DNA of 40,652 nucleotides. Origin: a virus. Both the position numbers and the translations under genes were made by a program. This document shows, in pieces, positions 1-40,652 of this stretch; position 1 is the stretch's first letter, and each line of letters starts with the position of its first letter. The notes beneath the pieces were generated by a model. The model searched no databases and was not told where the DNA came from. It saw only the letters and a program-made list of their open reading frames with translations. The DNA lies in IMG/VR virus record IMGVR_UViG_3300018411_000044, positions 1 through 40,652 of that record, one strand, 5' to 3'.

Positions 1-1
1 T

Positions 2-940
2 GCTAGCACTAACGTAGTAACTGTTGCTCCTACGGCCTCTGAGGTTGTCAGCATTGGCTACTCTATGGAAGGTCAGTATGTGATTAGTAACACCAGCTCT
101 GAATCTGTTGCTGTTGGTCTGCCTCTGATTAACGCAGTTGATAGTAATTGGTATTTCTTGTCAACTGAAAGCCATACAGATGCTGATATCAAAGCTGCTG
201 CTGCATATGCTGCCAGTGCAGACCCTAAACGTATGCATATCTATAGCATTTCAGATGTTGATACTAAGAATCCTGCATTGACCACTGATATTCTTTCTGA
301 ACTAAAAGCTCTAGCTTATGATACCTCCATTGGCTTCTATCATCCAGATGCAGATGAAGATTGGAGTGAAGGCGGTATTGTTGGTGCATGTGCCTCTATT
401 GACCCCAGCTTTGGTGATTCTTTGCACCTTAAAACTATGCCATCCATTAAAGTTTACAATACCTCTGTCACTGACCGTGAAGCAGTATGGACTAAGAATG
501 GTAACATTTATCGTACTGTTAAAGGTCAAAACGTTATTTGGGAAGGTAAAGTAGCATCAGGTCAATATTTTGATACTATTCGGTTTAGTCATTGGTTCGC
601 TGCAAAGCTTAGTGAGAGTACATTCGGTTATCTCTATCGCCGTAGCAACTTGGGACAAAGCATGAAGATGTCTGACCAAGATCTTCCTGTATTGCGCAGT
701 ATTTGGCTGAATGACCCAATTAATCCCGCAATTCGTAATGGTGGTATTCTAGATGGTTTCAGCTCAGATGGCACTGTAGATTACAGTCCAATTATTGTGA
801 TCCCACCACGTAACCAAATCCCAACTAACGACCTTGCAGCCCGTTTCCTTGATAATTGCCGCATTGAAGTTGTTTATAACAACAGCCTGCATTTCATCAA
901 GATCCGTGCATTTGTTGAACTTGACCGTATTACTGCTTAA
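2..940 (+). CDS. Tail sheath protein, DUF3383-like (5' end outside window)
   Basis: The reading frame is open from the first bases, so this is the C-terminal 312 residues of a longer protein. The first internal ATG at 65 is not taken as the start, because upstream codons are equally coding-like. The sequence has the DUF3383 character: a segment around AAAYAASADPKRMHIYS, then an alpha/beta region and a C-terminal stretch ending in FVELDRITA. DUF3383 proteins are sheath subunits of contractile tails. Position supports this, since the tail tube gene follows after 24 bases with its own ribosome site (AGGAG). The sheath contracts to drive the tube through the cell envelope. The family assignment is from memory of the pattern, not a search. 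Confidence 0.75.
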   Translation, partial: ASTNVVTVAPTASEVVSIGYSMEGQYVISNTSSESVAVGLPLINAVDSNWYFLSTESHTDADIKAAAAYAASADPKRMHIYSISDVDTKNPALTTDILSELKALAYDTSIGFYHPDADEDWSEGGIVGACASIDPSFGDSLHLKTMPSIKVYNTSVTDREAVWTKNGNIYRTVKGQNVIWEGKVASGQYFDTIRFSHWFAAKLSESTFGYLYRRSNLGQSMKMSDQDLPVLRSIWLNDPINPAIRNGGILDGFSSDGTVDYSPIIVIPPRNQIPTNDLAARFLDNCRIEVVYNNSLHFIKIRAFVELDRITA

Positions 941-964
941 TTGCTGAACAGGAGAAAATAAATA

Positions 965-1438
965 ATGTCTACACAACTACTTTCCTTGCAAGCATATGAC
1001 CCTAAGAACGTCAAGCTTTACTTGGGTGGTGTCCGTGCATATGGCTTTGCACCAGATACTAAGATTACTGTAAGCCGTAATAGTGATAATATCATGACTA
1101 TGACTGGCACTGATGGGGAGGCTTCTGCCGCCCTTTCTCGTGACCGCTCTGGTGTACTTACACTAAGCCTTCAGAATGCCTCTGGATTTAATGATTATTT
1201 GAGTGCTTGGCAAAAACAAGCAGATGCTACAGGTCTTGTATGGTTCCCTATTTTGCTTGAAGGTTCTCAAGGGCCAACTATTGCTTCTTTTGCGAATATC
1301 CAACGCCAACCCGATCTCACTTATGGGTCCGAAGTAGGTCAACTCGACTGGGAGCTTTTCGTCTTGGATTGCTGGTATGCTCCTTCTACTGCAACTGGTG
1401 TTCTTGGTGGTGCAGCAGGCTTCTTGGGTATCGTATAA
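965..1438 (+). CDS. Tail tube protein, DUF3277-like
   Basis: This 157-residue protein follows the sheath gene directly and precedes the tail chaperones, the usual place of the tube subunit. It has a DUF3277-like pattern: an early GGVRAYGFAPDTKITVSRN segment, then a TGTDGEASAALSRDRSGVLTLSLQ stretch read in parts as TGTDGEA and DRSGVLTLSL. These fit the beta-sandwich that stacks as hexameric rings inside the sheath. A strong ribosome site, AGGAG, lies 12 bases before the ATG. A terminator-like hairpin follows about 40 bases after the stop, which would favour high sheath and tube expression. Function is by family resemblance and gene order. Confidence 0.75.
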   Translation: MSTQLLSLQAYDPKNVKLYLGGVRAYGFAPDTKITVSRNSDNIMTMTGTDGEASAALSRDRSGVLTLSLQNASGFNDYLSAWQKQADATGLVWFPILLEGSQGPTIASFANIQRQPDLTYGSEVGQLDWELFVLDCWYAPSTATGVLGGAAGFLGIV

Positions 1439-1481
1439 GTACAATAATATAAATTAAAATAATAAAGTTTGCTATGTAGTT

Positions 1482-1508
1482 GGGTGTCAGAAATGGCACC
1501 CTCTTTTT
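1482..1508 (+). terminator. Rho-independent terminator after the tube gene
   Basis: A 7-bp stem (GGGTGTC with GGCACCC, one G-T pair) encloses a 6-base loop and is followed by TCTTTTTAA. It lies between the tube gene and the chaperone gene and probably limits transcription beyond the abundant sheath and tube. Confidence 0.75.
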
Positions 1509-1572
1509 AAGCAACAACAGTAACATTATCATAGATACAGTCAAATTTAACTACAAAGCTAAAGGATTTATA

Positions 1573-2028
1573 ATGGCAAAACAATTAATGACTCACGAAG
1601 TCACACTCTCTAATAAGCAAGATTACTTTATCACAGATTGGAGTACACGCAAGACATATCAGAATCTGTTTAAACTAGGTAAGTTGTTTGCACCTATGTC
1701 CTCTGCCCTTACAGAAGCATTGCAAGGGGGTGAACGGTTGAGTGAAGTAGTTCCGGGTGTATTGTTGTTTGTGTGTGAAGAACTTGATGACAAAGGTTTC
1801 GAGAAACTGTTTGCATTGATTACAGAAGATGTAACTGGTGCTGGCGGTGTTGGCAAGCTAGATATGGATGACCTAGAGCCACACGAAGTTCTTGAAATTC
1901 TGACAAAATGTTTGGAATATTATTACAAGGATTTTTTCGGCAAGGCCCTGAATCAAGTCAAAGAACTGGTTCAGGAAGCGCTGAAGGTGGCAAGTCTGGA
2001 CAATCAACTAAACAAGACAAAAAGTTAA
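1573..2028 (+). CDS. Tail assembly chaperone, short (zero-frame) form
   Basis: The protein has 151 residues and begins MAKQLMTHEV. The start at 1573 is chosen because an AAAGGA ribosome site lies just upstream, and the frame further upstream runs into the terminator hairpin. It sits between tube and tape measure genes, the position of lambda gpG-type chaperones, which coat the tape measure protein during tail assembly and are absent from the virion. The second half is acidic and helical. A slippery heptamer, T TTT TTC at 1932-1938, lies near the end, so a minority of ribosomes should make the longer form. Function is inferred from position and the frameshift arrangement. Confidence 0.75.
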   Translation: MAKQLMTHEVTLSNKQDYFITDWSTRKTYQNLFKLGKLFAPMSSALTEALQGGERLSEVVPGVLLFVCEELDDKGFEKLFALITEDVTGAGGVGKLDMDDLEPHEVLEILTKCLEYYYKDFFGKALNQVKELVQEALKVASLDNQLNKTKS

Positions 2029-2324
2029 GCAAAGAGGAAATAAGCTTAGTACTTAGAAAATCAAAACAGATCAAAATTAACCCTATAGTTAAAAAGGCCA
2101 TCCAGTATGTAGGGGAGAATTCCAATCTCGATTGGTTTGATATGTTAAGATTTAATGTCTTGAGTTCTACAAACGAAACAGTATCCTCTCTGGATGAAAT
2201 CTCAATGGATGATCTGTTTAGGTTGAACGATTATGTCCAAATGAAAACATTTGTAGAAAATGTTGCTCAAGCTATCCAAGATGACGAAGTAGAAAGAATG
2301 AACAACAAACCAAGACGTTCATAA
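1573..2324 (+). CDS. Tail assembly chaperone, frameshifted (GT-like) form
   Basis: This is the predicted product of the -1 slip at 1938: 122 residues from the zero frame plus 128 residues from the second frame, 250 in total. The downstream part (about 1938-2324) has no ribosome site of its own where its first ATG falls (1908, inside the first gene). It begins with a flexible linker and continues into a helical domain ending NNKPRRS. In lambda and most long-tailed phages the G and GT chaperones are made in a fixed ratio by such slippage, and the T part recruits the tube protein to the tape measure. The fusion is inferred. The two overlapping frames and the heptamer are seen directly. Confidence 0.65.
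1932..1938 (+). other. -1 ribosomal frameshift site (T TTT TTC)
   Basis: In the zero frame the codons are GAT TTT TTC, giving the heptamer T TTT TTC of the X XXY YYZ type. A one-base backward slip re-pairs both tRNAs, and reading continues from CGG at 1938 in the -1 frame, which stays open to 2324. The -1 frame right after the site encodes a Gly/Ser/Gln-rich stretch that looks like a linker. A weaker candidate is the A5 run at about 2018-2022. Confidence 0.65.
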
Positions 2325-2340
2325 TTTGTAAGAAAGCTCT

Positions 2341-2378
2341 TAGGCTGCCCCTGAAAAAGGTGGCGGCTTATTTTGTTT
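2341..2378 (+). terminator. Terminator-like hairpin before the tape measure gene
   Basis: TAGGCTGCC pairs with GGCGGCTTA (9 bp, two wobble pairs) around a 12-base loop, followed by TTTTGTTT. It could reduce expression of the low-copy tape measure protein compared with the chaperones. Confidence 0.55.
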
Positions 2379-2403
2379 CACAACAATATAAATGTGAGGA
2401 AAA

Positions 2404-3504
2404 GTGACAGAAATAAATGTGAGCAAAATCACAAATATTGTAACCTTCAAAGTTGACAACGCCTCGTATAAACGTGCATTGATGGCTATACGAAAAGTTG
2501 GCGCAGAGTGGGCAAAGGTACAGGGGAAGATCAGTTCGTCTATGTCTGCTGGACGGAGGATTGCAGGAACATCTGGTAGAGGAGGCGGTGGAAGTCGGAG
2601 TCAATTTGTTGGCCCTATGCCATTTTCCCCCGGAACCAATACTAAAATGCAGCAACGGGAAGCAAAGAAGGCAGTTCAAGAACAAGCACGAATTGCAAGA
2701 CAAACAGAAACAGCCACAAAAAAGCATAATGATACTCTTAGAAAATTAAGAGAGATTGATGCTCGCAGGCAAGAGTCAGAAGCAAAACGGCAAGAGCAGT
2801 TTAAGAATAAGATTGCAGGGCAATTCATGGGACCCATGCCTTCTCGTGATATGTTGATAGCTCGCAGAGAAGCAATACGAAATCAACGAAATGAAGCTAA
2901 TAGGTCTGCAAGAGCCCAAGAGACCATTAGTGCGGGAAATATCAGACGCACAAGTATGTTTGGTGGGGCCGGAAATGCAGCAATGGGTTCACAAATAGCA
3001 TCGTTGAATGCTCAATTAAAATCTGGTGCAATTAGTTTACAAGTCTATAGACAAAGTGTAGCAGCACTAGAGCGCGATTTCAAACGAGCTAGTGCAGGCG
3101 GTAGAGATTTCCTTGGAACATTACGAGAAGTCCGTTCAGCGTTTATTGCTTTGACAGCAGCAAACCTTGCATTTACAGGTGGTGCAGCAGTTATGCGAAC
3201 TGGACAGATGTTTGAAGGTATTAATGCTGCAATGTCCATGACATCTGATAGCACATCTGAAACAGCTTCTAAGATTCAATTTATTAGAGACGAAGCTTAT
3301 AGACTGGGCCTTGATTTGAAGACAGCCGCCCAAGGTTTTACTCAGATGAGTGTAGCGGGTAAAGAGGTTATGAACGGCGGACAGATGCAAGAACTGTTCA
3401 CAGGCTTCTCCGAATATGCAACCGCCCTCGGCGTTGACCAATTCAGGTATGAAAAAGGTATTTTAGCTATTGGTCAAATGTTAAATAAACAACAAATCAT
3501 GGCT
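2404..3504 (+). CDS. Tape measure protein, exon 1
   Basis: This exon codes for residues 1-367. It starts at GTG 2404, with GAGGA 4 bases upstream. The N-terminal half is rich in Lys, Arg, Gln and Ala with long helices. From about residue 265 there is the conserved tape measure segment (MTSDSTSETASKIQFIRDEA, then FTGFSEYATALG and FRYEKGILAIGQML). The reading frame hits TAA at 3505, in the middle of the motif that in relatives continues with AEELKGQL. The last seven exon bases, CATGGCT, pair with GGTCATG at 3514-3520 and end in the U-G pair typical of a group I 5' splice site. The spliced protein has 732 residues. It sets tail length and is expelled on injection. Confidence 0.85.
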
Positions 3505-3753
3505 TAATTCTTGGGTCATGTAAAACCCGTCTAAACGGGGGACATCCTAATGGGACAATCCCGTGCTAAATGAAACAATTGTTTCTAAATGCCTAACGAC
3601 TAATCGTGATGAGTGTAGCGATGTAGGGTCAAGCGACTCGAAACGGCGGGCCATAATATTTATGGAAGATATAGTCTAAACATCTGTAGTAATACAGAGC
3701 GGAGATTAATACAATCTCGGGCTAAGTGTAGCGAACTTAGTTGAATATACTTG
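3505..3753 (+). ncRNA. Group I intron 1 of the tape measure gene (no ORF)
   Basis: The sequence closely follows the T4 td intron core. It begins TAATTCTTGGGT and contains GTCTAAACGGGG, GGGACAATCCCGTGCTAAAT, GGGTCAAGCGACTCGAAACG and AGATATAGTCT, ending in G at 3753. P1 is 3498-3504 with 3514-3520. A P10 pairing is visible between TTCTT (3508-3512) and AGGAA (3755-3759) in the next exon. The intron is only 249 bases and has no endonuclease gene, so it is either an immobile relic or mobilised in trans. Self-splicing is inferred from the intact core. Confidence 0.9.
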
Positions 3754-3772
3754 GAGGAATTGAAGGGCCAGT
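3754..3772 (+). CDS. Tape measure protein, 19-nt micro-exon (exon 2)
   Basis: Between the two introns lie 19 bases reading GAG GAA TTG AAG GGC CAG T, which code for EELKGQ plus the first base of a Leu codon. Joined to its neighbours it gives MA-EELKGQ-LAEQMPGA, which restores a segment widely conserved in tape measure proteins. The first bases form P10 with intron 1 and the last six (GCCAGT) form P1 with intron 2, so almost the whole exon is used twice in splicing. No other reading of 3505-4859 as one intron keeps these residues. Confidence 0.85.
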
Positions 3773-4859
3773 AGAAAAATCTGCTTGCTGGCGTTAAACC
3801 AATCTAATTGCGGGAAGTTCTTGTCAGGTGTTGACTACTCTCTCCAGATAGTGATATACTGGATAAACTGAAGGTAATGCTTCAGCGATAGTAAAAACGT
3901 TAACAATAGAGAAAATCCGCAGCGAATATACTTAGAAATATTCTCTCGAAAATCAGTAAGGAGATAAAATGAAACAAACACCTTTTGCAAAAGATTATTA
4001 TTTAGATGAAGAGGGTAATATTTATTCTTGTAAACGAGGATGGAAGAAAAGGAAATTAAATCCCGGAGTAGATCCTCGCGCAGGTGGCTACAGAAGGATG
4101 CAAATAGTTCTTGATAGCGGCGAGAAAGTTTCTATGTTTATCCATAGATTAATGGCTCTAACCTACCTACCCAATCCAGAAAATAAAGAAGAAGTGAACC
4201 ATATTGATGGTAACAAGTTAAACAATAAGCTATCAAACCTTGAATGGGTTACTAAGAAAGAAAATATGCTTCACGCTCATAAATTAAAACTTAGAGATAA
4301 TACAGGAGAAGGAAACCCTCGTAAAATTTTATCAGAAGAAGAGGTTTTAGAAATATACGAAGCCCTATATGACGGTGCAAGAAATTGTGACATGGCTGAC
4401 AAATATAATGTCGATAGAGGTACAATAGCTAGTATAAAATCTAAACAAAACTGGTCTCATATTTTAGAAAATTTACCTGACATAAATATAAAAACAAAAA
4501 GTAAAACTTTATCTGAAAATACAGTAAGATGGGTTTGCTCTGAATTGCAAAAAGGTACAAAAATGACAGAAATTCTAAAGCAGTCTACAAATCAATTACT
4601 AACAATTGATAAAATTTATGATATAAAACGTAGACGTAGTTTTTTATGGGTTTCTAAAGATTACGATTTCTAAGTATTGTGCTCAACGACTACCTGTGAT
4701 GAATGTAGCAGGGTAGCACCAAGCGGTGCGAAATGGTTGGCTGTTTATAAATAAACAGAAGATATAGTCTGAACTTCTATGGAGACATAGAGCAGCAGCT
4801 AATGTTGATAAACATAAGTGATGCGGGAGAGGTCTAGCGAATCTCTCTGAACACAATTG
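3773..4859 (+). ncRNA. Group I intron 2 of the tape measure gene, with HNH gene
   Basis: The intron starts after T3772. P1 is exon GCCAGT (3767-3772) with GCTGGC (3787-3792), ending in a U-G pair. P10 is TCTGCT (3780-3785) with AGCAGA (4861-4866) in exon 3, a perfect 6-bp match. Core elements AATTGCGGGAA (about 3808) and AATCCGCAGC (about 3914) lie before the endonuclease gene. CACCAAGCGGTGCGAAA and AGAAGATATAGTCTGAAC lie after it, and the intron ends TGAACACAATTG. The endonuclease gene sits in a peripheral loop and leaves the ribozyme core intact. Confidence 0.9.
3969..4673 (+). CDS. Intron-encoded HNH homing endonuclease
   Basis: This 234-residue protein lies wholly inside tape measure intron 2, with AAGGAG 8 bases before its ATG. 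The N-terminus (residues about 5-45, YYLDEEGNIYS and GGYRRMQIVL) is NUMOD4-like. The HNH part runs from FIHRLMALTYLPNP to VNHIDGNKLNNKLSNLEWVT, about residues 57-99. The C-terminal half has two helix-turn-helix-like segments (ILSEEEVLEIYEAL, and DKYNVDRGTIASIKSKQNW), which is usual for DNA-binding regions of this family. It should cut intronless alleles of the tape measure gene and promote intron spread. The target site is inferred to be near the exon 2/exon 3 junction. Confidence 0.9.
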   Translation: MKQTPFAKDYYLDEEGNIYSCKRGWKKRKLNPGVDPRAGGYRRMQIVLDSGEKVSMFIHRLMALTYLPNPENKEEVNHIDGNKLNNKLSNLEWVTKKENMLHAHKLKLRDNTGEGNPRKILSEEEVLEIYEALYDGARNCDMADKYNVDRGTIASIKSKQNWSHILENLPDINIKTKSKTLSENTVRWVCSELQKGTKMTEILKQSTNQLLTIDKIYDIKRRRSFLWVSKDYDF

Positions 4860-5938
4860 TAGCAGAACAAATGCCGGGTGCAATGGATGCATTCGTTAAA
4901 GCAGCAAGGGAAGCTTTTAATGATGAAAACATAGGTACTCCTGAACTGTTTAAGTTGATGGAGGGTGGGAAACTCCTTTCAAAAGATATCCTCCCACTTG
5001 TTGGTAAGTATATGTCTGAAGCAGCCAAGAAAGGTGGGGCACTTGAAAAAATGCTCAATAGTAACGGTGTTGCAATGCGCCGCCTGCAACAAACATGGAC
5101 TAGTTTCCAAAATGAAATATTCATGGGCGGTTTCGGAGAAGCATTAACAAGGACATTCAACATCTTAGCTTTCTCTCTTAAAAATAATGAGCAACTAGCC
5201 AAATCGTTGGGTGGTGTTTTTGGTGGATTAGTTGATGGATTTATTTACTTTTATGGCACTATCCATGACTACTCTATCTTGGCTTGGCACGCAATAAATA
5301 CTGAGCTCCTTACTCCACTGAAAGAGGTAATCCCTATTTTAAACGAGGTTGGAGCAAAAGATGCAGCTTGGCTAGCAGGTTGGATTGTAGCAGCAGGAAT
5401 ATTTAAGAATATCGCAGGATTTTTAGGGTCAATTGTTGCAGCATTGATTAAAATACCTAAACTGTTGCCCGCAGCATTGCCGGGAGTAGAGGCCGCCACC
5501 GCAGGTGCAGCAGGAGGAGCTAGTGTTGGTGCAGGAACAGCGGCAGCAGGTGTCGGGGTAGGTGCAACAATGAGTAGGTTGTTAGGCTTCGGACCTCTTG
5601 CGGGTGCAGCAGGGCAGGGTTATTTTTTCCATAATTTTGTACAAGATTATTTTGTCCCTTGGCAGAAGAGTGTAGTTGATTCTATGTTTGGAGGAAATAA
5701 ACTCAGGACAGACTTGAGACCATCGCTACAAGGAAGTGTGTCAGCTCCTACCATGGAAACTTACCCGTACTCCCCTATGATGCGAGGTATGCCGTATATT
5801 CCCGGCAGTGTCAATAAACCAATGGAACCTCAAGAATTGAAAATTAAAGTTATACCTAATGATACTAAATTCTCAGAGGTAATTAGATTGGAAATTGAAG
5901 CCAACAACAATAAAGTATATAATCAACTTACCGATTAA
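4860..5938 (+). CDS. Tape measure protein, exon 3
   Basis: This exon codes for about 359 residues, from the split Leu codon (T3772 plus TA at 4860-4861) through AEQMPGAMDAFVKAAREAF to the stop at 5936. The ATG at 4871 would look like a start in an unspliced annotation, but it has no ribosome site and the protein begins mid-motif. Hydrophobic segments occur at DAAWLAGWIVAAGIFKNIAGFLGSIVAAL and in a Gly/Ala-rich stretch (AALPGVEAATAGAAGGASVG), as expected of the membrane-active part of a tape measure. The C-terminus is soluble and would contact the tail tip hub. Confidence 0.85.
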
Positions 5939-5950
5939 TAGACAATCAAA

Positions 5951-5977
5951 AGGGTTGTTAATTCAACCCTTTATTTT
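5951..5977 (+). terminator. Rho-independent terminator after the tape measure gene
   Basis: AGGGTTG and CAACCCT form a perfect 7-bp stem around TTAATT, followed by TTATTTT. It closes the sheath-to-tape-measure transcription unit. Confidence 0.8.
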
Positions 5978-6018
5978 CTATTGTTTATAATTTTAATATT
6001 TAAAGCATTGTTAAACTC

Positions 6019-6047
6019 TTGAATATTTTATGTTTTTGTGATAATAT
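6019..6047 (+). promoter_or_regulatory. Sigma70-type promoter for the baseplate genes
   Basis: TTGAAT and TAATAT are 17 bases apart, with a TG one base before the -10 (extended -10). It lies just after the preceding terminator and about 50 bases before the first baseplate gene. The region is very AT-rich, so chance matches are possible, but spacing and position fit well. Confidence 0.5.
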
Positions 6048-6098
6048 TATTTATAAGTTTTATGGTGTTATTGAAACTTAATAATATAGGAATTAGTA

Positions 6099-6812
6099 AT
6101 GGCTTATACAATGTTTATAAGTGGACTAAGAGGTGGCAAACAAGCCATCGATAATAGGTCAAGATTGAGAAATGTAGATGACTCTGAAATAGTCATGATT
6201 TTTGACAGTGTTGATAACTACAATATCTCCTTGCAGAATGAAAAAACACAATACCCTATTGAATCTAGGTCTAACGTAACAGACCATGTTTTTAGTCCAG
6301 ATGGCAAATTTAGTTTTGTTGGTCGTATTACTACTGCACCTTATTTAGTTAGGAAAAGAGTGGAGTGGGATATAAATACTGATGAAAAATCACCAAAAAC
6401 TTCAGAGCGTATAAATAAAGCTTATGAGGTGTTAAAAGCAGCTCGTGACAGCCGCTCTGGGATATCTTTAGAATTTGAAGAAGGATCCCTTAGTAATTAT
6501 GTTATCAGCTCTGTTGAAATGAACCGTGAAGGCCCCACAGACCAGATGGTATTCAATATCTCACTAAGTGAAATGAGAACTGTTACTGTAGGTAAAACTG
6601 TCCTTGCTATGAATGTAGGGGATAGTCTTAAAAACACTGCAAAAACAAACACGAATAAAGGGGCAAAACAAGGGGACGTTCCGGCTATACTAGACAGGAA
6701 AAACGTGCAAGTAACAACTGGAAGAAACGTACTTAACAAAAATGAGGCTGAATTTTTAGAGAAAAAATTAACAACTGTTGTGCCAGCAGGCCAAGTCCCT
6801 AATAAACTATAA
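6099..6812 (+). CDS. Dit-like baseplate/tail-tip protein
   Basis: The protein has 237 residues and is the first baseplate gene after the tape measure. Residues about 35-105 (MIFDSVDNYNISLQNEK, ESRSNVTDHVFSPDGKFSFVG) match the TDHV...P...F.G pattern of Dit-like phage tail proteins, which form the ring joining tube and baseplate. The region YEVLKAARDSRSGISLEFEEG also fits. The C-terminal 70 residues are polar, with many Asn, Thr and Lys. The plug gene starts 11 bases after the stop. The assignment rests on this pattern and on gene order. Confidence 0.55.
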   Translation: MAYTMFISGLRGGKQAIDNRSRLRNVDDSEIVMIFDSVDNYNISLQNEKTQYPIESRSNVTDHVFSPDGKFSFVGRITTAPYLVRKRVEWDINTDEKSPKTSERINKAYEVLKAARDSRSGISLEFEEGSLSNYVISSVEMNREGPTDQMVFNISLSEMRTVTVGKTVLAMNVGDSLKNTAKTNTNKGAKQGDVPAILDRKNVQVTTGRNVLNKNEAEFLEKKLTTVVPAGQVPNKL

Positions 6813-6823
6813 GAGGCAACAAT

Positions 6824-7156
6824 ATGTCTACCTCACAAGTATTTAACATAGAAGACGGGGATCCAGACCAAACTCAACGTATTATCATAGATGATAAAAC
6901 CTATGGAGTCAGGTTCATATATAATGAACGAGGTGAAAGTTGGACAATGTATATTGGTAATGTTGGTGCTGATCCTACAGTTTCTTTTAAATTGTCGTCA
7001 TTTACCGAACACTTGACACCCTACAACTACAGTACCAATCTGCCGGCTGGTGAAATCATTGCGGCGGCCCTGCGAGATTACGATACAAGAGTTACACAAT
7101 ACAATGTTGGCCCTTCAAAACAAATTGAGCTATGGTATAACAGTCCCGACAGTTGA
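6824..7156 (+). CDS. Baseplate plug-like protein (DUF6983-like)
   Basis: This protein of 110 residues carries the compact pattern of baseplate plug proteins known from the cyanophage Pam3 baseplate. The segment IIIDDKTYGVRFIYNERGESWTM is followed by YIGNVGADPTVSFKLSS. Its place between the Dit-like gene and the hub gene is the usual one. The plug closes the central channel beneath the tube and is displaced on firing. AGAGG lies 11 bases before the ATG. Confidence 0.6.
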   Translation: MSTSQVFNIEDGDPDQTQRIIIDDKTYGVRFIYNERGESWTMYIGNVGADPTVSFKLSSFTEHLTPYNYSTNLPAGEIIAAALRDYDTRVTQYNVGPSKQIELWYNSPDS

Positions 7157-7213
7157 AGACTGAAGGATATAATAACCCATGGGTATTAATAGTTAACAGT
7201 AGGGGTGTGTCCT

Positions 7214-8128
7214 GTGAGAACATATAATTTCATTATTGGTAAGCCAGTTAGATTCACAGGAAATACAATTAACATCCAAGAATCTGTTGATAAATCTGAA
7301 AACAATGCTTACCAGATAAAAGATAGTTTACAGATAGAGTTTGAGGTTGTCAAGGACAATACCGATAAACCAAACAAAGCCTACGTTACTGCCTACAACC
7401 TACCAGACACAATTGTACAATATCTAAAAGATAACCTCGATAACTCATTAGGTGGGATATTAGAAGCAGGACAAGATGGAAATAATGTCCAAGTCTTTGC
7501 TGGTGCAGTTGAATATATGGAAGATAGTTGGGACAGACATACACGGAAAACTAAGTTTATCTTTGGGGATGCAAAACAAAATTTAGCTTATGCTAAAACT
7601 AACAGGGCTTACCGTGCTGGAACTTCTGCAAACAAAATCATCAGCGATCTAGTTTCAGATATGAAACTCCCCGTTGGGCGTATTGCCAATGTATCTGGTT
7701 CAATTCAATCTGCTCGTTCATTCTCTGGGAAATGCTCAGATAACCTTTCTAAGTTCTGTAAAGAGTTTGGGGCTAATTTCTCAGTTCAAGATGGTGCAAG
7801 CTATATTACAGTAACAGGTAAGCGCTTTGAACAATTTGTTTATGAGATAAGTGAAGAAACAGGAATGATTGGTTCGCCTTCTCCTAAACAACCCTACATG
7901 AGTAAAGTTACCAAAGCCGCACAAGATGCAACAAAAGAAGATGTCGGTCTTGAAGTCAAAACACAACTGTTAGGTGCCATTATTCCAGAGTCTACTATTT
8001 ACTTAAAGTCTAGATATTACGATGGATTTTATAAAGTAATTAAAGTAACACACAGTGGAAGTTATGAAGGTGGAGATTGGACGAGTACACTGCAACTTGT
8101 AGAAACAACAGGAACATTAGTGCAATAA
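7214..8128 (+). CDS. Baseplate hub protein (gp44/D-like)
   Basis: The start is placed at GTG 7214 (MRTYNFIIGKP), because AGGGG lies 8 bases upstream; the GTG at 7205 overlaps that ribosome site. The product has 304 residues. It shows the layout of tail hub proteins: an N-terminal beta domain with YVTAYNLPDTIVQYL, then a gp27-like pair of domains around AGAVEYMEDSWDRHTR and ISDLVSDMKLP, and a C-terminal segment (YLKSRYYDGFYKVIKVTHSG) typical of hub proteins that carry the spike. It precedes the spike gene, with which it should form the central trimer. Confidence 0.6.
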   Translation: MRTYNFIIGKPVRFTGNTINIQESVDKSENNAYQIKDSLQIEFEVVKDNTDKPNKAYVTAYNLPDTIVQYLKDNLDNSLGGILEAGQDGNNVQVFAGAVEYMEDSWDRHTRKTKFIFGDAKQNLAYAKTNRAYRAGTSANKIISDLVSDMKLPVGRIANVSGSIQSARSFSGKCSDNLSKFCKEFGANFSVQDGASYITVTGKRFEQFVYEISEETGMIGSPSPKQPYMSKVTKAAQDATKEDVGLEVKTQLLGAIIPESTIYLKSRYYDGFYKVIKVTHSGSYEGGDWTSTLQLVETTGTLVQ

Positions 8129-8164
8129 TCATTAATTATGTAGTTGTAATTTAAGGAGGTATAG

Positions 8165-8800
8165 TTGAAGATAACATCTAACAGGTTTGATGATGCGCTC
8201 TCATTATACCTCGGAAGACAGATGCAGGAAATCCATACACAAATGCCTGCTAAAGTTGTAGCAGTAGATTATGGAAAAGGTACAGTCGATATTGAGGTAT
8301 TGTATGAAGGTGTGTCGCCAGTTGCTCAGCTTTTAAACTATAAATACCCAACAATATATGATGTTCCAGTTCATACATATAGTGCCCAAGGTGGCACAAT
8401 TAAAATAACAGTGCCAATTAAAGCAGGTGACATTGGTGTCGTAAAGTTCCCTGAGAAACCTATGGATGGTTTTAAAGGTGGAAAAGTTTCTATTGATTTA
8501 GAAAAGAATATAGATACTCATGTACTTCAAGGTATTTGTTTTATTTCAGAAATTTCTACAGAAACAACTCCAGTTTCCATTGATCCTGAAAATTTAATCA
8601 TCCAACACAATACAACAAAAATCACAATTAAAAAAGATAGTGTTGAAGCTGTGACAGACCAAGATTTTAAAATCAATGGAGCAAAAGTAACATCCGATGG
8701 TGATTTTGTAACCAGTGATGGCATTAGCCTAAGAAATGTAAAACAAGCTTATAATAGTCATAATCATGGAGGAGGTGTAACACCTTCTCCCCAACTATAA
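8165..8800 (+). CDS. Cell-puncturing spike, Gp138-like
   Basis: The start codon is TTG, with GGAGG 5 bases upstream. The 211-residue protein has an N-terminal OB-fold region typical of the phi92 gp138 family (QMPAKVVAVDYGKGTVDIEVLYEG, then GDIGVVKFPEKPMDGF). It continues into repetitive beta-strand sequence suited to a triple-stranded helix. Near the end SHNHGGG provides the His-x-His motif that in such spikes binds an iron ion at the tip. The protein should pierce the outer membrane. Order after the hub and before the gp25-like wedge supports the call. Confidence 0.8.
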   Translation: MKITSNRFDDALSLYLGRQMQEIHTQMPAKVVAVDYGKGTVDIEVLYEGVSPVAQLLNYKYPTIYDVPVHTYSAQGGTIKITVPIKAGDIGVVKFPEKPMDGFKGGKVSIDLEKNIDTHVLQGICFISEISTETTPVSIDPENLIIQHNTTKITIKKDSVEAVTDQDFKINGAKVTSDGDFVTSDGISLRNVKQAYNSHNHGGGVTPSPQL

Positions 8801-8809
8801 GAGGTCTAT

Positions 8810-9331
8810 GTGGCGACTGAATATGTAGATTTGCAATTAGACCAAACTACCGGAGATCTCTTGATAACAGAGTCAGGAGATTTCCAATTAGTCACTGAGA
8901 ACATAAATTCATTATGGCAACGATTGTTGCTAAGGTTTTCAATTTGGCAAAATGAATGGCAGTTTAATTTAGATTTTGGTTTCCCTTATGAGAGTTACTT
9001 AGGAAATAAAATACCTAAAGAAGTTGTTGATGCCAAGATCAGAGAAACAGTACGTCTAGAGCCAGATGTATTAAGAATACAAGATTTTACTTCTAGTTTC
9101 AATACCCAAACTAGGCAATACGAAGCATATTTGACAGTAATAACACAAGAGCTTGAAGAAGTCAATGTTGCCTACTTTGGTGATGGTTATTATTATCCCT
9201 CCCCTGATGAAACTGCACAAGATTTGTGCCCTTCTTTAGGTGAAGTTGAATATGGTGCAAAACTTTATCATTTTATTAATTTTAGACTGCCTCTAGGTGG
9301 TGATGCAACGTGGATTAATACTTGGAGTTAA
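8810..9331 (+). CDS. Baseplate wedge protein, gp25-like
   Basis: The start codon is GTG, with AGAGG upstream, and the product has 173 residues. The sequence LQLDQTTGDLLITESGDFQLVTENINSLWQRLLLRFSIWQ, seen in parts such as SLWQRLLLRF, followed by EWQFNLDFGFPYESYLG, matches the gp25/W family (DUF2634-like). This family seeds wedge assembly and sheath polymerisation. The C-terminal 40 residues, with YYYPSPDETAQ, go beyond the core family. It lies directly upstream of the J-like gene, as in nearly all contractile systems. Confidence 0.75.
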   Translation: MATEYVDLQLDQTTGDLLITESGDFQLVTENINSLWQRLLLRFSIWQNEWQFNLDFGFPYESYLGNKIPKEVVDAKIRETVRLEPDVLRIQDFTSSFNTQTRQYEAYLTVITQELEEVNVAYFGDGYYYPSPDETAQDLCPSLGEVEYGAKLYHFINFRLPLGGDATWINTWS

Positions 9332-9340
9332 GGAGAGATT

Positions 9341-10840
9341 TTGGCAAATTATGGTCTAAATAGTTTTGGCTTTCTTAGGCCATCTCTAACAGAAATTGTA
9401 GAACAAAGAAAACAAGCATATCGAGATTTGTTTGGTTCTAATATTAATACTAATGACAACAGCGTGATAGATAAGATTGTATCAATCGAAGCAGATAGAG
9501 AAAATCAAGTCTGGATGCAAATGCAAGAAGTCTATGATAGTCAAACATATCAAGGTGCTGAAGGTAAATATCTTGATGATTTATTTTCTCGTAGAGGTAT
9601 TTACCGTAATGGTTTGACTAAAGCAACGGGCAGTGTAGAAATGGTACTCAACAGTACAGTACCTTATAATACTACCTATTCTGCCGGAACTTACAAAGTA
9701 AATTCTACTTTTATTTTACAAGAAGATGTGCTGGTTGCAGGTAATATTTTTGCACATACATTATTGAATTCTCAAATAAATACAGGTAGTTATACTTTTA
9801 CCATTTTAAATACAACTACCTCAGTTACTGCCACACTTAATTTGACACTAACTAACAAAACACCTAATAGTGTAGAGTTAAACTCTTTCTTCAATAGTAT
9901 TAAGACATTTATTGTTGATAATACAATTAACGAAAATCTAAGTCGAATTTTTATCGATAATGTTGCTGGTTCTATGTATATAGGTTATACTTCTGCAACA
10001 GAAATGGTAGGTTTGGCTCAAAAAGTTGATTTTAAAATTTCTCCGCAAATCGGTAACAAAACAATTAGGTTTGATGTCATTGCAGAAGATGCAGGATTGA
10101 ACCCAGTTAGTATCGGTCAGGTTACAACAATCGCTCCTCAACCTTCCGGTTATGTTTCTATTGGTAATATTGAAGCATTCTTTAGTGGTGCAAATATTGA
10201 ATCAGACAGTGAGTACAGGGCCAGAGCAAGCGCACAAATTAGCTCCCCAGCGGCGGCAACTCGTTCTGCTATTATCAACGGACTATTGACTGGTGTAGAT
10301 GGTGTTCGAAAGGTTAAGATTTTCTCTAACCCCACTGGAACTACAAGCCCTGCTGGAATCCCACCCTACAAGTTTATTCCTGTTGTTTACGGGGGAGATA
10401 CACCTTCAATTTCTCAGAGGCTGTATGAACTGATTGCTTGTTCTAATGCAACATATGGGACAGTAAACTATGATATTGAAACAGAAGATGGACAAGTAGA
10501 AACAATTTATCATACTAAGGCAACAGAAAAAGATGTTGCAATTAGAGTATCATACAAGACTGTTCAGAATAGACCTTTAGCAGATTCTGAAAGAAGTAGT
10601 ATTACATCAGGATTGTTAGATACAATAAATGGTTACCCTATTAACCCAACAATATACAATATCCAATTAGTTCAAAGCGTTACTTCTGCTGTTCCTTTGA
10701 TTCAATTCCAAGTATTGACAGTTGATATAAAATTAGCCACAGATCCTGATAGCTCCTACTCCTCTGCTACATTTAATACTGATATTGAAGATGTTCTTAT
10801 CCTAGCAGAAGCTGATGTGTATTTCAACCAAATTGTATAA
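9341..10840 (+). CDS. Baseplate wedge protein, gp47/J-like
   Basis: This protein of 499 residues has a TTG start with AGGAG 7 bases upstream. It has the baseplate J family layout: an N-terminal region with SIEADRENQVWMQMQEVYDS and GAEGKYLDDLFSRRGIYR, a beta-rich centre, then the conserved segment ESDSEYRARASAQISSPAAATRSAI (residues about 287-311) with GVDGVRKVKIFSNPTG. The C-terminus has a DVAIRVSYKT repeat-like fold. With the gp25-like and DUF2612-like proteins it forms the wedge that links the hub to the fibres. Confidence 0.85.
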   Translation: MANYGLNSFGFLRPSLTEIVEQRKQAYRDLFGSNINTNDNSVIDKIVSIEADRENQVWMQMQEVYDSQTYQGAEGKYLDDLFSRRGIYRNGLTKATGSVEMVLNSTVPYNTTYSAGTYKVNSTFILQEDVLVAGNIFAHTLLNSQINTGSYTFTILNTTTSVTATLNLTLTNKTPNSVELNSFFNSIKTFIVDNTINENLSRIFIDNVAGSMYIGYTSATEMVGLAQKVDFKISPQIGNKTIRFDVIAEDAGLNPVSIGQVTTIAPQPSGYVSIGNIEAFFSGANIESDSEYRARASAQISSPAAATRSAIINGLLTGVDGVRKVKIFSNPTGTTSPAGIPPYKFIPVVYGGDTPSISQRLYELIACSNATYGTVNYDIETEDGQVETIYHTKATEKDVAIRVSYKTVQNRPLADSERSSITSGLLDTINGYPINPTIYNIQLVQSVTSAVPLIQFQVLTVDIKLATDPDSSYSSATFNTDIEDVLILAEADVYFNQIV

Positions 10841-10851
10841 GGGATCCTCGT

Positions 10852-11466
10852 ATGGCATTAAAAGATATTGACCATATACAAATAAAAGAAAACTTCGTAC
10901 AAGAAGGTCTAGATTATCTCCCTGAAGCAATTCAAAAACCTAACATCCAAAAAGTTTTACAGATAGACTTAGAAAGATGGAAAGTTATTGATGATACACT
11001 GTACCAACTAGCTGTTAGACGGTTGTTATCTGAAGCAACAGGAATATATCTTGACGACATCGGGGCACGTTTCCAGATATATCGTAACGGTTTAGATGAC
11101 GATGACTATAGAGCGACATTGTTCCTAAAGACAGGTGAAGCACAAAAGCATGGAGCTCGTTCTGATATTATCAACGTATTGTATCAACTCCTTGGAAGTG
11201 AGTCTGTATTTACATGGAAAGGAGATAAGTATCGTTTTGATATTGCAATAAGCTCTCCTTGTTTTAATCTTGCAACTACGGCAGAGGATGTTGCTGCATT
11301 AATGCCTTTAATTACAGATCTACGAATTGTAGATGGTATAGGAGTCCCCTTTGTATTTGATGGAGATGACGATGGGGAAGGTTTTGGAATATCTAATGAT
11401 ACAAGCCTTCAACCAGAAGGTGGAAGATTAATGTTTACCTCGTATAAATCATCTTATGATATATAA
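10852..11466 (+). CDS. Baseplate wedge/tail protein, DUF2612-like
   Basis: This protein of 204 residues starts with ATG at 10852, 11 bases after the J-like gene. The segment LYQLAVRRLLSEATGIYLD followed by DIGARFQIYRNGLDDDDYRA is the DUF2612 signature as I know it; next comes LKTGEAQKHGARSDIINVLY. These proteins take the place of Mu gp48 or P2 gpI at the outer wedge and connect to the tail fibres. The short fibre gene follows. Its C-terminus is acidic and Gly-rich (DGDDDGEGFGISND). Confidence 0.7.
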   Translation: MALKDIDHIQIKENFVQEGLDYLPEAIQKPNIQKVLQIDLERWKVIDDTLYQLAVRRLLSEATGIYLDDIGARFQIYRNGLDDDDYRATLFLKTGEAQKHGARSDIINVLYQLLGSESVFTWKGDKYRFDIAISSPCFNLATTAEDVAALMPLITDLRIVDGIGVPFVFDGDDDGEGFGISNDTSLQPEGGRLMFTSYKSSYDI

Positions 11467-11478
11467 TAAGGAGAAATT

Positions 11479-12159
11479 TTGGCACAACCAACAAACCCCC
11501 TGATCGTGTGGGCAAGTGATGATGTCATTTTGCCAAATGCGCAAAGACCAAACAGAGCTTTACCTCCAGAATCTTTAATTCAAACAGGTTGGGATTTATC
11601 TCAAAAACCTGCTGCTGATGAGTGGAACTATCTCCTTAATAATAACGGGCAGTATATTAAGTGGTTGATAGAAGAAAAAATAAATGAGTTTCTAAAGAAA
11701 TCTGAGAACCTTAATGATCTTGCAAACAAGGCTACAGCTAGAACCAATCTTAGTGTTTATAGCAAAGCGGAAGTAAATAGTAAAACAATTTCTGCCGGAA
11801 ATGGACTGACAGGGGGTGGAGATCTAAGTGCTAATAGGACAATCTCTATGGGCACTCCAAGTACAGTTGGCCCAGCCACTTCCAACACTGCTTCTGGAAC
11901 TACACATACTCATGCCTTGGACGCAACAGGTAATGTTGCCGTTCTTACTGGATATTTGAATAACGGGGGTACAATACCGTTGCCATCTGGTTATACAGAG
12001 GCCCAATGTAAGTACACTGCATTTCCTGCAACTATAGGAGCTACTACAGCAGATGGAGACTTCTCTGTTACTCTTTCAGGTAGAGTTGTATCCATTACTG
12101 TAGATGGTGTTACCTCTGCTACGTCTAGTGCTGGGTACATTATCATAGGAGTTAAATAA
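11479..12159 (+). CDS. Short tail fibre protein
   Basis: The start codon is TTG, with AGGAG upstream, and the product has 226 residues. The N-terminal 65 residues (ASDDVILPNAQRPNRALPPE, and AADEWNYLLNNNGQYIKWL) look like a baseplate attachment domain. They are followed by the common fibre repeat SENLNDLANKATARTNLSVYS. A Gly/Thr-rich shaft (GNGLTGGGDLSANRTISMG, TTHTHALDATG) leads to a short C-terminal beta domain. The stop overlaps the next start (TAATG), coupling it to its chaperone. A receptor role is inferred, but no binding domain can be named. Confidence 0.7.
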   Translation: MAQPTNPLIVWASDDVILPNAQRPNRALPPESLIQTGWDLSQKPAADEWNYLLNNNGQYIKWLIEEKINEFLKKSENLNDLANKATARTNLSVYSKAEVNSKTISAGNGLTGGGDLSANRTISMGTPSTVGPATSNTASGTTHTHALDATGNVAVLTGYLNNGGTIPLPSGYTEAQCKYTAFPATIGATTADGDFSVTLSGRVVSITVDGVTSATSSAGYIIIGVK

Positions 12160-12569
12160 TGTTCTATATTTTTAATGCTGATGGTAATCTAGTAGGGACA
12201 TCTGACTATGAACCAAACCTTGAAGATTTGCAAACAAGAAATGAATATTTTACAGAAAGTAATCAGGATTTAGTTTTCAATAGAATTATTGGTGGTAAAT
12301 ATGGTGGAATTTATGAGATTGTAGAAACACCGGAAGAGATAACTCAACGACAGACTACTAAAATTGTATCTCAGCGAAATAAACTTTTAACTAAATCTGA
12401 CTGGGTAGTAACTCGCCATCTAGAAGAGAAGATGACAGGAAAAGACCACACCCTCTCAGAAGAACAATTTGTTGAGTTTCTGAACTACCGCCAAGAACTT
12501 CGTGATATAACTGAATTGGAAAATTTTCCGTTTATTTCTTTACCTGAAACACCTAAATTTCTGGAGTAA
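12159..12569 (+). CDS. Tail fibre assembly chaperone
   Basis: This protein of 136 residues is translationally coupled to the fibre gene, with start and stop overlapping at 12157-12161. Its C-terminal half carries the pattern of tail fibre assembly proteins: RNKLLTKSDWVVTRHLEEK, then LSEEQFVEFLNYRQELRDIT and FPFISLPETPKF. The N-terminal half (MFYIFNADGNLVGTSDYEPN) is the usual beta region. It helps the neighbouring fibre fold and trimerise. It is not expected in the particle. Confidence 0.8.
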   Translation: MFYIFNADGNLVGTSDYEPNLEDLQTRNEYFTESNQDLVFNRIIGGKYGGIYEIVETPEEITQRQTTKIVSQRNKLLTKSDWVVTRHLEEKMTGKDHTLSEEQFVEFLNYRQELRDITELENFPFISLPETPKFLE

Positions 12570-12572
12570 TCA

Positions 12573-12893
12573 ATGCCAGCAGAGATAATCTTTACAGTAG
12601 GAAAAGCCTTATGGTTCCTATTGACTGCCGGGGTAAGCTGGCTTTTAACACAGTTGTGGGGAGATTACAAAGAGTTTAAAAAGGATGCAACAGCTAAATA
12701 TAATGAACTCAATCAGAAGTTTGTTAAACTTGAAGCGATGGCTGTTACTCAGGATAAATTAGATGAAACTCTTGACAGAAAAATGGGACCAATCAAAGAC
12801 CAGATAACGAGATTAGATAGCAAATTAGATACTAAACTAGATAATATTATGAATGAAATTAAAGAGATAATCAAAGATCAGAACAGAAGATAA
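12573..12893 (+). CDS. Small membrane protein with coiled coil
   Basis: The protein has 106 residues. Residues about 4-28 (IIFTVGKALWFLLTAGVSWLLTQ) form one membrane segment. The rest is a charged coiled coil with regular Leu/Ile spacing, ending KEIIKDQNRR. Such single-span coiled-coil proteins (XhlA-like or DUF2730-like in layout) are often found next to holins in lysis cassettes. Its place between fibre and tailspike genes, with two more membrane proteins following, suggests a lysis or envelope role. No endolysin gene lies in the window, so the function is open. Confidence 0.6.
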   Translation: MPAEIIFTVGKALWFLLTAGVSWLLTQLWGDYKEFKKDATAKYNELNQKFVKLEAMAVTQDKLDETLDRKMGPIKDQITRLDSKLDTKLDNIMNEIKEIIKDQNRR

Positions 12894-12914
12894 CATAAGA
12901 TAAGGAGGTATTTC

Positions 12915-13355
12915 ATGGTAAGCTTCCTTATTTACTTATTCTGTTTCTTAGTATTATTTTTTATATCAAAACAAGAATATAAGGCATTGTGTTTTATTTT
13001 AGTATCTCTCACATCTGTTCAAGTGGTATTATCTTATTACACAAACACAGAAAGGATACATGATATTTTATTTTATTTAGTATCCTTATCTTTTATTGAT
13101 TTAGTGATGGTACTTTGTTGCATAACTAACCTCATAAAATTAAAACAGTATGATTTGCGCATATCAAGTGTTGCATTAGTTTCTGTATTTGGCACATTGC
13201 TTTGTATATTTGATTATTATGATTTTTATTATTTTCAGTATGCGCCTCTGTTTATAATGGAGTATTTATATTTCTCTATCAAACCACAACAAAAATTCAA
13301 TCCTATATTTTATATTTGTTCTTTACTATTAATAGTTCCCCATATGATTTCATAA
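12915..13355 (+). CDS. Multi-span membrane protein, unknown
   Basis: This 146-residue protein has AAGGAGG 7 bases before its ATG. It is very hydrophobic, with about four or five membrane segments (for example residues 2-18, 24-42, 55-76 and 90-107). I do not recognise the family. The sequence is more AT-rich than its neighbours. It lies between two other small membrane proteins, so it may be part of a lysis or membrane-modifying group. Superinfection exclusion is another option. Neither is shown by sequence. Confidence 0.55.
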   Translation: MVSFLIYLFCFLVLFFISKQEYKALCFILVSLTSVQVVLSYYTNTERIHDILFYLVSLSFIDLVMVLCCITNLIKLKQYDLRISSVALVSVFGTLLCIFDYYDFYYFQYAPLFIMEYLYFSIKPQQKFNPIFYICSLLLIVPHMIS

Positions 13356-13443
13356 ATGATCAATTATATAACATAATAACTACAATAGCAAATATAATGT
13401 AGTAATAATACTTATATACCGCACCAATCTAAGGTAACAAATA

Positions 13444-13707
13444 ATGAAAATATCAGATTTATTTACTGACCCCACAGATAACAGATTATCCCATACAAAA
13501 ATATGGAATCATATTGGATTATTGTGTATGACTATTATGTTTTGTTGGTATTCTTACCATTTTAAAATTGATGAATGGTTGTTGTTTGCCTACGGGTTTT
13601 TAGTAACACATCAAAATATGTTGGGGAAGTTTTTAAGTTTTAGATTTGGTACAAATATACCGCAAAACAACTTACCTGTTGGTCAGAAAGAAAAAGAGGA
13701 GCAGTAA
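13444..13707 (+). CDS. Small membrane protein, possible holin
   Basis: The protein has 87 residues. The N-terminus (DLFTDPTDNRLSHTKIWNH) is followed by two membrane segments, about residues 22-40 and 46-64, and a charged tail (GQKEKEEQ). The NRLSHTK-W pattern resembles phage DUF2644-type membrane proteins as I remember them. Two spans plus a charged tail fit a class II holin. It precedes the tailspike gene by 5 bases. Holin function is inference only. Confidence 0.6.
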   Translation: MKISDLFTDPTDNRLSHTKIWNHIGLLCMTIMFCWYSYHFKIDEWLLFAYGFLVTHQNMLGKFLSFRFGTNIPQNNLPVGQKEKEEQ

Positions 13708-13712
13708 CTATA

Positions 13713-15965
13713 ATGGCAATGACGTATAATCAAGCTGTTGAGCAGACAATTACCGCTGGTGAACAAATCCACCAGATTGTCAATGGTACAGCAACAACCG
13801 AAGTTACTGTAGAAGATGGTAGCAAGATTCCAAGCATTCGTAAAGCGCTTCTTGATAATTTTTATTTTAAAGACCCAATTGCTTGGCAAGTAGGCCAGAC
13901 CGAAAATGTCTTTAATCAACTCCGTCAGTTTACAGATGGAAGTTGGTGGTATACACCTAGCGCAACAGCAAGCAACCCGATCTCTATGGGAAGCACTCCG
14001 GTCGGAGACCCTTTGTGGCAGATTTATGATTTTGATGCCATTGGGAAGTTAGTACCAAGGATTGATGAAGCCCTGCGAAGAAGTTATGCTGAGGCCGGAT
14101 ACAACGTTGTGGGGACGTTCCGTGCGGGGTTCACACTCGTCAATGCGAATGATGTTGGGATCGACGAGGTTACAGGGCGTGGGTTCACAGGGCCGGCTGG
14201 GGTTATTGCCGCTGGGACTAATCCGACGAGCGGGGGATTTGTTGATGTGAGTAATCAGTTAGGGGTGGTGAAATCGGCGGCTGTAGCATACAACTTGGAT
14301 GTGTCTAAGGGAGGGTTGTATGTGCCGGGGATTATTCCAGCAGCGAGCGATAGCTGGTATGTATACAGAAACAAAATAGTCACAGGCTCAACCAACGCAT
14401 TACCAGCAGTTCCAGCGTTCCCTTTTTACTTCGTTAGAGAAAACCGTACAATTTTACTTGATGATTACATAACGACGTTTGGTGCTGAATCAAAGGATGA
14501 TGTTATAGATTGGCAGTACGCTATCAATGCCGCCGCCGCAAACAGAGATGCGGGATTTGGTGGTATGATTAAGATGCGTGGCGGCAGAGATTACACAGTT
14601 GAATCCGATGAGTTTAATCTGCCTTTGGGTGTCGGATTCATTGGGCCTGATGGTTGCGTTTACGGTGGTGGTATAAAATCCGCAGCTGTTTTTTACATCA
14701 AACATACTCCGTCAACATATATCTTCTCAACGTCTGGTGGAAACACATTCAAAAATGTCGGTGTGTGGTATAGCCAGCAAAACTGGGGCGCACCCCTAAC
14801 CTCAGCGTTGGATATGGGGTCATTTATCCGTCTAGGCAATCAGTTTGGAAACGGTGCGTATGGGAGCCTTGAGAACTTTTCAGCCTCCGGGAATAGCCGG
14901 ATAATTGAGAGAAACCAAGGCGGCAACCATGCTTTTGAATATTGGACGATCGAAAGAGTGGCAGTGTCCGCAACGCCTCATGGTCCAGTCTTTGACGTGC
15001 CACTGGCAACTGACCTGTATACGTTCCGAACGCTGCATGTGAACAGTAACATAAACTCATCCTATGCACTTCGTTACGGAGCAGATAAAAAATACACCAC
15101 CGCAGCCCTTTCAAAGAGTAACATTAACGCAATCGTATTCAAACTTGGCAGGTCTGACGGCGGGACGCTTGATGATGTGCTGACATATGGAATGCCATAT
15201 GCCGTAGTTGCTGGGTCTTCTAATCTTGACGCTGTGGTTACAGATGCGGCCAGTGCGACGTTTTTGAATTGTACGTTTGACGTGTGCTCCCGTCCGGTCA
15301 CAATCAACTGCCCAACTGGGGCTTTCGGGATGAAGTTTGCAGATTGTAGCATTGTGGCATCCCCTGCCGGAGGGGACTCCGACCAAGTTGTTGTGACGTT
15401 GGGAGCGTCGGCAAAAGAGCATTTCATCCCGTTTAACAGTTTGAAAATGCAGTTTGCCGCAGGTGTAACGTCTAAATTCGCAGAGTCTAACTCTAGCTCA
15501 TCAGGCAACCGTATGTTTGTGTCGGGCAGCCAGTTGTCCGCATGTGCTGTGATTGGGCTATCGCTCGGCTCGAATAAGCTGTTTGTGGATAACTGCCTAA
15601 ACAACCTGACTGAGGTTAGTGTGAATGAGGTGAAAACTCCAGCAAGCAAATCGGTAGCCTTGCTTGGCGGGAAAAACATTATGTTTTTCCAGACAGTTGT
15701 GATTGACGTTGCTTCTGGTGCTAACTTCGGTAGCAAGGTGATAGCATGGGACAAGACCGGAATGACCGGAACCCCAACCGTTGCTATCATAGGAGCTGGG
15801 TGCGGAGCAGGTTTTACTAACTACACAGCTGCATCAGCTACGACGTTCAGCGTCACAGAAACAGGATGCGTAGTCAGGGGTATAGCAGCATCAAATGCGA
15901 CATCAGCATCTACCATCACTGTGACACTGCTCGTTGTTGCATACGACACTACCGGTTTGCAGTAA
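13713..15965 (+). CDS. Tailspike protein, beta-helix type
   Basis: The 750-residue protein has an N-terminal anchor (ITAGEQIHQIVNGTATTEVT; SIRKALLDNFYFKDP; DGSWWYTPSATASNPISMG), residues about 1-110. It continues with TFRAGFTLVNANDVGIDEVT at about 135, a segment I associate with enterobacterial phage spikes. The start of a pectate-lyase-like beta-helix is visible at FGAESKDDVIDWQYAINAAA, and a Ser/Ala/Thr-rich C-terminus follows. Such proteins bind and often degrade surface polysaccharide, but catalytic residues cannot be picked out here. From about 14,050 the DNA is much richer in G+C than the genes around it, a sign of recent transfer of the host-range part onto a resident anchor. Confidence 0.8.
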   Translation: MAMTYNQAVEQTITAGEQIHQIVNGTATTEVTVEDGSKIPSIRKALLDNFYFKDPIAWQVGQTENVFNQLRQFTDGSWWYTPSATASNPISMGSTPVGDPLWQIYDFDAIGKLVPRIDEALRRSYAEAGYNVVGTFRAGFTLVNANDVGIDEVTGRGFTGPAGVIAAGTNPTSGGFVDVSNQLGVVKSAAVAYNLDVSKGGLYVPGIIPAASDSWYVYRNKIVTGSTNALPAVPAFPFYFVRENRTILLDDYITTFGAESKDDVIDWQYAINAAAANRDAGFGGMIKMRGGRDYTVESDEFNLPLGVGFIGPDGCVYGGGIKSAAVFYIKHTPSTYIFSTSGGNTFKNVGVWYSQQNWGAPLTSALDMGSFIRLGNQFGNGAYGSLENFSASGNSRIIERNQGGNHAFEYWTIERVAVSATPHGPVFDVPLATDLYTFRTLHVNSNINSSYALRYGADKKYTTAALSKSNINAIVFKLGRSDGGTLDDVLTYGMPYAVVAGSSNLDAVVTDAASATFLNCTFDVCSRPVTINCPTGAFGMKFADCSIVASPAGGDSDQVVVTLGASAKEHFIPFNSLKMQFAAGVTSKFAESNSSSSGNRMFVSGSQLSACAVIGLSLGSNKLFVDNCLNNLTEVSVNEVKTPASKSVALLGGKNIMFFQTVVIDVASGANFGSKVIAWDKTGMTGTPTVAIIGAGCGAGFTNYTAASATTFSVTETGCVVRGIAASNATSASTITVTLLVVAYDTTGLQ

Positions 15966-15995
15966 ACAAAAAGAGCTGTTTTGTTTGCGTGGTAC

Positions 15996-16022
15996 AAGCC
16001 TCTCAATCGAGGGGCTTTCCTT
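15996..16022 (+). terminator. Terminator after the tailspike gene
   Basis: AAGCCTCTC and GAGGGGCTT form a 9-bp stem (one G-T pair) around AATC, followed by TCCTTT. A second inverted repeat, AAACAAAA with TTTTGTTT, lies just upstream at about 15,964-15,986. Confidence 0.6.
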
Positions 16023-16023
16023 T

Positions 16024-16257
16024 ATGCATCCGTTCAACAATTGCCTTTACAGCGATTACACCGTATACAACGCAACAGAACCCACCTTTCTGCTGCGTTT
16101 TAGCTCTACCAGTGCGAATGGATGGGTCTGTAGCGTCCGATGCAGTATCACGTAGTCTGAAACGCCTGAACGCATTAGGGAGTCCCTGTGTTGTGGTGAG
16201 AATACGCCTTCGGTGGTGACGTGGAACATTGCTAACTCTGGCGTGTGGGGGTGTTAA
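16024..16257 (+). pseudogene. Small ORF broken by an in-frame TAG
   Basis: From ATG 16024, one frame runs 43 codons (MHPFNNCLYSDYTVYN... to RCSIT) to TAG at 16153-16155. It then stays open for 33 more codons ending NIANSGVWGC and TAA at 16255. GAGGGG, the 3' arm of the terminator hairpin, lies 9 bases before the ATG and could serve as a ribosome site. Base composition matches the GC-rich tailspike segment, so it probably arrived with it and decayed. Amber readthrough or suppression is the alternative. No family is recognised. The rest of 16,258-16,380 shows no coding signal. Confidence 0.35.
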
Positions 16258-16380
16258 TTGCTGTCTTACATCCAACATGTAGACGAGAAGCGTGTTAATA
16301 AATTAATAATTAATATGTGTCCCCTTATATGCCCTATAGTGGTTTTACAAAACATCAAGAACTTTAAATACATACAAATA

Positions 16381-16405
16381 AGGCTCCCATTGGGAGCCTT
16401 TTCTT
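16381..16405. terminator. Bidirectional terminator between convergent blocks
   Basis: AGGCTCCC and GGGAGCCT form a perfect 8-bp stem around ATT. On the plus strand it is followed by TTTCTTTT. On the minus strand it is followed by the less regular TTATTTGTATG. It separates the rightward tail genes from the leftward replication genes. Confidence 0.75.
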
Positions 16406-16446
16406 TTATCTACAACTATAAATTTTATTATAAATCAACAACTTAC

Positions 16447-17121
16447 TCAGAATGGAATATCTGAGTCCCAATCAAGCTCGGGTTCATGTTTAGTCTCTTT
16501 AACTTCAGAAACTACTTTTTCAGTTTTAACCTTATTTTCTTTCTTATCTTGAATCTCAGAATTTACATTCTTTAGATCTTCTTCAGCTCGACACATTTCA
16601 TGGAACATTTGTTCGGCAACTTCAATATAACTGTTAATGTCTTTTGTGAATTGGGCTGCAATTACAACACACTGACCTACACGAGCCCCGAGAGCATAAT
16701 CATCTAGTTGTGTGTATTGTTTTGCAAGCTTATCACGAAGTTTATCTACTTCAGGAAGAACTTGTTTAGATGCAATAGCAACAACATCTGTATAACTATT
16801 TGTAAAGTTTTGTGCAACAGTCAATGCATTACCTAAACGAATAGGTAGAGATTTATCGACTTGTTGTTTCTTAACTTCTTTTGGAATTTCTTGCTGAAGA
16901 ATCTTGAAAGTGTTCATATCAATATTTTTGAATTGTCCTGCATATTCAAACTCTACTTGCATCCCCTCTTTAAGAACAACATCACCAACTTTTACAAATT
17001 TTTCATTGTGTAATCCAAGCCCGTAGAAGTTGCCGTTATTGATAATGCTGATAGAGTTCCTACGAGCCTTGTCGTTATATTTAACGAAAAGTCGTTCAAT
17101 GACACCTTTGAATTTTTCCAT
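16447..17121 (-). CDS. Candidate ssDNA-binding protein with SSB-type C-terminal tail
   Basis: The protein has 224 residues. The N-terminal 75 residues look like an OB fold (GVIERLFVKYND, SISIINNGNFYGLGLHNE, VEFEYAGQFKNIDMNTFKIL). The middle is helical (LPEVDKLRDKLAKQYTQLDD). Residues about 170-210 are charged linker, and the last residues, DWDSDIPF, closely match the bacterial SSB tip (acidic residues then DIPF), which binds many replication and repair proteins. It is the last gene of the leftward replication block. An SSB role, or an SSB-mimic role that recruits host partners, is inferred from this tail. Confidence 0.6.
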   Translation of the reverse strand: MEKFKGVIERLFVKYNDKARRNSISIINNGNFYGLGLHNEKFVKVGDVVLKEGMQVEFEYAGQFKNIDMNTFKILQQEIPKEVKKQQVDKSLPIRLGNALTVAQNFTNSYTDVVAIASKQVLPEVDKLRDKLAKQYTQLDDYALGARVGQCVVIAAQFTKDINSYIEVAEQMFHEMCRAEEDLKNVNSEIQDKKENKVKTEKVVSEVKETKHEPELDWDSDIPF

Positions 17122-17146
17122 AATAATCTCCTTTTAACGTTTATGT

Positions 17147-18184
17147 TCAGTTATGTAATTGTAGTTCTGAATAATTACATTTGTCAAGCTCTTTATTTAA
17201 AACCCTTCGACATTCTGTATCAAAACATTCATTTGTCCAGTGTAAATGATGTTGGAAGTTTTGTTGTCTAAGAATTTCGTGGAGTTCTTGTTCATAATCA
17301 TATATTTCTTGATGTGTTGCAGTAAAGATTCTAAGTTTCATGATATTTTTAATTCCGGAACATGCCGGTTTTCTTAAATCTTTAATTCGTTCATCAACAT
17401 TAAACGACCTACCAACTTTAATATATTTATCGTCAAAATTTAGAACATACAAATAATCTTGTTCGTATTTTCTTTCTGGGTAATATCCATTTCCGTTGTT
17501 ATTTTCACCTATTTCTTTTTGTTTTTCTTTCCAACACTCCTTACACCTTCTCCTATTATTTACAAAATTATTGTAATTTGTTTCTTGTACCCCATGTTTT
17601 GGGCATTTGTATCTGAATACGGTTTTTATTGCTCCTTTGTATCCAATAATAAAACCAGTAACATCATAGCCCATTTCTTTACAGATGTCAATACATTTTT
17701 GTAATGCTTCTTGTTCTGTTGGTCTGTATTTGTTGGAACACTTAGGACAACCGCTACCACTATTAATAACACTATCAATACTTGCTGTCCACTTATGGCC
17801 ATCTTTTAAACACTCTAGATTTAATTTAGTAGTGTTTCCATGGAATGCCTCGGCAAAACTGTGCACGATAAAACGATCTTTTGTTACCCTACGAGCAAGA
17901 ATCAAATATTGAAAAGGTTCCCATCTTACATTTTTACCACAACCGCAGGGTTTAATACCCTTAATTAAATTATACTTAGTACTAACAAAATAGCCATCAG
18001 GAAATAATTCAGGGTCTTGTGAACAGATTTTGCAAGTCACTTTAAAAAGTATGGCGTTACCCTGCTTTCCTTCAGTACCTATGATTTTATAATTACCATC
18101 TGGTGACTCCCACTCTGTAAACTCTTTTATGACTTTTTCGCTAATATCTTTAATCATTTTCCCTACTGAATTTATCTGAACCAT
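17147..18184 (-). CDS. Free-standing GIY-YIG-type homing endonuclease, copy 1
   Basis: The protein has 345 residues. The N-terminal 220 residues hold repeated Cys-rich modules (CKICSQDPELFPDGYFVS, CGCGKNVRW, CLKDGHKW, GCPKCSN, CKECW) of the DUF723-like kind found in phage endonucleases. The C-terminus is a T5orf172/MUG113-like GIY-YIG domain: DYLYVLNFDDKYIKVGRSF, DERIKDLRK, a likely catalytic Glu in YDYEQELHEILR, then W.NECF. It is not inside an intron but sits between two replication genes. A paralogue lies at 27,516-28,526. It should cut related phage DNA and spread with its flanks. Confidence 0.75.
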   Translation of the reverse strand: MVQINSVGKMIKDISEKVIKEFTEWESPDGNYKIIGTEGKQGNAILFKVTCKICSQDPELFPDGYFVSTKYNLIKGIKPCGCGKNVRWEPFQYLILARRVTKDRFIVHSFAEAFHGNTTKLNLECLKDGHKWTASIDSVINSGSGCPKCSNKYRPTEQEALQKCIDICKEMGYDVTGFIIGYKGAIKTVFRYKCPKHGVQETNYNNFVNNRRRCKECWKEKQKEIGENNNGNGYYPERKYEQDYLYVLNFDDKYIKVGRSFNVDERIKDLRKPACSGIKNIMKLRIFTATHQEIYDYEQELHEILRQQNFQHHLHWTNECFDTECRRVLNKELDKCNYSELQLHN

Positions 18185-18225
18185 TAAATTTATCTGCCAT
18201 CTATTTTCTCTCCTTTATTTAATTA

Positions 18226-18456
18226 TTACAGCAACACAATTTCAACAAGGTCTGATTCTTCATAACCTGAATCAACAGCTTCTTGAATAGAAGCCATATA
18301 ACCGTCAATTGTACCACGATCGTATTCTTCTTTAACAACAGCAACCACTTGCGGGCTCATAGATTCTTCCGGTGTTTGTCCATGGTCACAATAACTATAA
18401 ACTTCCAAATCTTGTGGCATTTGTTGAAGCAATTCAATCATTCGTGAAACTTTCAT
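18226..18456 (-). CDS. Small protein, unknown
   Basis: This acidic protein has 76 residues. It begins MKVSRMIELLQQMPQDLEVYSYCDHGQTPEES, seen in parts as MIELLQQMPQDLEV and YCDHGQTPEE. The first part has the helix-then-strand pattern of small phage proteins of unknown role that start with a helix and MPxDxEV. AGGAG lies upstream. It lies between the SSB-like gene and the endonuclease gene, and may belong to the replication operon. No function is assigned. Confidence 0.6.
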   Translation of the reverse strand: MKVSRMIELLQQMPQDLEVYSYCDHGQTPEESMSPQVVAVVKEEYDRGTIDGYMASIQEAVDSGYEESDLVEIVLL

Positions 18457-18479
18457 GTATTTTCTCCTTTATTTAATTT

Positions 18480-18499
18480 AAGCGGGATTTCTCCCGCTT
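18480..18499 (-). other. Stable GAAA-loop hairpin between genes
   Basis: On the minus strand AAGCGGGA, GAAA and TCCCGCTT form a perfect 8-bp stem closed by a GNRA-type tetraloop, 31 bases after the stop of the SSB-like gene at 18,531. There is no T-run after it in the direction of transcription, so it is more likely an mRNA-protecting, processing or pausing structure than a terminator. Confidence 0.55.
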
Positions 18500-18530
18500 A
18501 TCCACATGTTACAACACACTTAATTTAAAA

Positions 18531-19088
18531 TCAAACTTTCTTTTCGTATTCTTTATATTCGTCAAGAACAATCTTGAACATATAAGGGTGGGTGAATTTC
18601 AACCCATCGTCCTTCCCTTCCATCGCTTTCTCAGAGAAATATACATCACCAACTGCACCAGATGCAAAGAACATTTGTGATGTCAGATTATCACCTTGAC
18701 GATTATAGACTTTTGGACGAAGAATCATATCCATAAGGTCATCTTTCCACAGCTCCATAATCTCACCTTTTTTGTTAGGACGAGAAGCTTTGACACTCAT
18801 ACTAACTTTGAATTGCTCATCTTGATCTGGGAACGGGACTTCCATTTTGAATCGACGTTCAATATCTTCATTTTCAATCTCCTCGATAGACAGCTTGCTG
18901 TATTTCTTGCTAAGTTCTTTCTTAGTTGCTTTATCTACAAAGAATTCTACTTTGAATACCTTATCGCCGCTGCCTACTTTAGAAGTGGGAAGCTTAAGTT
19001 GAATAGAGCCAAACTTGACTCCACGGAGTACATTATATTCTACATCTTTGTTTAGAACTTTGCACATTTCTTTTTCGATTTTAGACAT
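18531..19088 (-). CDS. ssDNA-binding protein, gp2.5/DUF2815-like
   Basis: The protein has 185 residues and AAGGAG lies upstream. The order of elements fits phage ssDNA-binding proteins of the T7 gp2.5/DUF2815 kind: FGSIQLKLPTSKVGSGDKVFKVEFFVDK in the first third (read in parts), KVSMSVKAS in the middle, then ILRPKVYNRQGDNLTS and MFFASGAVGDVYFSEK. It lies directly after the DNA polymerase gene, as expected for a replication partner. It lacks a clearly acidic C-terminal tail (it ends EYEKKV), whereas the protein at 16,447-17,121 has one, so the two may share the work. Confidence 0.55.
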   Translation of the reverse strand: MSKIEKEMCKVLNKDVEYNVLRGVKFGSIQLKLPTSKVGSGDKVFKVEFFVDKATKKELSKKYSKLSIEEIENEDIERRFKMEVPFPDQDEQFKVSMSVKASRPNKKGEIMELWKDDLMDMILRPKVYNRQGDNLTSQMFFASGAVGDVYFSEKAMEGKDDGLKFTHPYMFKIVLDEYKEYEKKV

Positions 19089-19126
19089 TAATTGTCTCCT
19101 TCTTTGTTGTTAATTTAAATTGTTGT

Positions 19127-19396
19127 TTAGTGGGTTCCAGCCCAGCCCTCTTCCGGTGTGCCGACAAGATAATCGCCAGTTATTTTAACAGGTAGATTCA
19201 TCATCTTAGCTGCTTGCTCTATACAACCAACAACCAATTCACCAACTTGAGAATACACTGCATACCAAACACCGTCTATAAGCTTGGGTTTGCCAGCAAC
19301 TTGTTTACCTTCCATTCTATACTCTTTTGCTTCCTCTTCACTATCAAAAGGTACCAGAGTAACAAACTCTTTAGGTACTTGCATCTGGTACTCATC
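19127..19396 (-). CDS. DNA polymerase (T7-like family A), exon 2
   Basis: This exon codes for the last 89 residues, beginning DEYQMQVPKEF. Joined to exon 1, which ends YYH, it completes the motif C triad His-Asp-Glu. Further on, KLIDGVWYAVYSQVGELVVGC and the end (YLVGTPEEGWAGTH, read in parts) match the C-terminus of T7-type polymerases, in which the final His is part of the thumb/fingers end. No start codon or ribosome site precedes it: the codon before GAT is the intron end TTG. It cannot work alone. Confidence 0.85.
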   Translation of the reverse strand, partial: DEYQMQVPKEFVTLVPFDSEEEAKEYRMEGKQVAGKPKLIDGVWYAVYSQVGELVVGCIEQAAKMMNLPVKITGDYLVGTPEEGWAGTH

Positions 19397-20236
19397 CAAA
19401 AGTTCAAGTTAGTCGCAACACCAACCCCGTTCTCTTATGAACTGCTGTACGGTTTCCCGCAAGATCGGATCATATCATACTCTACTCCCTTGAGTAGAAT
19501 CTTCCCATTTCGGTGCATCCTTCGCTTATGTCACCTACTCTACTCGATTCTCACAACAAATGCGGTTGTTGCTAATCTTTCGATGATCTCTGAACTTTGA
19601 GCTACCATGAATAATTTTTAGAGATGTGGGTCCAGTTCTGCCTTCTTTTTATGGCCCTTACGCAACCATAATCAAAACCGAGATCCCTTATCTCGCAAGA
19701 CGTATAGCCAGACTGTAATAACAAACAAATCTCTAAAATATCTGTTTCAGAATTAACACATCGCGCATTGTTCACACCTACAGCCGACCTGTTTTTGAGA
19801 GTGTAAGAATGCCCAATATTGTCGCCATGTGTAACCCATCTAAGATTACTTATTTGATTGTTCTGTCTATCACCATCGATATGGTCTACATCCGATAGGT
19901 TATTAGGATTAGGGATAAAACACTCGGCAATTAACCTGTGTACTGCTTTTGATGTTCTTTTACCATCTATACTAACAGCCACTATTAAGTAATCTTTCCC
20001 GTTGTTGTGAGATGACAACCTCTTGCCATATCTATTAAATACAGACCCATCTTCACAAACCTTATAACCATCACCATATTCTCTACTATTCATAATAACC
20101 CCTTAGCTGCTGATTGACATATATTGATACTCAGTTAATATGATAACATATTTTGTTGAAATATTCAATACTTAGCTTTCCAGCAATTAAAGAAGTTTTC
20201 ATCTATGTGTCGCCACATAGTGCCACAATTTTATTT
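19397..20236 (-). ncRNA. Group I intron in the DNA polymerase gene
   Basis: The intron lies between CAT (His) and GAT GAG (Asp Glu). P1 is exon CCAT with GTGG just downstream, ending in a U-G pair; only four pairs are clear. The minus-strand sequence contains AATTGCTGGAAA and AATCAGCAGC (P and Q type elements) before the endonuclease gene and TGATATGATCCGA (a variant of the usual AGATATAGTC) after it. It ends with G before GATGAG. A perfect hairpin, CTATGTG/CACATAG, lies near the 5' end. It is 840 bases long. Confidence 0.8.
19602..20093 (-). CDS. Intron-encoded HNH endonuclease (DNA polymerase intron)
   Basis: This 163-residue protein lies wholly inside the polymerase intron. A short N-terminal NUMOD4-like part (GYKVCEDGSVFNRYGKRLSS) leads to the HNH region AVHRLIAECFIPNP, VDHIDGDRQNNQISNLRWVTH (read in parts, about residues 55-97). 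A short C-terminal DNA-binding segment follows (CEIRDLGFDYGCVRAIKRRQNW). It resembles the other two intron-encoded enzymes here but is shorter. Its expected target is the intronless HDE-coding region of related polymerase genes. Confidence 0.85.
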   Translation of the reverse strand: MNSREYGDGYKVCEDGSVFNRYGKRLSSHNNGKDYLIVAVSIDGKRTSKAVHRLIAECFIPNPNNLSDVDHIDGDRQNNQISNLRWVTHGDNIGHSYTLKNRSAVGVNNARCVNSETDILEICLLLQSGYTSCEIRDLGFDYGCVRAIKRRQNWTHISKNYSW

Positions 20237-22558
20237 ATGGTAGTAAATAACTCTGCGCACACCTTTATCATACAATCCTGTACGGACAAGTTTTAAATGC
20301 AACAGTATCCCTACAAGATCAAACAGGCAAGCACCGCCAGATTGTTGATAGGCATTCAACAAGCTATGTTTTGAACGTGTCCAAATCTTTCTACCATCCA
20401 TAGCTGGGATATATTTCTTTCCTGTTGCTTCCCAGAAGTTCTCCAACCATTCCTTTCTACCTTTCAATCCGGGGTTATTATCCCAAAAGGCATCAATTAC
20501 TGCTTGAGCTCTGTCTTGACTGATACCTAACATAACAGATATCTTTGTAGCCTGTGCTCCGTACATAATACCGTAGGTAACTCCCTTACCATCATCACGA
20601 GTTACTTCCCTTCCTGCTGCTTCAGAGTACGCCAAGGCGTTTCGTGTATGTGCATCTCCAGATTCCATAATTTCTAGATAGTAACCGTTATCAAAAGCAT
20701 AAGCACCTGCCGCAGCAATCATACCTTCTAGGTTACTACCATCAATACCAATCATAAAACAATTTTCTGGAACTGTCCACAACTCTCTCATTTCCTTACC
20801 GAGCAAAACAGACTTTTTAGGTTTGGGCATATTAGCACAAACACTATGTTTCCTACGGTTTGTGTTGGTTATTCCGTTAGCCCTTGCCGGAAGTTTGCCA
20901 TCCTTTTCAAGTCTTGGATGATTAAGCAGTCCTGTTTCCTTTTCGTCGTCTAATGGTTTCAAAACAGATCTACGGTTTCGTAGACTTAGCCACTTAACAA
21001 TTTGTTTTGCCAACTCACCTTCAACCCTTTCCAAGTTAGGGCACAAAGTTCCCCGTGCATCTTTTAGTTGTGGAGATGTAGGCAATCCTCTTGCTTTGCG
21101 CCTCAACAACCTAAAAACACCATCGGCATCTGAATTCCATTTTGCTTTTGTAATCCCTAATTGCTTAAGGATATACTCAAAGTATTCCGTTTCTGGTAGT
21201 TTTGCAATGTATTCAGAAACTAACTTATCAACTTCAGCTTCCGGTCTTTGCTTTTTAAACTGGTCTTTTGTTACATCCTTCAACCTCCAAATGGTAGGAA
21301 CCCAACCAGCCTCTCTTACCAAATACCTCTTGATATCATCCTGATTTGACAGCTTCATATCTTCCATCAAAAGCTCTGGCATCTTGCCAGTATTTAAATC
21401 CTCCTTTGCCCTTAATAGTAAATCATCAGGCAAAGGTTTTGGTACAGGTTCAGATAGTTTTTTCCTAATAAAATCTGGCATATCTTTTACATCGGTTATA
21501 CCAAACTTATTACAAAATGTCTCGCCAGTTTTACTAAGACTACCATCACCTTTGAATGCCTTTTTTGGTGGTTCAACATAATCAAAGGCTTTCATGTTTA
21601 CAGGATATCCAAGCTTGATTAACCATTTCCAACCAATACTGCTAATCTCTCCTGAACCTTCTGCAAAGGGTTTTGCTGGAAAACTTGGCTGTTTGGATTT
21701 TGCAACAGGTTTTTTAGGAAGTTGTGGCTCTACAAAGGCTTCAATTTCCGCCATCATCAAATCAATTCTTTCTAGCAAAATCTCAGCTTTGTCTTTTCTA
21801 AAAACAACACCCTGAAATTCTTGTTCTGCCATCAAGAAGTCAGCCAACATATTTCTACGAAGTGCATTCTTCCAGTTTATTTGTTTGTTGCCGGTTGGTG
21901 TTGACCCTTCTGAGAGCATGAAATCTTCTTCTCCTCTCATACTTGCCTCTTGCAAAAGACGAGTCCAAACCATTTCATTAATCAACACGTCTTCCCAAAC
22001 ACGATCAACATAAGTCCACAAATCTTGATTGCGCCAGTCATCAATTTGAACTTTCTTATTGGCTACACGATAACCCCAAGCCTCTAATCCGTGACCACCA
22101 ACAGTCTTCATTTTGCCTGTAACAGGGCATTTGACTTTCATAGGACAACCATCAGGTACAGGTCGGTCAGGATAAAGGCATCGACTCATGGACAGCGTAT
22201 CAAACAAAGCAACAGGTTTGTCATTTATTGTACCACGACATTCCTTATCTTTAAACATATCGTACTGAATACCAAACATCTTCTTTAACATTGGAAAATC
22301 ATAAAAGAACGAGTTATGACATCCAAGACCTAAAGGTTCGGTAGTTAACCAAGCTGACAATTCTGAAAAGTCAAGTATCTTAACATTTGCACCCTTAGAC
22401 TCAACGAAATTAACTGCCTGTTGGTATTGTGGATGTGAGAAATCAAGAAATAATTTCCAATTGTCCTTTCCAAACTCTTTAAACAGTCCGCAATGCACTT
22501 TAGTAACTTCTTCTAGGAGTCCGTTAGCCTCCCAGTCAAATATAAACAAACCTTTCAA
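20237..22558 (-). CDS. DNA polymerase (T7-like family A), exon 1
   Basis: The start is TTG 22558, with GGAGGT 4 bases upstream. This exon codes for 774 residues, and the full protein has 863. The 3'-5' exonuclease is present: Exo I FDWEANG (about 8-14), Exo II LGCHNSFFYDFPML, and an Exo III-like WEDVLINEMVW. The polymerase part has motif A GIDGSNLEG with Asp606, and motif B KGVTYGIMYG with Lys658 and Tyr662. Exon 1 ends YYH, the first residue of motif C. The overall likeness is to T7 gp5 (704 residues) with an enlarged middle. It should replicate the phage genome together with the adjacent primase-helicase. A thioredoxin-binding loop cannot be identified. Confidence 0.9.
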
Positions 22559-22618
22559 ATTACCTCCTGCTCATCAAGGTTAAGTATCTTATCACTTCAC
22601 TCATGACGAGTAAAGCAA

Positions 22619-22912
22619 TTAGAATTTAAAATCTACATCTTCCGCCACCGTTGTCGTAGATACGAATGAGGGGTTGCTTGGCATGGTTGAAGGTCTTGCT
22701 GCATACCAATCCTTCAATGTCTGATACTCACCCTCTAGAAACCCTTCAGGAGGCTCTAGGTAGTCTCCAGTATCAACATCATAAAACACTGGGAACTTAC
22801 CTGATCTTCCGTGCTTTCGGTCGTCAAGAACAACAAAATAACTTGTGTTTCGTTCCTTTGGTGTGAGCTCTGGGTCTTTGTTTCGTTGTATGCCCAGCAT
22901 GTAGTATGTATT
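22619..22912 (-). CDS. Primase-helicase, exon 2
   Basis: This exon codes for the last 97 residues, beginning NTYYMLGIQRNKDPEL. The spliced reading SRAMMR-NTYYMLGIQRNKD matches the C-terminal region of DnaB/Twinkle/T7 gp4 helicases, where a basic finger is followed by RNK and then NTSYFVVLDDRKHGRSGKFP (read in parts). The end, AEDVDFKF, is acidic with a terminal Phe, like the tail by which T7 gp4 contacts its polymerase. An ATG at 22,900 falls inside the motif and has no ribosome site, so it is not the true start. Confidence 0.8.
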   Translation of the reverse strand, partial: NTYYMLGIQRNKDPELTPKERNTSYFVVLDDRKHGRSGKFPVFYDVDTGDYLEPPEGFLEGEYQTLKDWYAARPSTMPSNPSFVSTTTVAEDVDFKF

Positions 22913-23880
22913 CCTTTATGTTCAGCTACGGTCGTTAATCGTAACCCGTGGATTATGTTATCTCAACATTAACTCACAGCTCATAGCTTTCCTATAAGAG
23001 CAGACTATATCATCATCCAATATTTCATTGGAGTTTACTGTTTCGGGACACTTGCCCCTACTTCCTTTCGGAATAGTCGTTGAACGTCTTAGCTCGCTTA
23101 TTTCTTTTGTTATCAAAAGATTTCCATATGTATTTGGAAGATAGGTTTACCCAATCTCTCCTAGATCTTATATTTAGTAGTTGGCAACGTGTAACCCTGA
23201 AATCACACATATTTAAAATTTTGTTTGTTGATTTACCTTCTTGCAACAACTCACAAATAAACATCACTTGCTCATCTGTTAGTTTAGAGTTCGGATGTTT
23301 ACCATGCCTCGGTAGTAATCCAACTCTTACAGAATGTTCTATGTTTTCTTTGTTTGTTACCCATTCAAGATTGTCAACAGTATTGTTATGTTTGTTGCCG
23401 TCTTTGTGGTTCACTTCTGGTTTGTTATCTGTGTTCGCAATAAAGGCTTCCGCAACCAGTCTATGAATATATGCAGGAACTCTTTTATTGTTTATACGGA
23501 TATTAACTACCAGATATCCAGTCTTCGATTCCGACTGTTTTAGATATTTGTTTGTGAACAGACTAAATACATTACCTTTTTCATCCACTAAGTACATAGG
23601 ATCGCACGTTTCTTTTAATACCATAAAACTACCTCAAATATTATTGTGTATAGTATATTATAGCATTAAACGCATCATAAGTCAAGTTAATTTCGCTGCT
23701 GATTGCCCAATCCTTCTGATTTTCAAACCTTGTTGGTTGCAAAATGGCAACTGAGTTATTTTATAACCCACCGGAATTCTCCGGCAATTTTCACGATTAT
23801 CTTTACAGATTGCGTTGTGGTTCAGAAAGCTCTAAGGGTGTTCCAGCAATTAAGTAAATTTTAAATGCGCCATAATATTA
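22913..23880 (-). ncRNA. Group I intron in the primase-helicase gene
   Basis: The intron lies after CGT (Arg) at 23,883-23,881. P1 is exon ATGCGT with GCGCAT, ending in a U-G pair. A short P10, TATT with AATA at the start of exon 2, supports the 3' site. Core elements AATTGCTGG, CAATCAGCAGC, GATATAGTCTGC and the near-td 3' end (CGATTAACGACC, CTGAACATAAAGG) are visible on the minus strand. Phase requires the intron to end at the second G of AAAGG. It is 968 bases long. Confidence 0.85.
23058..23624 (-). CDS. Intron-encoded HNH endonuclease (helicase intron)
   Basis: The protein has 188 residues. An N-terminal NUMOD4-like part (MYLVDEKGNVFSLFTNKYLK) precedes the HNH region YIHRLVAEAFIANT, VNHKDGNKHNNTVDNLEWVT (about residues 57-99). 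A DNA-binding C-terminus follows (KLTDEQVMFICELLQEGKS, RSRRDWVNL). It lies in a loop of the helicase intron. The likeness to the tape measure intron enzyme in the HNH core suggests common descent. Confidence 0.9.
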   Translation of the reverse strand: MVLKETCDPMYLVDEKGNVFSLFTNKYLKQSESKTGYLVVNIRINNKRVPAYIHRLVAEAFIANTDNKPEVNHKDGNKHNNTVDNLEWVTNKENIEHSVRVGLLPRHGKHPNSKLTDEQVMFICELLQEGKSTNKILNMCDFRVTRCQLLNIRSRRDWVNLSSKYIWKSFDNKRNKRAKTFNDYSERK

Positions 23881-25383
23881 ACGCATCATTGCTCGGCTAC
23901 CTGCAAACTGAGCAGATTGGACTTGTCCTCCAAACTCGTGCGGAGCACCAGACTCCGGTTTATTCAAATGACAAAAGCAATAGTATGTGAAACCTAAATC
24001 TTTTGCCATCTTAGAGATTTCATCGCTAAATCGCTCAAGCTCTGTATTGGCCTCCGATGCTGACAACCCCTGTACCAAGCGAGTAATCGGATCGATTATA
24101 ATATCCTCAGCACCCTCTACCAAAACGGCATGACGGATTGCACCTTTAACCTCGTCCCAAACAGCACGGCCATAGTTAGAATAATAGATGATGTTATCAC
24201 CAACTGCATCAGTTGCAGCCATCAATTCTTCTTGTTTGTAGTATCCATAATCACCTTCACTTCGTGGATTACCCCAGACATCTACATAACCACCACCTTC
24301 AACAGGGATCAGTACCTTTTCAGCATTAGTAAATTCTTTGTGGTTAATCTTACCGGCTACTTTTTTACAGGTTACATCATTTTCTTCTTCAAATTTGAAA
24401 ACACCAACCTTTCTTTTCTCTTCAACAATAATATGTTCAATAAGTTGGTTTACGAATTCACTTTTCCCCATCTTCACACCAGCACCGACAAAATAACCCT
24501 CTCCTTTTCTTCGTCCTAGTGTCATTTTTGTCATCGTGGCCCAAGGCCATGCCTTTCCTAATTTAGGGATTTCATGGGCTTTTTCTCTGAACTGATCATA
24601 AGTCCTGAAGCCTTCTGGGATGTATTCAACAGGTTTCATAGCTGCCCAGTACAACTGCTCTGACATACCTTGTTTGATCATGTCACAAGGATCAAAATCA
24701 TCAGGCAAATCCGCAACTTTAATCTTAGGCATCAAAGAATAGACAGCAGCAACAGCATCTTTACCTTTCATTATCTTCTTTGCTTTTTCTTCTTCTGTTG
24801 CCTTGTCAGCATCAAATGCAAGAATTATTTCATCAAACTTACCAATAAATTTTTGGTTTGATTTCTGTCCTAGATTCTGAACTGCATTAGCAGTACCATT
24901 ACTGATTGATAGGACTGTTGGGTTTGCTTTTGGATAACGTTCTTTGATTGTCTGCCAAAGAACTGCACAATCATATTCACCTTCTGTGATCCACAGCTTC
25001 TTCCCTCCTGTCTTGTTACCACTTGTTTGACCAAATAGGTCACAAGCTACACTCTGGAATCCAACAGTAGAGAAGTGCATTTTTTGTTGTTTTGGAATTG
25101 TCAGGTCACGTTTCTTATACCCAACAATCTTTCCGTCCAATGTATAAGGGAAATAATGTGCCTCTTGTGTGAGTCCATCTTTAGCAGATAGTCGTGTACG
25201 GATACCAAAATGCTCTGCTGTCTCTTTAGAAATACCACGTTCAGGGATTGCAAGACAAGGGAAATTTTCAATAAACTCAAGTGATTCTTCTTTGTTGTAA
25301 CTCACTCCACCTCCATCATAATGTGTTTGTTTTGATTTAGGATTTTTATACCCTTTTTTGTAACCTCCAAAAGATCCCTCCAT
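23881..25383 (-). CDS. Primase-helicase (Twinkle/T7 gp4-like), exon 1
   Basis: This exon codes for 501 residues, and the full protein has 598. There is no N-terminal Cys4 zinc module. The TOPRIM part has EGEYD (134-138) and AFDADK with Asp191 and Asp193. The RecA-type helicase has Walker A GAGVKMGKS (300-308), Walker B IIIDPIT (about 425) and a motif near CHLNKP. The end, GSRAMMR, is cut by the intron. The protein should unwind the fork. Primer synthesis is uncertain without the zinc domain. It sits between the Pif1/Dda-like helicase and the polymerase in the leftward operon. Confidence 0.9.
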
Positions 25384-25386
25384 AAC

Positions 25387-25608
25387 TTAACCTTTCTTTG
25401 GGAGTAGTTTTGTTTCGTCCTTCAGAATATTCTGTAATTCTCCAATCAACTTTTCCAAATCAATAGATACTGCTGAGACTGTATGCGAGTCATTTATGAC
25501 AGTGATATTTGTAAGGATTTTACCCTTATGAATAAATGGTTGGAACTCCAAATATTCATCAAGACCTGTATGGTGTTGGTTAATTTTGTATGATTTGCTT
25601 ACGGACAT
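25387..25608 (-). CDS. Small protein, unknown
   Basis: This 73-residue protein lies 3 bases upstream of the primase-helicase start and is surely co-expressed with it. AAGGAG lies upstream. It begins MSVSKSYKINQHHTGLDEYL and has a C-terminal amphipathic helix (LEKLIGELQNIL) with a basic end (LLPKKG). I do not recognise it. Position suggests a replication accessory role. Confidence 0.6.
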   Translation of the reverse strand: MSVSKSYKINQHHTGLDEYLEFQPFIHKGKILTNITVINDSHTVSAVSIDLEKLIGELQNILKDETKLLPKKG

Positions 25609-25627
25609 AATAATCTCCTTAATTGAT

Positions 25628-26881
25628 TTACATATACTTCTTCACATGGTCAACAACATATTGATCCACAACAATATCCTTAACTGTTAATCTCCTAATA
25701 ATCTTCAAACTATTCAAATCACGACACCTAGAAACAGCAACATACAGCATACTGCTACCAAACAATGGATAGTGGCCTAATTGCAAATCTACTTCACCAA
25801 GAGTCATCCCTTGTGAACGATGTATACTGATTGCTGCGCCAAGTCTCAAGGGGATTTGAGTATAAGATCCAACAATCTTTTCTCTTACTTTACCAGATAC
25901 ATCAACAAACAATTCGTAATTGTAGCTTGTTTTTGGTTCAAAATCAATAATCATTCCATTGTCCAACTCTACAGTCACAGAGTTTCGATTGATACGAAGT
26001 ACAGTACCACTTGACCCGTTTACATATCTTTCTTCTTCATCATTGATTGTTGTTAGTACACGACAACCTACTTTCAACTCTACAATCTTAGGTGATGGTT
26101 CCTCTTTGAAGTCTCCCTTGACAACAGCTTTAAATATTTTAGACTTGCCAGAAATGTTTGTCAAATGATACTGATTATGTTCATCAACTGTCTTGTTTGT
26201 TGGAGCTAGAACAACAGGATTGTTCAGCGCCTTATCTGTATTATAGCAAACATCATTAAGATATTCAACAATCAATTGCTTATTTTCACCAAGTCTCAGA
26301 AAATCCAAGATTTTTTGTTGTTCTGAATCTGATTGCCTAAAATTTTGTGTCAATACAACAGTTTTAAAATCGCCATCTTTGTATGATTGAGAATCAAAAG
26401 CATAAGGTGAGTTATAGTGTGGTTGCATAATCTTTCTGTCGCTGTCAGTAACAACTGGAGCAAGCTGAAGATAATCACCAGTCATAATAACTTGCAGGCC
26501 ACCAAATGGTTTATCTTTATCTCGATACTTCCTAAGTGTCCAGTCCAACTCACTGATGCGATCCACGCGACAAGCTCCAATTTCGTCAATCACTAACATC
26601 TGAATTTCAGGAGATCTTAGAATTGCAGCTCGCTCTTTCTTTAAGTTGCGTTTAAGTGTAACACCTTCAATAAACGGCTCTAAAGCCAACCCAAATGTCC
26701 TGTGAAGCGTTTGACCGCCAACGTTAAGGGCACTACTGCCAGTGGGGCCAACCTTCAGCATACAGCCACTGAAGAAGTTTGAGAGACTGTTAATAAGTGT
26801 ACTCTTGCCTCGTCCGGCACCACCTAAGATTTCTACATTGTGTCCAGACAGAATTGCATCTAATGCATCATCAGTTGTCAA
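25628..26881 (-). CDS. Pif1/Dda-like SF1 helicase
   Basis: The start is placed at TTG 26881 because GGAG lies 7 bases upstream and the start overlaps the stop of the previous gene (TTGA). The upstream TTG at 26887 is too close to GGAG. The product has 417 residues. Motifs are Walker A LGGAGRGKST (near residues 18-27), Walker B LVIDEIG, Gln and Arg motifs around GDYLQLAPV and LTQNFRQ, and the C-terminal SIHRSQGMTLGEVDLQLG and YVAVSRCRD of the RecD/Pif1/Dda group. In T4, Dda works in replication initiation and recombination. A similar role is inferred. Confidence 0.85.
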   Translation of the reverse strand: MTTDDALDAILSGHNVEILGGAGRGKSTLINSLSNFFSGCMLKVGPTGSSALNVGGQTLHRTFGLALEPFIEGVTLKRNLKKERAAILRSPEIQMLVIDEIGACRVDRISELDWTLRKYRDKDKPFGGLQVIMTGDYLQLAPVVTDSDRKIMQPHYNSPYAFDSQSYKDGDFKTVVLTQNFRQSDSEQQKILDFLRLGENKQLIVEYLNDVCYNTDKALNNPVVLAPTNKTVDEHNQYHLTNISGKSKIFKAVVKGDFKEEPSPKIVELKVGCRVLTTINDEEERYVNGSSGTVLRINRNSVTVELDNGMIIDFEPKTSYNYELFVDVSGKVREKIVGSYTQIPLRLGAAISIHRSQGMTLGEVDLQLGHYPLFGSSMLYVAVSRCRDLNSLKIIRRLTVKDIVVDQYVVDHVKKYM

Positions 26882-27210
26882 GTGCAATCTCCATCATAAT
26901 AATAGATTCCGCCCGTATTAATTTCCCCAAAACTCGCTTCATACCTAGAGTCTTCAATTTCCATGCAACGTAAGTACTGATTCAGTTTATCTCGAACTTC
27001 TCGGTCTAGCAATTGTTGTTTGTATCCTTCTGATGCAACAAGATCTCCGTTATCATGATACACTTCAAGATTTAGAATATCAAGCCCGCCATAAAAGTCA
27101 AGATCTGAACAATCATTGTTATAATCTGGTTCTTGGTAACTGACTTCTGCCTCAACAGATAATTCCTCTTCCAGCGAGAAAGAGTAAAAATTAAAATCGA
27201 TAAAACTCAT
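26878..27210 (-). CDS. Acidic protein, unknown
   Basis: This 110-residue protein has a strong acidic bias (SLEEELSVEAEVS, NNDCSDLDFYGG) and ends YYYDGDCT. It overlaps the helicase start by four bases, which implies translational coupling. No family is recognised. DNA mimicry or binding to a basic partner would fit the charge, but this is speculation. Confidence 0.6.
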   Translation of the reverse strand: MSFIDFNFYSFSLEEELSVEAEVSYQEPDYNNDCSDLDFYGGLDILNLEVYHDNGDLVASEGYKQQLLDREVRDKLNQYLRCMEIEDSRYEASFGEINTGGIYYYDGDCT

Positions 27211-27211
27211 A

Positions 27212-27499
27212 TTAAATATCCTTTACAAACTTGTTAAATTCTGAATTTTGAATCCATAAGCGTTGGTGTTCAAGTTCTACCAACCTATCATAACCTGTTT
27301 CTGTCAAAACGCAAAGTTTAAAATCACCAGCAACACTAAACTCAGAACCATCATCCATTGACCAAACTTTCCCATTTTCTCTTGTTGCAAGCTCAATACC
27401 TTTATTCTTATTAAGGCAAACAATATACCCGTCAGGTCGTTGACCCCAACCAGACTCATATTCTGTTACTGATGCAACATATCCTATATGTTTTGTCAT
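27212..27499 (-). CDS. Small protein, unknown
   Basis: This 95-residue protein is separated from the next gene by one base, in the leftward operon. Visible segments are YESGWGQRPDGYIVCL, VWSMDDGSEFSVAGDF and a C-terminal helix around RLVELEHQRLW. The beta-rich first half with several Trp and Gly residues could be a small binding fold. No function is assigned. Confidence 0.55.
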   Translation of the reverse strand: MTKHIGYVASVTEYESGWGQRPDGYIVCLNKNKGIELATRENGKVWSMDDGSEFSVAGDFKLCVLTETGYDRLVELEHQRLWIQNSEFNKFVKDI

Positions 27500-27515
27500 A
27501 TTAATCTTCCTCTTT

Positions 27516-28526
27516 TTATGTGATAACTTCTTCTAATTTACAATTGTCAAGTAATTTATTCAAAATATACTGACAATCATTTTCAAAACATTCCATACTC
27601 CAACCCACATAATGTTGGAAGTTACGTTCACGAAGTTCATTATGTAGTTCTTGTTCAAAATCATATATTTCTTGGTGTGTTGCAGTGAAAATTCTTAGTT
27701 TTATAATATCTTGAATTCCAGAATCTTTTTGTAATTCCCCTAGTATTCGTTCAACATCAAAACTTCTACCTACTTTGATAAATTTACCATCAAAATCTAA
27801 AATATACAAGAAGTCTTGTTCATCTCTTCTTTCTGGGAAATATCCGTTGCCATTTCCTAACTCTTTTTGTTTGTCTCTCCAACAACCACTACAACGGCTT
27901 CCGCTATGAACAAAATCATTATAACTTATATTTTGTATTCCATGTTTTGGGCAAACATATTCAAAACGAGTTTTATGTGCACCTTTATATCCATCAACAA
28001 AACCTACAACATTGTAGTCCATTTCTTTACATATATTGATACATTTTTGCAGTGCAATGTGTTCTGGTGTTCTCCTCTGTTCTGCTGAGCTTATATCTCT
28101 ACACTTCGGACAACCACTAAAGCTATTAATAACGTGATGAACCCTTGCAGTCCACTTATGTCCGTCTTTCAAACACTCAAGGTTTAGTTTTGTCTTTTGA
28201 TTTCTAAATCCATCAACAAAACCATGAACAATAAAAAGGTCTTTTGCTGTCCTTCGGGCTAATATCAAATACTGAAAATCTTTCCACCTTACATTTTTAC
28301 CACAACCACATGGTTTAATACCTCTAATCATACTGCCTTTAACGCTAACGAAATACCCGTCTGGAAATAATTCAGGGTCTTTGGAGCATTCAGTACAAGT
28401 TACTTTGAATACTGTATTAGTGCCCTGTTTTCCATGAATTCCTATAACCTCTAATTTTCCATCTGGACTTTTCCAGCCTATAAAATCTTCAGGTTTTTCT
28501 CTTTTCTTTTTATTATTAACTTTCAT
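27516..28526 (-). CDS. Free-standing GIY-YIG-type homing endonuclease, copy 2
   Basis: The protein has 336 residues and closely parallels the protein at 17,147-18,184. It has the same Cys modules (CTECSKDPELFPDGYFVS, CGCGKNVRW, CLKDGHKW, GCPKC, RCSGCW) and the same C-terminal GIY-YIG domain (FLYILDFDGKFIKVGRSFDV, a likely catalytic Glu in YDFEQELHNELR, W.MECF). The most changed part is the segment after RSFDV and the last 15 residues. Both copies lie in the leftward block about 9 kb apart, which points to duplication or separate entry of related elements. Confidence 0.75.
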   Translation of the reverse strand: MKVNNKKKREKPEDFIGWKSPDGKLEVIGIHGKQGTNTVFKVTCTECSKDPELFPDGYFVSVKGSMIRGIKPCGCGKNVRWKDFQYLILARRTAKDLFIVHGFVDGFRNQKTKLNLECLKDGHKWTARVHHVINSFSGCPKCRDISSAEQRRTPEHIALQKCINICKEMDYNVVGFVDGYKGAHKTRFEYVCPKHGIQNISYNDFVHSGSRCSGCWRDKQKELGNGNGYFPERRDEQDFLYILDFDGKFIKVGRSFDVERILGELQKDSGIQDIIKLRIFTATHQEIYDFEQELHNELRERNFQHYVGWSMECFENDCQYILNKLLDNCKLEEVIT

Positions 28527-28568
28527 TTTTTAACCTTTTAATTACATTTTTATTCAAATACCATAATA

Positions 28569-28952
28569 TCACACGTCATTTACAAACTCTACCAAGTACA
28601 ATTCACTTGTTAGTTTCTTGCTTGTACGTTTATTATACTGCAAAGAGATACGATCAACAATACGTTTTTCAGCTTTCTTTTGTCGTTCTGCCTGAGAGAT
28701 AAACCATTCTCCTACCTTAGGATTTGTATTGTGATTGTATTTATATTGCATCTCTTCTAGTGAAATGTTGTGAGTCACGTTCCAAGTGTCATGGTCATAA
28801 CCAACAAAACCTTTACGTACATCTCCATCAACAGCCTTATAACCAATGCTATTTGCAAAAATATTCAGCGCAATAACTTGGATGCTCAGGGAATCAATCT
28901 TGCCTTCTTCCAGAAGATGTTGAAGAAGATCTCGTTCTTGTTTAATATCCAT
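28569..28952 (-). CDS. Small protein, unknown
   Basis: This 127-residue protein begins MDIKQERDLLQHLLEEGK, with AAGGAG upstream at the end of the previous small gene. Features are a helical N-terminus, a middle with FVGYDHDTWNVTHNIS and a basic helical segment (SQAERQKKAEKRIVD) before a beta end. No family is recognised. It is part of the early leftward cassette. Confidence 0.6.
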   Translation of the reverse strand: MDIKQERDLLQHLLEEGKIDSLSIQVIALNIFANSIGYKAVDGDVRKGFVGYDHDTWNVTHNISLEEMQYKYNHNTNPKVGEWFISQAERQKKAEKRIVDRISLQYNKRTSKKLTSELYLVEFVNDV

Positions 28953-28953
28953 C

Positions 28954-29127
28954 TTATTTGTTCTCCTTGGTTTGTTTGATTGCCTTTATAATGTCTTCTT
29001 TGATGACATCCAACACAATAATAAGTATACTGGCTATTGTACACATTCCACTAATAACGAAAGATCCAATTACACTATGAATAATACTCATAACAACCAG
29101 AAGGCCGAAAGGAACCCAGATGTTCAT
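28954..29127 (-). CDS. Small membrane protein, unknown
   Basis: This 57-residue protein begins MNIWVPFGLLVVMSIIHSVI, with two hydrophobic stretches (about residues 3-25 and 28-43) and a Lys-rich tail (IIKAIKQTKENK). Its start overlaps the stop of the upstream gene (TAATG), with GGAG 8 bases before, and its stop is 2 bases from the next gene. This tight packing supports a real gene. A short two-span protein could be an early inner-membrane effector. The role is unknown. Confidence 0.65.
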   Translation of the reverse strand: MNIWVPFGLLVVMSIIHSVIGSFVISGMCTIASILIIVLDVIKEDIIKAIKQTKENK

Positions 29128-29369
29128 TATTTATTCTCCAGTTCTTTAATAACCATTTTAAACCGTTTAAGTGCCTTGTCCATCAAATTGACATGAGTAT
29201 ACGTATCTTCTCCTTGATACCACTCAACGATACTAACATAGTCTTTCAAAGAAGGGTACGTAATGATCCAAATAGTGCTGTCAGAGTTTTGTGTAGTAAA
29301 TATTTCAGAACCTTCTCCTTCTTGTTCAGTTAAGAAGTCAACAAGTTCTTTAGGGTATTTATATTCCAT
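29127..29369 (-). CDS. Small protein, unknown
   Basis: This 80-residue protein begins MEYKYPKELVDFLTEQEGEG, with GGAG 8 bases upstream. The beta-like middle (STIWIITYPSLKDYVSIVEW) and basic C-terminal helix (KALKRFKMVIKELENK) are clear. It is coupled to the membrane protein gene that follows. No family is recognised. Confidence 0.6.
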   Translation of the reverse strand: MEYKYPKELVDFLTEQEGEGSEIFTTQNSDSTIWIITYPSLKDYVSIVEWYQGEDTYTHVNLMDKALKRFKMVIKELENK

Positions 29370-29370
29370 T

Positions 29371-29559
29371 TTATTCTCCTCTACGATTCAAAATAATCCT
29401 AAGTGTCTCTGCATAGACTTCTGTCTCAGCAAGTAGTTCTCGTTGGCTCAGAACGTCGTCCACAGCCACATGAAGCAACTTCTTTAGCTTGTCTGTTGGT
29501 AGTGATTCCAGATCTGTAGAGTAATCTTTAATTGTTAGTATGTCAAGTTTATTTGTCAT
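29371..29559 (-). CDS. Small helical protein, unknown
   Basis: This 62-residue protein is nearly all helix (LESLPTDKLKKLLHVAVDDV, LLAETEVYAETLRIIL) and has an acidic centre. It is separated by one base from the next gene. No function is assigned. Confidence 0.55.
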   Translation of the reverse strand: MTNKLDILTIKDYSTDLESLPTDKLKKLLHVAVDDVLSQRELLAETEVYAETLRIILNRRGE

Positions 29560-29563
29560 TTAA

Positions 29564-29824
29564 TTATTTTCCTTGCGGTGGGATTGACAAGAATACAAAG
29601 AATCCTTGGTAAGATGAGGATGTTTCCACAAGAAAACCTCGTTGTTCTAACATCTCAACAAACTCTTTTTGTGATAGTTTTAGTTTTGAAAGATACACTT
29701 CAAATCCTTGATTGTTAGAATCAAACTTAGAAAATACAACATCTCTCAGCCAAGAATCTACTGCTTTTTGTTTTTCTTCTGATTTATTCTTAATGTATTC
29801 ACTCAAATCTTTTGCTGTCAACAT
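29564..29824 (-). CDS. Small protein, unknown
   Basis: This 86-residue protein has a charged helical N-terminus (DLSEYIKNKSEEKQKAVDSW) and a beta-like end (GFLVETSSSYQGFFVFLSIP). The layout with LSQKEFVEMLEQRGFLVE resembles small regulators, but no clear helix-turn-helix can be defended. Its start lies inside the end of the upstream gene (26-base overlap). Confidence 0.55.
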   Translation of the reverse strand: MLTAKDLSEYIKNKSEEKQKAVDSWLRDVVFSKFDSNNQGFEVYLSKLKLSQKEFVEMLEQRGFLVETSSSYQGFFVFLSIPPQGK

Positions 29825-30029
29825 AGTTTATTCCCTCCTCAACAGGAATCAAATCTTCATCATAAGTCTTGTATGCGTTTTCAAAACCATTATCCCATTT
29901 AACCCAAACCCAACCATCCGGAGATTCTTGGATAGTTTCTGAACAATGCAATGGGTTGCTATCACTTACTCCCCATCGAGAGTTAGTATTAAAGCATACT
30001 CGTTGTCCAATGTCAAATTCTTTATTCAT
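29799..30029 (-). CDS. Small beta-rich protein, KOW/SH3-like pattern
   Basis: This 76-residue protein has FDIGQRVCFNTNSRWGVSDS then GWVWVKWDNGFENAYKTYDEDLIPVE (read in parts). This is the short beta-barrel pattern of SH3- or KOW-like proteins, in which a gap-closing strand pair ends with DLIPVE. The start codon lies 4 bases from the stop of the upstream gene's frame. Its role is unknown. Binding to nucleic acid or to a host protein is possible. Confidence 0.55.
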   Translation of the reverse strand: MNKEFDIGQRVCFNTNSRWGVSDSNPLHCSETIQESPDGWVWVKWDNGFENAYKTYDEDLIPVEEGINYVDSKRFE

Positions 30030-30201
30030 ATTTCATATCCTCAAGATATTGTAATTCTGCTTTATAGTATTGGATATAACAAATTGTTTCTTGAAGGGAT
30101 CGTTGTAATTCTTCAGGAATATCATACCCATCTGGATAAGCCAATTTTGTCAAGTCTTGCGTATTAAACTTATTCAAAAATTTCAGTAAAGTATAAAACA
30201 T
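30022..30201 (-). CDS. First small gene of the leftward operon, unknown
   Basis: This 59-residue protein begins MFYTLLKFLNKF, has a YPDGYDIPEELQ segment and ends in a helix with many Tyr, Gln and Leu residues (YIQYYKAELQYLEDM). AAGGATGAAGGA upstream gives a ribosome site. It is the gene nearest the leftward promoter and so probably the earliest expressed. Its end overlaps the next gene by 8 bases. No family is recognised. Confidence 0.6.
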   Translation of the reverse strand: MFYTLLKFLNKFNTQDLTKLAYPDGYDIPEELQRSLQETICYIQYYKAELQYLEDMKYE

Positions 30202-30233
30202 TGTTTTTCCTTCATCCTTGCCAAGATAGGTAC

Positions 30234-30261
30234 ACTATATACAACTGCACTAGAAGTGCAA
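30234..30261 (-). promoter_or_regulatory. Leftward early promoter
   Basis: On the minus strand TTGCAC (30,261-30,256) and TATAGT (30,239-30,234) are 16 bases apart. It lies 33 bases before the first leftward gene and faces a plus-strand promoter 23 bases away. It appears to drive the whole early and replication block down to 16,447. Confidence 0.7.
30246..30260. repeat. Inverted repeat over the leftward -35
   Basis: TGCACT, AGA, AGTGCA forms a perfect 6-bp inverted repeat with a 3-base centre. It covers most of the -35 and part of the spacer of the leftward promoter, where a dimeric repressor would block polymerase. Confidence 0.45.
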
Positions 30262-30283
30262 GCTAAAGTTTTCTAATTTTTTG

Positions 30284-30311
30284 TTGACAACACAGATATG
30301 TATGGTAAGAT
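30284..30311 (+). promoter_or_regulatory. Rightward early promoter
   Basis: A consensus TTGACA and TAAGAT are 16 bases apart, with TGG just before the -10 (extended -10). The ATG of the first rightward gene follows at 30,341 after AGGAGGGG. This is the best sigma70-type promoter in the window and implies use of unmodified host RNA polymerase. Confidence 0.8.
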
Positions 30312-30340
30312 TACATCAACTTAAGTAGGAGGGGAATGAA

Positions 30341-30715
30341 ATGAGTAACAAAAATACTAAACTAAAAGGATTGTTTTTGGATGATGAACGTTACCCGCAA
30401 GATGTAACTTGGATTCAATATCCAGATAATATTGAGTGGACTATTGTACGTAGTTTCCAAGATTTTAGCCTTGAGTTAGCCCACGGGGATAATGATTACC
30501 ATATCTACAGTTTCGACCATGATATTCAATCTTATGTTGACGGACGAGAGTATACAGGTTATGATTGTCTCAAGTGCCTTCTGAGTATCGAGACAATGCT
30601 TGGTAGCAAACTTGACAATGCTCAATTTTTCTTCCATAGTCAGAACCCAGTAGGTAAGAAGAATATGGAAAGCTACTATAAAAACTATGTTAAATTCATC
30701 AAGGAACAAAACTAA
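30341..30715 (+). CDS. cREC-family (receiver-like) protein
   Basis: The protein has 124 residues and a very strong ribosome site. It shows the pattern of the cyclic-phosphate-processing receiver-like family: LFLDDERYP near residue 11, then W.IVRSFQDF, SFDHDI at about 58, TGYDCLKCLL and FHSQNPVGKKNMESYY near the end. The paired Asp residues and HSxNPxGxxN set it apart from ordinary response regulators. Members are predicted, from comparative genomics, to act with RNA repair enzymes on 2',3'-cyclic phosphate ends. In a phage this could counter host RNA-cutting defences. The family call is confident; the reaction is inferred. Confidence 0.7.
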   Translation: MSNKNTKLKGLFLDDERYPQDVTWIQYPDNIEWTIVRSFQDFSLELAHGDNDYHIYSFDHDIQSYVDGREYTGYDCLKCLLSIETMLGSKLDNAQFFFHSQNPVGKKNMESYYKNYVKFIKEQN

Positions 30716-30873
30716 TGTGCAAGAAGTTACCAGAACAATGTAAAGCTGAAGTTAAATGCAAATGTTGCAAAGAAAAGCTTGCAATTGATCAAGAAAATGA
30801 TAAACTGAATCTTAGCGAGGTAGATAATCACTTCGAGCAACAATATTTTGTTATTGATGTTAAAGGAGAATAA
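30715..30873 (+). CDS. Small Cys-rich protein, unknown
   Basis: This 52-residue protein begins MCKKLPEQCKAEVKCKCCKE, with Cys at positions 2, 9, 15, 17 and 18. CKCC could bind a metal. The second half is acidic. Its start overlaps the stop of the upstream gene (TAATG), and the next gene begins one base after its stop with AAAGGAG inside its last codons. Tight coupling supports that it is real. Confidence 0.6.
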   Translation: MCKKLPEQCKAEVKCKCCKEKLAIDQENDKLNLSEVDNHFEQQYFVIDVKGE

Positions 30874-30874
30874 T

Positions 30875-31138
30875 ATGAAATTTGAACAAGTGTTTGATAT
30901 TTACAAGATTACCATTGACCAACCCAGTTTAGAAATTAATGTAATTAATATTGAGAGTAAAGTTGTTTGGATTCACATTAAAAATAATGCAGTTTCTTGG
31001 TGCCGGAGATTGCCTGTTGATGGGGCACAAGCTTTTGAACTTGCTAATATGTATCAGGAAGCTTTGGCTCTCACTAACACTAAAAATCTAAGTGTTGACT
31101 TGCTCTTGGAACTTGGATATACTTCTACAGAGGAATAA
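30875..31138 (+). CDS. Small protein, unknown
   Basis: This 87-residue protein starts at ATG 30875, chosen because AAAGGAG lies 7 bases before. The frame upstream (30,848) lacks a site. Segments are FEQVFDIYKITIDQPSLEIN, VVWIHIKNNAVSWCRR and a helical end (AQAFELANMYQEALAL; SVDLLLELGY). No family is recognised. Confidence 0.55.
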   Translation: MKFEQVFDIYKITIDQPSLEINVINIESKVVWIHIKNNAVSWCRRLPVDGAQAFELANMYQEALALTNTKNLSVDLLLELGYTSTEE

Positions 31139-31140
31139 TT

Positions 31141-31644
31141 ATGGATTATTTGAAAAACCATTGTTGGTGTTCAGACAGTAACTGGGGTGGCATGTATGAT
31201 TGCCAAATTATCGTTAACCTGTCTTGTTACGAAGATTACGATAAAGAAGATTGGAACAATCTGTTTACAAAAGAGAGATATTTTAGTCAAGAAGAATATG
31301 AAAAAATTAAGAAGATTTATAATGGAAAAGAGTATTATACAGATGACTTTTATCGGAGCATGTCAACAAAAGATATCAATGTCTTGAAACCTGAAGTTTA
31401 TCAATGGTTACTTGACAATGTTCCAGATTCAGAGGATAATGAAAAGATGTGGTGTATCGGAAGTAGAGACTACTTATTCCAAGACTCATATAGTAGTTTT
31501 AGTTTCTTTTTCCAACGAAGAAAAGATGCAATGAAGTTTATTAAAACTTGGAGTATTCACAAGAAACCTGTATACTATACTCAGTACTTCACGGATGTTC
31601 GTAAAAAGTTAAATTTTGAAACTATGAAATATGAGGATCGATAA
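31141..31644 (+). CDS. Hypothetical protein
   Basis: This 167-residue protein begins MDYLKNHCWCSDSNWGG and is rich in Tyr, Asp, Trp and Phe. Features are EDYDKEDWNNLFTKERYFSQ and FSFFFQRRKDAMKFIKTWS near the C-terminus. The start is 2 bases after the previous stop, with AGAGGAA just before. The aromatic, acidic make-up is like several other small proteins in this block. No function is assigned. Confidence 0.6.
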   Translation: MDYLKNHCWCSDSNWGGMYDCQIIVNLSCYEDYDKEDWNNLFTKERYFSQEEYEKIKKIYNGKEYYTDDFYRSMSTKDINVLKPEVYQWLLDNVPDSEDNEKMWCIGSRDYLFQDSYSSFSFFFQRRKDAMKFIKTWSIHKKPVYYTQYFTDVRKKLNFETMKYEDR

Positions 31645-31645
31645 A

Positions 31646-32197
31646 ATGACTCAATCATTCACAAAAGAACAACTTTCCGATATGATTTTTGAATTACAAA
31701 TGGAATTGAAAGAATTGCAAGACTTGACACATCCAGTCTACATCTTTTGTGATGCGAGTGCAAAGTATAGATATGCTGCTGTTGTGGTTGTTTGTAACGG
31801 AGAAATGAAAACATTAAGATTTAGGTGTCAATCGTCGTCAGCACTTGCTGAATTAGAGGCTCTACAAGCTTCTCTATCGCTCGGTAAGACATATTTAATG
31901 CTAGGGTACAGGGTAGAGGTTAGAAACGACAATAGAGGTGTTGTATGCAGTTTTACGAGGGCTATTGCTGGACTTGCAAGCAACGTACCTATCTGTAGAA
32001 AAATGCTTGACTTTGTACAAGGACGTGGTAATGTATTCCATAGTAAAAATTTGAAGGTTCGGTGGATTCGTGGACATCATGGGTTCAGTCTACAGGAGAT
32101 TAGTGATTGGCTAACTCGAAATGAATCACTTGACAATTGCACACGTTTTGACTACTTTGACACAGTTAAACATTTTGGAGAATTTATAGATGACTGA
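31646..32197 (+). CDS. RNase H-like protein
   Basis: The start at ATG 31646 follows GAGGA; the product has 183 residues. After a helical N-terminus, VYIFCDASAKYRYAAVVVV gives the first catalytic Asp (CDAS). LAELEALQASLS gives the Glu, VEVRNDNRGVV the next Asp, and VRWIRGHHGF...ISDWLTR the final His and Asp. This is the RNase HI DEDD order. It could remove RNA primers or R-loops during phage replication. The FCDAS and RGHHG motifs are clear. Divergence elsewhere leaves activity untested. Confidence 0.7.
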   Translation: MTQSFTKEQLSDMIFELQMELKELQDLTHPVYIFCDASAKYRYAAVVVVCNGEMKTLRFRCQSSSALAELEALQASLSLGKTYLMLGYRVEVRNDNRGVVCSFTRAIAGLASNVPICRKMLDFVQGRGNVFHSKNLKVRWIRGHHGFSLQEISDWLTRNESLDNCTRFDYFDTVKHFGEFIDD

Positions 32198-33065
32198 TTT
32201 TGATAAATACAAAGAACTCTATCAGTGTGATTTTAGTAAAGCAATAACTGACGTTTCTGCTACAACTTACTCACAAGCACAGCTGCGACAAAGAGAGCAA
32301 GAACACCAATTGCAAAAATTATTTGAATTTATTGAACTATGGAAAGATCATTATGAACTGTTTTGTGATAATTTTAATGCTTATTCTTACACAAAACAAA
32401 GTATGCCAGTATGGTCAGAAGGGTATACCGAAAATGGATACCTTAAGCTTACCTATCCTAAATCAGAATTTTACATTGATGAGTTCTTCAATATGGTTCT
32501 TAACAAAAGAGCTAAGTTTGAAATTCAAGAGTATCGTAAAAACTATGATTCTGTATATGACACGTCTGGTAGAATTTATCAATATGCTATACAACCTGAT
32601 CGAAATATTATAATTTCTGGTAACAAATTTACGGTCATTGGTAAAGATAATAACTATCGTTTAGATCTCAAAATGCACGCCGCACTGATTTGTAGTTTGA
32701 TTGTTGCACTAAGCAACAATTATATTATTTATGATTGGTATAGTAAACAATCAAGATTTAAAGAATTTATTGCCAAAACGGCAAAAGGTCACTATTTTGT
32801 TGAGTTTCAAGTTAATAGCCAATATAACAGGGTTCTAATTTCAGGCAGTCAAAACGAACCAAGTTTACGTATTGATATTGATGGAGAGTGGTTATACTTT
32901 ATCTTACCAAATGAGATTCTACGTATTGAAAATGGTTTACATTACAACCACTTAGATGGTTTATTTGGAAAAGACAGAGAAAAACCATTGACACGAGAAG
33001 ACATTCAGTTGTATAGTATTGTTAACGAAGGTAGAAAACCGCTGATGTATGATTTTGAATTCTGA
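32190..33065 (+). CDS. Hypothetical protein
   Basis: The protein has 291 residues and overlaps the RNase H-like gene by 8 bases. A helical N-terminus rich in Gln and Glu (SQAQLRQREQEHQLQKLFEF) is followed by mixed alpha/beta sequence with many Tyr, Phe and Asn residues (GYLKLTYPKSEFYIDEFFN, DNNYRLDLKMHAALICSLIV, YFVEFQVNSQYNRVLISGS). I see no known motif. It directly precedes the MoxR-type ATPase gene and could be part of the same functional group. Confidence 0.6.
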   Translation: MTDFDKYKELYQCDFSKAITDVSATTYSQAQLRQREQEHQLQKLFEFIELWKDHYELFCDNFNAYSYTKQSMPVWSEGYTENGYLKLTYPKSEFYIDEFFNMVLNKRAKFEIQEYRKNYDSVYDTSGRIYQYAIQPDRNIIISGNKFTVIGKDNNYRLDLKMHAALICSLIVALSNNYIIYDWYSKQSRFKEFIAKTAKGHYFVEFQVNSQYNRVLISGSQNEPSLRIDIDGEWLYFILPNEILRIENGLHYNHLDGLFGKDREKPLTREDIQLYSIVNEGRKPLMYDFEF

Positions 33066-33085
33066 TTTAAATAAGGAGAAAATGA

Positions 33086-34237
33086 ATGTCTAAGACTCAA
33101 TGGCTGTACAATACTCGAATTAATACTCGTGAGTTGCCTGAAATGCTGGCACTAGGTAAGCGTCTAAACAAACCTGTCTGTATCCTTGCTCCCTCTGGTG
33201 TCGGAAAGACAGAGATTACACAACAATATGCAGATAAAGTGTACAATGGTAACTGTGTAACTGTTATTCTGAGTCACCACGATACAACTGATCTGGTTGG
33301 GCAAGGTATCCCTGTCTATGAAGATGGTAAGTTGTTTATGAAGCTTTCTGAAAGTGCTCTTATCCCGATGGATTCAGATTTTGAAGGTATTTTGTTTTTA
33401 GATGAGATTACTAATATTGACACACCGATGGCGCACGTTCTTTATCAATTAATCAATGAGCGTAAGTGTGGAGGAAAACCGCTACCTAAAAAGATGCAGA
33501 TCTGTCTTGCGGGAAATCGTGTGTTTGATAATGGAGCATCCTCTGAAATTCTTGGTCCTTTGGCTAACCGAATGATTATTGTTGAAATGGAACCTGAAGC
33601 ACAACATTGGCTCGAAGATTATGGAAGTATAGTTAATATCCACCCAGCAATTTATCAATATATTCATAATAATCCAGATAAGTTGTATGAATATGGGAGT
33701 GAAGATGATTGCCCTAGTTTTGCGAGTGGTCGCTCTATGAAGGTAGCCAGTGACGTTTTCTGGGATTTGCAACATGGAAATTGCAGCGATAAGATTGCAA
33801 TGGTTTCCGTTGATGGGTCTATTGGAAATGACAAGTTTTTGCAAATTTTCCCGCTTTATGAAGCAGCAATTAAACTTCCAGATCCAATGGTGATTTTGAA
33901 TGGTAAATTTGATAAGCAGTTAGATAAAGATGTAGGACTTGCAGGAATCTTTAGTGTCCTATCGAGTTGTGTTTATCATTTGACAAACTCTATTAAAAAC
34001 AACGAAGATTGCTGTGTTGATTACGGTAAAAATCTTGTTAAATTTATTGCTAACAATTTGCTCGACGAGAAAGAAATTATTGTAAATTATATTACCAAGA
34101 TTTGTAAACTTGGACAGGGGCATGGTAAGGCAGATTTCATCATGCAAATTCGCAAAGATAATCCAAGTTTTACAACTCTACTGAAAGATAACCTACAATT
34201 TGAACAGCAGATTAAAAACCTCATGGACAATGCTTGA
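33086..34237 (+). CDS. MoxR-type AAA+ ATPase
   Basis: This protein of 383 residues has AAGGAG 8 bases upstream. It has Walker A APSGVGKTE (35-43), Walker B GILFLDEI with Asp106 and Glu107, a sensor 1 segment around QICLAGNRVFD, and LGPLANRMIIVEME as the arginine-finger region. The order matches MoxR AAA+ proteins, which act as chaperones that load or activate partners, usually VWA-domain proteins encoded next to them. Here the VWA/metallopeptidase gene follows, although a terminator lies between. The target in phage infection is unknown. Confidence 0.8.
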   Translation: MSKTQWLYNTRINTRELPEMLALGKRLNKPVCILAPSGVGKTEITQQYADKVYNGNCVTVILSHHDTTDLVGQGIPVYEDGKLFMKLSESALIPMDSDFEGILFLDEITNIDTPMAHVLYQLINERKCGGKPLPKKMQICLAGNRVFDNGASSEILGPLANRMIIVEMEPEAQHWLEDYGSIVNIHPAIYQYIHNNPDKLYEYGSEDDCPSFASGRSMKVASDVFWDLQHGNCSDKIAMVSVDGSIGNDKFLQIFPLYEAAIKLPDPMVILNGKFDKQLDKDVGLAGIFSVLSSCVYHLTNSIKNNEDCCVDYGKNLVKFIANNLLDEKEIIVNYITKICKLGQGHGKADFIMQIRKDNPSFTTLLKDNLQFEQQIKNLMDNA

Positions 34238-34263
34238 CAAGACGACACAAGAAGTTATTATAG

Positions 34264-34290
34264 GGACTACTTAGGTAGTCCTTTTCTTTT
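34264..34290 (+). terminator. Terminator between the ATPase and VWA genes
   Basis: GGACTAC and GTAGTCC form a perfect 7-bp stem with loop TTAG, followed by TTTTCTTTT. It would lower expression of the VWA partner compared with the ATPase. Confidence 0.85.
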
Positions 34291-34301
34291 ATGGAGAACT
34301 T

Positions 34302-35768
34302 ATGAACATAGATATTACAACTAAACACAAGAAAGACGCAGAAGCACTAATACGTGGTATCCGTCTAGGTATGATTAACTTATCAAACAAAGAGATGAAG
34401 CTATTCGGTATTGTTAGTACACAATTAAAAATTGAAATTGTAGATTATATTTCTACGTGTGCAACTGATGGGCAAAAGTTGATGATTAACCCATTGTTTG
34501 TTCTAGGATTAACTAAATCTGAATTGGATACCTGTGTTAACAAAATGAAAGATAATCCATTTCATTCTGTAAAATCAGAAGAAGATTTTAAGCTAATGTA
34601 TTCTAAGAAGTCTGTAAAGTTTTTACAGTTTTGTGTGATTCACGAACTATCCCACTGTATTCATGATCACTTTACTCGTGTCGGAACAAGAGATAAATCT
34701 ATTTATAATCAAGCAGCAGACTACAGAATCAATGTAGATGCTTGTACTCAGATTTGGGGGAGTATTGAAAAGGCAATAAAGCAAGAACCAATTTTTAAAC
34801 TGTTATGCCTGAAAGAAAAATATAAAGCTAAGAGTTTTACATCAGAAATTATTTATGATGACTTAGTTAAAGATAAACAAGAAAATAATGATAAGTGGAG
34901 TTCAGGACAAGAAGGACAGCCTTTGGATGATCACATTTATAGTGATGGGTGTGGTTCTGGAAAACCTTCAGATTTTGATAAGTTTGTCAAAGAAGTGTTG
35001 GGTATTCCTGATAAACCACACAACTTTGGTAATCAAAATAATAGTGATGTTCAATCTTCTGTACAAATGAATAACAACAGAATTAAAGAGGCTTTTGTTC
35101 AAACAGCAAAAGATATTGGATATGGTTCTGGGGGAATCATAGAACAAATCAAAGAGGTGTCAAAACCAGTTATTAGTTGGAAAAGAATTCTAAGAAAGAG
35201 TTTGAACGGAATTAGTAAATCAGAATATGATCCTAAGAAACTGCATCGTCGTGTTCATGGTCTGTCGCTGTTTATGAAACAAAACAACATGTTAGACCCT
35301 AAACTTGGTATGTATCGTGCGGGCAAAAAACCAGAACCAGTAGTGAATGTGTTTGCGCTATTTGATACAAGCGGAAGCATTAGTCAGAAAGAAAAAGAAA
35401 TTATGTTATCCGAAACTTTTGGCATCTGTCAGCAATATTCATCATTCAACTTGACAGTTGCTTGCTGGGGTACTAACTTTATCGAAAATAGCCTTAAAGT
35501 GTTCAACAAACAAAATAAGAATGATCTGAAAGATTACAAATTCATTTCTGGAGGTGGTACAGATGTCAACTGCATCGCTTCTTATCTTGAAAATCAAAAA
35601 CTTAAAAGAACAGATAAAATTGTAGTCTTTACCGACATGTATTTTGGAGACCCAAGAGAAAAGTTGACAAAGTATTCAAAGCACCTTATATTCGTTAGTA
35701 CGCAGAAAAACATGGAGTTTGCAACAAGAGGATTAGGTCGTTATGTACAGTACGATAAACATATGTGA
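34302..35768 (+). CDS. DUF2201-like metallopeptidase/VWA protein
   Basis: The protein has 488 residues. Residues 114-123, HELSHCIHDH, hold a zinc-protease HExxH with a further His, followed by NQAADYRIN, as in the DUF2201 putative metallopeptidase domain. A low-complexity linker spans about residues 190-260 (Gly, Asp, Asn, Gln and Ser). The C-terminal part is a VWA-like domain with the MIDAS motif FDTSGSIS (near 352-359) and a GGGTDVN segment. Proteins of this type are known to pair with MoxR ATPases. Here the pair sits in the rightward early block. Whether the peptidase site is active is not known. Confidence 0.75.
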   Translation: MNIDITTKHKKDAEALIRGIRLGMINLSNKEMKLFGIVSTQLKIEIVDYISTCATDGQKLMINPLFVLGLTKSELDTCVNKMKDNPFHSVKSEEDFKLMYSKKSVKFLQFCVIHELSHCIHDHFTRVGTRDKSIYNQAADYRINVDACTQIWGSIEKAIKQEPIFKLLCLKEKYKAKSFTSEIIYDDLVKDKQENNDKWSSGQEGQPLDDHIYSDGCGSGKPSDFDKFVKEVLGIPDKPHNFGNQNNSDVQSSVQMNNNRIKEAFVQTAKDIGYGSGGIIEQIKEVSKPVISWKRILRKSLNGISKSEYDPKKLHRRVHGLSLFMKQNNMLDPKLGMYRAGKKPEPVVNVFALFDTSGSISQKEKEIMLSETFGICQQYSSFNLTVACWGTNFIENSLKVFNKQNKNDLKDYKFISGGGTDVNCIASYLENQKLKRTDKIVVFTDMYFGDPREKLTKYSKHLIFVSTQKNMEFATRGLGRYVQYDKHM

Positions 35769-36120
35769 AGATTTAGAATTGAATCAAATACTTTACAACG
35801 GTTCTGGAACACTAGAAATTATAGTACAATGTAAAAATTTATATCAATCTATTACTAAACGAAGAAATTGTTATCAGTTACTATATCAGGAAGAGGGTGG
35901 TGATGTTAAATTTTATGTTGATTCTGATTTAGTAGAAAACCCAAAATCACTGACTCAGTACGATTGGCAATTGCTGAAGATTCTTCATCCTGAAGTTAAA
36001 AGTTATCAATGGGAAATCTTCCAGATACTGAAAGATCTTGTTGACAACGTAATTGAAGAAGAGTACGCTTTATCTGAAATTAAATCGACCTTACAAAAGG
36101 AGAATAAAATTGAATCTTGA
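35743..36120 (+). CDS. Hypothetical protein
   Basis: This 125-residue protein starts inside the end of the VWA gene (26-base overlap), so it is probably coupled to it. Segments are LYNGSGTLEIIVQCKNLYQS, DVKFYVDSDLVENPKSL and a helical C-terminus (IFQILKDLVDNVIEEEYAL). No family is recognised. No ribosome site is evident at 35,743, so a start elsewhere in the overlap cannot be excluded. Confidence 0.5.
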   Translation: MYSTINICEDLELNQILYNGSGTLEIIVQCKNLYQSITKRRNCYQLLYQEEGGDVKFYVDSDLVENPKSLTQYDWQLLKILHPEVKSYQWEIFQILKDLVDNVIEEEYALSEIKSTLQKENKIES

Positions 36121-36727
36121 TTACCAAAAGAGCTGTATTGAAAATTACTTTGAAGGTGTCTATGTGCCTGATGATACGTTTATTGCAGGTGGTTGTATCC
36201 TTTCTATTATGACAGGACAACCTGTAGCGGATATCGACATGTACTTCTCTAGTCGAGAAGCTGTTGCTGAATTTATTAAAACAAATGAGAACGTTTATCT
36301 GCATAGTGTAACTGACAAAAGCATTAGCCTTAGTCTGCAAACTTCAAAATACGGAACAAAAGAGTTTCAGTTGATTTATTTTGATAATTATAAAAGTGCA
36401 GATGAAATATTTTCTGACTTCGACTTCAGTGTTTGTATGTGTGCCTATAGTTTTGATGATAAGCAGTTTTATTTCCATGATGATTTCTGGAAAGATGTTG
36501 CTGCCAAGAAGTTGAAGTTTAATAGCGGAACTAAATTTCCTATTATCTCGATGCTCCGTGTCAACAAGTATCAAAAGAAAGGTTACGATATCAGTAATTC
36601 TGAACTTCGTAAGATTGCCCTTGCAGTAAGTAAGTTGAACCTTGAAGATAAAGAGACTTTCATACATCAGTATGGTAGTATGTATGGTTTAGGTTGGGTG
36701 ACAAAGATTAGAGAGGTTGAGTATTAA
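36110..36727 (+). CDS. Nucleotidyltransferase-like protein
   Basis: The start is TTG 36110 (MNLDYQKSC), because AAAAGGAG lies 7 bases upstream. A longer frame from 36,053 would run through the previous gene. The product has 205 residues. FIAGGCILSIMTGQPVADIDMYF has the GG...DxD pattern of the polymerase-beta nucleotidyltransferase fold (Gly-Gly, then Asp-Ile-Asp, about residues 22-44). FSDFDFSVCMCAY may supply the third acidic residue, and RVNKYQKKGYDIS follows. Such proteins add nucleotides to RNA or protein or modify tRNA ends. The substrate here is unknown. The C-terminal helical part is short compared with CCA-adding enzymes. Confidence 0.6.
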   Translation: MNLDYQKSCIENYFEGVYVPDDTFIAGGCILSIMTGQPVADIDMYFSSREAVAEFIKTNENVYLHSVTDKSISLSLQTSKYGTKEFQLIYFDNYKSADEIFSDFDFSVCMCAYSFDDKQFYFHDDFWKDVAAKKLKFNSGTKFPIISMLRVNKYQKKGYDISNSELRKIALAVSKLNLEDKETFIHQYGSMYGLGWVTKIREVEY

Positions 36728-36767
36728 CCTTATAATTTTTAGTTATAACTAAGAACTAAACGTTATT

Positions 36768-36795
36768 TTGAAAACACCAACTTACATGTTAATAT
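36768..36795 (+). promoter_or_regulatory. Promoter before a small gene and a structured 3' region
   Basis: TTGAAA and TAATAT are 16 bases apart, with TGT just before the -10 (extended -10). It lies in the only sizeable gap of the rightward block, 32 bases before the ATG at 36,827. Confidence 0.6.
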
Positions 36796-36826
36796 GTAAT
36801 CTGTATTAACAAAACAGGAGAACACA

Positions 36827-36991
36827 ATGAAACCTTATGATAAAATCAAAGTAGATTTGAGTTGGGTCAATGATATCTATTTTGACACAGAAGAAGATAC
36901 AGTAACAGCAAATGTATTTGTTGAACCACTTGTACTGTTCTGTAAAGAAATGTTGGAGAAGTATGAAAAGGATACAGAAAAAGATGAGTAA
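36827..36991 (+). CDS. Small acidic protein, unknown
   Basis: This 54-residue protein begins MKPYDKIKVDLSWVNDIYFD and ends KYEKDTEKDE, with ACAGGAG 7 bases upstream. It is acidic, with a beta-like first half and a helical end. It is the only clear gene between its own promoter (36,768) and the terminator at 37,072-37,116. It may act on its own or serve as the carrier for the structured RNA that follows. Confidence 0.6.
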   Translation: MKPYDKIKVDLSWVNDIYFDTEEDTVTANVFVEPLVLFCKEMLEKYEKDTEKDE

Positions 36992-37016
36992 TTGAATATG
37001 GAAATTATACCTCTGT

Positions 37017-37054
37017 CTTGCCACTTTAGGGGCCTCTAAGCCAGAACTGGCAAG
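37017..37054 (+). ncRNA. Structured 3' region, possible small RNA
   Basis: CTTGCCA (37,017-37,023) pairs perfectly with TGGCAAG (37,048-37,054). Inside, TTAGG pairs with TCTAA around GGCC. A 9-base direct repeat, CACTTTAGG, occurs at 37,022-37,030 and 37,064-37,072, so a second fold may compete. With the terminator at 37,072-37,116 this forms a compact RNA of about 100 bases after the small gene. An attenuator for the polymerase-like gene downstream is the other option. Confidence 0.4.
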
Positions 37055-37071
37055 GGCTGAAGGCACTTTAG

Positions 37072-37116
37072 GAGTATTAAAATGAAGTTGACCTCTCTTA
37101 GATACTCTTTTTTTTT
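37072..37116 (+). terminator. Terminator with long T-run before the polymerase-like gene
   Basis: GAGTATTAA (37,072-37,080) pairs with TTA-G-ATACTC (37,098-37,107, one bulged G) around a 17-base loop. Nine T residues follow. Confidence 0.7.
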
Positions 37117-37143
37117 ATATTATAAATAAAGGATTAAGAATAA

Positions 37144-38409
37144 ATGTACTTATTAGCTAAAACTATAAACAAAGAATACAAGCCAGCATCAGACTGGCTA
37201 TTTTCTATATTCAATAAATACAATATCGTTACGCTATCAGACACTAAAACAAAACAAATTAAACAAATAATTAATTGTATGGTTTACAATCTATCTCGTA
37301 CAGTCACTAACGGTATCGACAACATTTATATCACCTTAGACCGTAATATGTTCTATGATAAACCAATTATCAATGGACAAAAGAGTAAAGCAAGCCCAAT
37401 AGATTATAAAGCTTTCAAATTGTTTCTTGATGTTATGCAGAAATGTGGTTGTATTCTTGACAAGGGTGGTTTCAGTCACTATGATGATAACGGGGATGCT
37501 TGTTTTGAACAATCTATCTTAACTTTATCAGAAGAGATTTTTGAAAACTTATATGTATTGTTACAGGATACTAGCAAACCTCTTCTTGAAAGTGTGCTAG
37601 AATTGCGGGATGAGAACAGTAAACCTAAACAGTTTAAATCTGTTGAAGAAACAAGAGCGATGATTAGGGAGTTGAAAATGTACAATGAATTGAGTGAACG
37701 CTTTGATGTTCGTGATCAGAATGGACAACGGTTGTTTGTTAATACGATGCGTATTTTTAATGGTACATTTGATGAGGGAGGTAGATTTTATAATGCACAG
37801 GGCGTTGTTCAATCTCTGCCTTCAGAAGAACGCGCAAAGATCACAATTGATGGCTCTCCCGTAACAGAGTGTGATTATACAGCGCTTCACCCAAGTATCT
37901 TGGCAACAGAACAAAAATATGATTTTGATGAAGGTTTCGATCCGTACAACATCGAAATTGCAGGATATGATAAGAAGTTGTTGCGAAAGCTTGCAAAAAT
38001 GGCTATGCTTATTCGGCTGAATTGTCGCAATGATGCAAGTTATGTGATGGCACTTAGTCAGTGGATCAGCAAAAATCTGAGCACAAAACAATTATATAAG
38101 GATAAACAGATCCCCAAAATTATTATTGATCCTATGGAAATATTGTATGCCATTATTGATAATAATCCATATTTACTTGAGAAGTTCCAATCTAACGCGA
38201 TTGTGGGGTTGAGGTTGCAATGTGTTGATAGTAGTATTGCTGCAAAAGTAATCAATTACTTTGTTCAACAAAACAAGTGTATACTTTGTGTTCATGATAG
38301 TTTTATTGTCAAACAAGAAGACCAGCAAGAACTTCTTGAGGTAATGGAATGGGCCTTTTATGATAGATTAGGCTCTAAAGTCAATTGTAAAATAGATGTT
38401 AAATACTAA
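37144..38409 (+). CDS. Single-subunit polymerase-like (palm-domain) protein
   Basis: The protein has 421 residues. It shows motif A TECDYTALHPSILA with Asp244, a motif B-like helix KLLRKLAKMAMLIRLNC (about 278-294) and motif C CVHDSFIVK with His384, Asp385 and Ser386. The HDS form of motif C is like T7 RNA polymerase, while DY..LHP is like family A DNA polymerases. There is no exonuclease domain; the N-terminal 200 residues are helical and unknown. It is separate from the true replicative polymerase at 20,237-22,558. The residues before motif A (GGRFYNAQGVVQSLPSEERA, read in parts) recur in uncharacterised phage and plasmid proteins as I recall. Its template, product and role are unknown. Confidence 0.6.
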   Translation: MYLLAKTINKEYKPASDWLFSIFNKYNIVTLSDTKTKQIKQIINCMVYNLSRTVTNGIDNIYITLDRNMFYDKPIINGQKSKASPIDYKAFKLFLDVMQKCGCILDKGGFSHYDDNGDACFEQSILTLSEEIFENLYVLLQDTSKPLLESVLELRDENSKPKQFKSVEETRAMIRELKMYNELSERFDVRDQNGQRLFVNTMRIFNGTFDEGGRFYNAQGVVQSLPSEERAKITIDGSPVTECDYTALHPSILATEQKYDFDEGFDPYNIEIAGYDKKLLRKLAKMAMLIRLNCRNDASYVMALSQWISKNLSTKQLYKDKQIPKIIIDPMEILYAIIDNNPYLLEKFQSNAIVGLRLQCVDSSIAAKVINYFVQQNKCILCVHDSFIVKQEDQQELLEVMEWAFYDRLGSKVNCKIDVKY

Positions 38410-38434
38410 GGCAGCCTATAGCTGCCTTTCTTTT
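38410..38434 (+). terminator. Terminator after the polymerase-like gene
   Basis: GGCAGC and GCTGCC form a perfect 6-bp stem around CTATA, followed by TTTCTTTT. It begins right at the stop codon. Confidence 0.85.
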
Positions 38435-38519
38435 ATCTGCAATTTTCTTCAAAAACTCCTTTCAAAAGTTCCTAAGTTGTGGGATAATCGCCTCATCAAA
38501 TCAAAGAGAGGATTATGGA

Positions 38520-38723
38520 ATGTTGAATGTAAAGATCGATGACGATACCAATTTGGTTGTGTACTCTGAGTGGGATTCTGGGAGTCATAAATGCTTCAAG
38601 GCTCTTATTCATCAAAAGGGTGAATATTGTGGTGAAACTTTAAATCAACACCTAACAAAAGAACAAATCCAAGAAATTGAGTTGACAATTCTGGGCAAGT
38701 TGTTTAGTACGGTAAAAGGTTAA
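38520..38723 (+). CDS. Small protein, unknown
   Basis: This 67-residue protein begins MLNVKIDDDTNLVVYSEWD, then has SGSHKCFKALIHQKGEYCGE and a helical end (KEQIQEIELTILGKLF). GAGAGGA lies upstream; the earlier ATG at 38,514 gives only three codons. A weak -10-like GATAAT at 38,483 lies in front, with no good -35. No family is recognised. Confidence 0.6.
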   Translation: MLNVKIDDDTNLVVYSEWDSGSHKCFKALIHQKGEYCGETLNQHLTKEQIQEIELTILGKLFSTVKG

Positions 38724-38739
38724 GTAGGGGAACAAGTAA

Positions 38740-38856
38740 ATGAATCTTAAATGCGTTTCACATAAAGAATTTGGTTATCCTGTTGTCAAGGTTAAACTTG
38801 ATTCTACAGGACAATGTATTCTCTGTTTTATTAGTGAAGTCGAGGTGATTGAATAA
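38740..38856 (+). CDS. Very small protein, unknown
   Basis: This 38-residue protein (MNLKCVSHKEFGYPVVK..., ending VEVIE) has AGGGG upstream. Its stop overlaps the next start (TAATG). It holds three Cys residues and beta-like sequence (PVVKVKLDS, CILCFI), which would suit a small metal-binding hairpin. Tight packing supports it as a gene. Confidence 0.5.
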   Translation: MNLKCVSHKEFGYPVVKVKLDSTGQCILCFISEVEVIE

Positions 38857-39029
38857 TGAAATCTAAATTAGAAGGTTGCGATTGCTGTTATTGCAGGCCA
38901 ATTACATTAAAGGATATGAGGTTTGTTGTTTGTCCAGAATGCTATAACAAACGTTGTCCAAAGGCGCAATATCATGGATTCAAATGTACAAATAGTAATG
39001 AAGTTAATCAAAAAGGAGAGTTGAAATGA
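38856..39029 (+). CDS. Small zinc-ribbon-like protein
   Basis: This 57-residue protein has Cys clusters EGCDCCYCRPITL and VVCPECYNKRCPKAQYHGFKC. Two CxxC-type knuckles about 20 residues apart suggest a zinc-bound fold. It is coupled to both neighbours by overlapping stop and start codons. Binding to nucleic acid or to a host protein is possible. No family is recognised. Confidence 0.55.
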   Translation: MKSKLEGCDCCYCRPITLKDMRFVVCPECYNKRCPKAQYHGFKCTNSNEVNQKGELK

Positions 39030-39295
39030 TGGATCCTATCCTTGAGGCACGTATGTGGTGGGCATATCTGATTGTATTTTGTGGTGTTCTTCTCCCATTT
39101 ATATGTTTGATGTACATCTATATTTACAACCCAAAATATGTTAAATACTATCATTTAATTGGATTAGTTTGTGTTGTAGTGCTCACCGTTATTTTTGGTA
39201 GAGACATCATCCCAGAAAAGTATGATATTGAAACTATCAAGGTGTATCAGTGTGAGTATGTTGAAAAGATAGTTCCAAAATACACTATAAAATAA
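39026..39295 (+). CDS. Two-span membrane protein, unknown
   Basis: This 89-residue protein overlaps the previous gene by four bases (ATGA), with AAAGGAG upstream. Membrane segments are about residues 11-33 (WWAYLIVFCGVLLPFICLMYI) and 42-60 (YHLIGLVCVVVLTVIFG). The end is polar (CEYVEKIVPKYTIK). An inner-membrane early protein is likely. Its role is unknown. Confidence 0.55.
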   Translation: MMDPILEARMWWAYLIVFCGVLLPFICLMYIYIYNPKYVKYYHLIGLVCVVVLTVIFGRDIIPEKYDIETIKVYQCEYVEKIVPKYTIK

Positions 39296-39325
39296 ATTGA
39301 CAGAAATACAAATGATAGATCTCGA

Positions 39326-39409
39326 ATGGAGAGATTAAATGAAAATAGAATTATTGAGTATCTTGTAAACAAAGGTATTGATATCACTATAAGTAAGGAA
39401 TTGAAATGA
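39326..39409 (+). CDS. Very small ORF, possibly translated
   Basis: This 27-codon frame (MERLNENRIIEYLVNKGI..., ending SKELK) ends in TGA overlapping the ATG of the next gene, as elsewhere in this block. The ribosome site before it is weak. Two shorter frames with starts at about 39,313 and 39,339 compete, so the call is tentative. Confidence 0.3.
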   Translation: MERLNENRIIEYLVNKGIDITISKELK

Positions 39410-39630
39410 ACGGACGAAAACTTTATCGAGAGTATATAAAATCTAAAGGTCATGATTGTAAAGAGTTTATTGAACTTAAAGATGATCCTTACTATGGTGT
39501 TCAAGAAGTTAAATACAAAGATTCAGAAGGTACACTGAAAACAACTACTATTGATCCAGTAAAAATGATACATTGGATTATTAAAAGTTTTGATGGTGGT
39601 GTTTGGGAACATTATAGGGGAGAGGAATAA
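39406..39630 (+). CDS. Small protein, unknown
   Basis: This 74-residue protein begins MNGRKLYREYIKSKGHDCKE, with AAGGAA upstream. Features are FIELKDDPYYGVQEVKYKDS and WIIKSFDGGVWEHYRGEE. It has mixed charge and is Tyr-rich. It lies one base from the next gene. No family is recognised. Confidence 0.6.
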   Translation: MNGRKLYREYIKSKGHDCKEFIELKDDPYYGVQEVKYKDSEGTLKTTTIDPVKMIHWIIKSFDGGVWEHYRGEE

Positions 39631-39631
39631 G

Positions 39632-39979
39632 ATGCCAGTAACGATTACATTTCATAAAGTAAGTGAAAAGAAGCCAGAGCATGGTCAGTCTATTATTTGG
39701 TTGCAGAATACAACTAGTTTTGGCTATCAAGGTTTTAATCCACGAGAAGTAGACGTTGAATATCAGTGGACTGAGTATTTCTTGGCTGACAATAATAATA
39801 ATAAGGTTGCGACTGGTAATGCAATCTGCTATGATCATGGAGATGAAACACCAGAACCTGAAAATGGTGTATTTTATGAAATCAGCATTCTAGCTGGTGA
39901 GTGGGAACTAGAGCCAAATGACCTTTGGATTGATGTGGAAGAATATTGGAAATGTTTTGATAAAAACAACGATGATTGA
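39632..39979 (+). CDS. Acidic protein, unknown
   Basis: This 115-residue protein starts at ATG 39632 (MPVTITFHKVSEKKPEHGQS), with GAGAGGAA upstream. The frame further upstream overlaps the previous gene and has no site. The start resembles small phage proteins with KPExGQxIIW near the N-terminus. The centre has a run of Asn (ADNNNNKVATGN), and the end is acidic with Trp (LAGEWELEPNDLWIDVEEYW). No function is assigned. Confidence 0.55.
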   Translation: MPVTITFHKVSEKKPEHGQSIIWLQNTTSFGYQGFNPREVDVEYQWTEYFLADNNNNKVATGNAICYDHGDETPEPENGVFYEISILAGEWELEPNDLWIDVEEYWKCFDKNNDD

Positions 39980-40211
39980 CAAAATTAAGAACTAAAGACA
40001 ATTTTGAGATCCTGAACGGAAATTCAAATTTAAGATTGATAATCAGTTAAACCTCACAGGAAGCTCCATATTGAATTCTTGGAGTCAGGGTATGCAAAGG
40101 TATTGCCTTCGTCTAGGAATTTGTTATAGAGCGATTCAGATAGGCTAAAATTGATTTATGAATAAGAGTGACAATCTCAGTTAATTTAATTTAGAAAAGG
40201 AGAATGAAATC

Positions 40212-40583
40212 ATGTTTTGGGTTATGAAAACAGAGTATGTTAGTTTAACAGATGACGATACCGATGTCATGTTTCTTGATTGTATCTTTGATAATATAGA
40301 ATCTGCCAGTCAGTATGTTGTAAATAAAAACAAAGAAGATATTGACAATAGTTGGATGTACTGGTATCTTGATGAAATACTATATACACAGAAAGAAAAA
40401 GATTTCTTTATCAAACGGAGAGACATGATGAGCAAAGGCAAAGTATACGTTTTTCATACCTTGAATAACGATTGGTGCTGTGGTAAAACAGCTTTCGATC
40501 AGGTATGGGCACCAACAAAGGAAGAAGCCATCAAGTTGTACAGGAAGAATACAGGATTTAAAGGAAAGGTTGTTGAAGACTAA
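40212..40583 (+). CDS. Hypothetical protein
   Basis: This 123-residue protein has AAAAGGAG 8 bases upstream. It is acidic in the first half (VSLTDDDTDVMFLDCIFDNI) and more basic at the end (KLYRKNTGFKGKVVED). The 230 bases before it hold no gene: there are weak hairpins (CTCCA/TGGAG; AAGG/CCTT) but no tRNA cloverleaf. No family is recognised. Confidence 0.6.
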   Translation: MFWVMKTEYVSLTDDDTDVMFLDCIFDNIESASQYVVNKNKEDIDNSWMYWYLDEILYTQKEKDFFIKRRDMMSKGKVYVFHTLNNDWCCGKTAFDQVWAPTKEEAIKLYRKNTGFKGKVVED

Positions 40584-40612
40584 ATAAAATTTTATCCAAC
40601 GGAGTTTTTGAA

Positions 40613-40652
40613 ATGAAACAATGTAAATGCGGAAGTTATGCAATAAATCACA
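40613..40652 (+). CDS. Start of a small Cys-containing protein (cut by window end)
   Basis: Thirteen codons are visible (MKQCKCGSYAINH), with CGGAG 8 bases upstream. The CKCGS start suggests another small metal-binding protein like those at 30,715 and 38,856. Confidence 0.4.
   Translation, partial: MKQCKCGSYAINH

Follow-up and report, generated by a model that had tools for sequence, protein, structure and literature searches.

A group I intron between the motif C histidine and aspartate codons of a phage family A DNA polymerase gene

Introduction

How a phage could obtain a complete replication enzyme from a DNA polymerase gene which is interrupted within its catalytic motif C, and from where the interrupting element came, are the questions raised by this locus. 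The record analysed is an IMG/VR virus contig (IMGVR_UViG_3300018411_000044), a fragment of 40,652 bases, and this whole stretch is referred to here as the window. The reading that we consider almost certain is that the insert is a mobile IA-type group I intron which encodes an HNH enzyme of the I-HmuI kind, is lodged at the site numbered 881 in E. coli polymerase and is excised from the transcript to restore the polymerase mRNA.

The split polymerase gene

Exon 1 (22558-20237, minus strand, 774 amino acids) was assigned from its matches to PF00476, phrog_17 and phrog_8888 and from its alignment with E. coli Pol I and T7 polymerases. It comprises the exonuclease domain (motif FDWEANG), the motif A aspartate, Asp606, and the sequence up to the motif C histidine, His774, whose CAT codon occupies 20239-20237; its 3' end, ...TTTACTACCAT, is translated as VRRVIYYH. 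Exon 2 (19396-19127, minus strand, 89 amino acids) begins with GATGAGTACCAG, read as DEYQ (GAT GAG for the first two residues), and ends in GTH and a stop codon; it matches the C-terminus of phrog_8888 and shares 33-40% identity with the exon 2 of Vequintavirinae polymerases. The family phrog_8888 is matched in order, positions 1-185 by exon 1 and 250-295 by exon 2, and joining the exons without the intron gives a single open frame of 863 amino acids (...YYH-DEYQ...).

The split cannot be ascribed to chance, since at least 15 other phage genomes are divided at the identical codon boundary and both junctions, 5' and 3', are the same in them; in intronless relatives the frame continues uninterrupted as YYHDEYQ. 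A sequence-only reading of this DNA had proposed that an intron parts the motif C histidine from the Asp-Glu pair, and the junction between CAT and GAT GAG proved exact to the base. The insert had also been correctly placed, but the bounds then given, 19394-20239, included the flanking CAT and GAT codons, the intron itself being the 840 nt of the minus strand from 20236 to 19397. An intein was considered as the nature of the insert and was ruled out by an in-frame stop one codon past the histidine.

Group I identity of the insert

With the general group I model of Rfam (RF00028), no match was obtained on the window at the gathering cut-off, and a permissive search gave 16.5 bits, below the gathering score, a weak result for which the inserted ORF and the low GC content may account. 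Introns sharing the same junctions in other phages pass the gathering score, namely those of JEP1 (73.7 bits), KP12 (69.8 bits), V5 (64.7 bits) and CR9 (56.7 bits). Fifteen introns with TACCAT before the insert and a terminal G followed by GA(T/C)GA were extracted, their endonuclease ORFs were removed and 14 of them were aligned; ten helices (P1, P2, P3, P4, P7, P7.2, P8, P9, P9.1 and P9.2), amounting to 53 pairs, were then placed by hand. Across the 14 introns, 91% of the cells of the proposed pairs are formed and both partners have changed in 32 pairs, against 35-47% of cells and 6-12 pairs with double changes in a control where the partners were slid by 1-3 columns. By helix, the paired cells amount to 96% in P3, 90% in P4, 95% in P7 and 87% in P8, with double changes in each.

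In the window, the 5' strand of P7, GAUCAU (19583-19588, minus strand), pairs with its 3' strand, AUGAUC (19468-19473, minus strand), and both covary among the relatives as GAUCAU/AUGAUC, GACUAU/AUAGUC and GACCAU/AUGGUC; an exact-pattern scan of IMG/VR for part of the P7 region of the window returned no match. P1 is formed by the internal guide GUGG (20223-20226, minus strand) and the exon bases CCAU (20240-20237), with a U.G pair at the 5' splice site, and is invariant, all its cells being paired (100%) in the 14 introns. At the other end, the terminal base of the intron is the G at 19397, and the 15 extracted introns all end in G before GA(T/C)GA. The IA2 subgroup is distinguished by the extra hairpins P7.1 and P7.2, located between P7 and P3 and joined by GUA (PMC3428280). 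The P7.2 hairpin, GGUG...CACC, is paired in 14 of the 14 introns, with double changes, GUA is conserved before it, and the place of P7.1 is taken, in the window as in its closest relatives, by a CAACAA/UUGUUG hairpin; by these features the intron is described here as IA2-like.

Profiles built with the window left out recognised the 5' core with E=9e-19 and the 3' core with E=1.6e-37, the latter match ending at 19397, and a covariance model from eight relatives, also excluding the window, scored the two halves of the core at 84 and 129 bits. By fold energy, the 3' core does not stand out (z -1.15). Covariation, leave-one-out profiles and covariance model thus agree with the group I assignment made beforehand, and the identification is regarded as secure. 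From this anatomy we infer that the window intron is spliced. In the folded transcript, the CCAU at the exon end would pair with GUGG to form P1, an external G would attack after the U, and the freed exon 1 would in turn attack after the terminal G, restoring the polymerase mRNA.

The exons appear as separate ORFs in annotations, and the same arrangement could be taken for a gene in pieces, in which the insert no longer splices and exons 1 and 2 yield separate polypeptides which then associate. Such splits occur in phages; the ribonucleotide reductase of phage Aeh1 is reportedly split into separate chains that assemble. In phage CB7, moreover, an insert with an intron-borne HNH gene in CB7_245 is not spliced (PMC7344957). 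Against this, the ribozyme core is intact and covarying, exon 2 starts directly with Asp-Glu, its listed start codon being a TTG that overlaps the last bases of the intron, and the intron at the same site in CB7_50 is spliced in infected cells, as determined by RT-PCR (PMC7344957). Two assembling chains are therefore very improbable, and a spliced intron is the reading followed below.

The intron endonuclease

The intron carries an ORF for an HNH homing-type endonuclease (19602-20093, minus strand, 163 amino acids, with AAGGGG upstream), located in the P6 region, between P4 and P7. The presence of a homing-type enzyme, already suggested from the bare sequence, is borne out by matches to PF13392 (HNH_3, E=2e-11), to phrog_59 and to the sole relative of solved structure found in the PDB, I-HmuI of phage SPO1 (1u3e, E=3e-9). 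The protein is 58-59% identical to the ORFs in the introns of KLEP7 and phiA009, and when it was used as a query against IMG/VR only three loci, all distant, were retrieved. The protein would probably cut or nick intronless alleles near TACCAT/GATGA, and repair would then copy the intron in.

At this same site, a homologous ORF is found in the introns of KLEP7, phiA009, SPA01, CR9, K54rec4, A73, Av05 and rV5_ev146; those of TS9 and 4L372D carry a different, shorter ORF of 130 amino acids with at most a short HNH stretch in common, and those of V5, JEP1 and KP12 carry no endonuclease ORF. The ORF being homologous, different or absent at one site, intron and endonuclease turn over separately.

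Precedents for the insertion site

The introns of phage family A polymerases have been located, in E. coli numbering, at 674 (SPO1, SP82, Bastille and Pf-WMP3), at 676 (phiL7) and at 881 (PhiI and W31) (PMC3428280), the last site being given there on the authority of Bonocora and Shub 2004. The Pf-WMP3 intron lies between Pro363 and Asn364 (PMC3428280) and falls after E. coli residue 674 in our alignment, in agreement with the published number; site 881 therefore means after His881, which is the position of the window intron. The insertion site is thus already known, both from site 881 of PhiI and W31 and from the published splicing of the same-site homologue in CB7.

PhiI and W31, which are T7-like, resemble the window in position and description: the intron follows His881 of a family A polymerase and holds an HNH ORF (I-TslI) in P6a (PMC3428280), but the host phage group is different. 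In 60 evenly sampled of 1,363 T7-like records, no break was found at the residue equivalent to His881. The introns of SPO1, SP82, Bastille and Pf-WMP3 likewise encode HNH enzymes (I-HmuI, I-HmuII, I-BasI and I-PfoP3I) within family A polymerase genes; site 674, however, lies in the fingers, whereas that of the window lies in motif C. Among closer cases, the Pectobacterium phage CB7 (Vequintavirinae) and phages phiTE, CR9, A73 and K54rec4 have a junction identical to that of the window, TACCAT before and G/GATGA after the insert, and a homologous core, 61-68% identical for CR9, A73 and K54rec4; in CB7_50 the intron falls between the residues equivalent to 774 and 775. In some of these Vequintavirinae hosts the polymerase gene is interrupted by a further intron, at residue 663/664, which the window lacks. 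The junction is also shared by KLEP7 (Pseudaeromonas) and by phiA009, TS9 and 4L372D (Aeromonas), and the cores closest to that of the window are those of KLEP7 (78-79%) and phiA009 (75-76%), in both halves, although the polymerases of these four phages are only 22-29% identical to the one considered here.

Group I introns thus recur at the motif C codons of family A polymerases, well outside the pair of T7-like phages from which the site was first reported: the identical base is occupied in polymerases of the Vequintavirinae type, the Aeromonas Plateaulakevirus type and the KLEP7/SPA01 type, the endonuclease being a different one in some cases and lacking in others.

Occurrence and turnover of the split

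Conserved codons had been named in advance as the expected target of homing, and the site is indeed a preferred one, filled in many phages. Out of 483 phage records matching the polymerase end, an even sample of 60 contained 11 matches that start exactly at the aspartate, and among the relatives in IMG/VR the polymerase is split at this site in 2 of 12 and unsplit in the other 10. At least 11 changes of intron state occur on a tree of 33 polymerase segments, and gain and loss are therefore frequent. The target codes for catalytic residues kept by family A polymerases, by which the element would persist and could move between very different polymerases.

It has been proposed that introns of phage polymerases act as on-switches, and for some genes mature transcripts were observed only later in infection (PMC11878797); splicing could in this manner serve to delay polymerase activity in the window phage. 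Such a timing role is judged unlikely: the 10 unsplit alleles among the 12 IMG/VR relatives have lost the intron or never had it, and the introns of V5, JEP1 and KP12 persist without endonuclease, no common regulatory need being visible.

Several further observations concern the polymerase genes compared. In the intronless Proteus phage Mydo (L025), the 60 bases around the site are those of the intron-bearing Klebsiella phages KP12 and K54rec4 (L024 and L032), including CAT, and a precise loss of the intron is possible; the intronless Klebsiella phage DP has CAC at the site. Several Vequintavirinae (loci L007, L023, L024, L032 and L075) have an intron at the other polymerase site, that of window-equivalent residues 663/664. 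In Escherichia phage JEP1 (L027, 474-3872) there is an apparent intein near window-equivalent residue 636, in addition to the endonuclease-less intron between His and Asp-Glu.

Catalytic residues and the unspliced product

When the window polymerase was aligned with E. coli Pol I and with the polymerases of T7 and related phages, its His774 fell opposite E. coli His881, and its Asp775-Glu776 opposite Asp882-Glu883; the metal-binding aspartate of motif A, aligned with E. coli D705, is residue 606, well within exon 1. In family A polymerases, two metals are held by the aspartates of motifs A and C. It had been stated that without splicing both metal-binding acids would be missing, and this does not hold: exon 2 contributes only the aspartate and glutamate of motif C, and the unspliced product therefore loses one metal-binding aspartate and the neighbouring glutamate, not both ligands. 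The unspliced frame reads CAT AAA TAA, that is His-Lys-stop, and the product ends in YYHK with its N-terminal exonuclease motif retained. Translation of such a message, stopping one codon past the histidine, would thus yield only an exonuclease-bearing polymerase devoid of the motif C acids. In Pf-WMP3, exon 1 alone reportedly has exonuclease activity and performs no synthesis (PMC3428280).

No second family A polymerase was found in the 40,652-base contig, which is a fragment, and each of seven whole related genomes (4L372D, 2L372X, KLEP7, phiA009, TS9, Av05 and SPA01) has one family A polymerase locus. For this reason, replication of the genome is likely to depend on splicing of the intron.

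Discordant trees of intron and polymerase

The backbone of the contig, on both sides of the polymerase, is 82-90% identical to Aeromonas phages of the genus Plateaulakevirus. The polymerase itself is about 60% identical to those of Vequintavirinae and about 22% to those of the Aeromonas relatives, and the polymerase tree groups it with Vequintavirinae with a support of 100/100. The intron tree disagrees, placing the window intron with that of KLEP7 (99/95) within the Aeromonas set (100/99), and a tree constrained to unite it with those of Vequintavirinae is worse by 31 log-likelihood units (AU p=0.0004); for the endonuclease tree alone, a grouping with the Vequintavirinae ORFs is not rejected (AU p=0.23). 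With 75-79% identity to phiA009 and KLEP7, each half of the intron belongs to the Aeromonas type, while exon 2 belongs to the Vequintavirinae type. On the simplest reading of these trees, the intron would have entered a foreign polymerase by homing, either once that polymerase had reached the phage or together with it, and this intron seems to have passed between polymerases whose relationship is very distant. Near the junction, the alleles have little sequence in common beyond TACCAT/GATGA.

The region from about 19133 to 25628 holds a polymerase and a primase/helicase of Vequintavirinae type inside the backbone of Plateaulakevirus type, and the two genes are apparently a foreign replication module that was swapped in as a unit. 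This mosaic structure, in a record which is a 40.6-kb fragment, might also be attributed to a chimeric assembly, or the intron to decay in a dead polymerase gene, so that the split would mean nothing to the phage. Both exons are, however, open and conserved, polymerase and helicase were replaced together, each with its own intron, and no shared sequence was seen that could account for a false join; moreover, 51 bases running from the last part of exon 2 into the following gene are identical to those of Aeromonas phage 4L372D. Decay or misassembly is accordingly hardly credible, and a presumably functional intron in an acquired polymerase is the reading retained.

The codon of the catalytic histidine

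The catalytic histidine is encoded by CAT in every intron-bearing allele, including all the polymerase loci recovered in a scan that permitted CAC, because it is the third-base U that forms the U.G pair of the splice site. Four IMG/VR loci with the 5' splice pattern and CAC were rejected as not being polymerases: L061 is open in another frame, and L068, L069 and L073 share its flanks. Among polymerases of the Vequintavirinae type and their near kin, CAT is found in 16 of the 16 intron-bearing rows and CAC in 12 of the 17 intronless ones (Fisher p=2e-5, a value that takes the rows as they stand, these being related and a few of them identical). A test on sister pairs, comparing codon with intron state, is underpowered and gave 2-3 pairs to 0 in the expected direction.

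A tentative explanation, which we put forward as possible rather than probable, is that the intron lineage could cross polymerases only some 22-29% identical since the target residues cannot change, and that recipients would escape by a silent change from CAT to CAC, which breaks the U.G pair. Instead of CAC giving protection, the conversion tract of the intron may itself carry CAT into the recipient gene. If protection is real, a synonymous third base in an active-site codon would amount to immunity against an RNA parasite. The disagreement of the trees, together with the CAT/CAC pattern, makes it possible to test, in a simple case, the reach of such an element and the way in which a host gene might evade it with its protein unaltered.

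Other introns and genes on the contig

A second group I intron (22913-23880, minus strand, 968 nt), with an HNH ORF at 23058-23624, splits the primase/helicase gene between MMR and NTYYMLG; it was found by the polymerase-intron model at 43.5 bits, and an intronless relative (L043) reads MMRNTYYMVG. Two more group I cores lie on the plus strand, at 3482-3761 (49.2 bits) and 4572-4867 (33.2 bits), both between the ORFs 2404-3507 and 4871-5938, apparent pieces of a tape measure gene, and an HNH-like ORF (3969-4673) precedes the second of them. The tape measure gene of phage ICP1 contains three introns (PMC10448857). Genes for T5orf172 endonucleases are abundant in Plateaulakevirus (PMC10448857), and on the minus strand of the window, near a single-strand-binding-like gene, the ORF 17147-18184 presents CapR, DUF4379 and T5orf172 domains.

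Follow-up and report, generated by a model that had tools for sequence, protein, structure and literature searches.

The window analyzed here, which is the whole 40,652-nt stretch of DNA of virus record IMGVR_UViG_3300018411_000044, encodes on its plus strand (37144..38409) a compact family A-like polymerase of 421 aa, which is intact and has an ATG start. A Shine-Dalgarno-like AAAGGA sequence is located upstream of the reading frame, at about 37128-37133, and inspection of the sequence showed a terminator-like hairpin with a T run at the stop codon (38408..38428, plus strand). The comparison with related phages defined the gene as the content of a variable site, which is bordered by two conserved plus-strand ORFs, one of 54 aa on the left-hand side (36827..36991) and one of 67 aa on the right-hand side (38520..38723). 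Profile matches located in the same phage, both on the minus strand, a full-size family A DNA polymerase (PolA, 775 aa, 20231..22558) and a TOPRIM primase-helicase of the T7 gp4 type (23878..25383). The compact polymerase has no exonuclease domain, and so its original prediction as a small, exonuclease-less protein encoded together with a full polymerase was confirmed. The nucleotidyltransferase-like gene pointed out in its vicinity is indeed present in the window, as an ORF at 36053-36727 matching phrog_1614 at 6e-8. A meaningful pairing of the two genes was rejected, because their adjacency is not conserved, and in phage 2L372D they are about 7 kb apart. Also rejected was a pair of a MoxR ATPase and a VWA protein (phrog_1314) as conserved neighbors, which was seen by the window copy and one distant copy, because phrog_1314 was found in only 5 of 33 carriers. 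The protein encoded at 34302-35768 of the window is a DUF2201 metallopeptidase/VWA protein, for which the PHROG (1314) label "HNH endonuclease" looks wrong when judged from Pfam.

The structure of the protein was modeled with AlphaFold2 on a 33-row alignment of diverse members of its family. The model (pLDDT 86.9, pTM 0.85) contains a palm and fingers like those of family A DNA polymerases and of T7/mitochondrial RNA polymerases. The top PDB matches found by Foldseek all belonged to the Pol I family (E 3.5e-6), and superposition with VIA-align gave Z values of 15.2 for the apicoplast Pol (236 residues, 4.1 Å), 14.6 for the yeast mitochondrial RNA polymerase (249 residues, 3.4 Å), and 13.7 for T7 RNA polymerase (254 residues, 3.4 Å). 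The profile–profile comparison, which had been proposed against both enzyme types, was positive for one of them: in hhalign runs, which were single-target comparisons with E-values that are indicative only, a Pol I-family alignment was matched at 99% probability, with D244 and D385 paired to D705 and D882 of E. coli Pol I, while the two T7-type RNA polymerases compared gave no match. The N-terminal domain (residues 1-148, 37144..37587), when modeled alone (pLDDT 83.6), consisted of three helices and a beta hairpin. This domain could be described as winged-helix-like, with weak structural support (best Z 6.0 against winged-helix proteins), and a Foldseek search with it returned no match at E ≤ 0.001.

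Alignments of relatives were used to locate the conserved motifs, all of them on the plus strand. The G212-G-R214-F-Y216 sequence (37777..37791), which is the equivalent of the TxGR/GRxY motif, precedes the palm, and is followed by the invariant R230 (37831..37833). Motif A, E242-C-D244-YTAL-H249-PSI (37867..37899), includes Asp244, located within ECDYTALHPSIL, and H249, which occupies the position of the E710 steric gate of Pol I. The D266-P-Y268 sequence (37939..37947) is what we take to be the equivalent of DxH in DNA polymerases or DxY in T7 RNA polymerase. The helix that had been noticed as Lys-rich corresponds to the motif B helix, R281-x3-K285-x3-L289-x3-N293 (37984..38022), and motif C, V383-H-D385-S-F-I (38290..38307), places Asp385 within CVHDSFIV. 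Residues R214, R230, D244, Y268, R281, K285, H384, and D385 were invariant among the 33 diverse aligned members. In a larger set of 122 diverse relatives D244 (120/120), K285 (121/121), and R230 (119/119) were never replaced where aligned, and R281 was retained in 120 of 121. The corresponding count for D385 was 121/121, which is inflated in the bacterial rows, as these were gathered with an HDS-containing pattern, while motifs A and B are independent of this pattern; in the phage and virus rows, which are free of most of this bias, D385 was present in 43/43. Hence, the palm with two catalytic aspartates, including the positions assigned to Asp244 and to VHDS, was borne out by both the predicted fold and the conservation.

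The position five residues after the motif A aspartate, where Pol I has the steric-gate E710, is occupied by His in 107 of 121 relatives, and by Glu in three. All three Glu-gate relatives, and only they, have DE rather than DS or DA in motif C. Because they form a single clade (support 0.995), this E710/E883 covariation counts as a single event in evolution. Most members have Leu, Met, or Asn at the O-helix position that corresponds to F762 of Pol I. In known enzymes, features such as the loss of the steric-gate Glu and these O-helix residues relax the choice of deoxyribose. Judging from the alignments, the replacement of this Glu by His would permit the use of ribonucleotides; a direct precedent for His was not found.

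The compact polymerase belongs to an already described, uncharacterized family, PHROG 4756, which is identical with divPolA2. The PHROG 4756 profile ("unknown function") covers residues 1-418 with an E-value of 1.8e-84, while sequence searches of Pfam, NCBIfam, and PDB with the 421-aa protein returned no relative, and neither this protein nor the 33 members matched Pfam PF00476 (DNA_pol_A) or PF00940 (RNA_pol). A tblastn search matched 217 phage records, including phages of Rheinheimera (Barba; for example Barba19A gp041, E 4e-21), Vibrio (including ICP1), Aeromonas, Pseudoalteromonas, Shewanella, and others, and further, more distant members were obtained from IMG/VR scans. The closest sequenced relatives at the polymerase gene are Aeromonas phages 2L372D and 2L372X (94% identity) and PhAER-3 (91%). 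The genomes contain one to three divergent copies, with one in the 40.7 kb fragment studied here and two in its close relative 2L372D. The gene was found in most of the ICP1-like and Barba phages examined, and in several phages homing-endonuclease genes are located immediately downstream of it. The divPolA2 proteins have been described as extra PolA-like proteins of barbaviruses and others, present in one to three copies, with an intact palm and a thumb that is not recognizable, and roles in repair or as an RNA polymerase were suggested, with the function left open (PMC11348598, 2024). The two descriptions agree on the active palm, the globular N-terminal domain, the absence of an exonuclease, and Pol I and mitochondrial RNA polymerase as the best structural matches. 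Unlike the present analysis, the 2024 paper connects the divPolA2 proteins with neither mobile elements nor TV-Pol nor a replication origin; the words "mobile" and "integrase" are absent from its text, and TV-Pol is mentioned for small viruses only (PMC11348598).

When bacterial genomes were scanned once with an alignment of six sequences, 166 loci encoding relatives were detected, of which 80 were kept, mainly from Alpha-, Beta-, and Gammaproteobacteria; 79 of these 80 hold an ORF of the polymerase family. In 45/80 loci the fetched flank contained a tyrosine integrase (median distance 1.3 kb), and a serine resolvase was present in 16/80. Among the 24 tRNA/tmRNA-linked loci that were checked, 13 contain, beyond the polymerase, a perfectly matching direct repeat (17-58 bp) of a segment of the tRNA or tmRNA gene, while a rough count gives an expectation of about 0.0002 chance 17-mer matches of this kind per locus. 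As these repeats flank the polymerase, they mark the ends of elements, which are 4.7-11 kb long. Among the smallest is the element of locus L140 (5543-10280, 4,658 bp; tRNA-Arg, 45 bp repeat), and others are those of L144 (7,579 bp; tRNA-Ala, 54 bp repeat), L177 (8,460 bp; in the tRNA/tmRNA-repeat set), L135 (9,290 bp; tRNA-Pro, 58 bp repeat), and L134 (about 11 kb; tmRNA). In L111 the polymerase, an integrase, and a small gene of the helix-turn-helix type (HTH_17) are framed by housekeeping genes. Some elements also hold restriction-modification or other defense-type genes, and such cargo varies while the polymerase is constant. The data showed that the relatives belong to the core of small integrative elements. 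Among the recurrent neighbors of the bacterial copies no helicase cluster of the D5 kind appeared. The L140 element was observed to contain, besides the polymerase, a surface-adhesin-E-like gene and an integrase that seems to be divided between two frames.

This gene context is similar to that of TV-Pol proteins, which were described as minimal family A polymerases of transposons and viruses, 400-600 aa long and predicted to be primase-polymerases (Iyer, Abhiman, Aravind 2008, PMC2579912). In Methylobacterium, Loktanella, Paracoccus, and others, a TV-Pol subset with an N-terminal domain has integrase, gamma-delta resolvase, Bro-N/KilA-C, and restriction-modification genes as neighbors (PMC2579912). 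The compact polymerase fits this family, as it has in common with it the two aspartates, the hairpin Arg, the RxxxK of the fingers, and the lack of a nuclease domain. The TV-Pol neighborhood is matched by the bacterial relatives, including a Bro-N/KilA-C gene in L136 as in the published elements, but not by the window copy, and the N-terminal domain, all-helical according to Iyer et al., is modeled here as helices with a beta hairpin. In phage Ma-LMM01 the best match of the palm HMM was gp030, which is located beside transposases and has D-x4-H and K-x3-L-x3-N motifs; the match is weak (E 0.0038) and was obtained only with the larger palm HMM, while the A6 profile gave no match in this genome. 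This protein is presumably the TV-Pol meant in 2008.

A biochemically studied TV-Pol is CCPol of SCCmec, an exonuclease-less A-family polymerase, which together with its partner MP is able to prime DNA synthesis de novo (PMC7581432, 2020). The CCPol–MP system resembles the compact polymerase in its integrative element, in the A-family enzyme without exonuclease, in the two catalytic aspartates, and in the proposed role as a replication module. On the other hand, CCPol primes only with the separate MP protein, while the compact polymerase has a fused N-terminal domain, and CCPol keeps the equivalents of E710 and F762 (E174 and F225), where the compact polymerase has His249 and Leu289. Another comparison is offered by the PICMI satellites, in which prim deletion lowers the copy number (PMC10803314, 2024). 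These are also small (about 6 kb), with a core of int, a small regulator, and one replication enzyme, but they integrate at fis rather than at tRNA genes. PICMI satellites were rejected as possible carriers of the gene, because their primase (DUF3987/DUF5906) belongs to another family. Because the elements share little else, the polymerase can be regarded as taking the slot of the PICMI primase.

The relative in ICP1_2006_E, ORF100 (58951-60618), has tail genes on one side and the major head gene on the other. The theta replication origin of ICP1 was published as mapped "near 60 kb", and so ORF100 co-locates with the published origin, in this one case and with an origin position good to a few kb. 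The gp97–gp103 interval of ICP1 phages (L004 10618-13642; L201 8133-11986) contains two different polymerase alleles, which are a 555-aa member with ORF98-102 in ICP1_2006_E, and a 434-aa member of another clade in 2017_DhaF. As these members come from different clades, the gene at the origin has been replaced by a remote family member, which fits an initiator or replicon swap, in a single case. Iteron-like repeats were not enriched beside the gene (4/193 segments versus 2/177 controls), and the gene was within about 2 kb of the GC-skew minimum in 2 of 10 phages. ICP1 itself was not among the two, so as an origin marker GC skew was wrong for this phage. In 2L372D the orthologue of the window copy is located at 14 kb, away from the skew minimum, and the second copy at 79 kb, 6.7 kb from this minimum. 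The polymerase occupies the window site (36991-38520) also in 2L372D and TS9, while in 4L372D (MK813939, about 23.2-25.5 kb, L216) the same flanking ORFs enclose two other ORFs, one of 149 aa that is helix-turn-helix-like, and one similar to GIY-YIG/T5orf172 nucleases. Hence, the window copy is not essential to the whole genus and is one of several interchangeable cassettes, and it may serve a role that is not needed by every genus member. In a FastTree analysis of 120 sequences, based on 192 columns of the palm, the phage and bacterial members were mostly in separate clades, yet interleaved, a topology which would fit repeated exchange between phages and integrative elements. Because of the low deep support the direction of this exchange is not readable from the tree.

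The genomic context suggests that the compact polymerase could be a primer-making enzyme, which starts replication near its own gene; we estimate the probability of this reading at about 0.48. It is favored because the gene is a core gene of integrative elements and co-locates with the ICP1 origin, while the fact that the phages already carry a primase-helicase of the T7 gp4 type counts against it, as do the lack of iteron enrichment, the variable site of the window copy, and the weakness of the winged-helix match. Of the functions named in the original prediction, primase thus gained from the context of mobile elements and of the published ICP1 origin, while nothing was found in favor of an untemplated polymerase. 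In such a mechanism the N-terminal winged-helix-like domain would recognize or grip DNA close to the gene, the palm would synthesize a short primer there de novo, this primer would start replication of the phage or element, and the normal PolA and primase-helicase of the phage would take over afterwards. The several paralogues of some phages could each serve a different origin or could be extra mobile copies. A more specific version, which we regard as tentative and doubtful in its entirety, would have the divPolA2/TV-Pol protein act as a primase-polymerase specific to an origin, at which it initiates theta replication in ICP1-like phages. In this version, phages would swap the protein and its origin jointly, as one exchangeable replicon module, as suggested by the two unrelated ICP1 alleles and the other genes in 4L372D. 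Replication of the small elements integrated at tRNA genes, which may be satellites of these phages, would depend on the same protein, and its His-gate branch would make RNA or mixed primers.

The similarity to T7-like single-subunit RNA polymerases, with which the protein has in common the palm and fingers fold, the HDS motif C, and the lack of a steric-gate Glu, could instead suggest a small RNA polymerase of the phage, which transcribes phage genes from promoters read by its N-terminal domain. This function, also named in the 2024 description (PMC11348598), would agree with the structural alignments, in which the mitochondrial and T7 enzymes score as well as Pol I, and with the lack of a T7-type RNA polymerase above the Pfam cut-off in the 33 carrier records (0/33). 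It is nevertheless unlikely, as the profile comparison links the family to Pol I and not to T7 RNA polymerase, the protein is half the size of these enzymes, without a Pfam RNA_pol match or a T7-type N-terminal domain, and its catalytic core is much shorter (100 residues from K285 to D385, versus about 181 in T7 by published numbering). Moreover, few-gene elements of 4.7-6 kb hardly need a transcription enzyme of their own. We consider somewhat more improbable an accessory DNA polymerase acting in repair, translesion synthesis, or recombination, the other proposal of the 2024 authors (PMC11348598), although the occurrence alongside PolA or another DNA polymerase, the missing exonuclease, the variable gene neighborhood, and the one-clade variant with Glu at both discriminating positions, as in DNA polymerases, are all consistent with it. 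Nearly all members differ from the Pol I family proper in having no steric-gate Glu, and a repair role leaves the core-gene status in minimal int-plus-polymerase elements unexplained.

The divergent copies within single genomes, the other genes, including a nuclease-like ORF, at the 4L372D site, the homing-endonuclease genes just downstream in several phages, and the two unrelated alleles at the ICP1 locus could also be explained if the gene was mainly a passenger in phages, that is a mobile-element gene or a part of a swapped cassette, whose needed role has been lost. This is improbable, because the invariance of the catalytic residues across large divergence means that the activity is selected, and the gene is retained in most ICP1-like and Barba phages examined. 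A template-independent or defense-related polymerase is very improbable; the defense-type genes of some bacterial elements point in this direction, but that cargo differs between elements whereas the polymerase does not, and the family A template- and primer-side residues R214, R230, R281, and K285 are all retained.

The new observations presented here are the bacterial mobile-element loci with tRNA/tmRNA repeats, the co-location with the ICP1 origin, and the His at the steric gate. ICP1 is a model phage, for which a starter of theta replication was not found named in the literature covered, and the presence of an uncharacterized polymerase gene at its mapped origin makes the role of this gene open to deletion testing. 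When divPolA2 and TV-Pol are joined, a single family of polymerases of roughly 400 aa results, which spans lytic phages and minimal integrative elements, and is a natural setting for the question of how de novo priming and sugar selection were acquired or lost among family A enzymes.

Several single loci had additional features. In the Psychrosphaera element (L177) an RNase HI gene directly follows the polymerase (7314-9103), which is the only such case in the set, and one Loktanella contig contains two polymerase-family genes within 5 kb (L167, 3089-4399 and 7818-8837). On a 50-kb virus contig without a Pfam DNA_pol_A match (G009, L095) a relative is encoded at 10389-11822, just upstream of HNH and terminase-like genes. 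A macro-domain gene is present in one polymerase-bearing locus (L124, 11017-11520), and in Barba19A an annotated macro-domain gene is located about 2 kb downstream of the polymerase copy.
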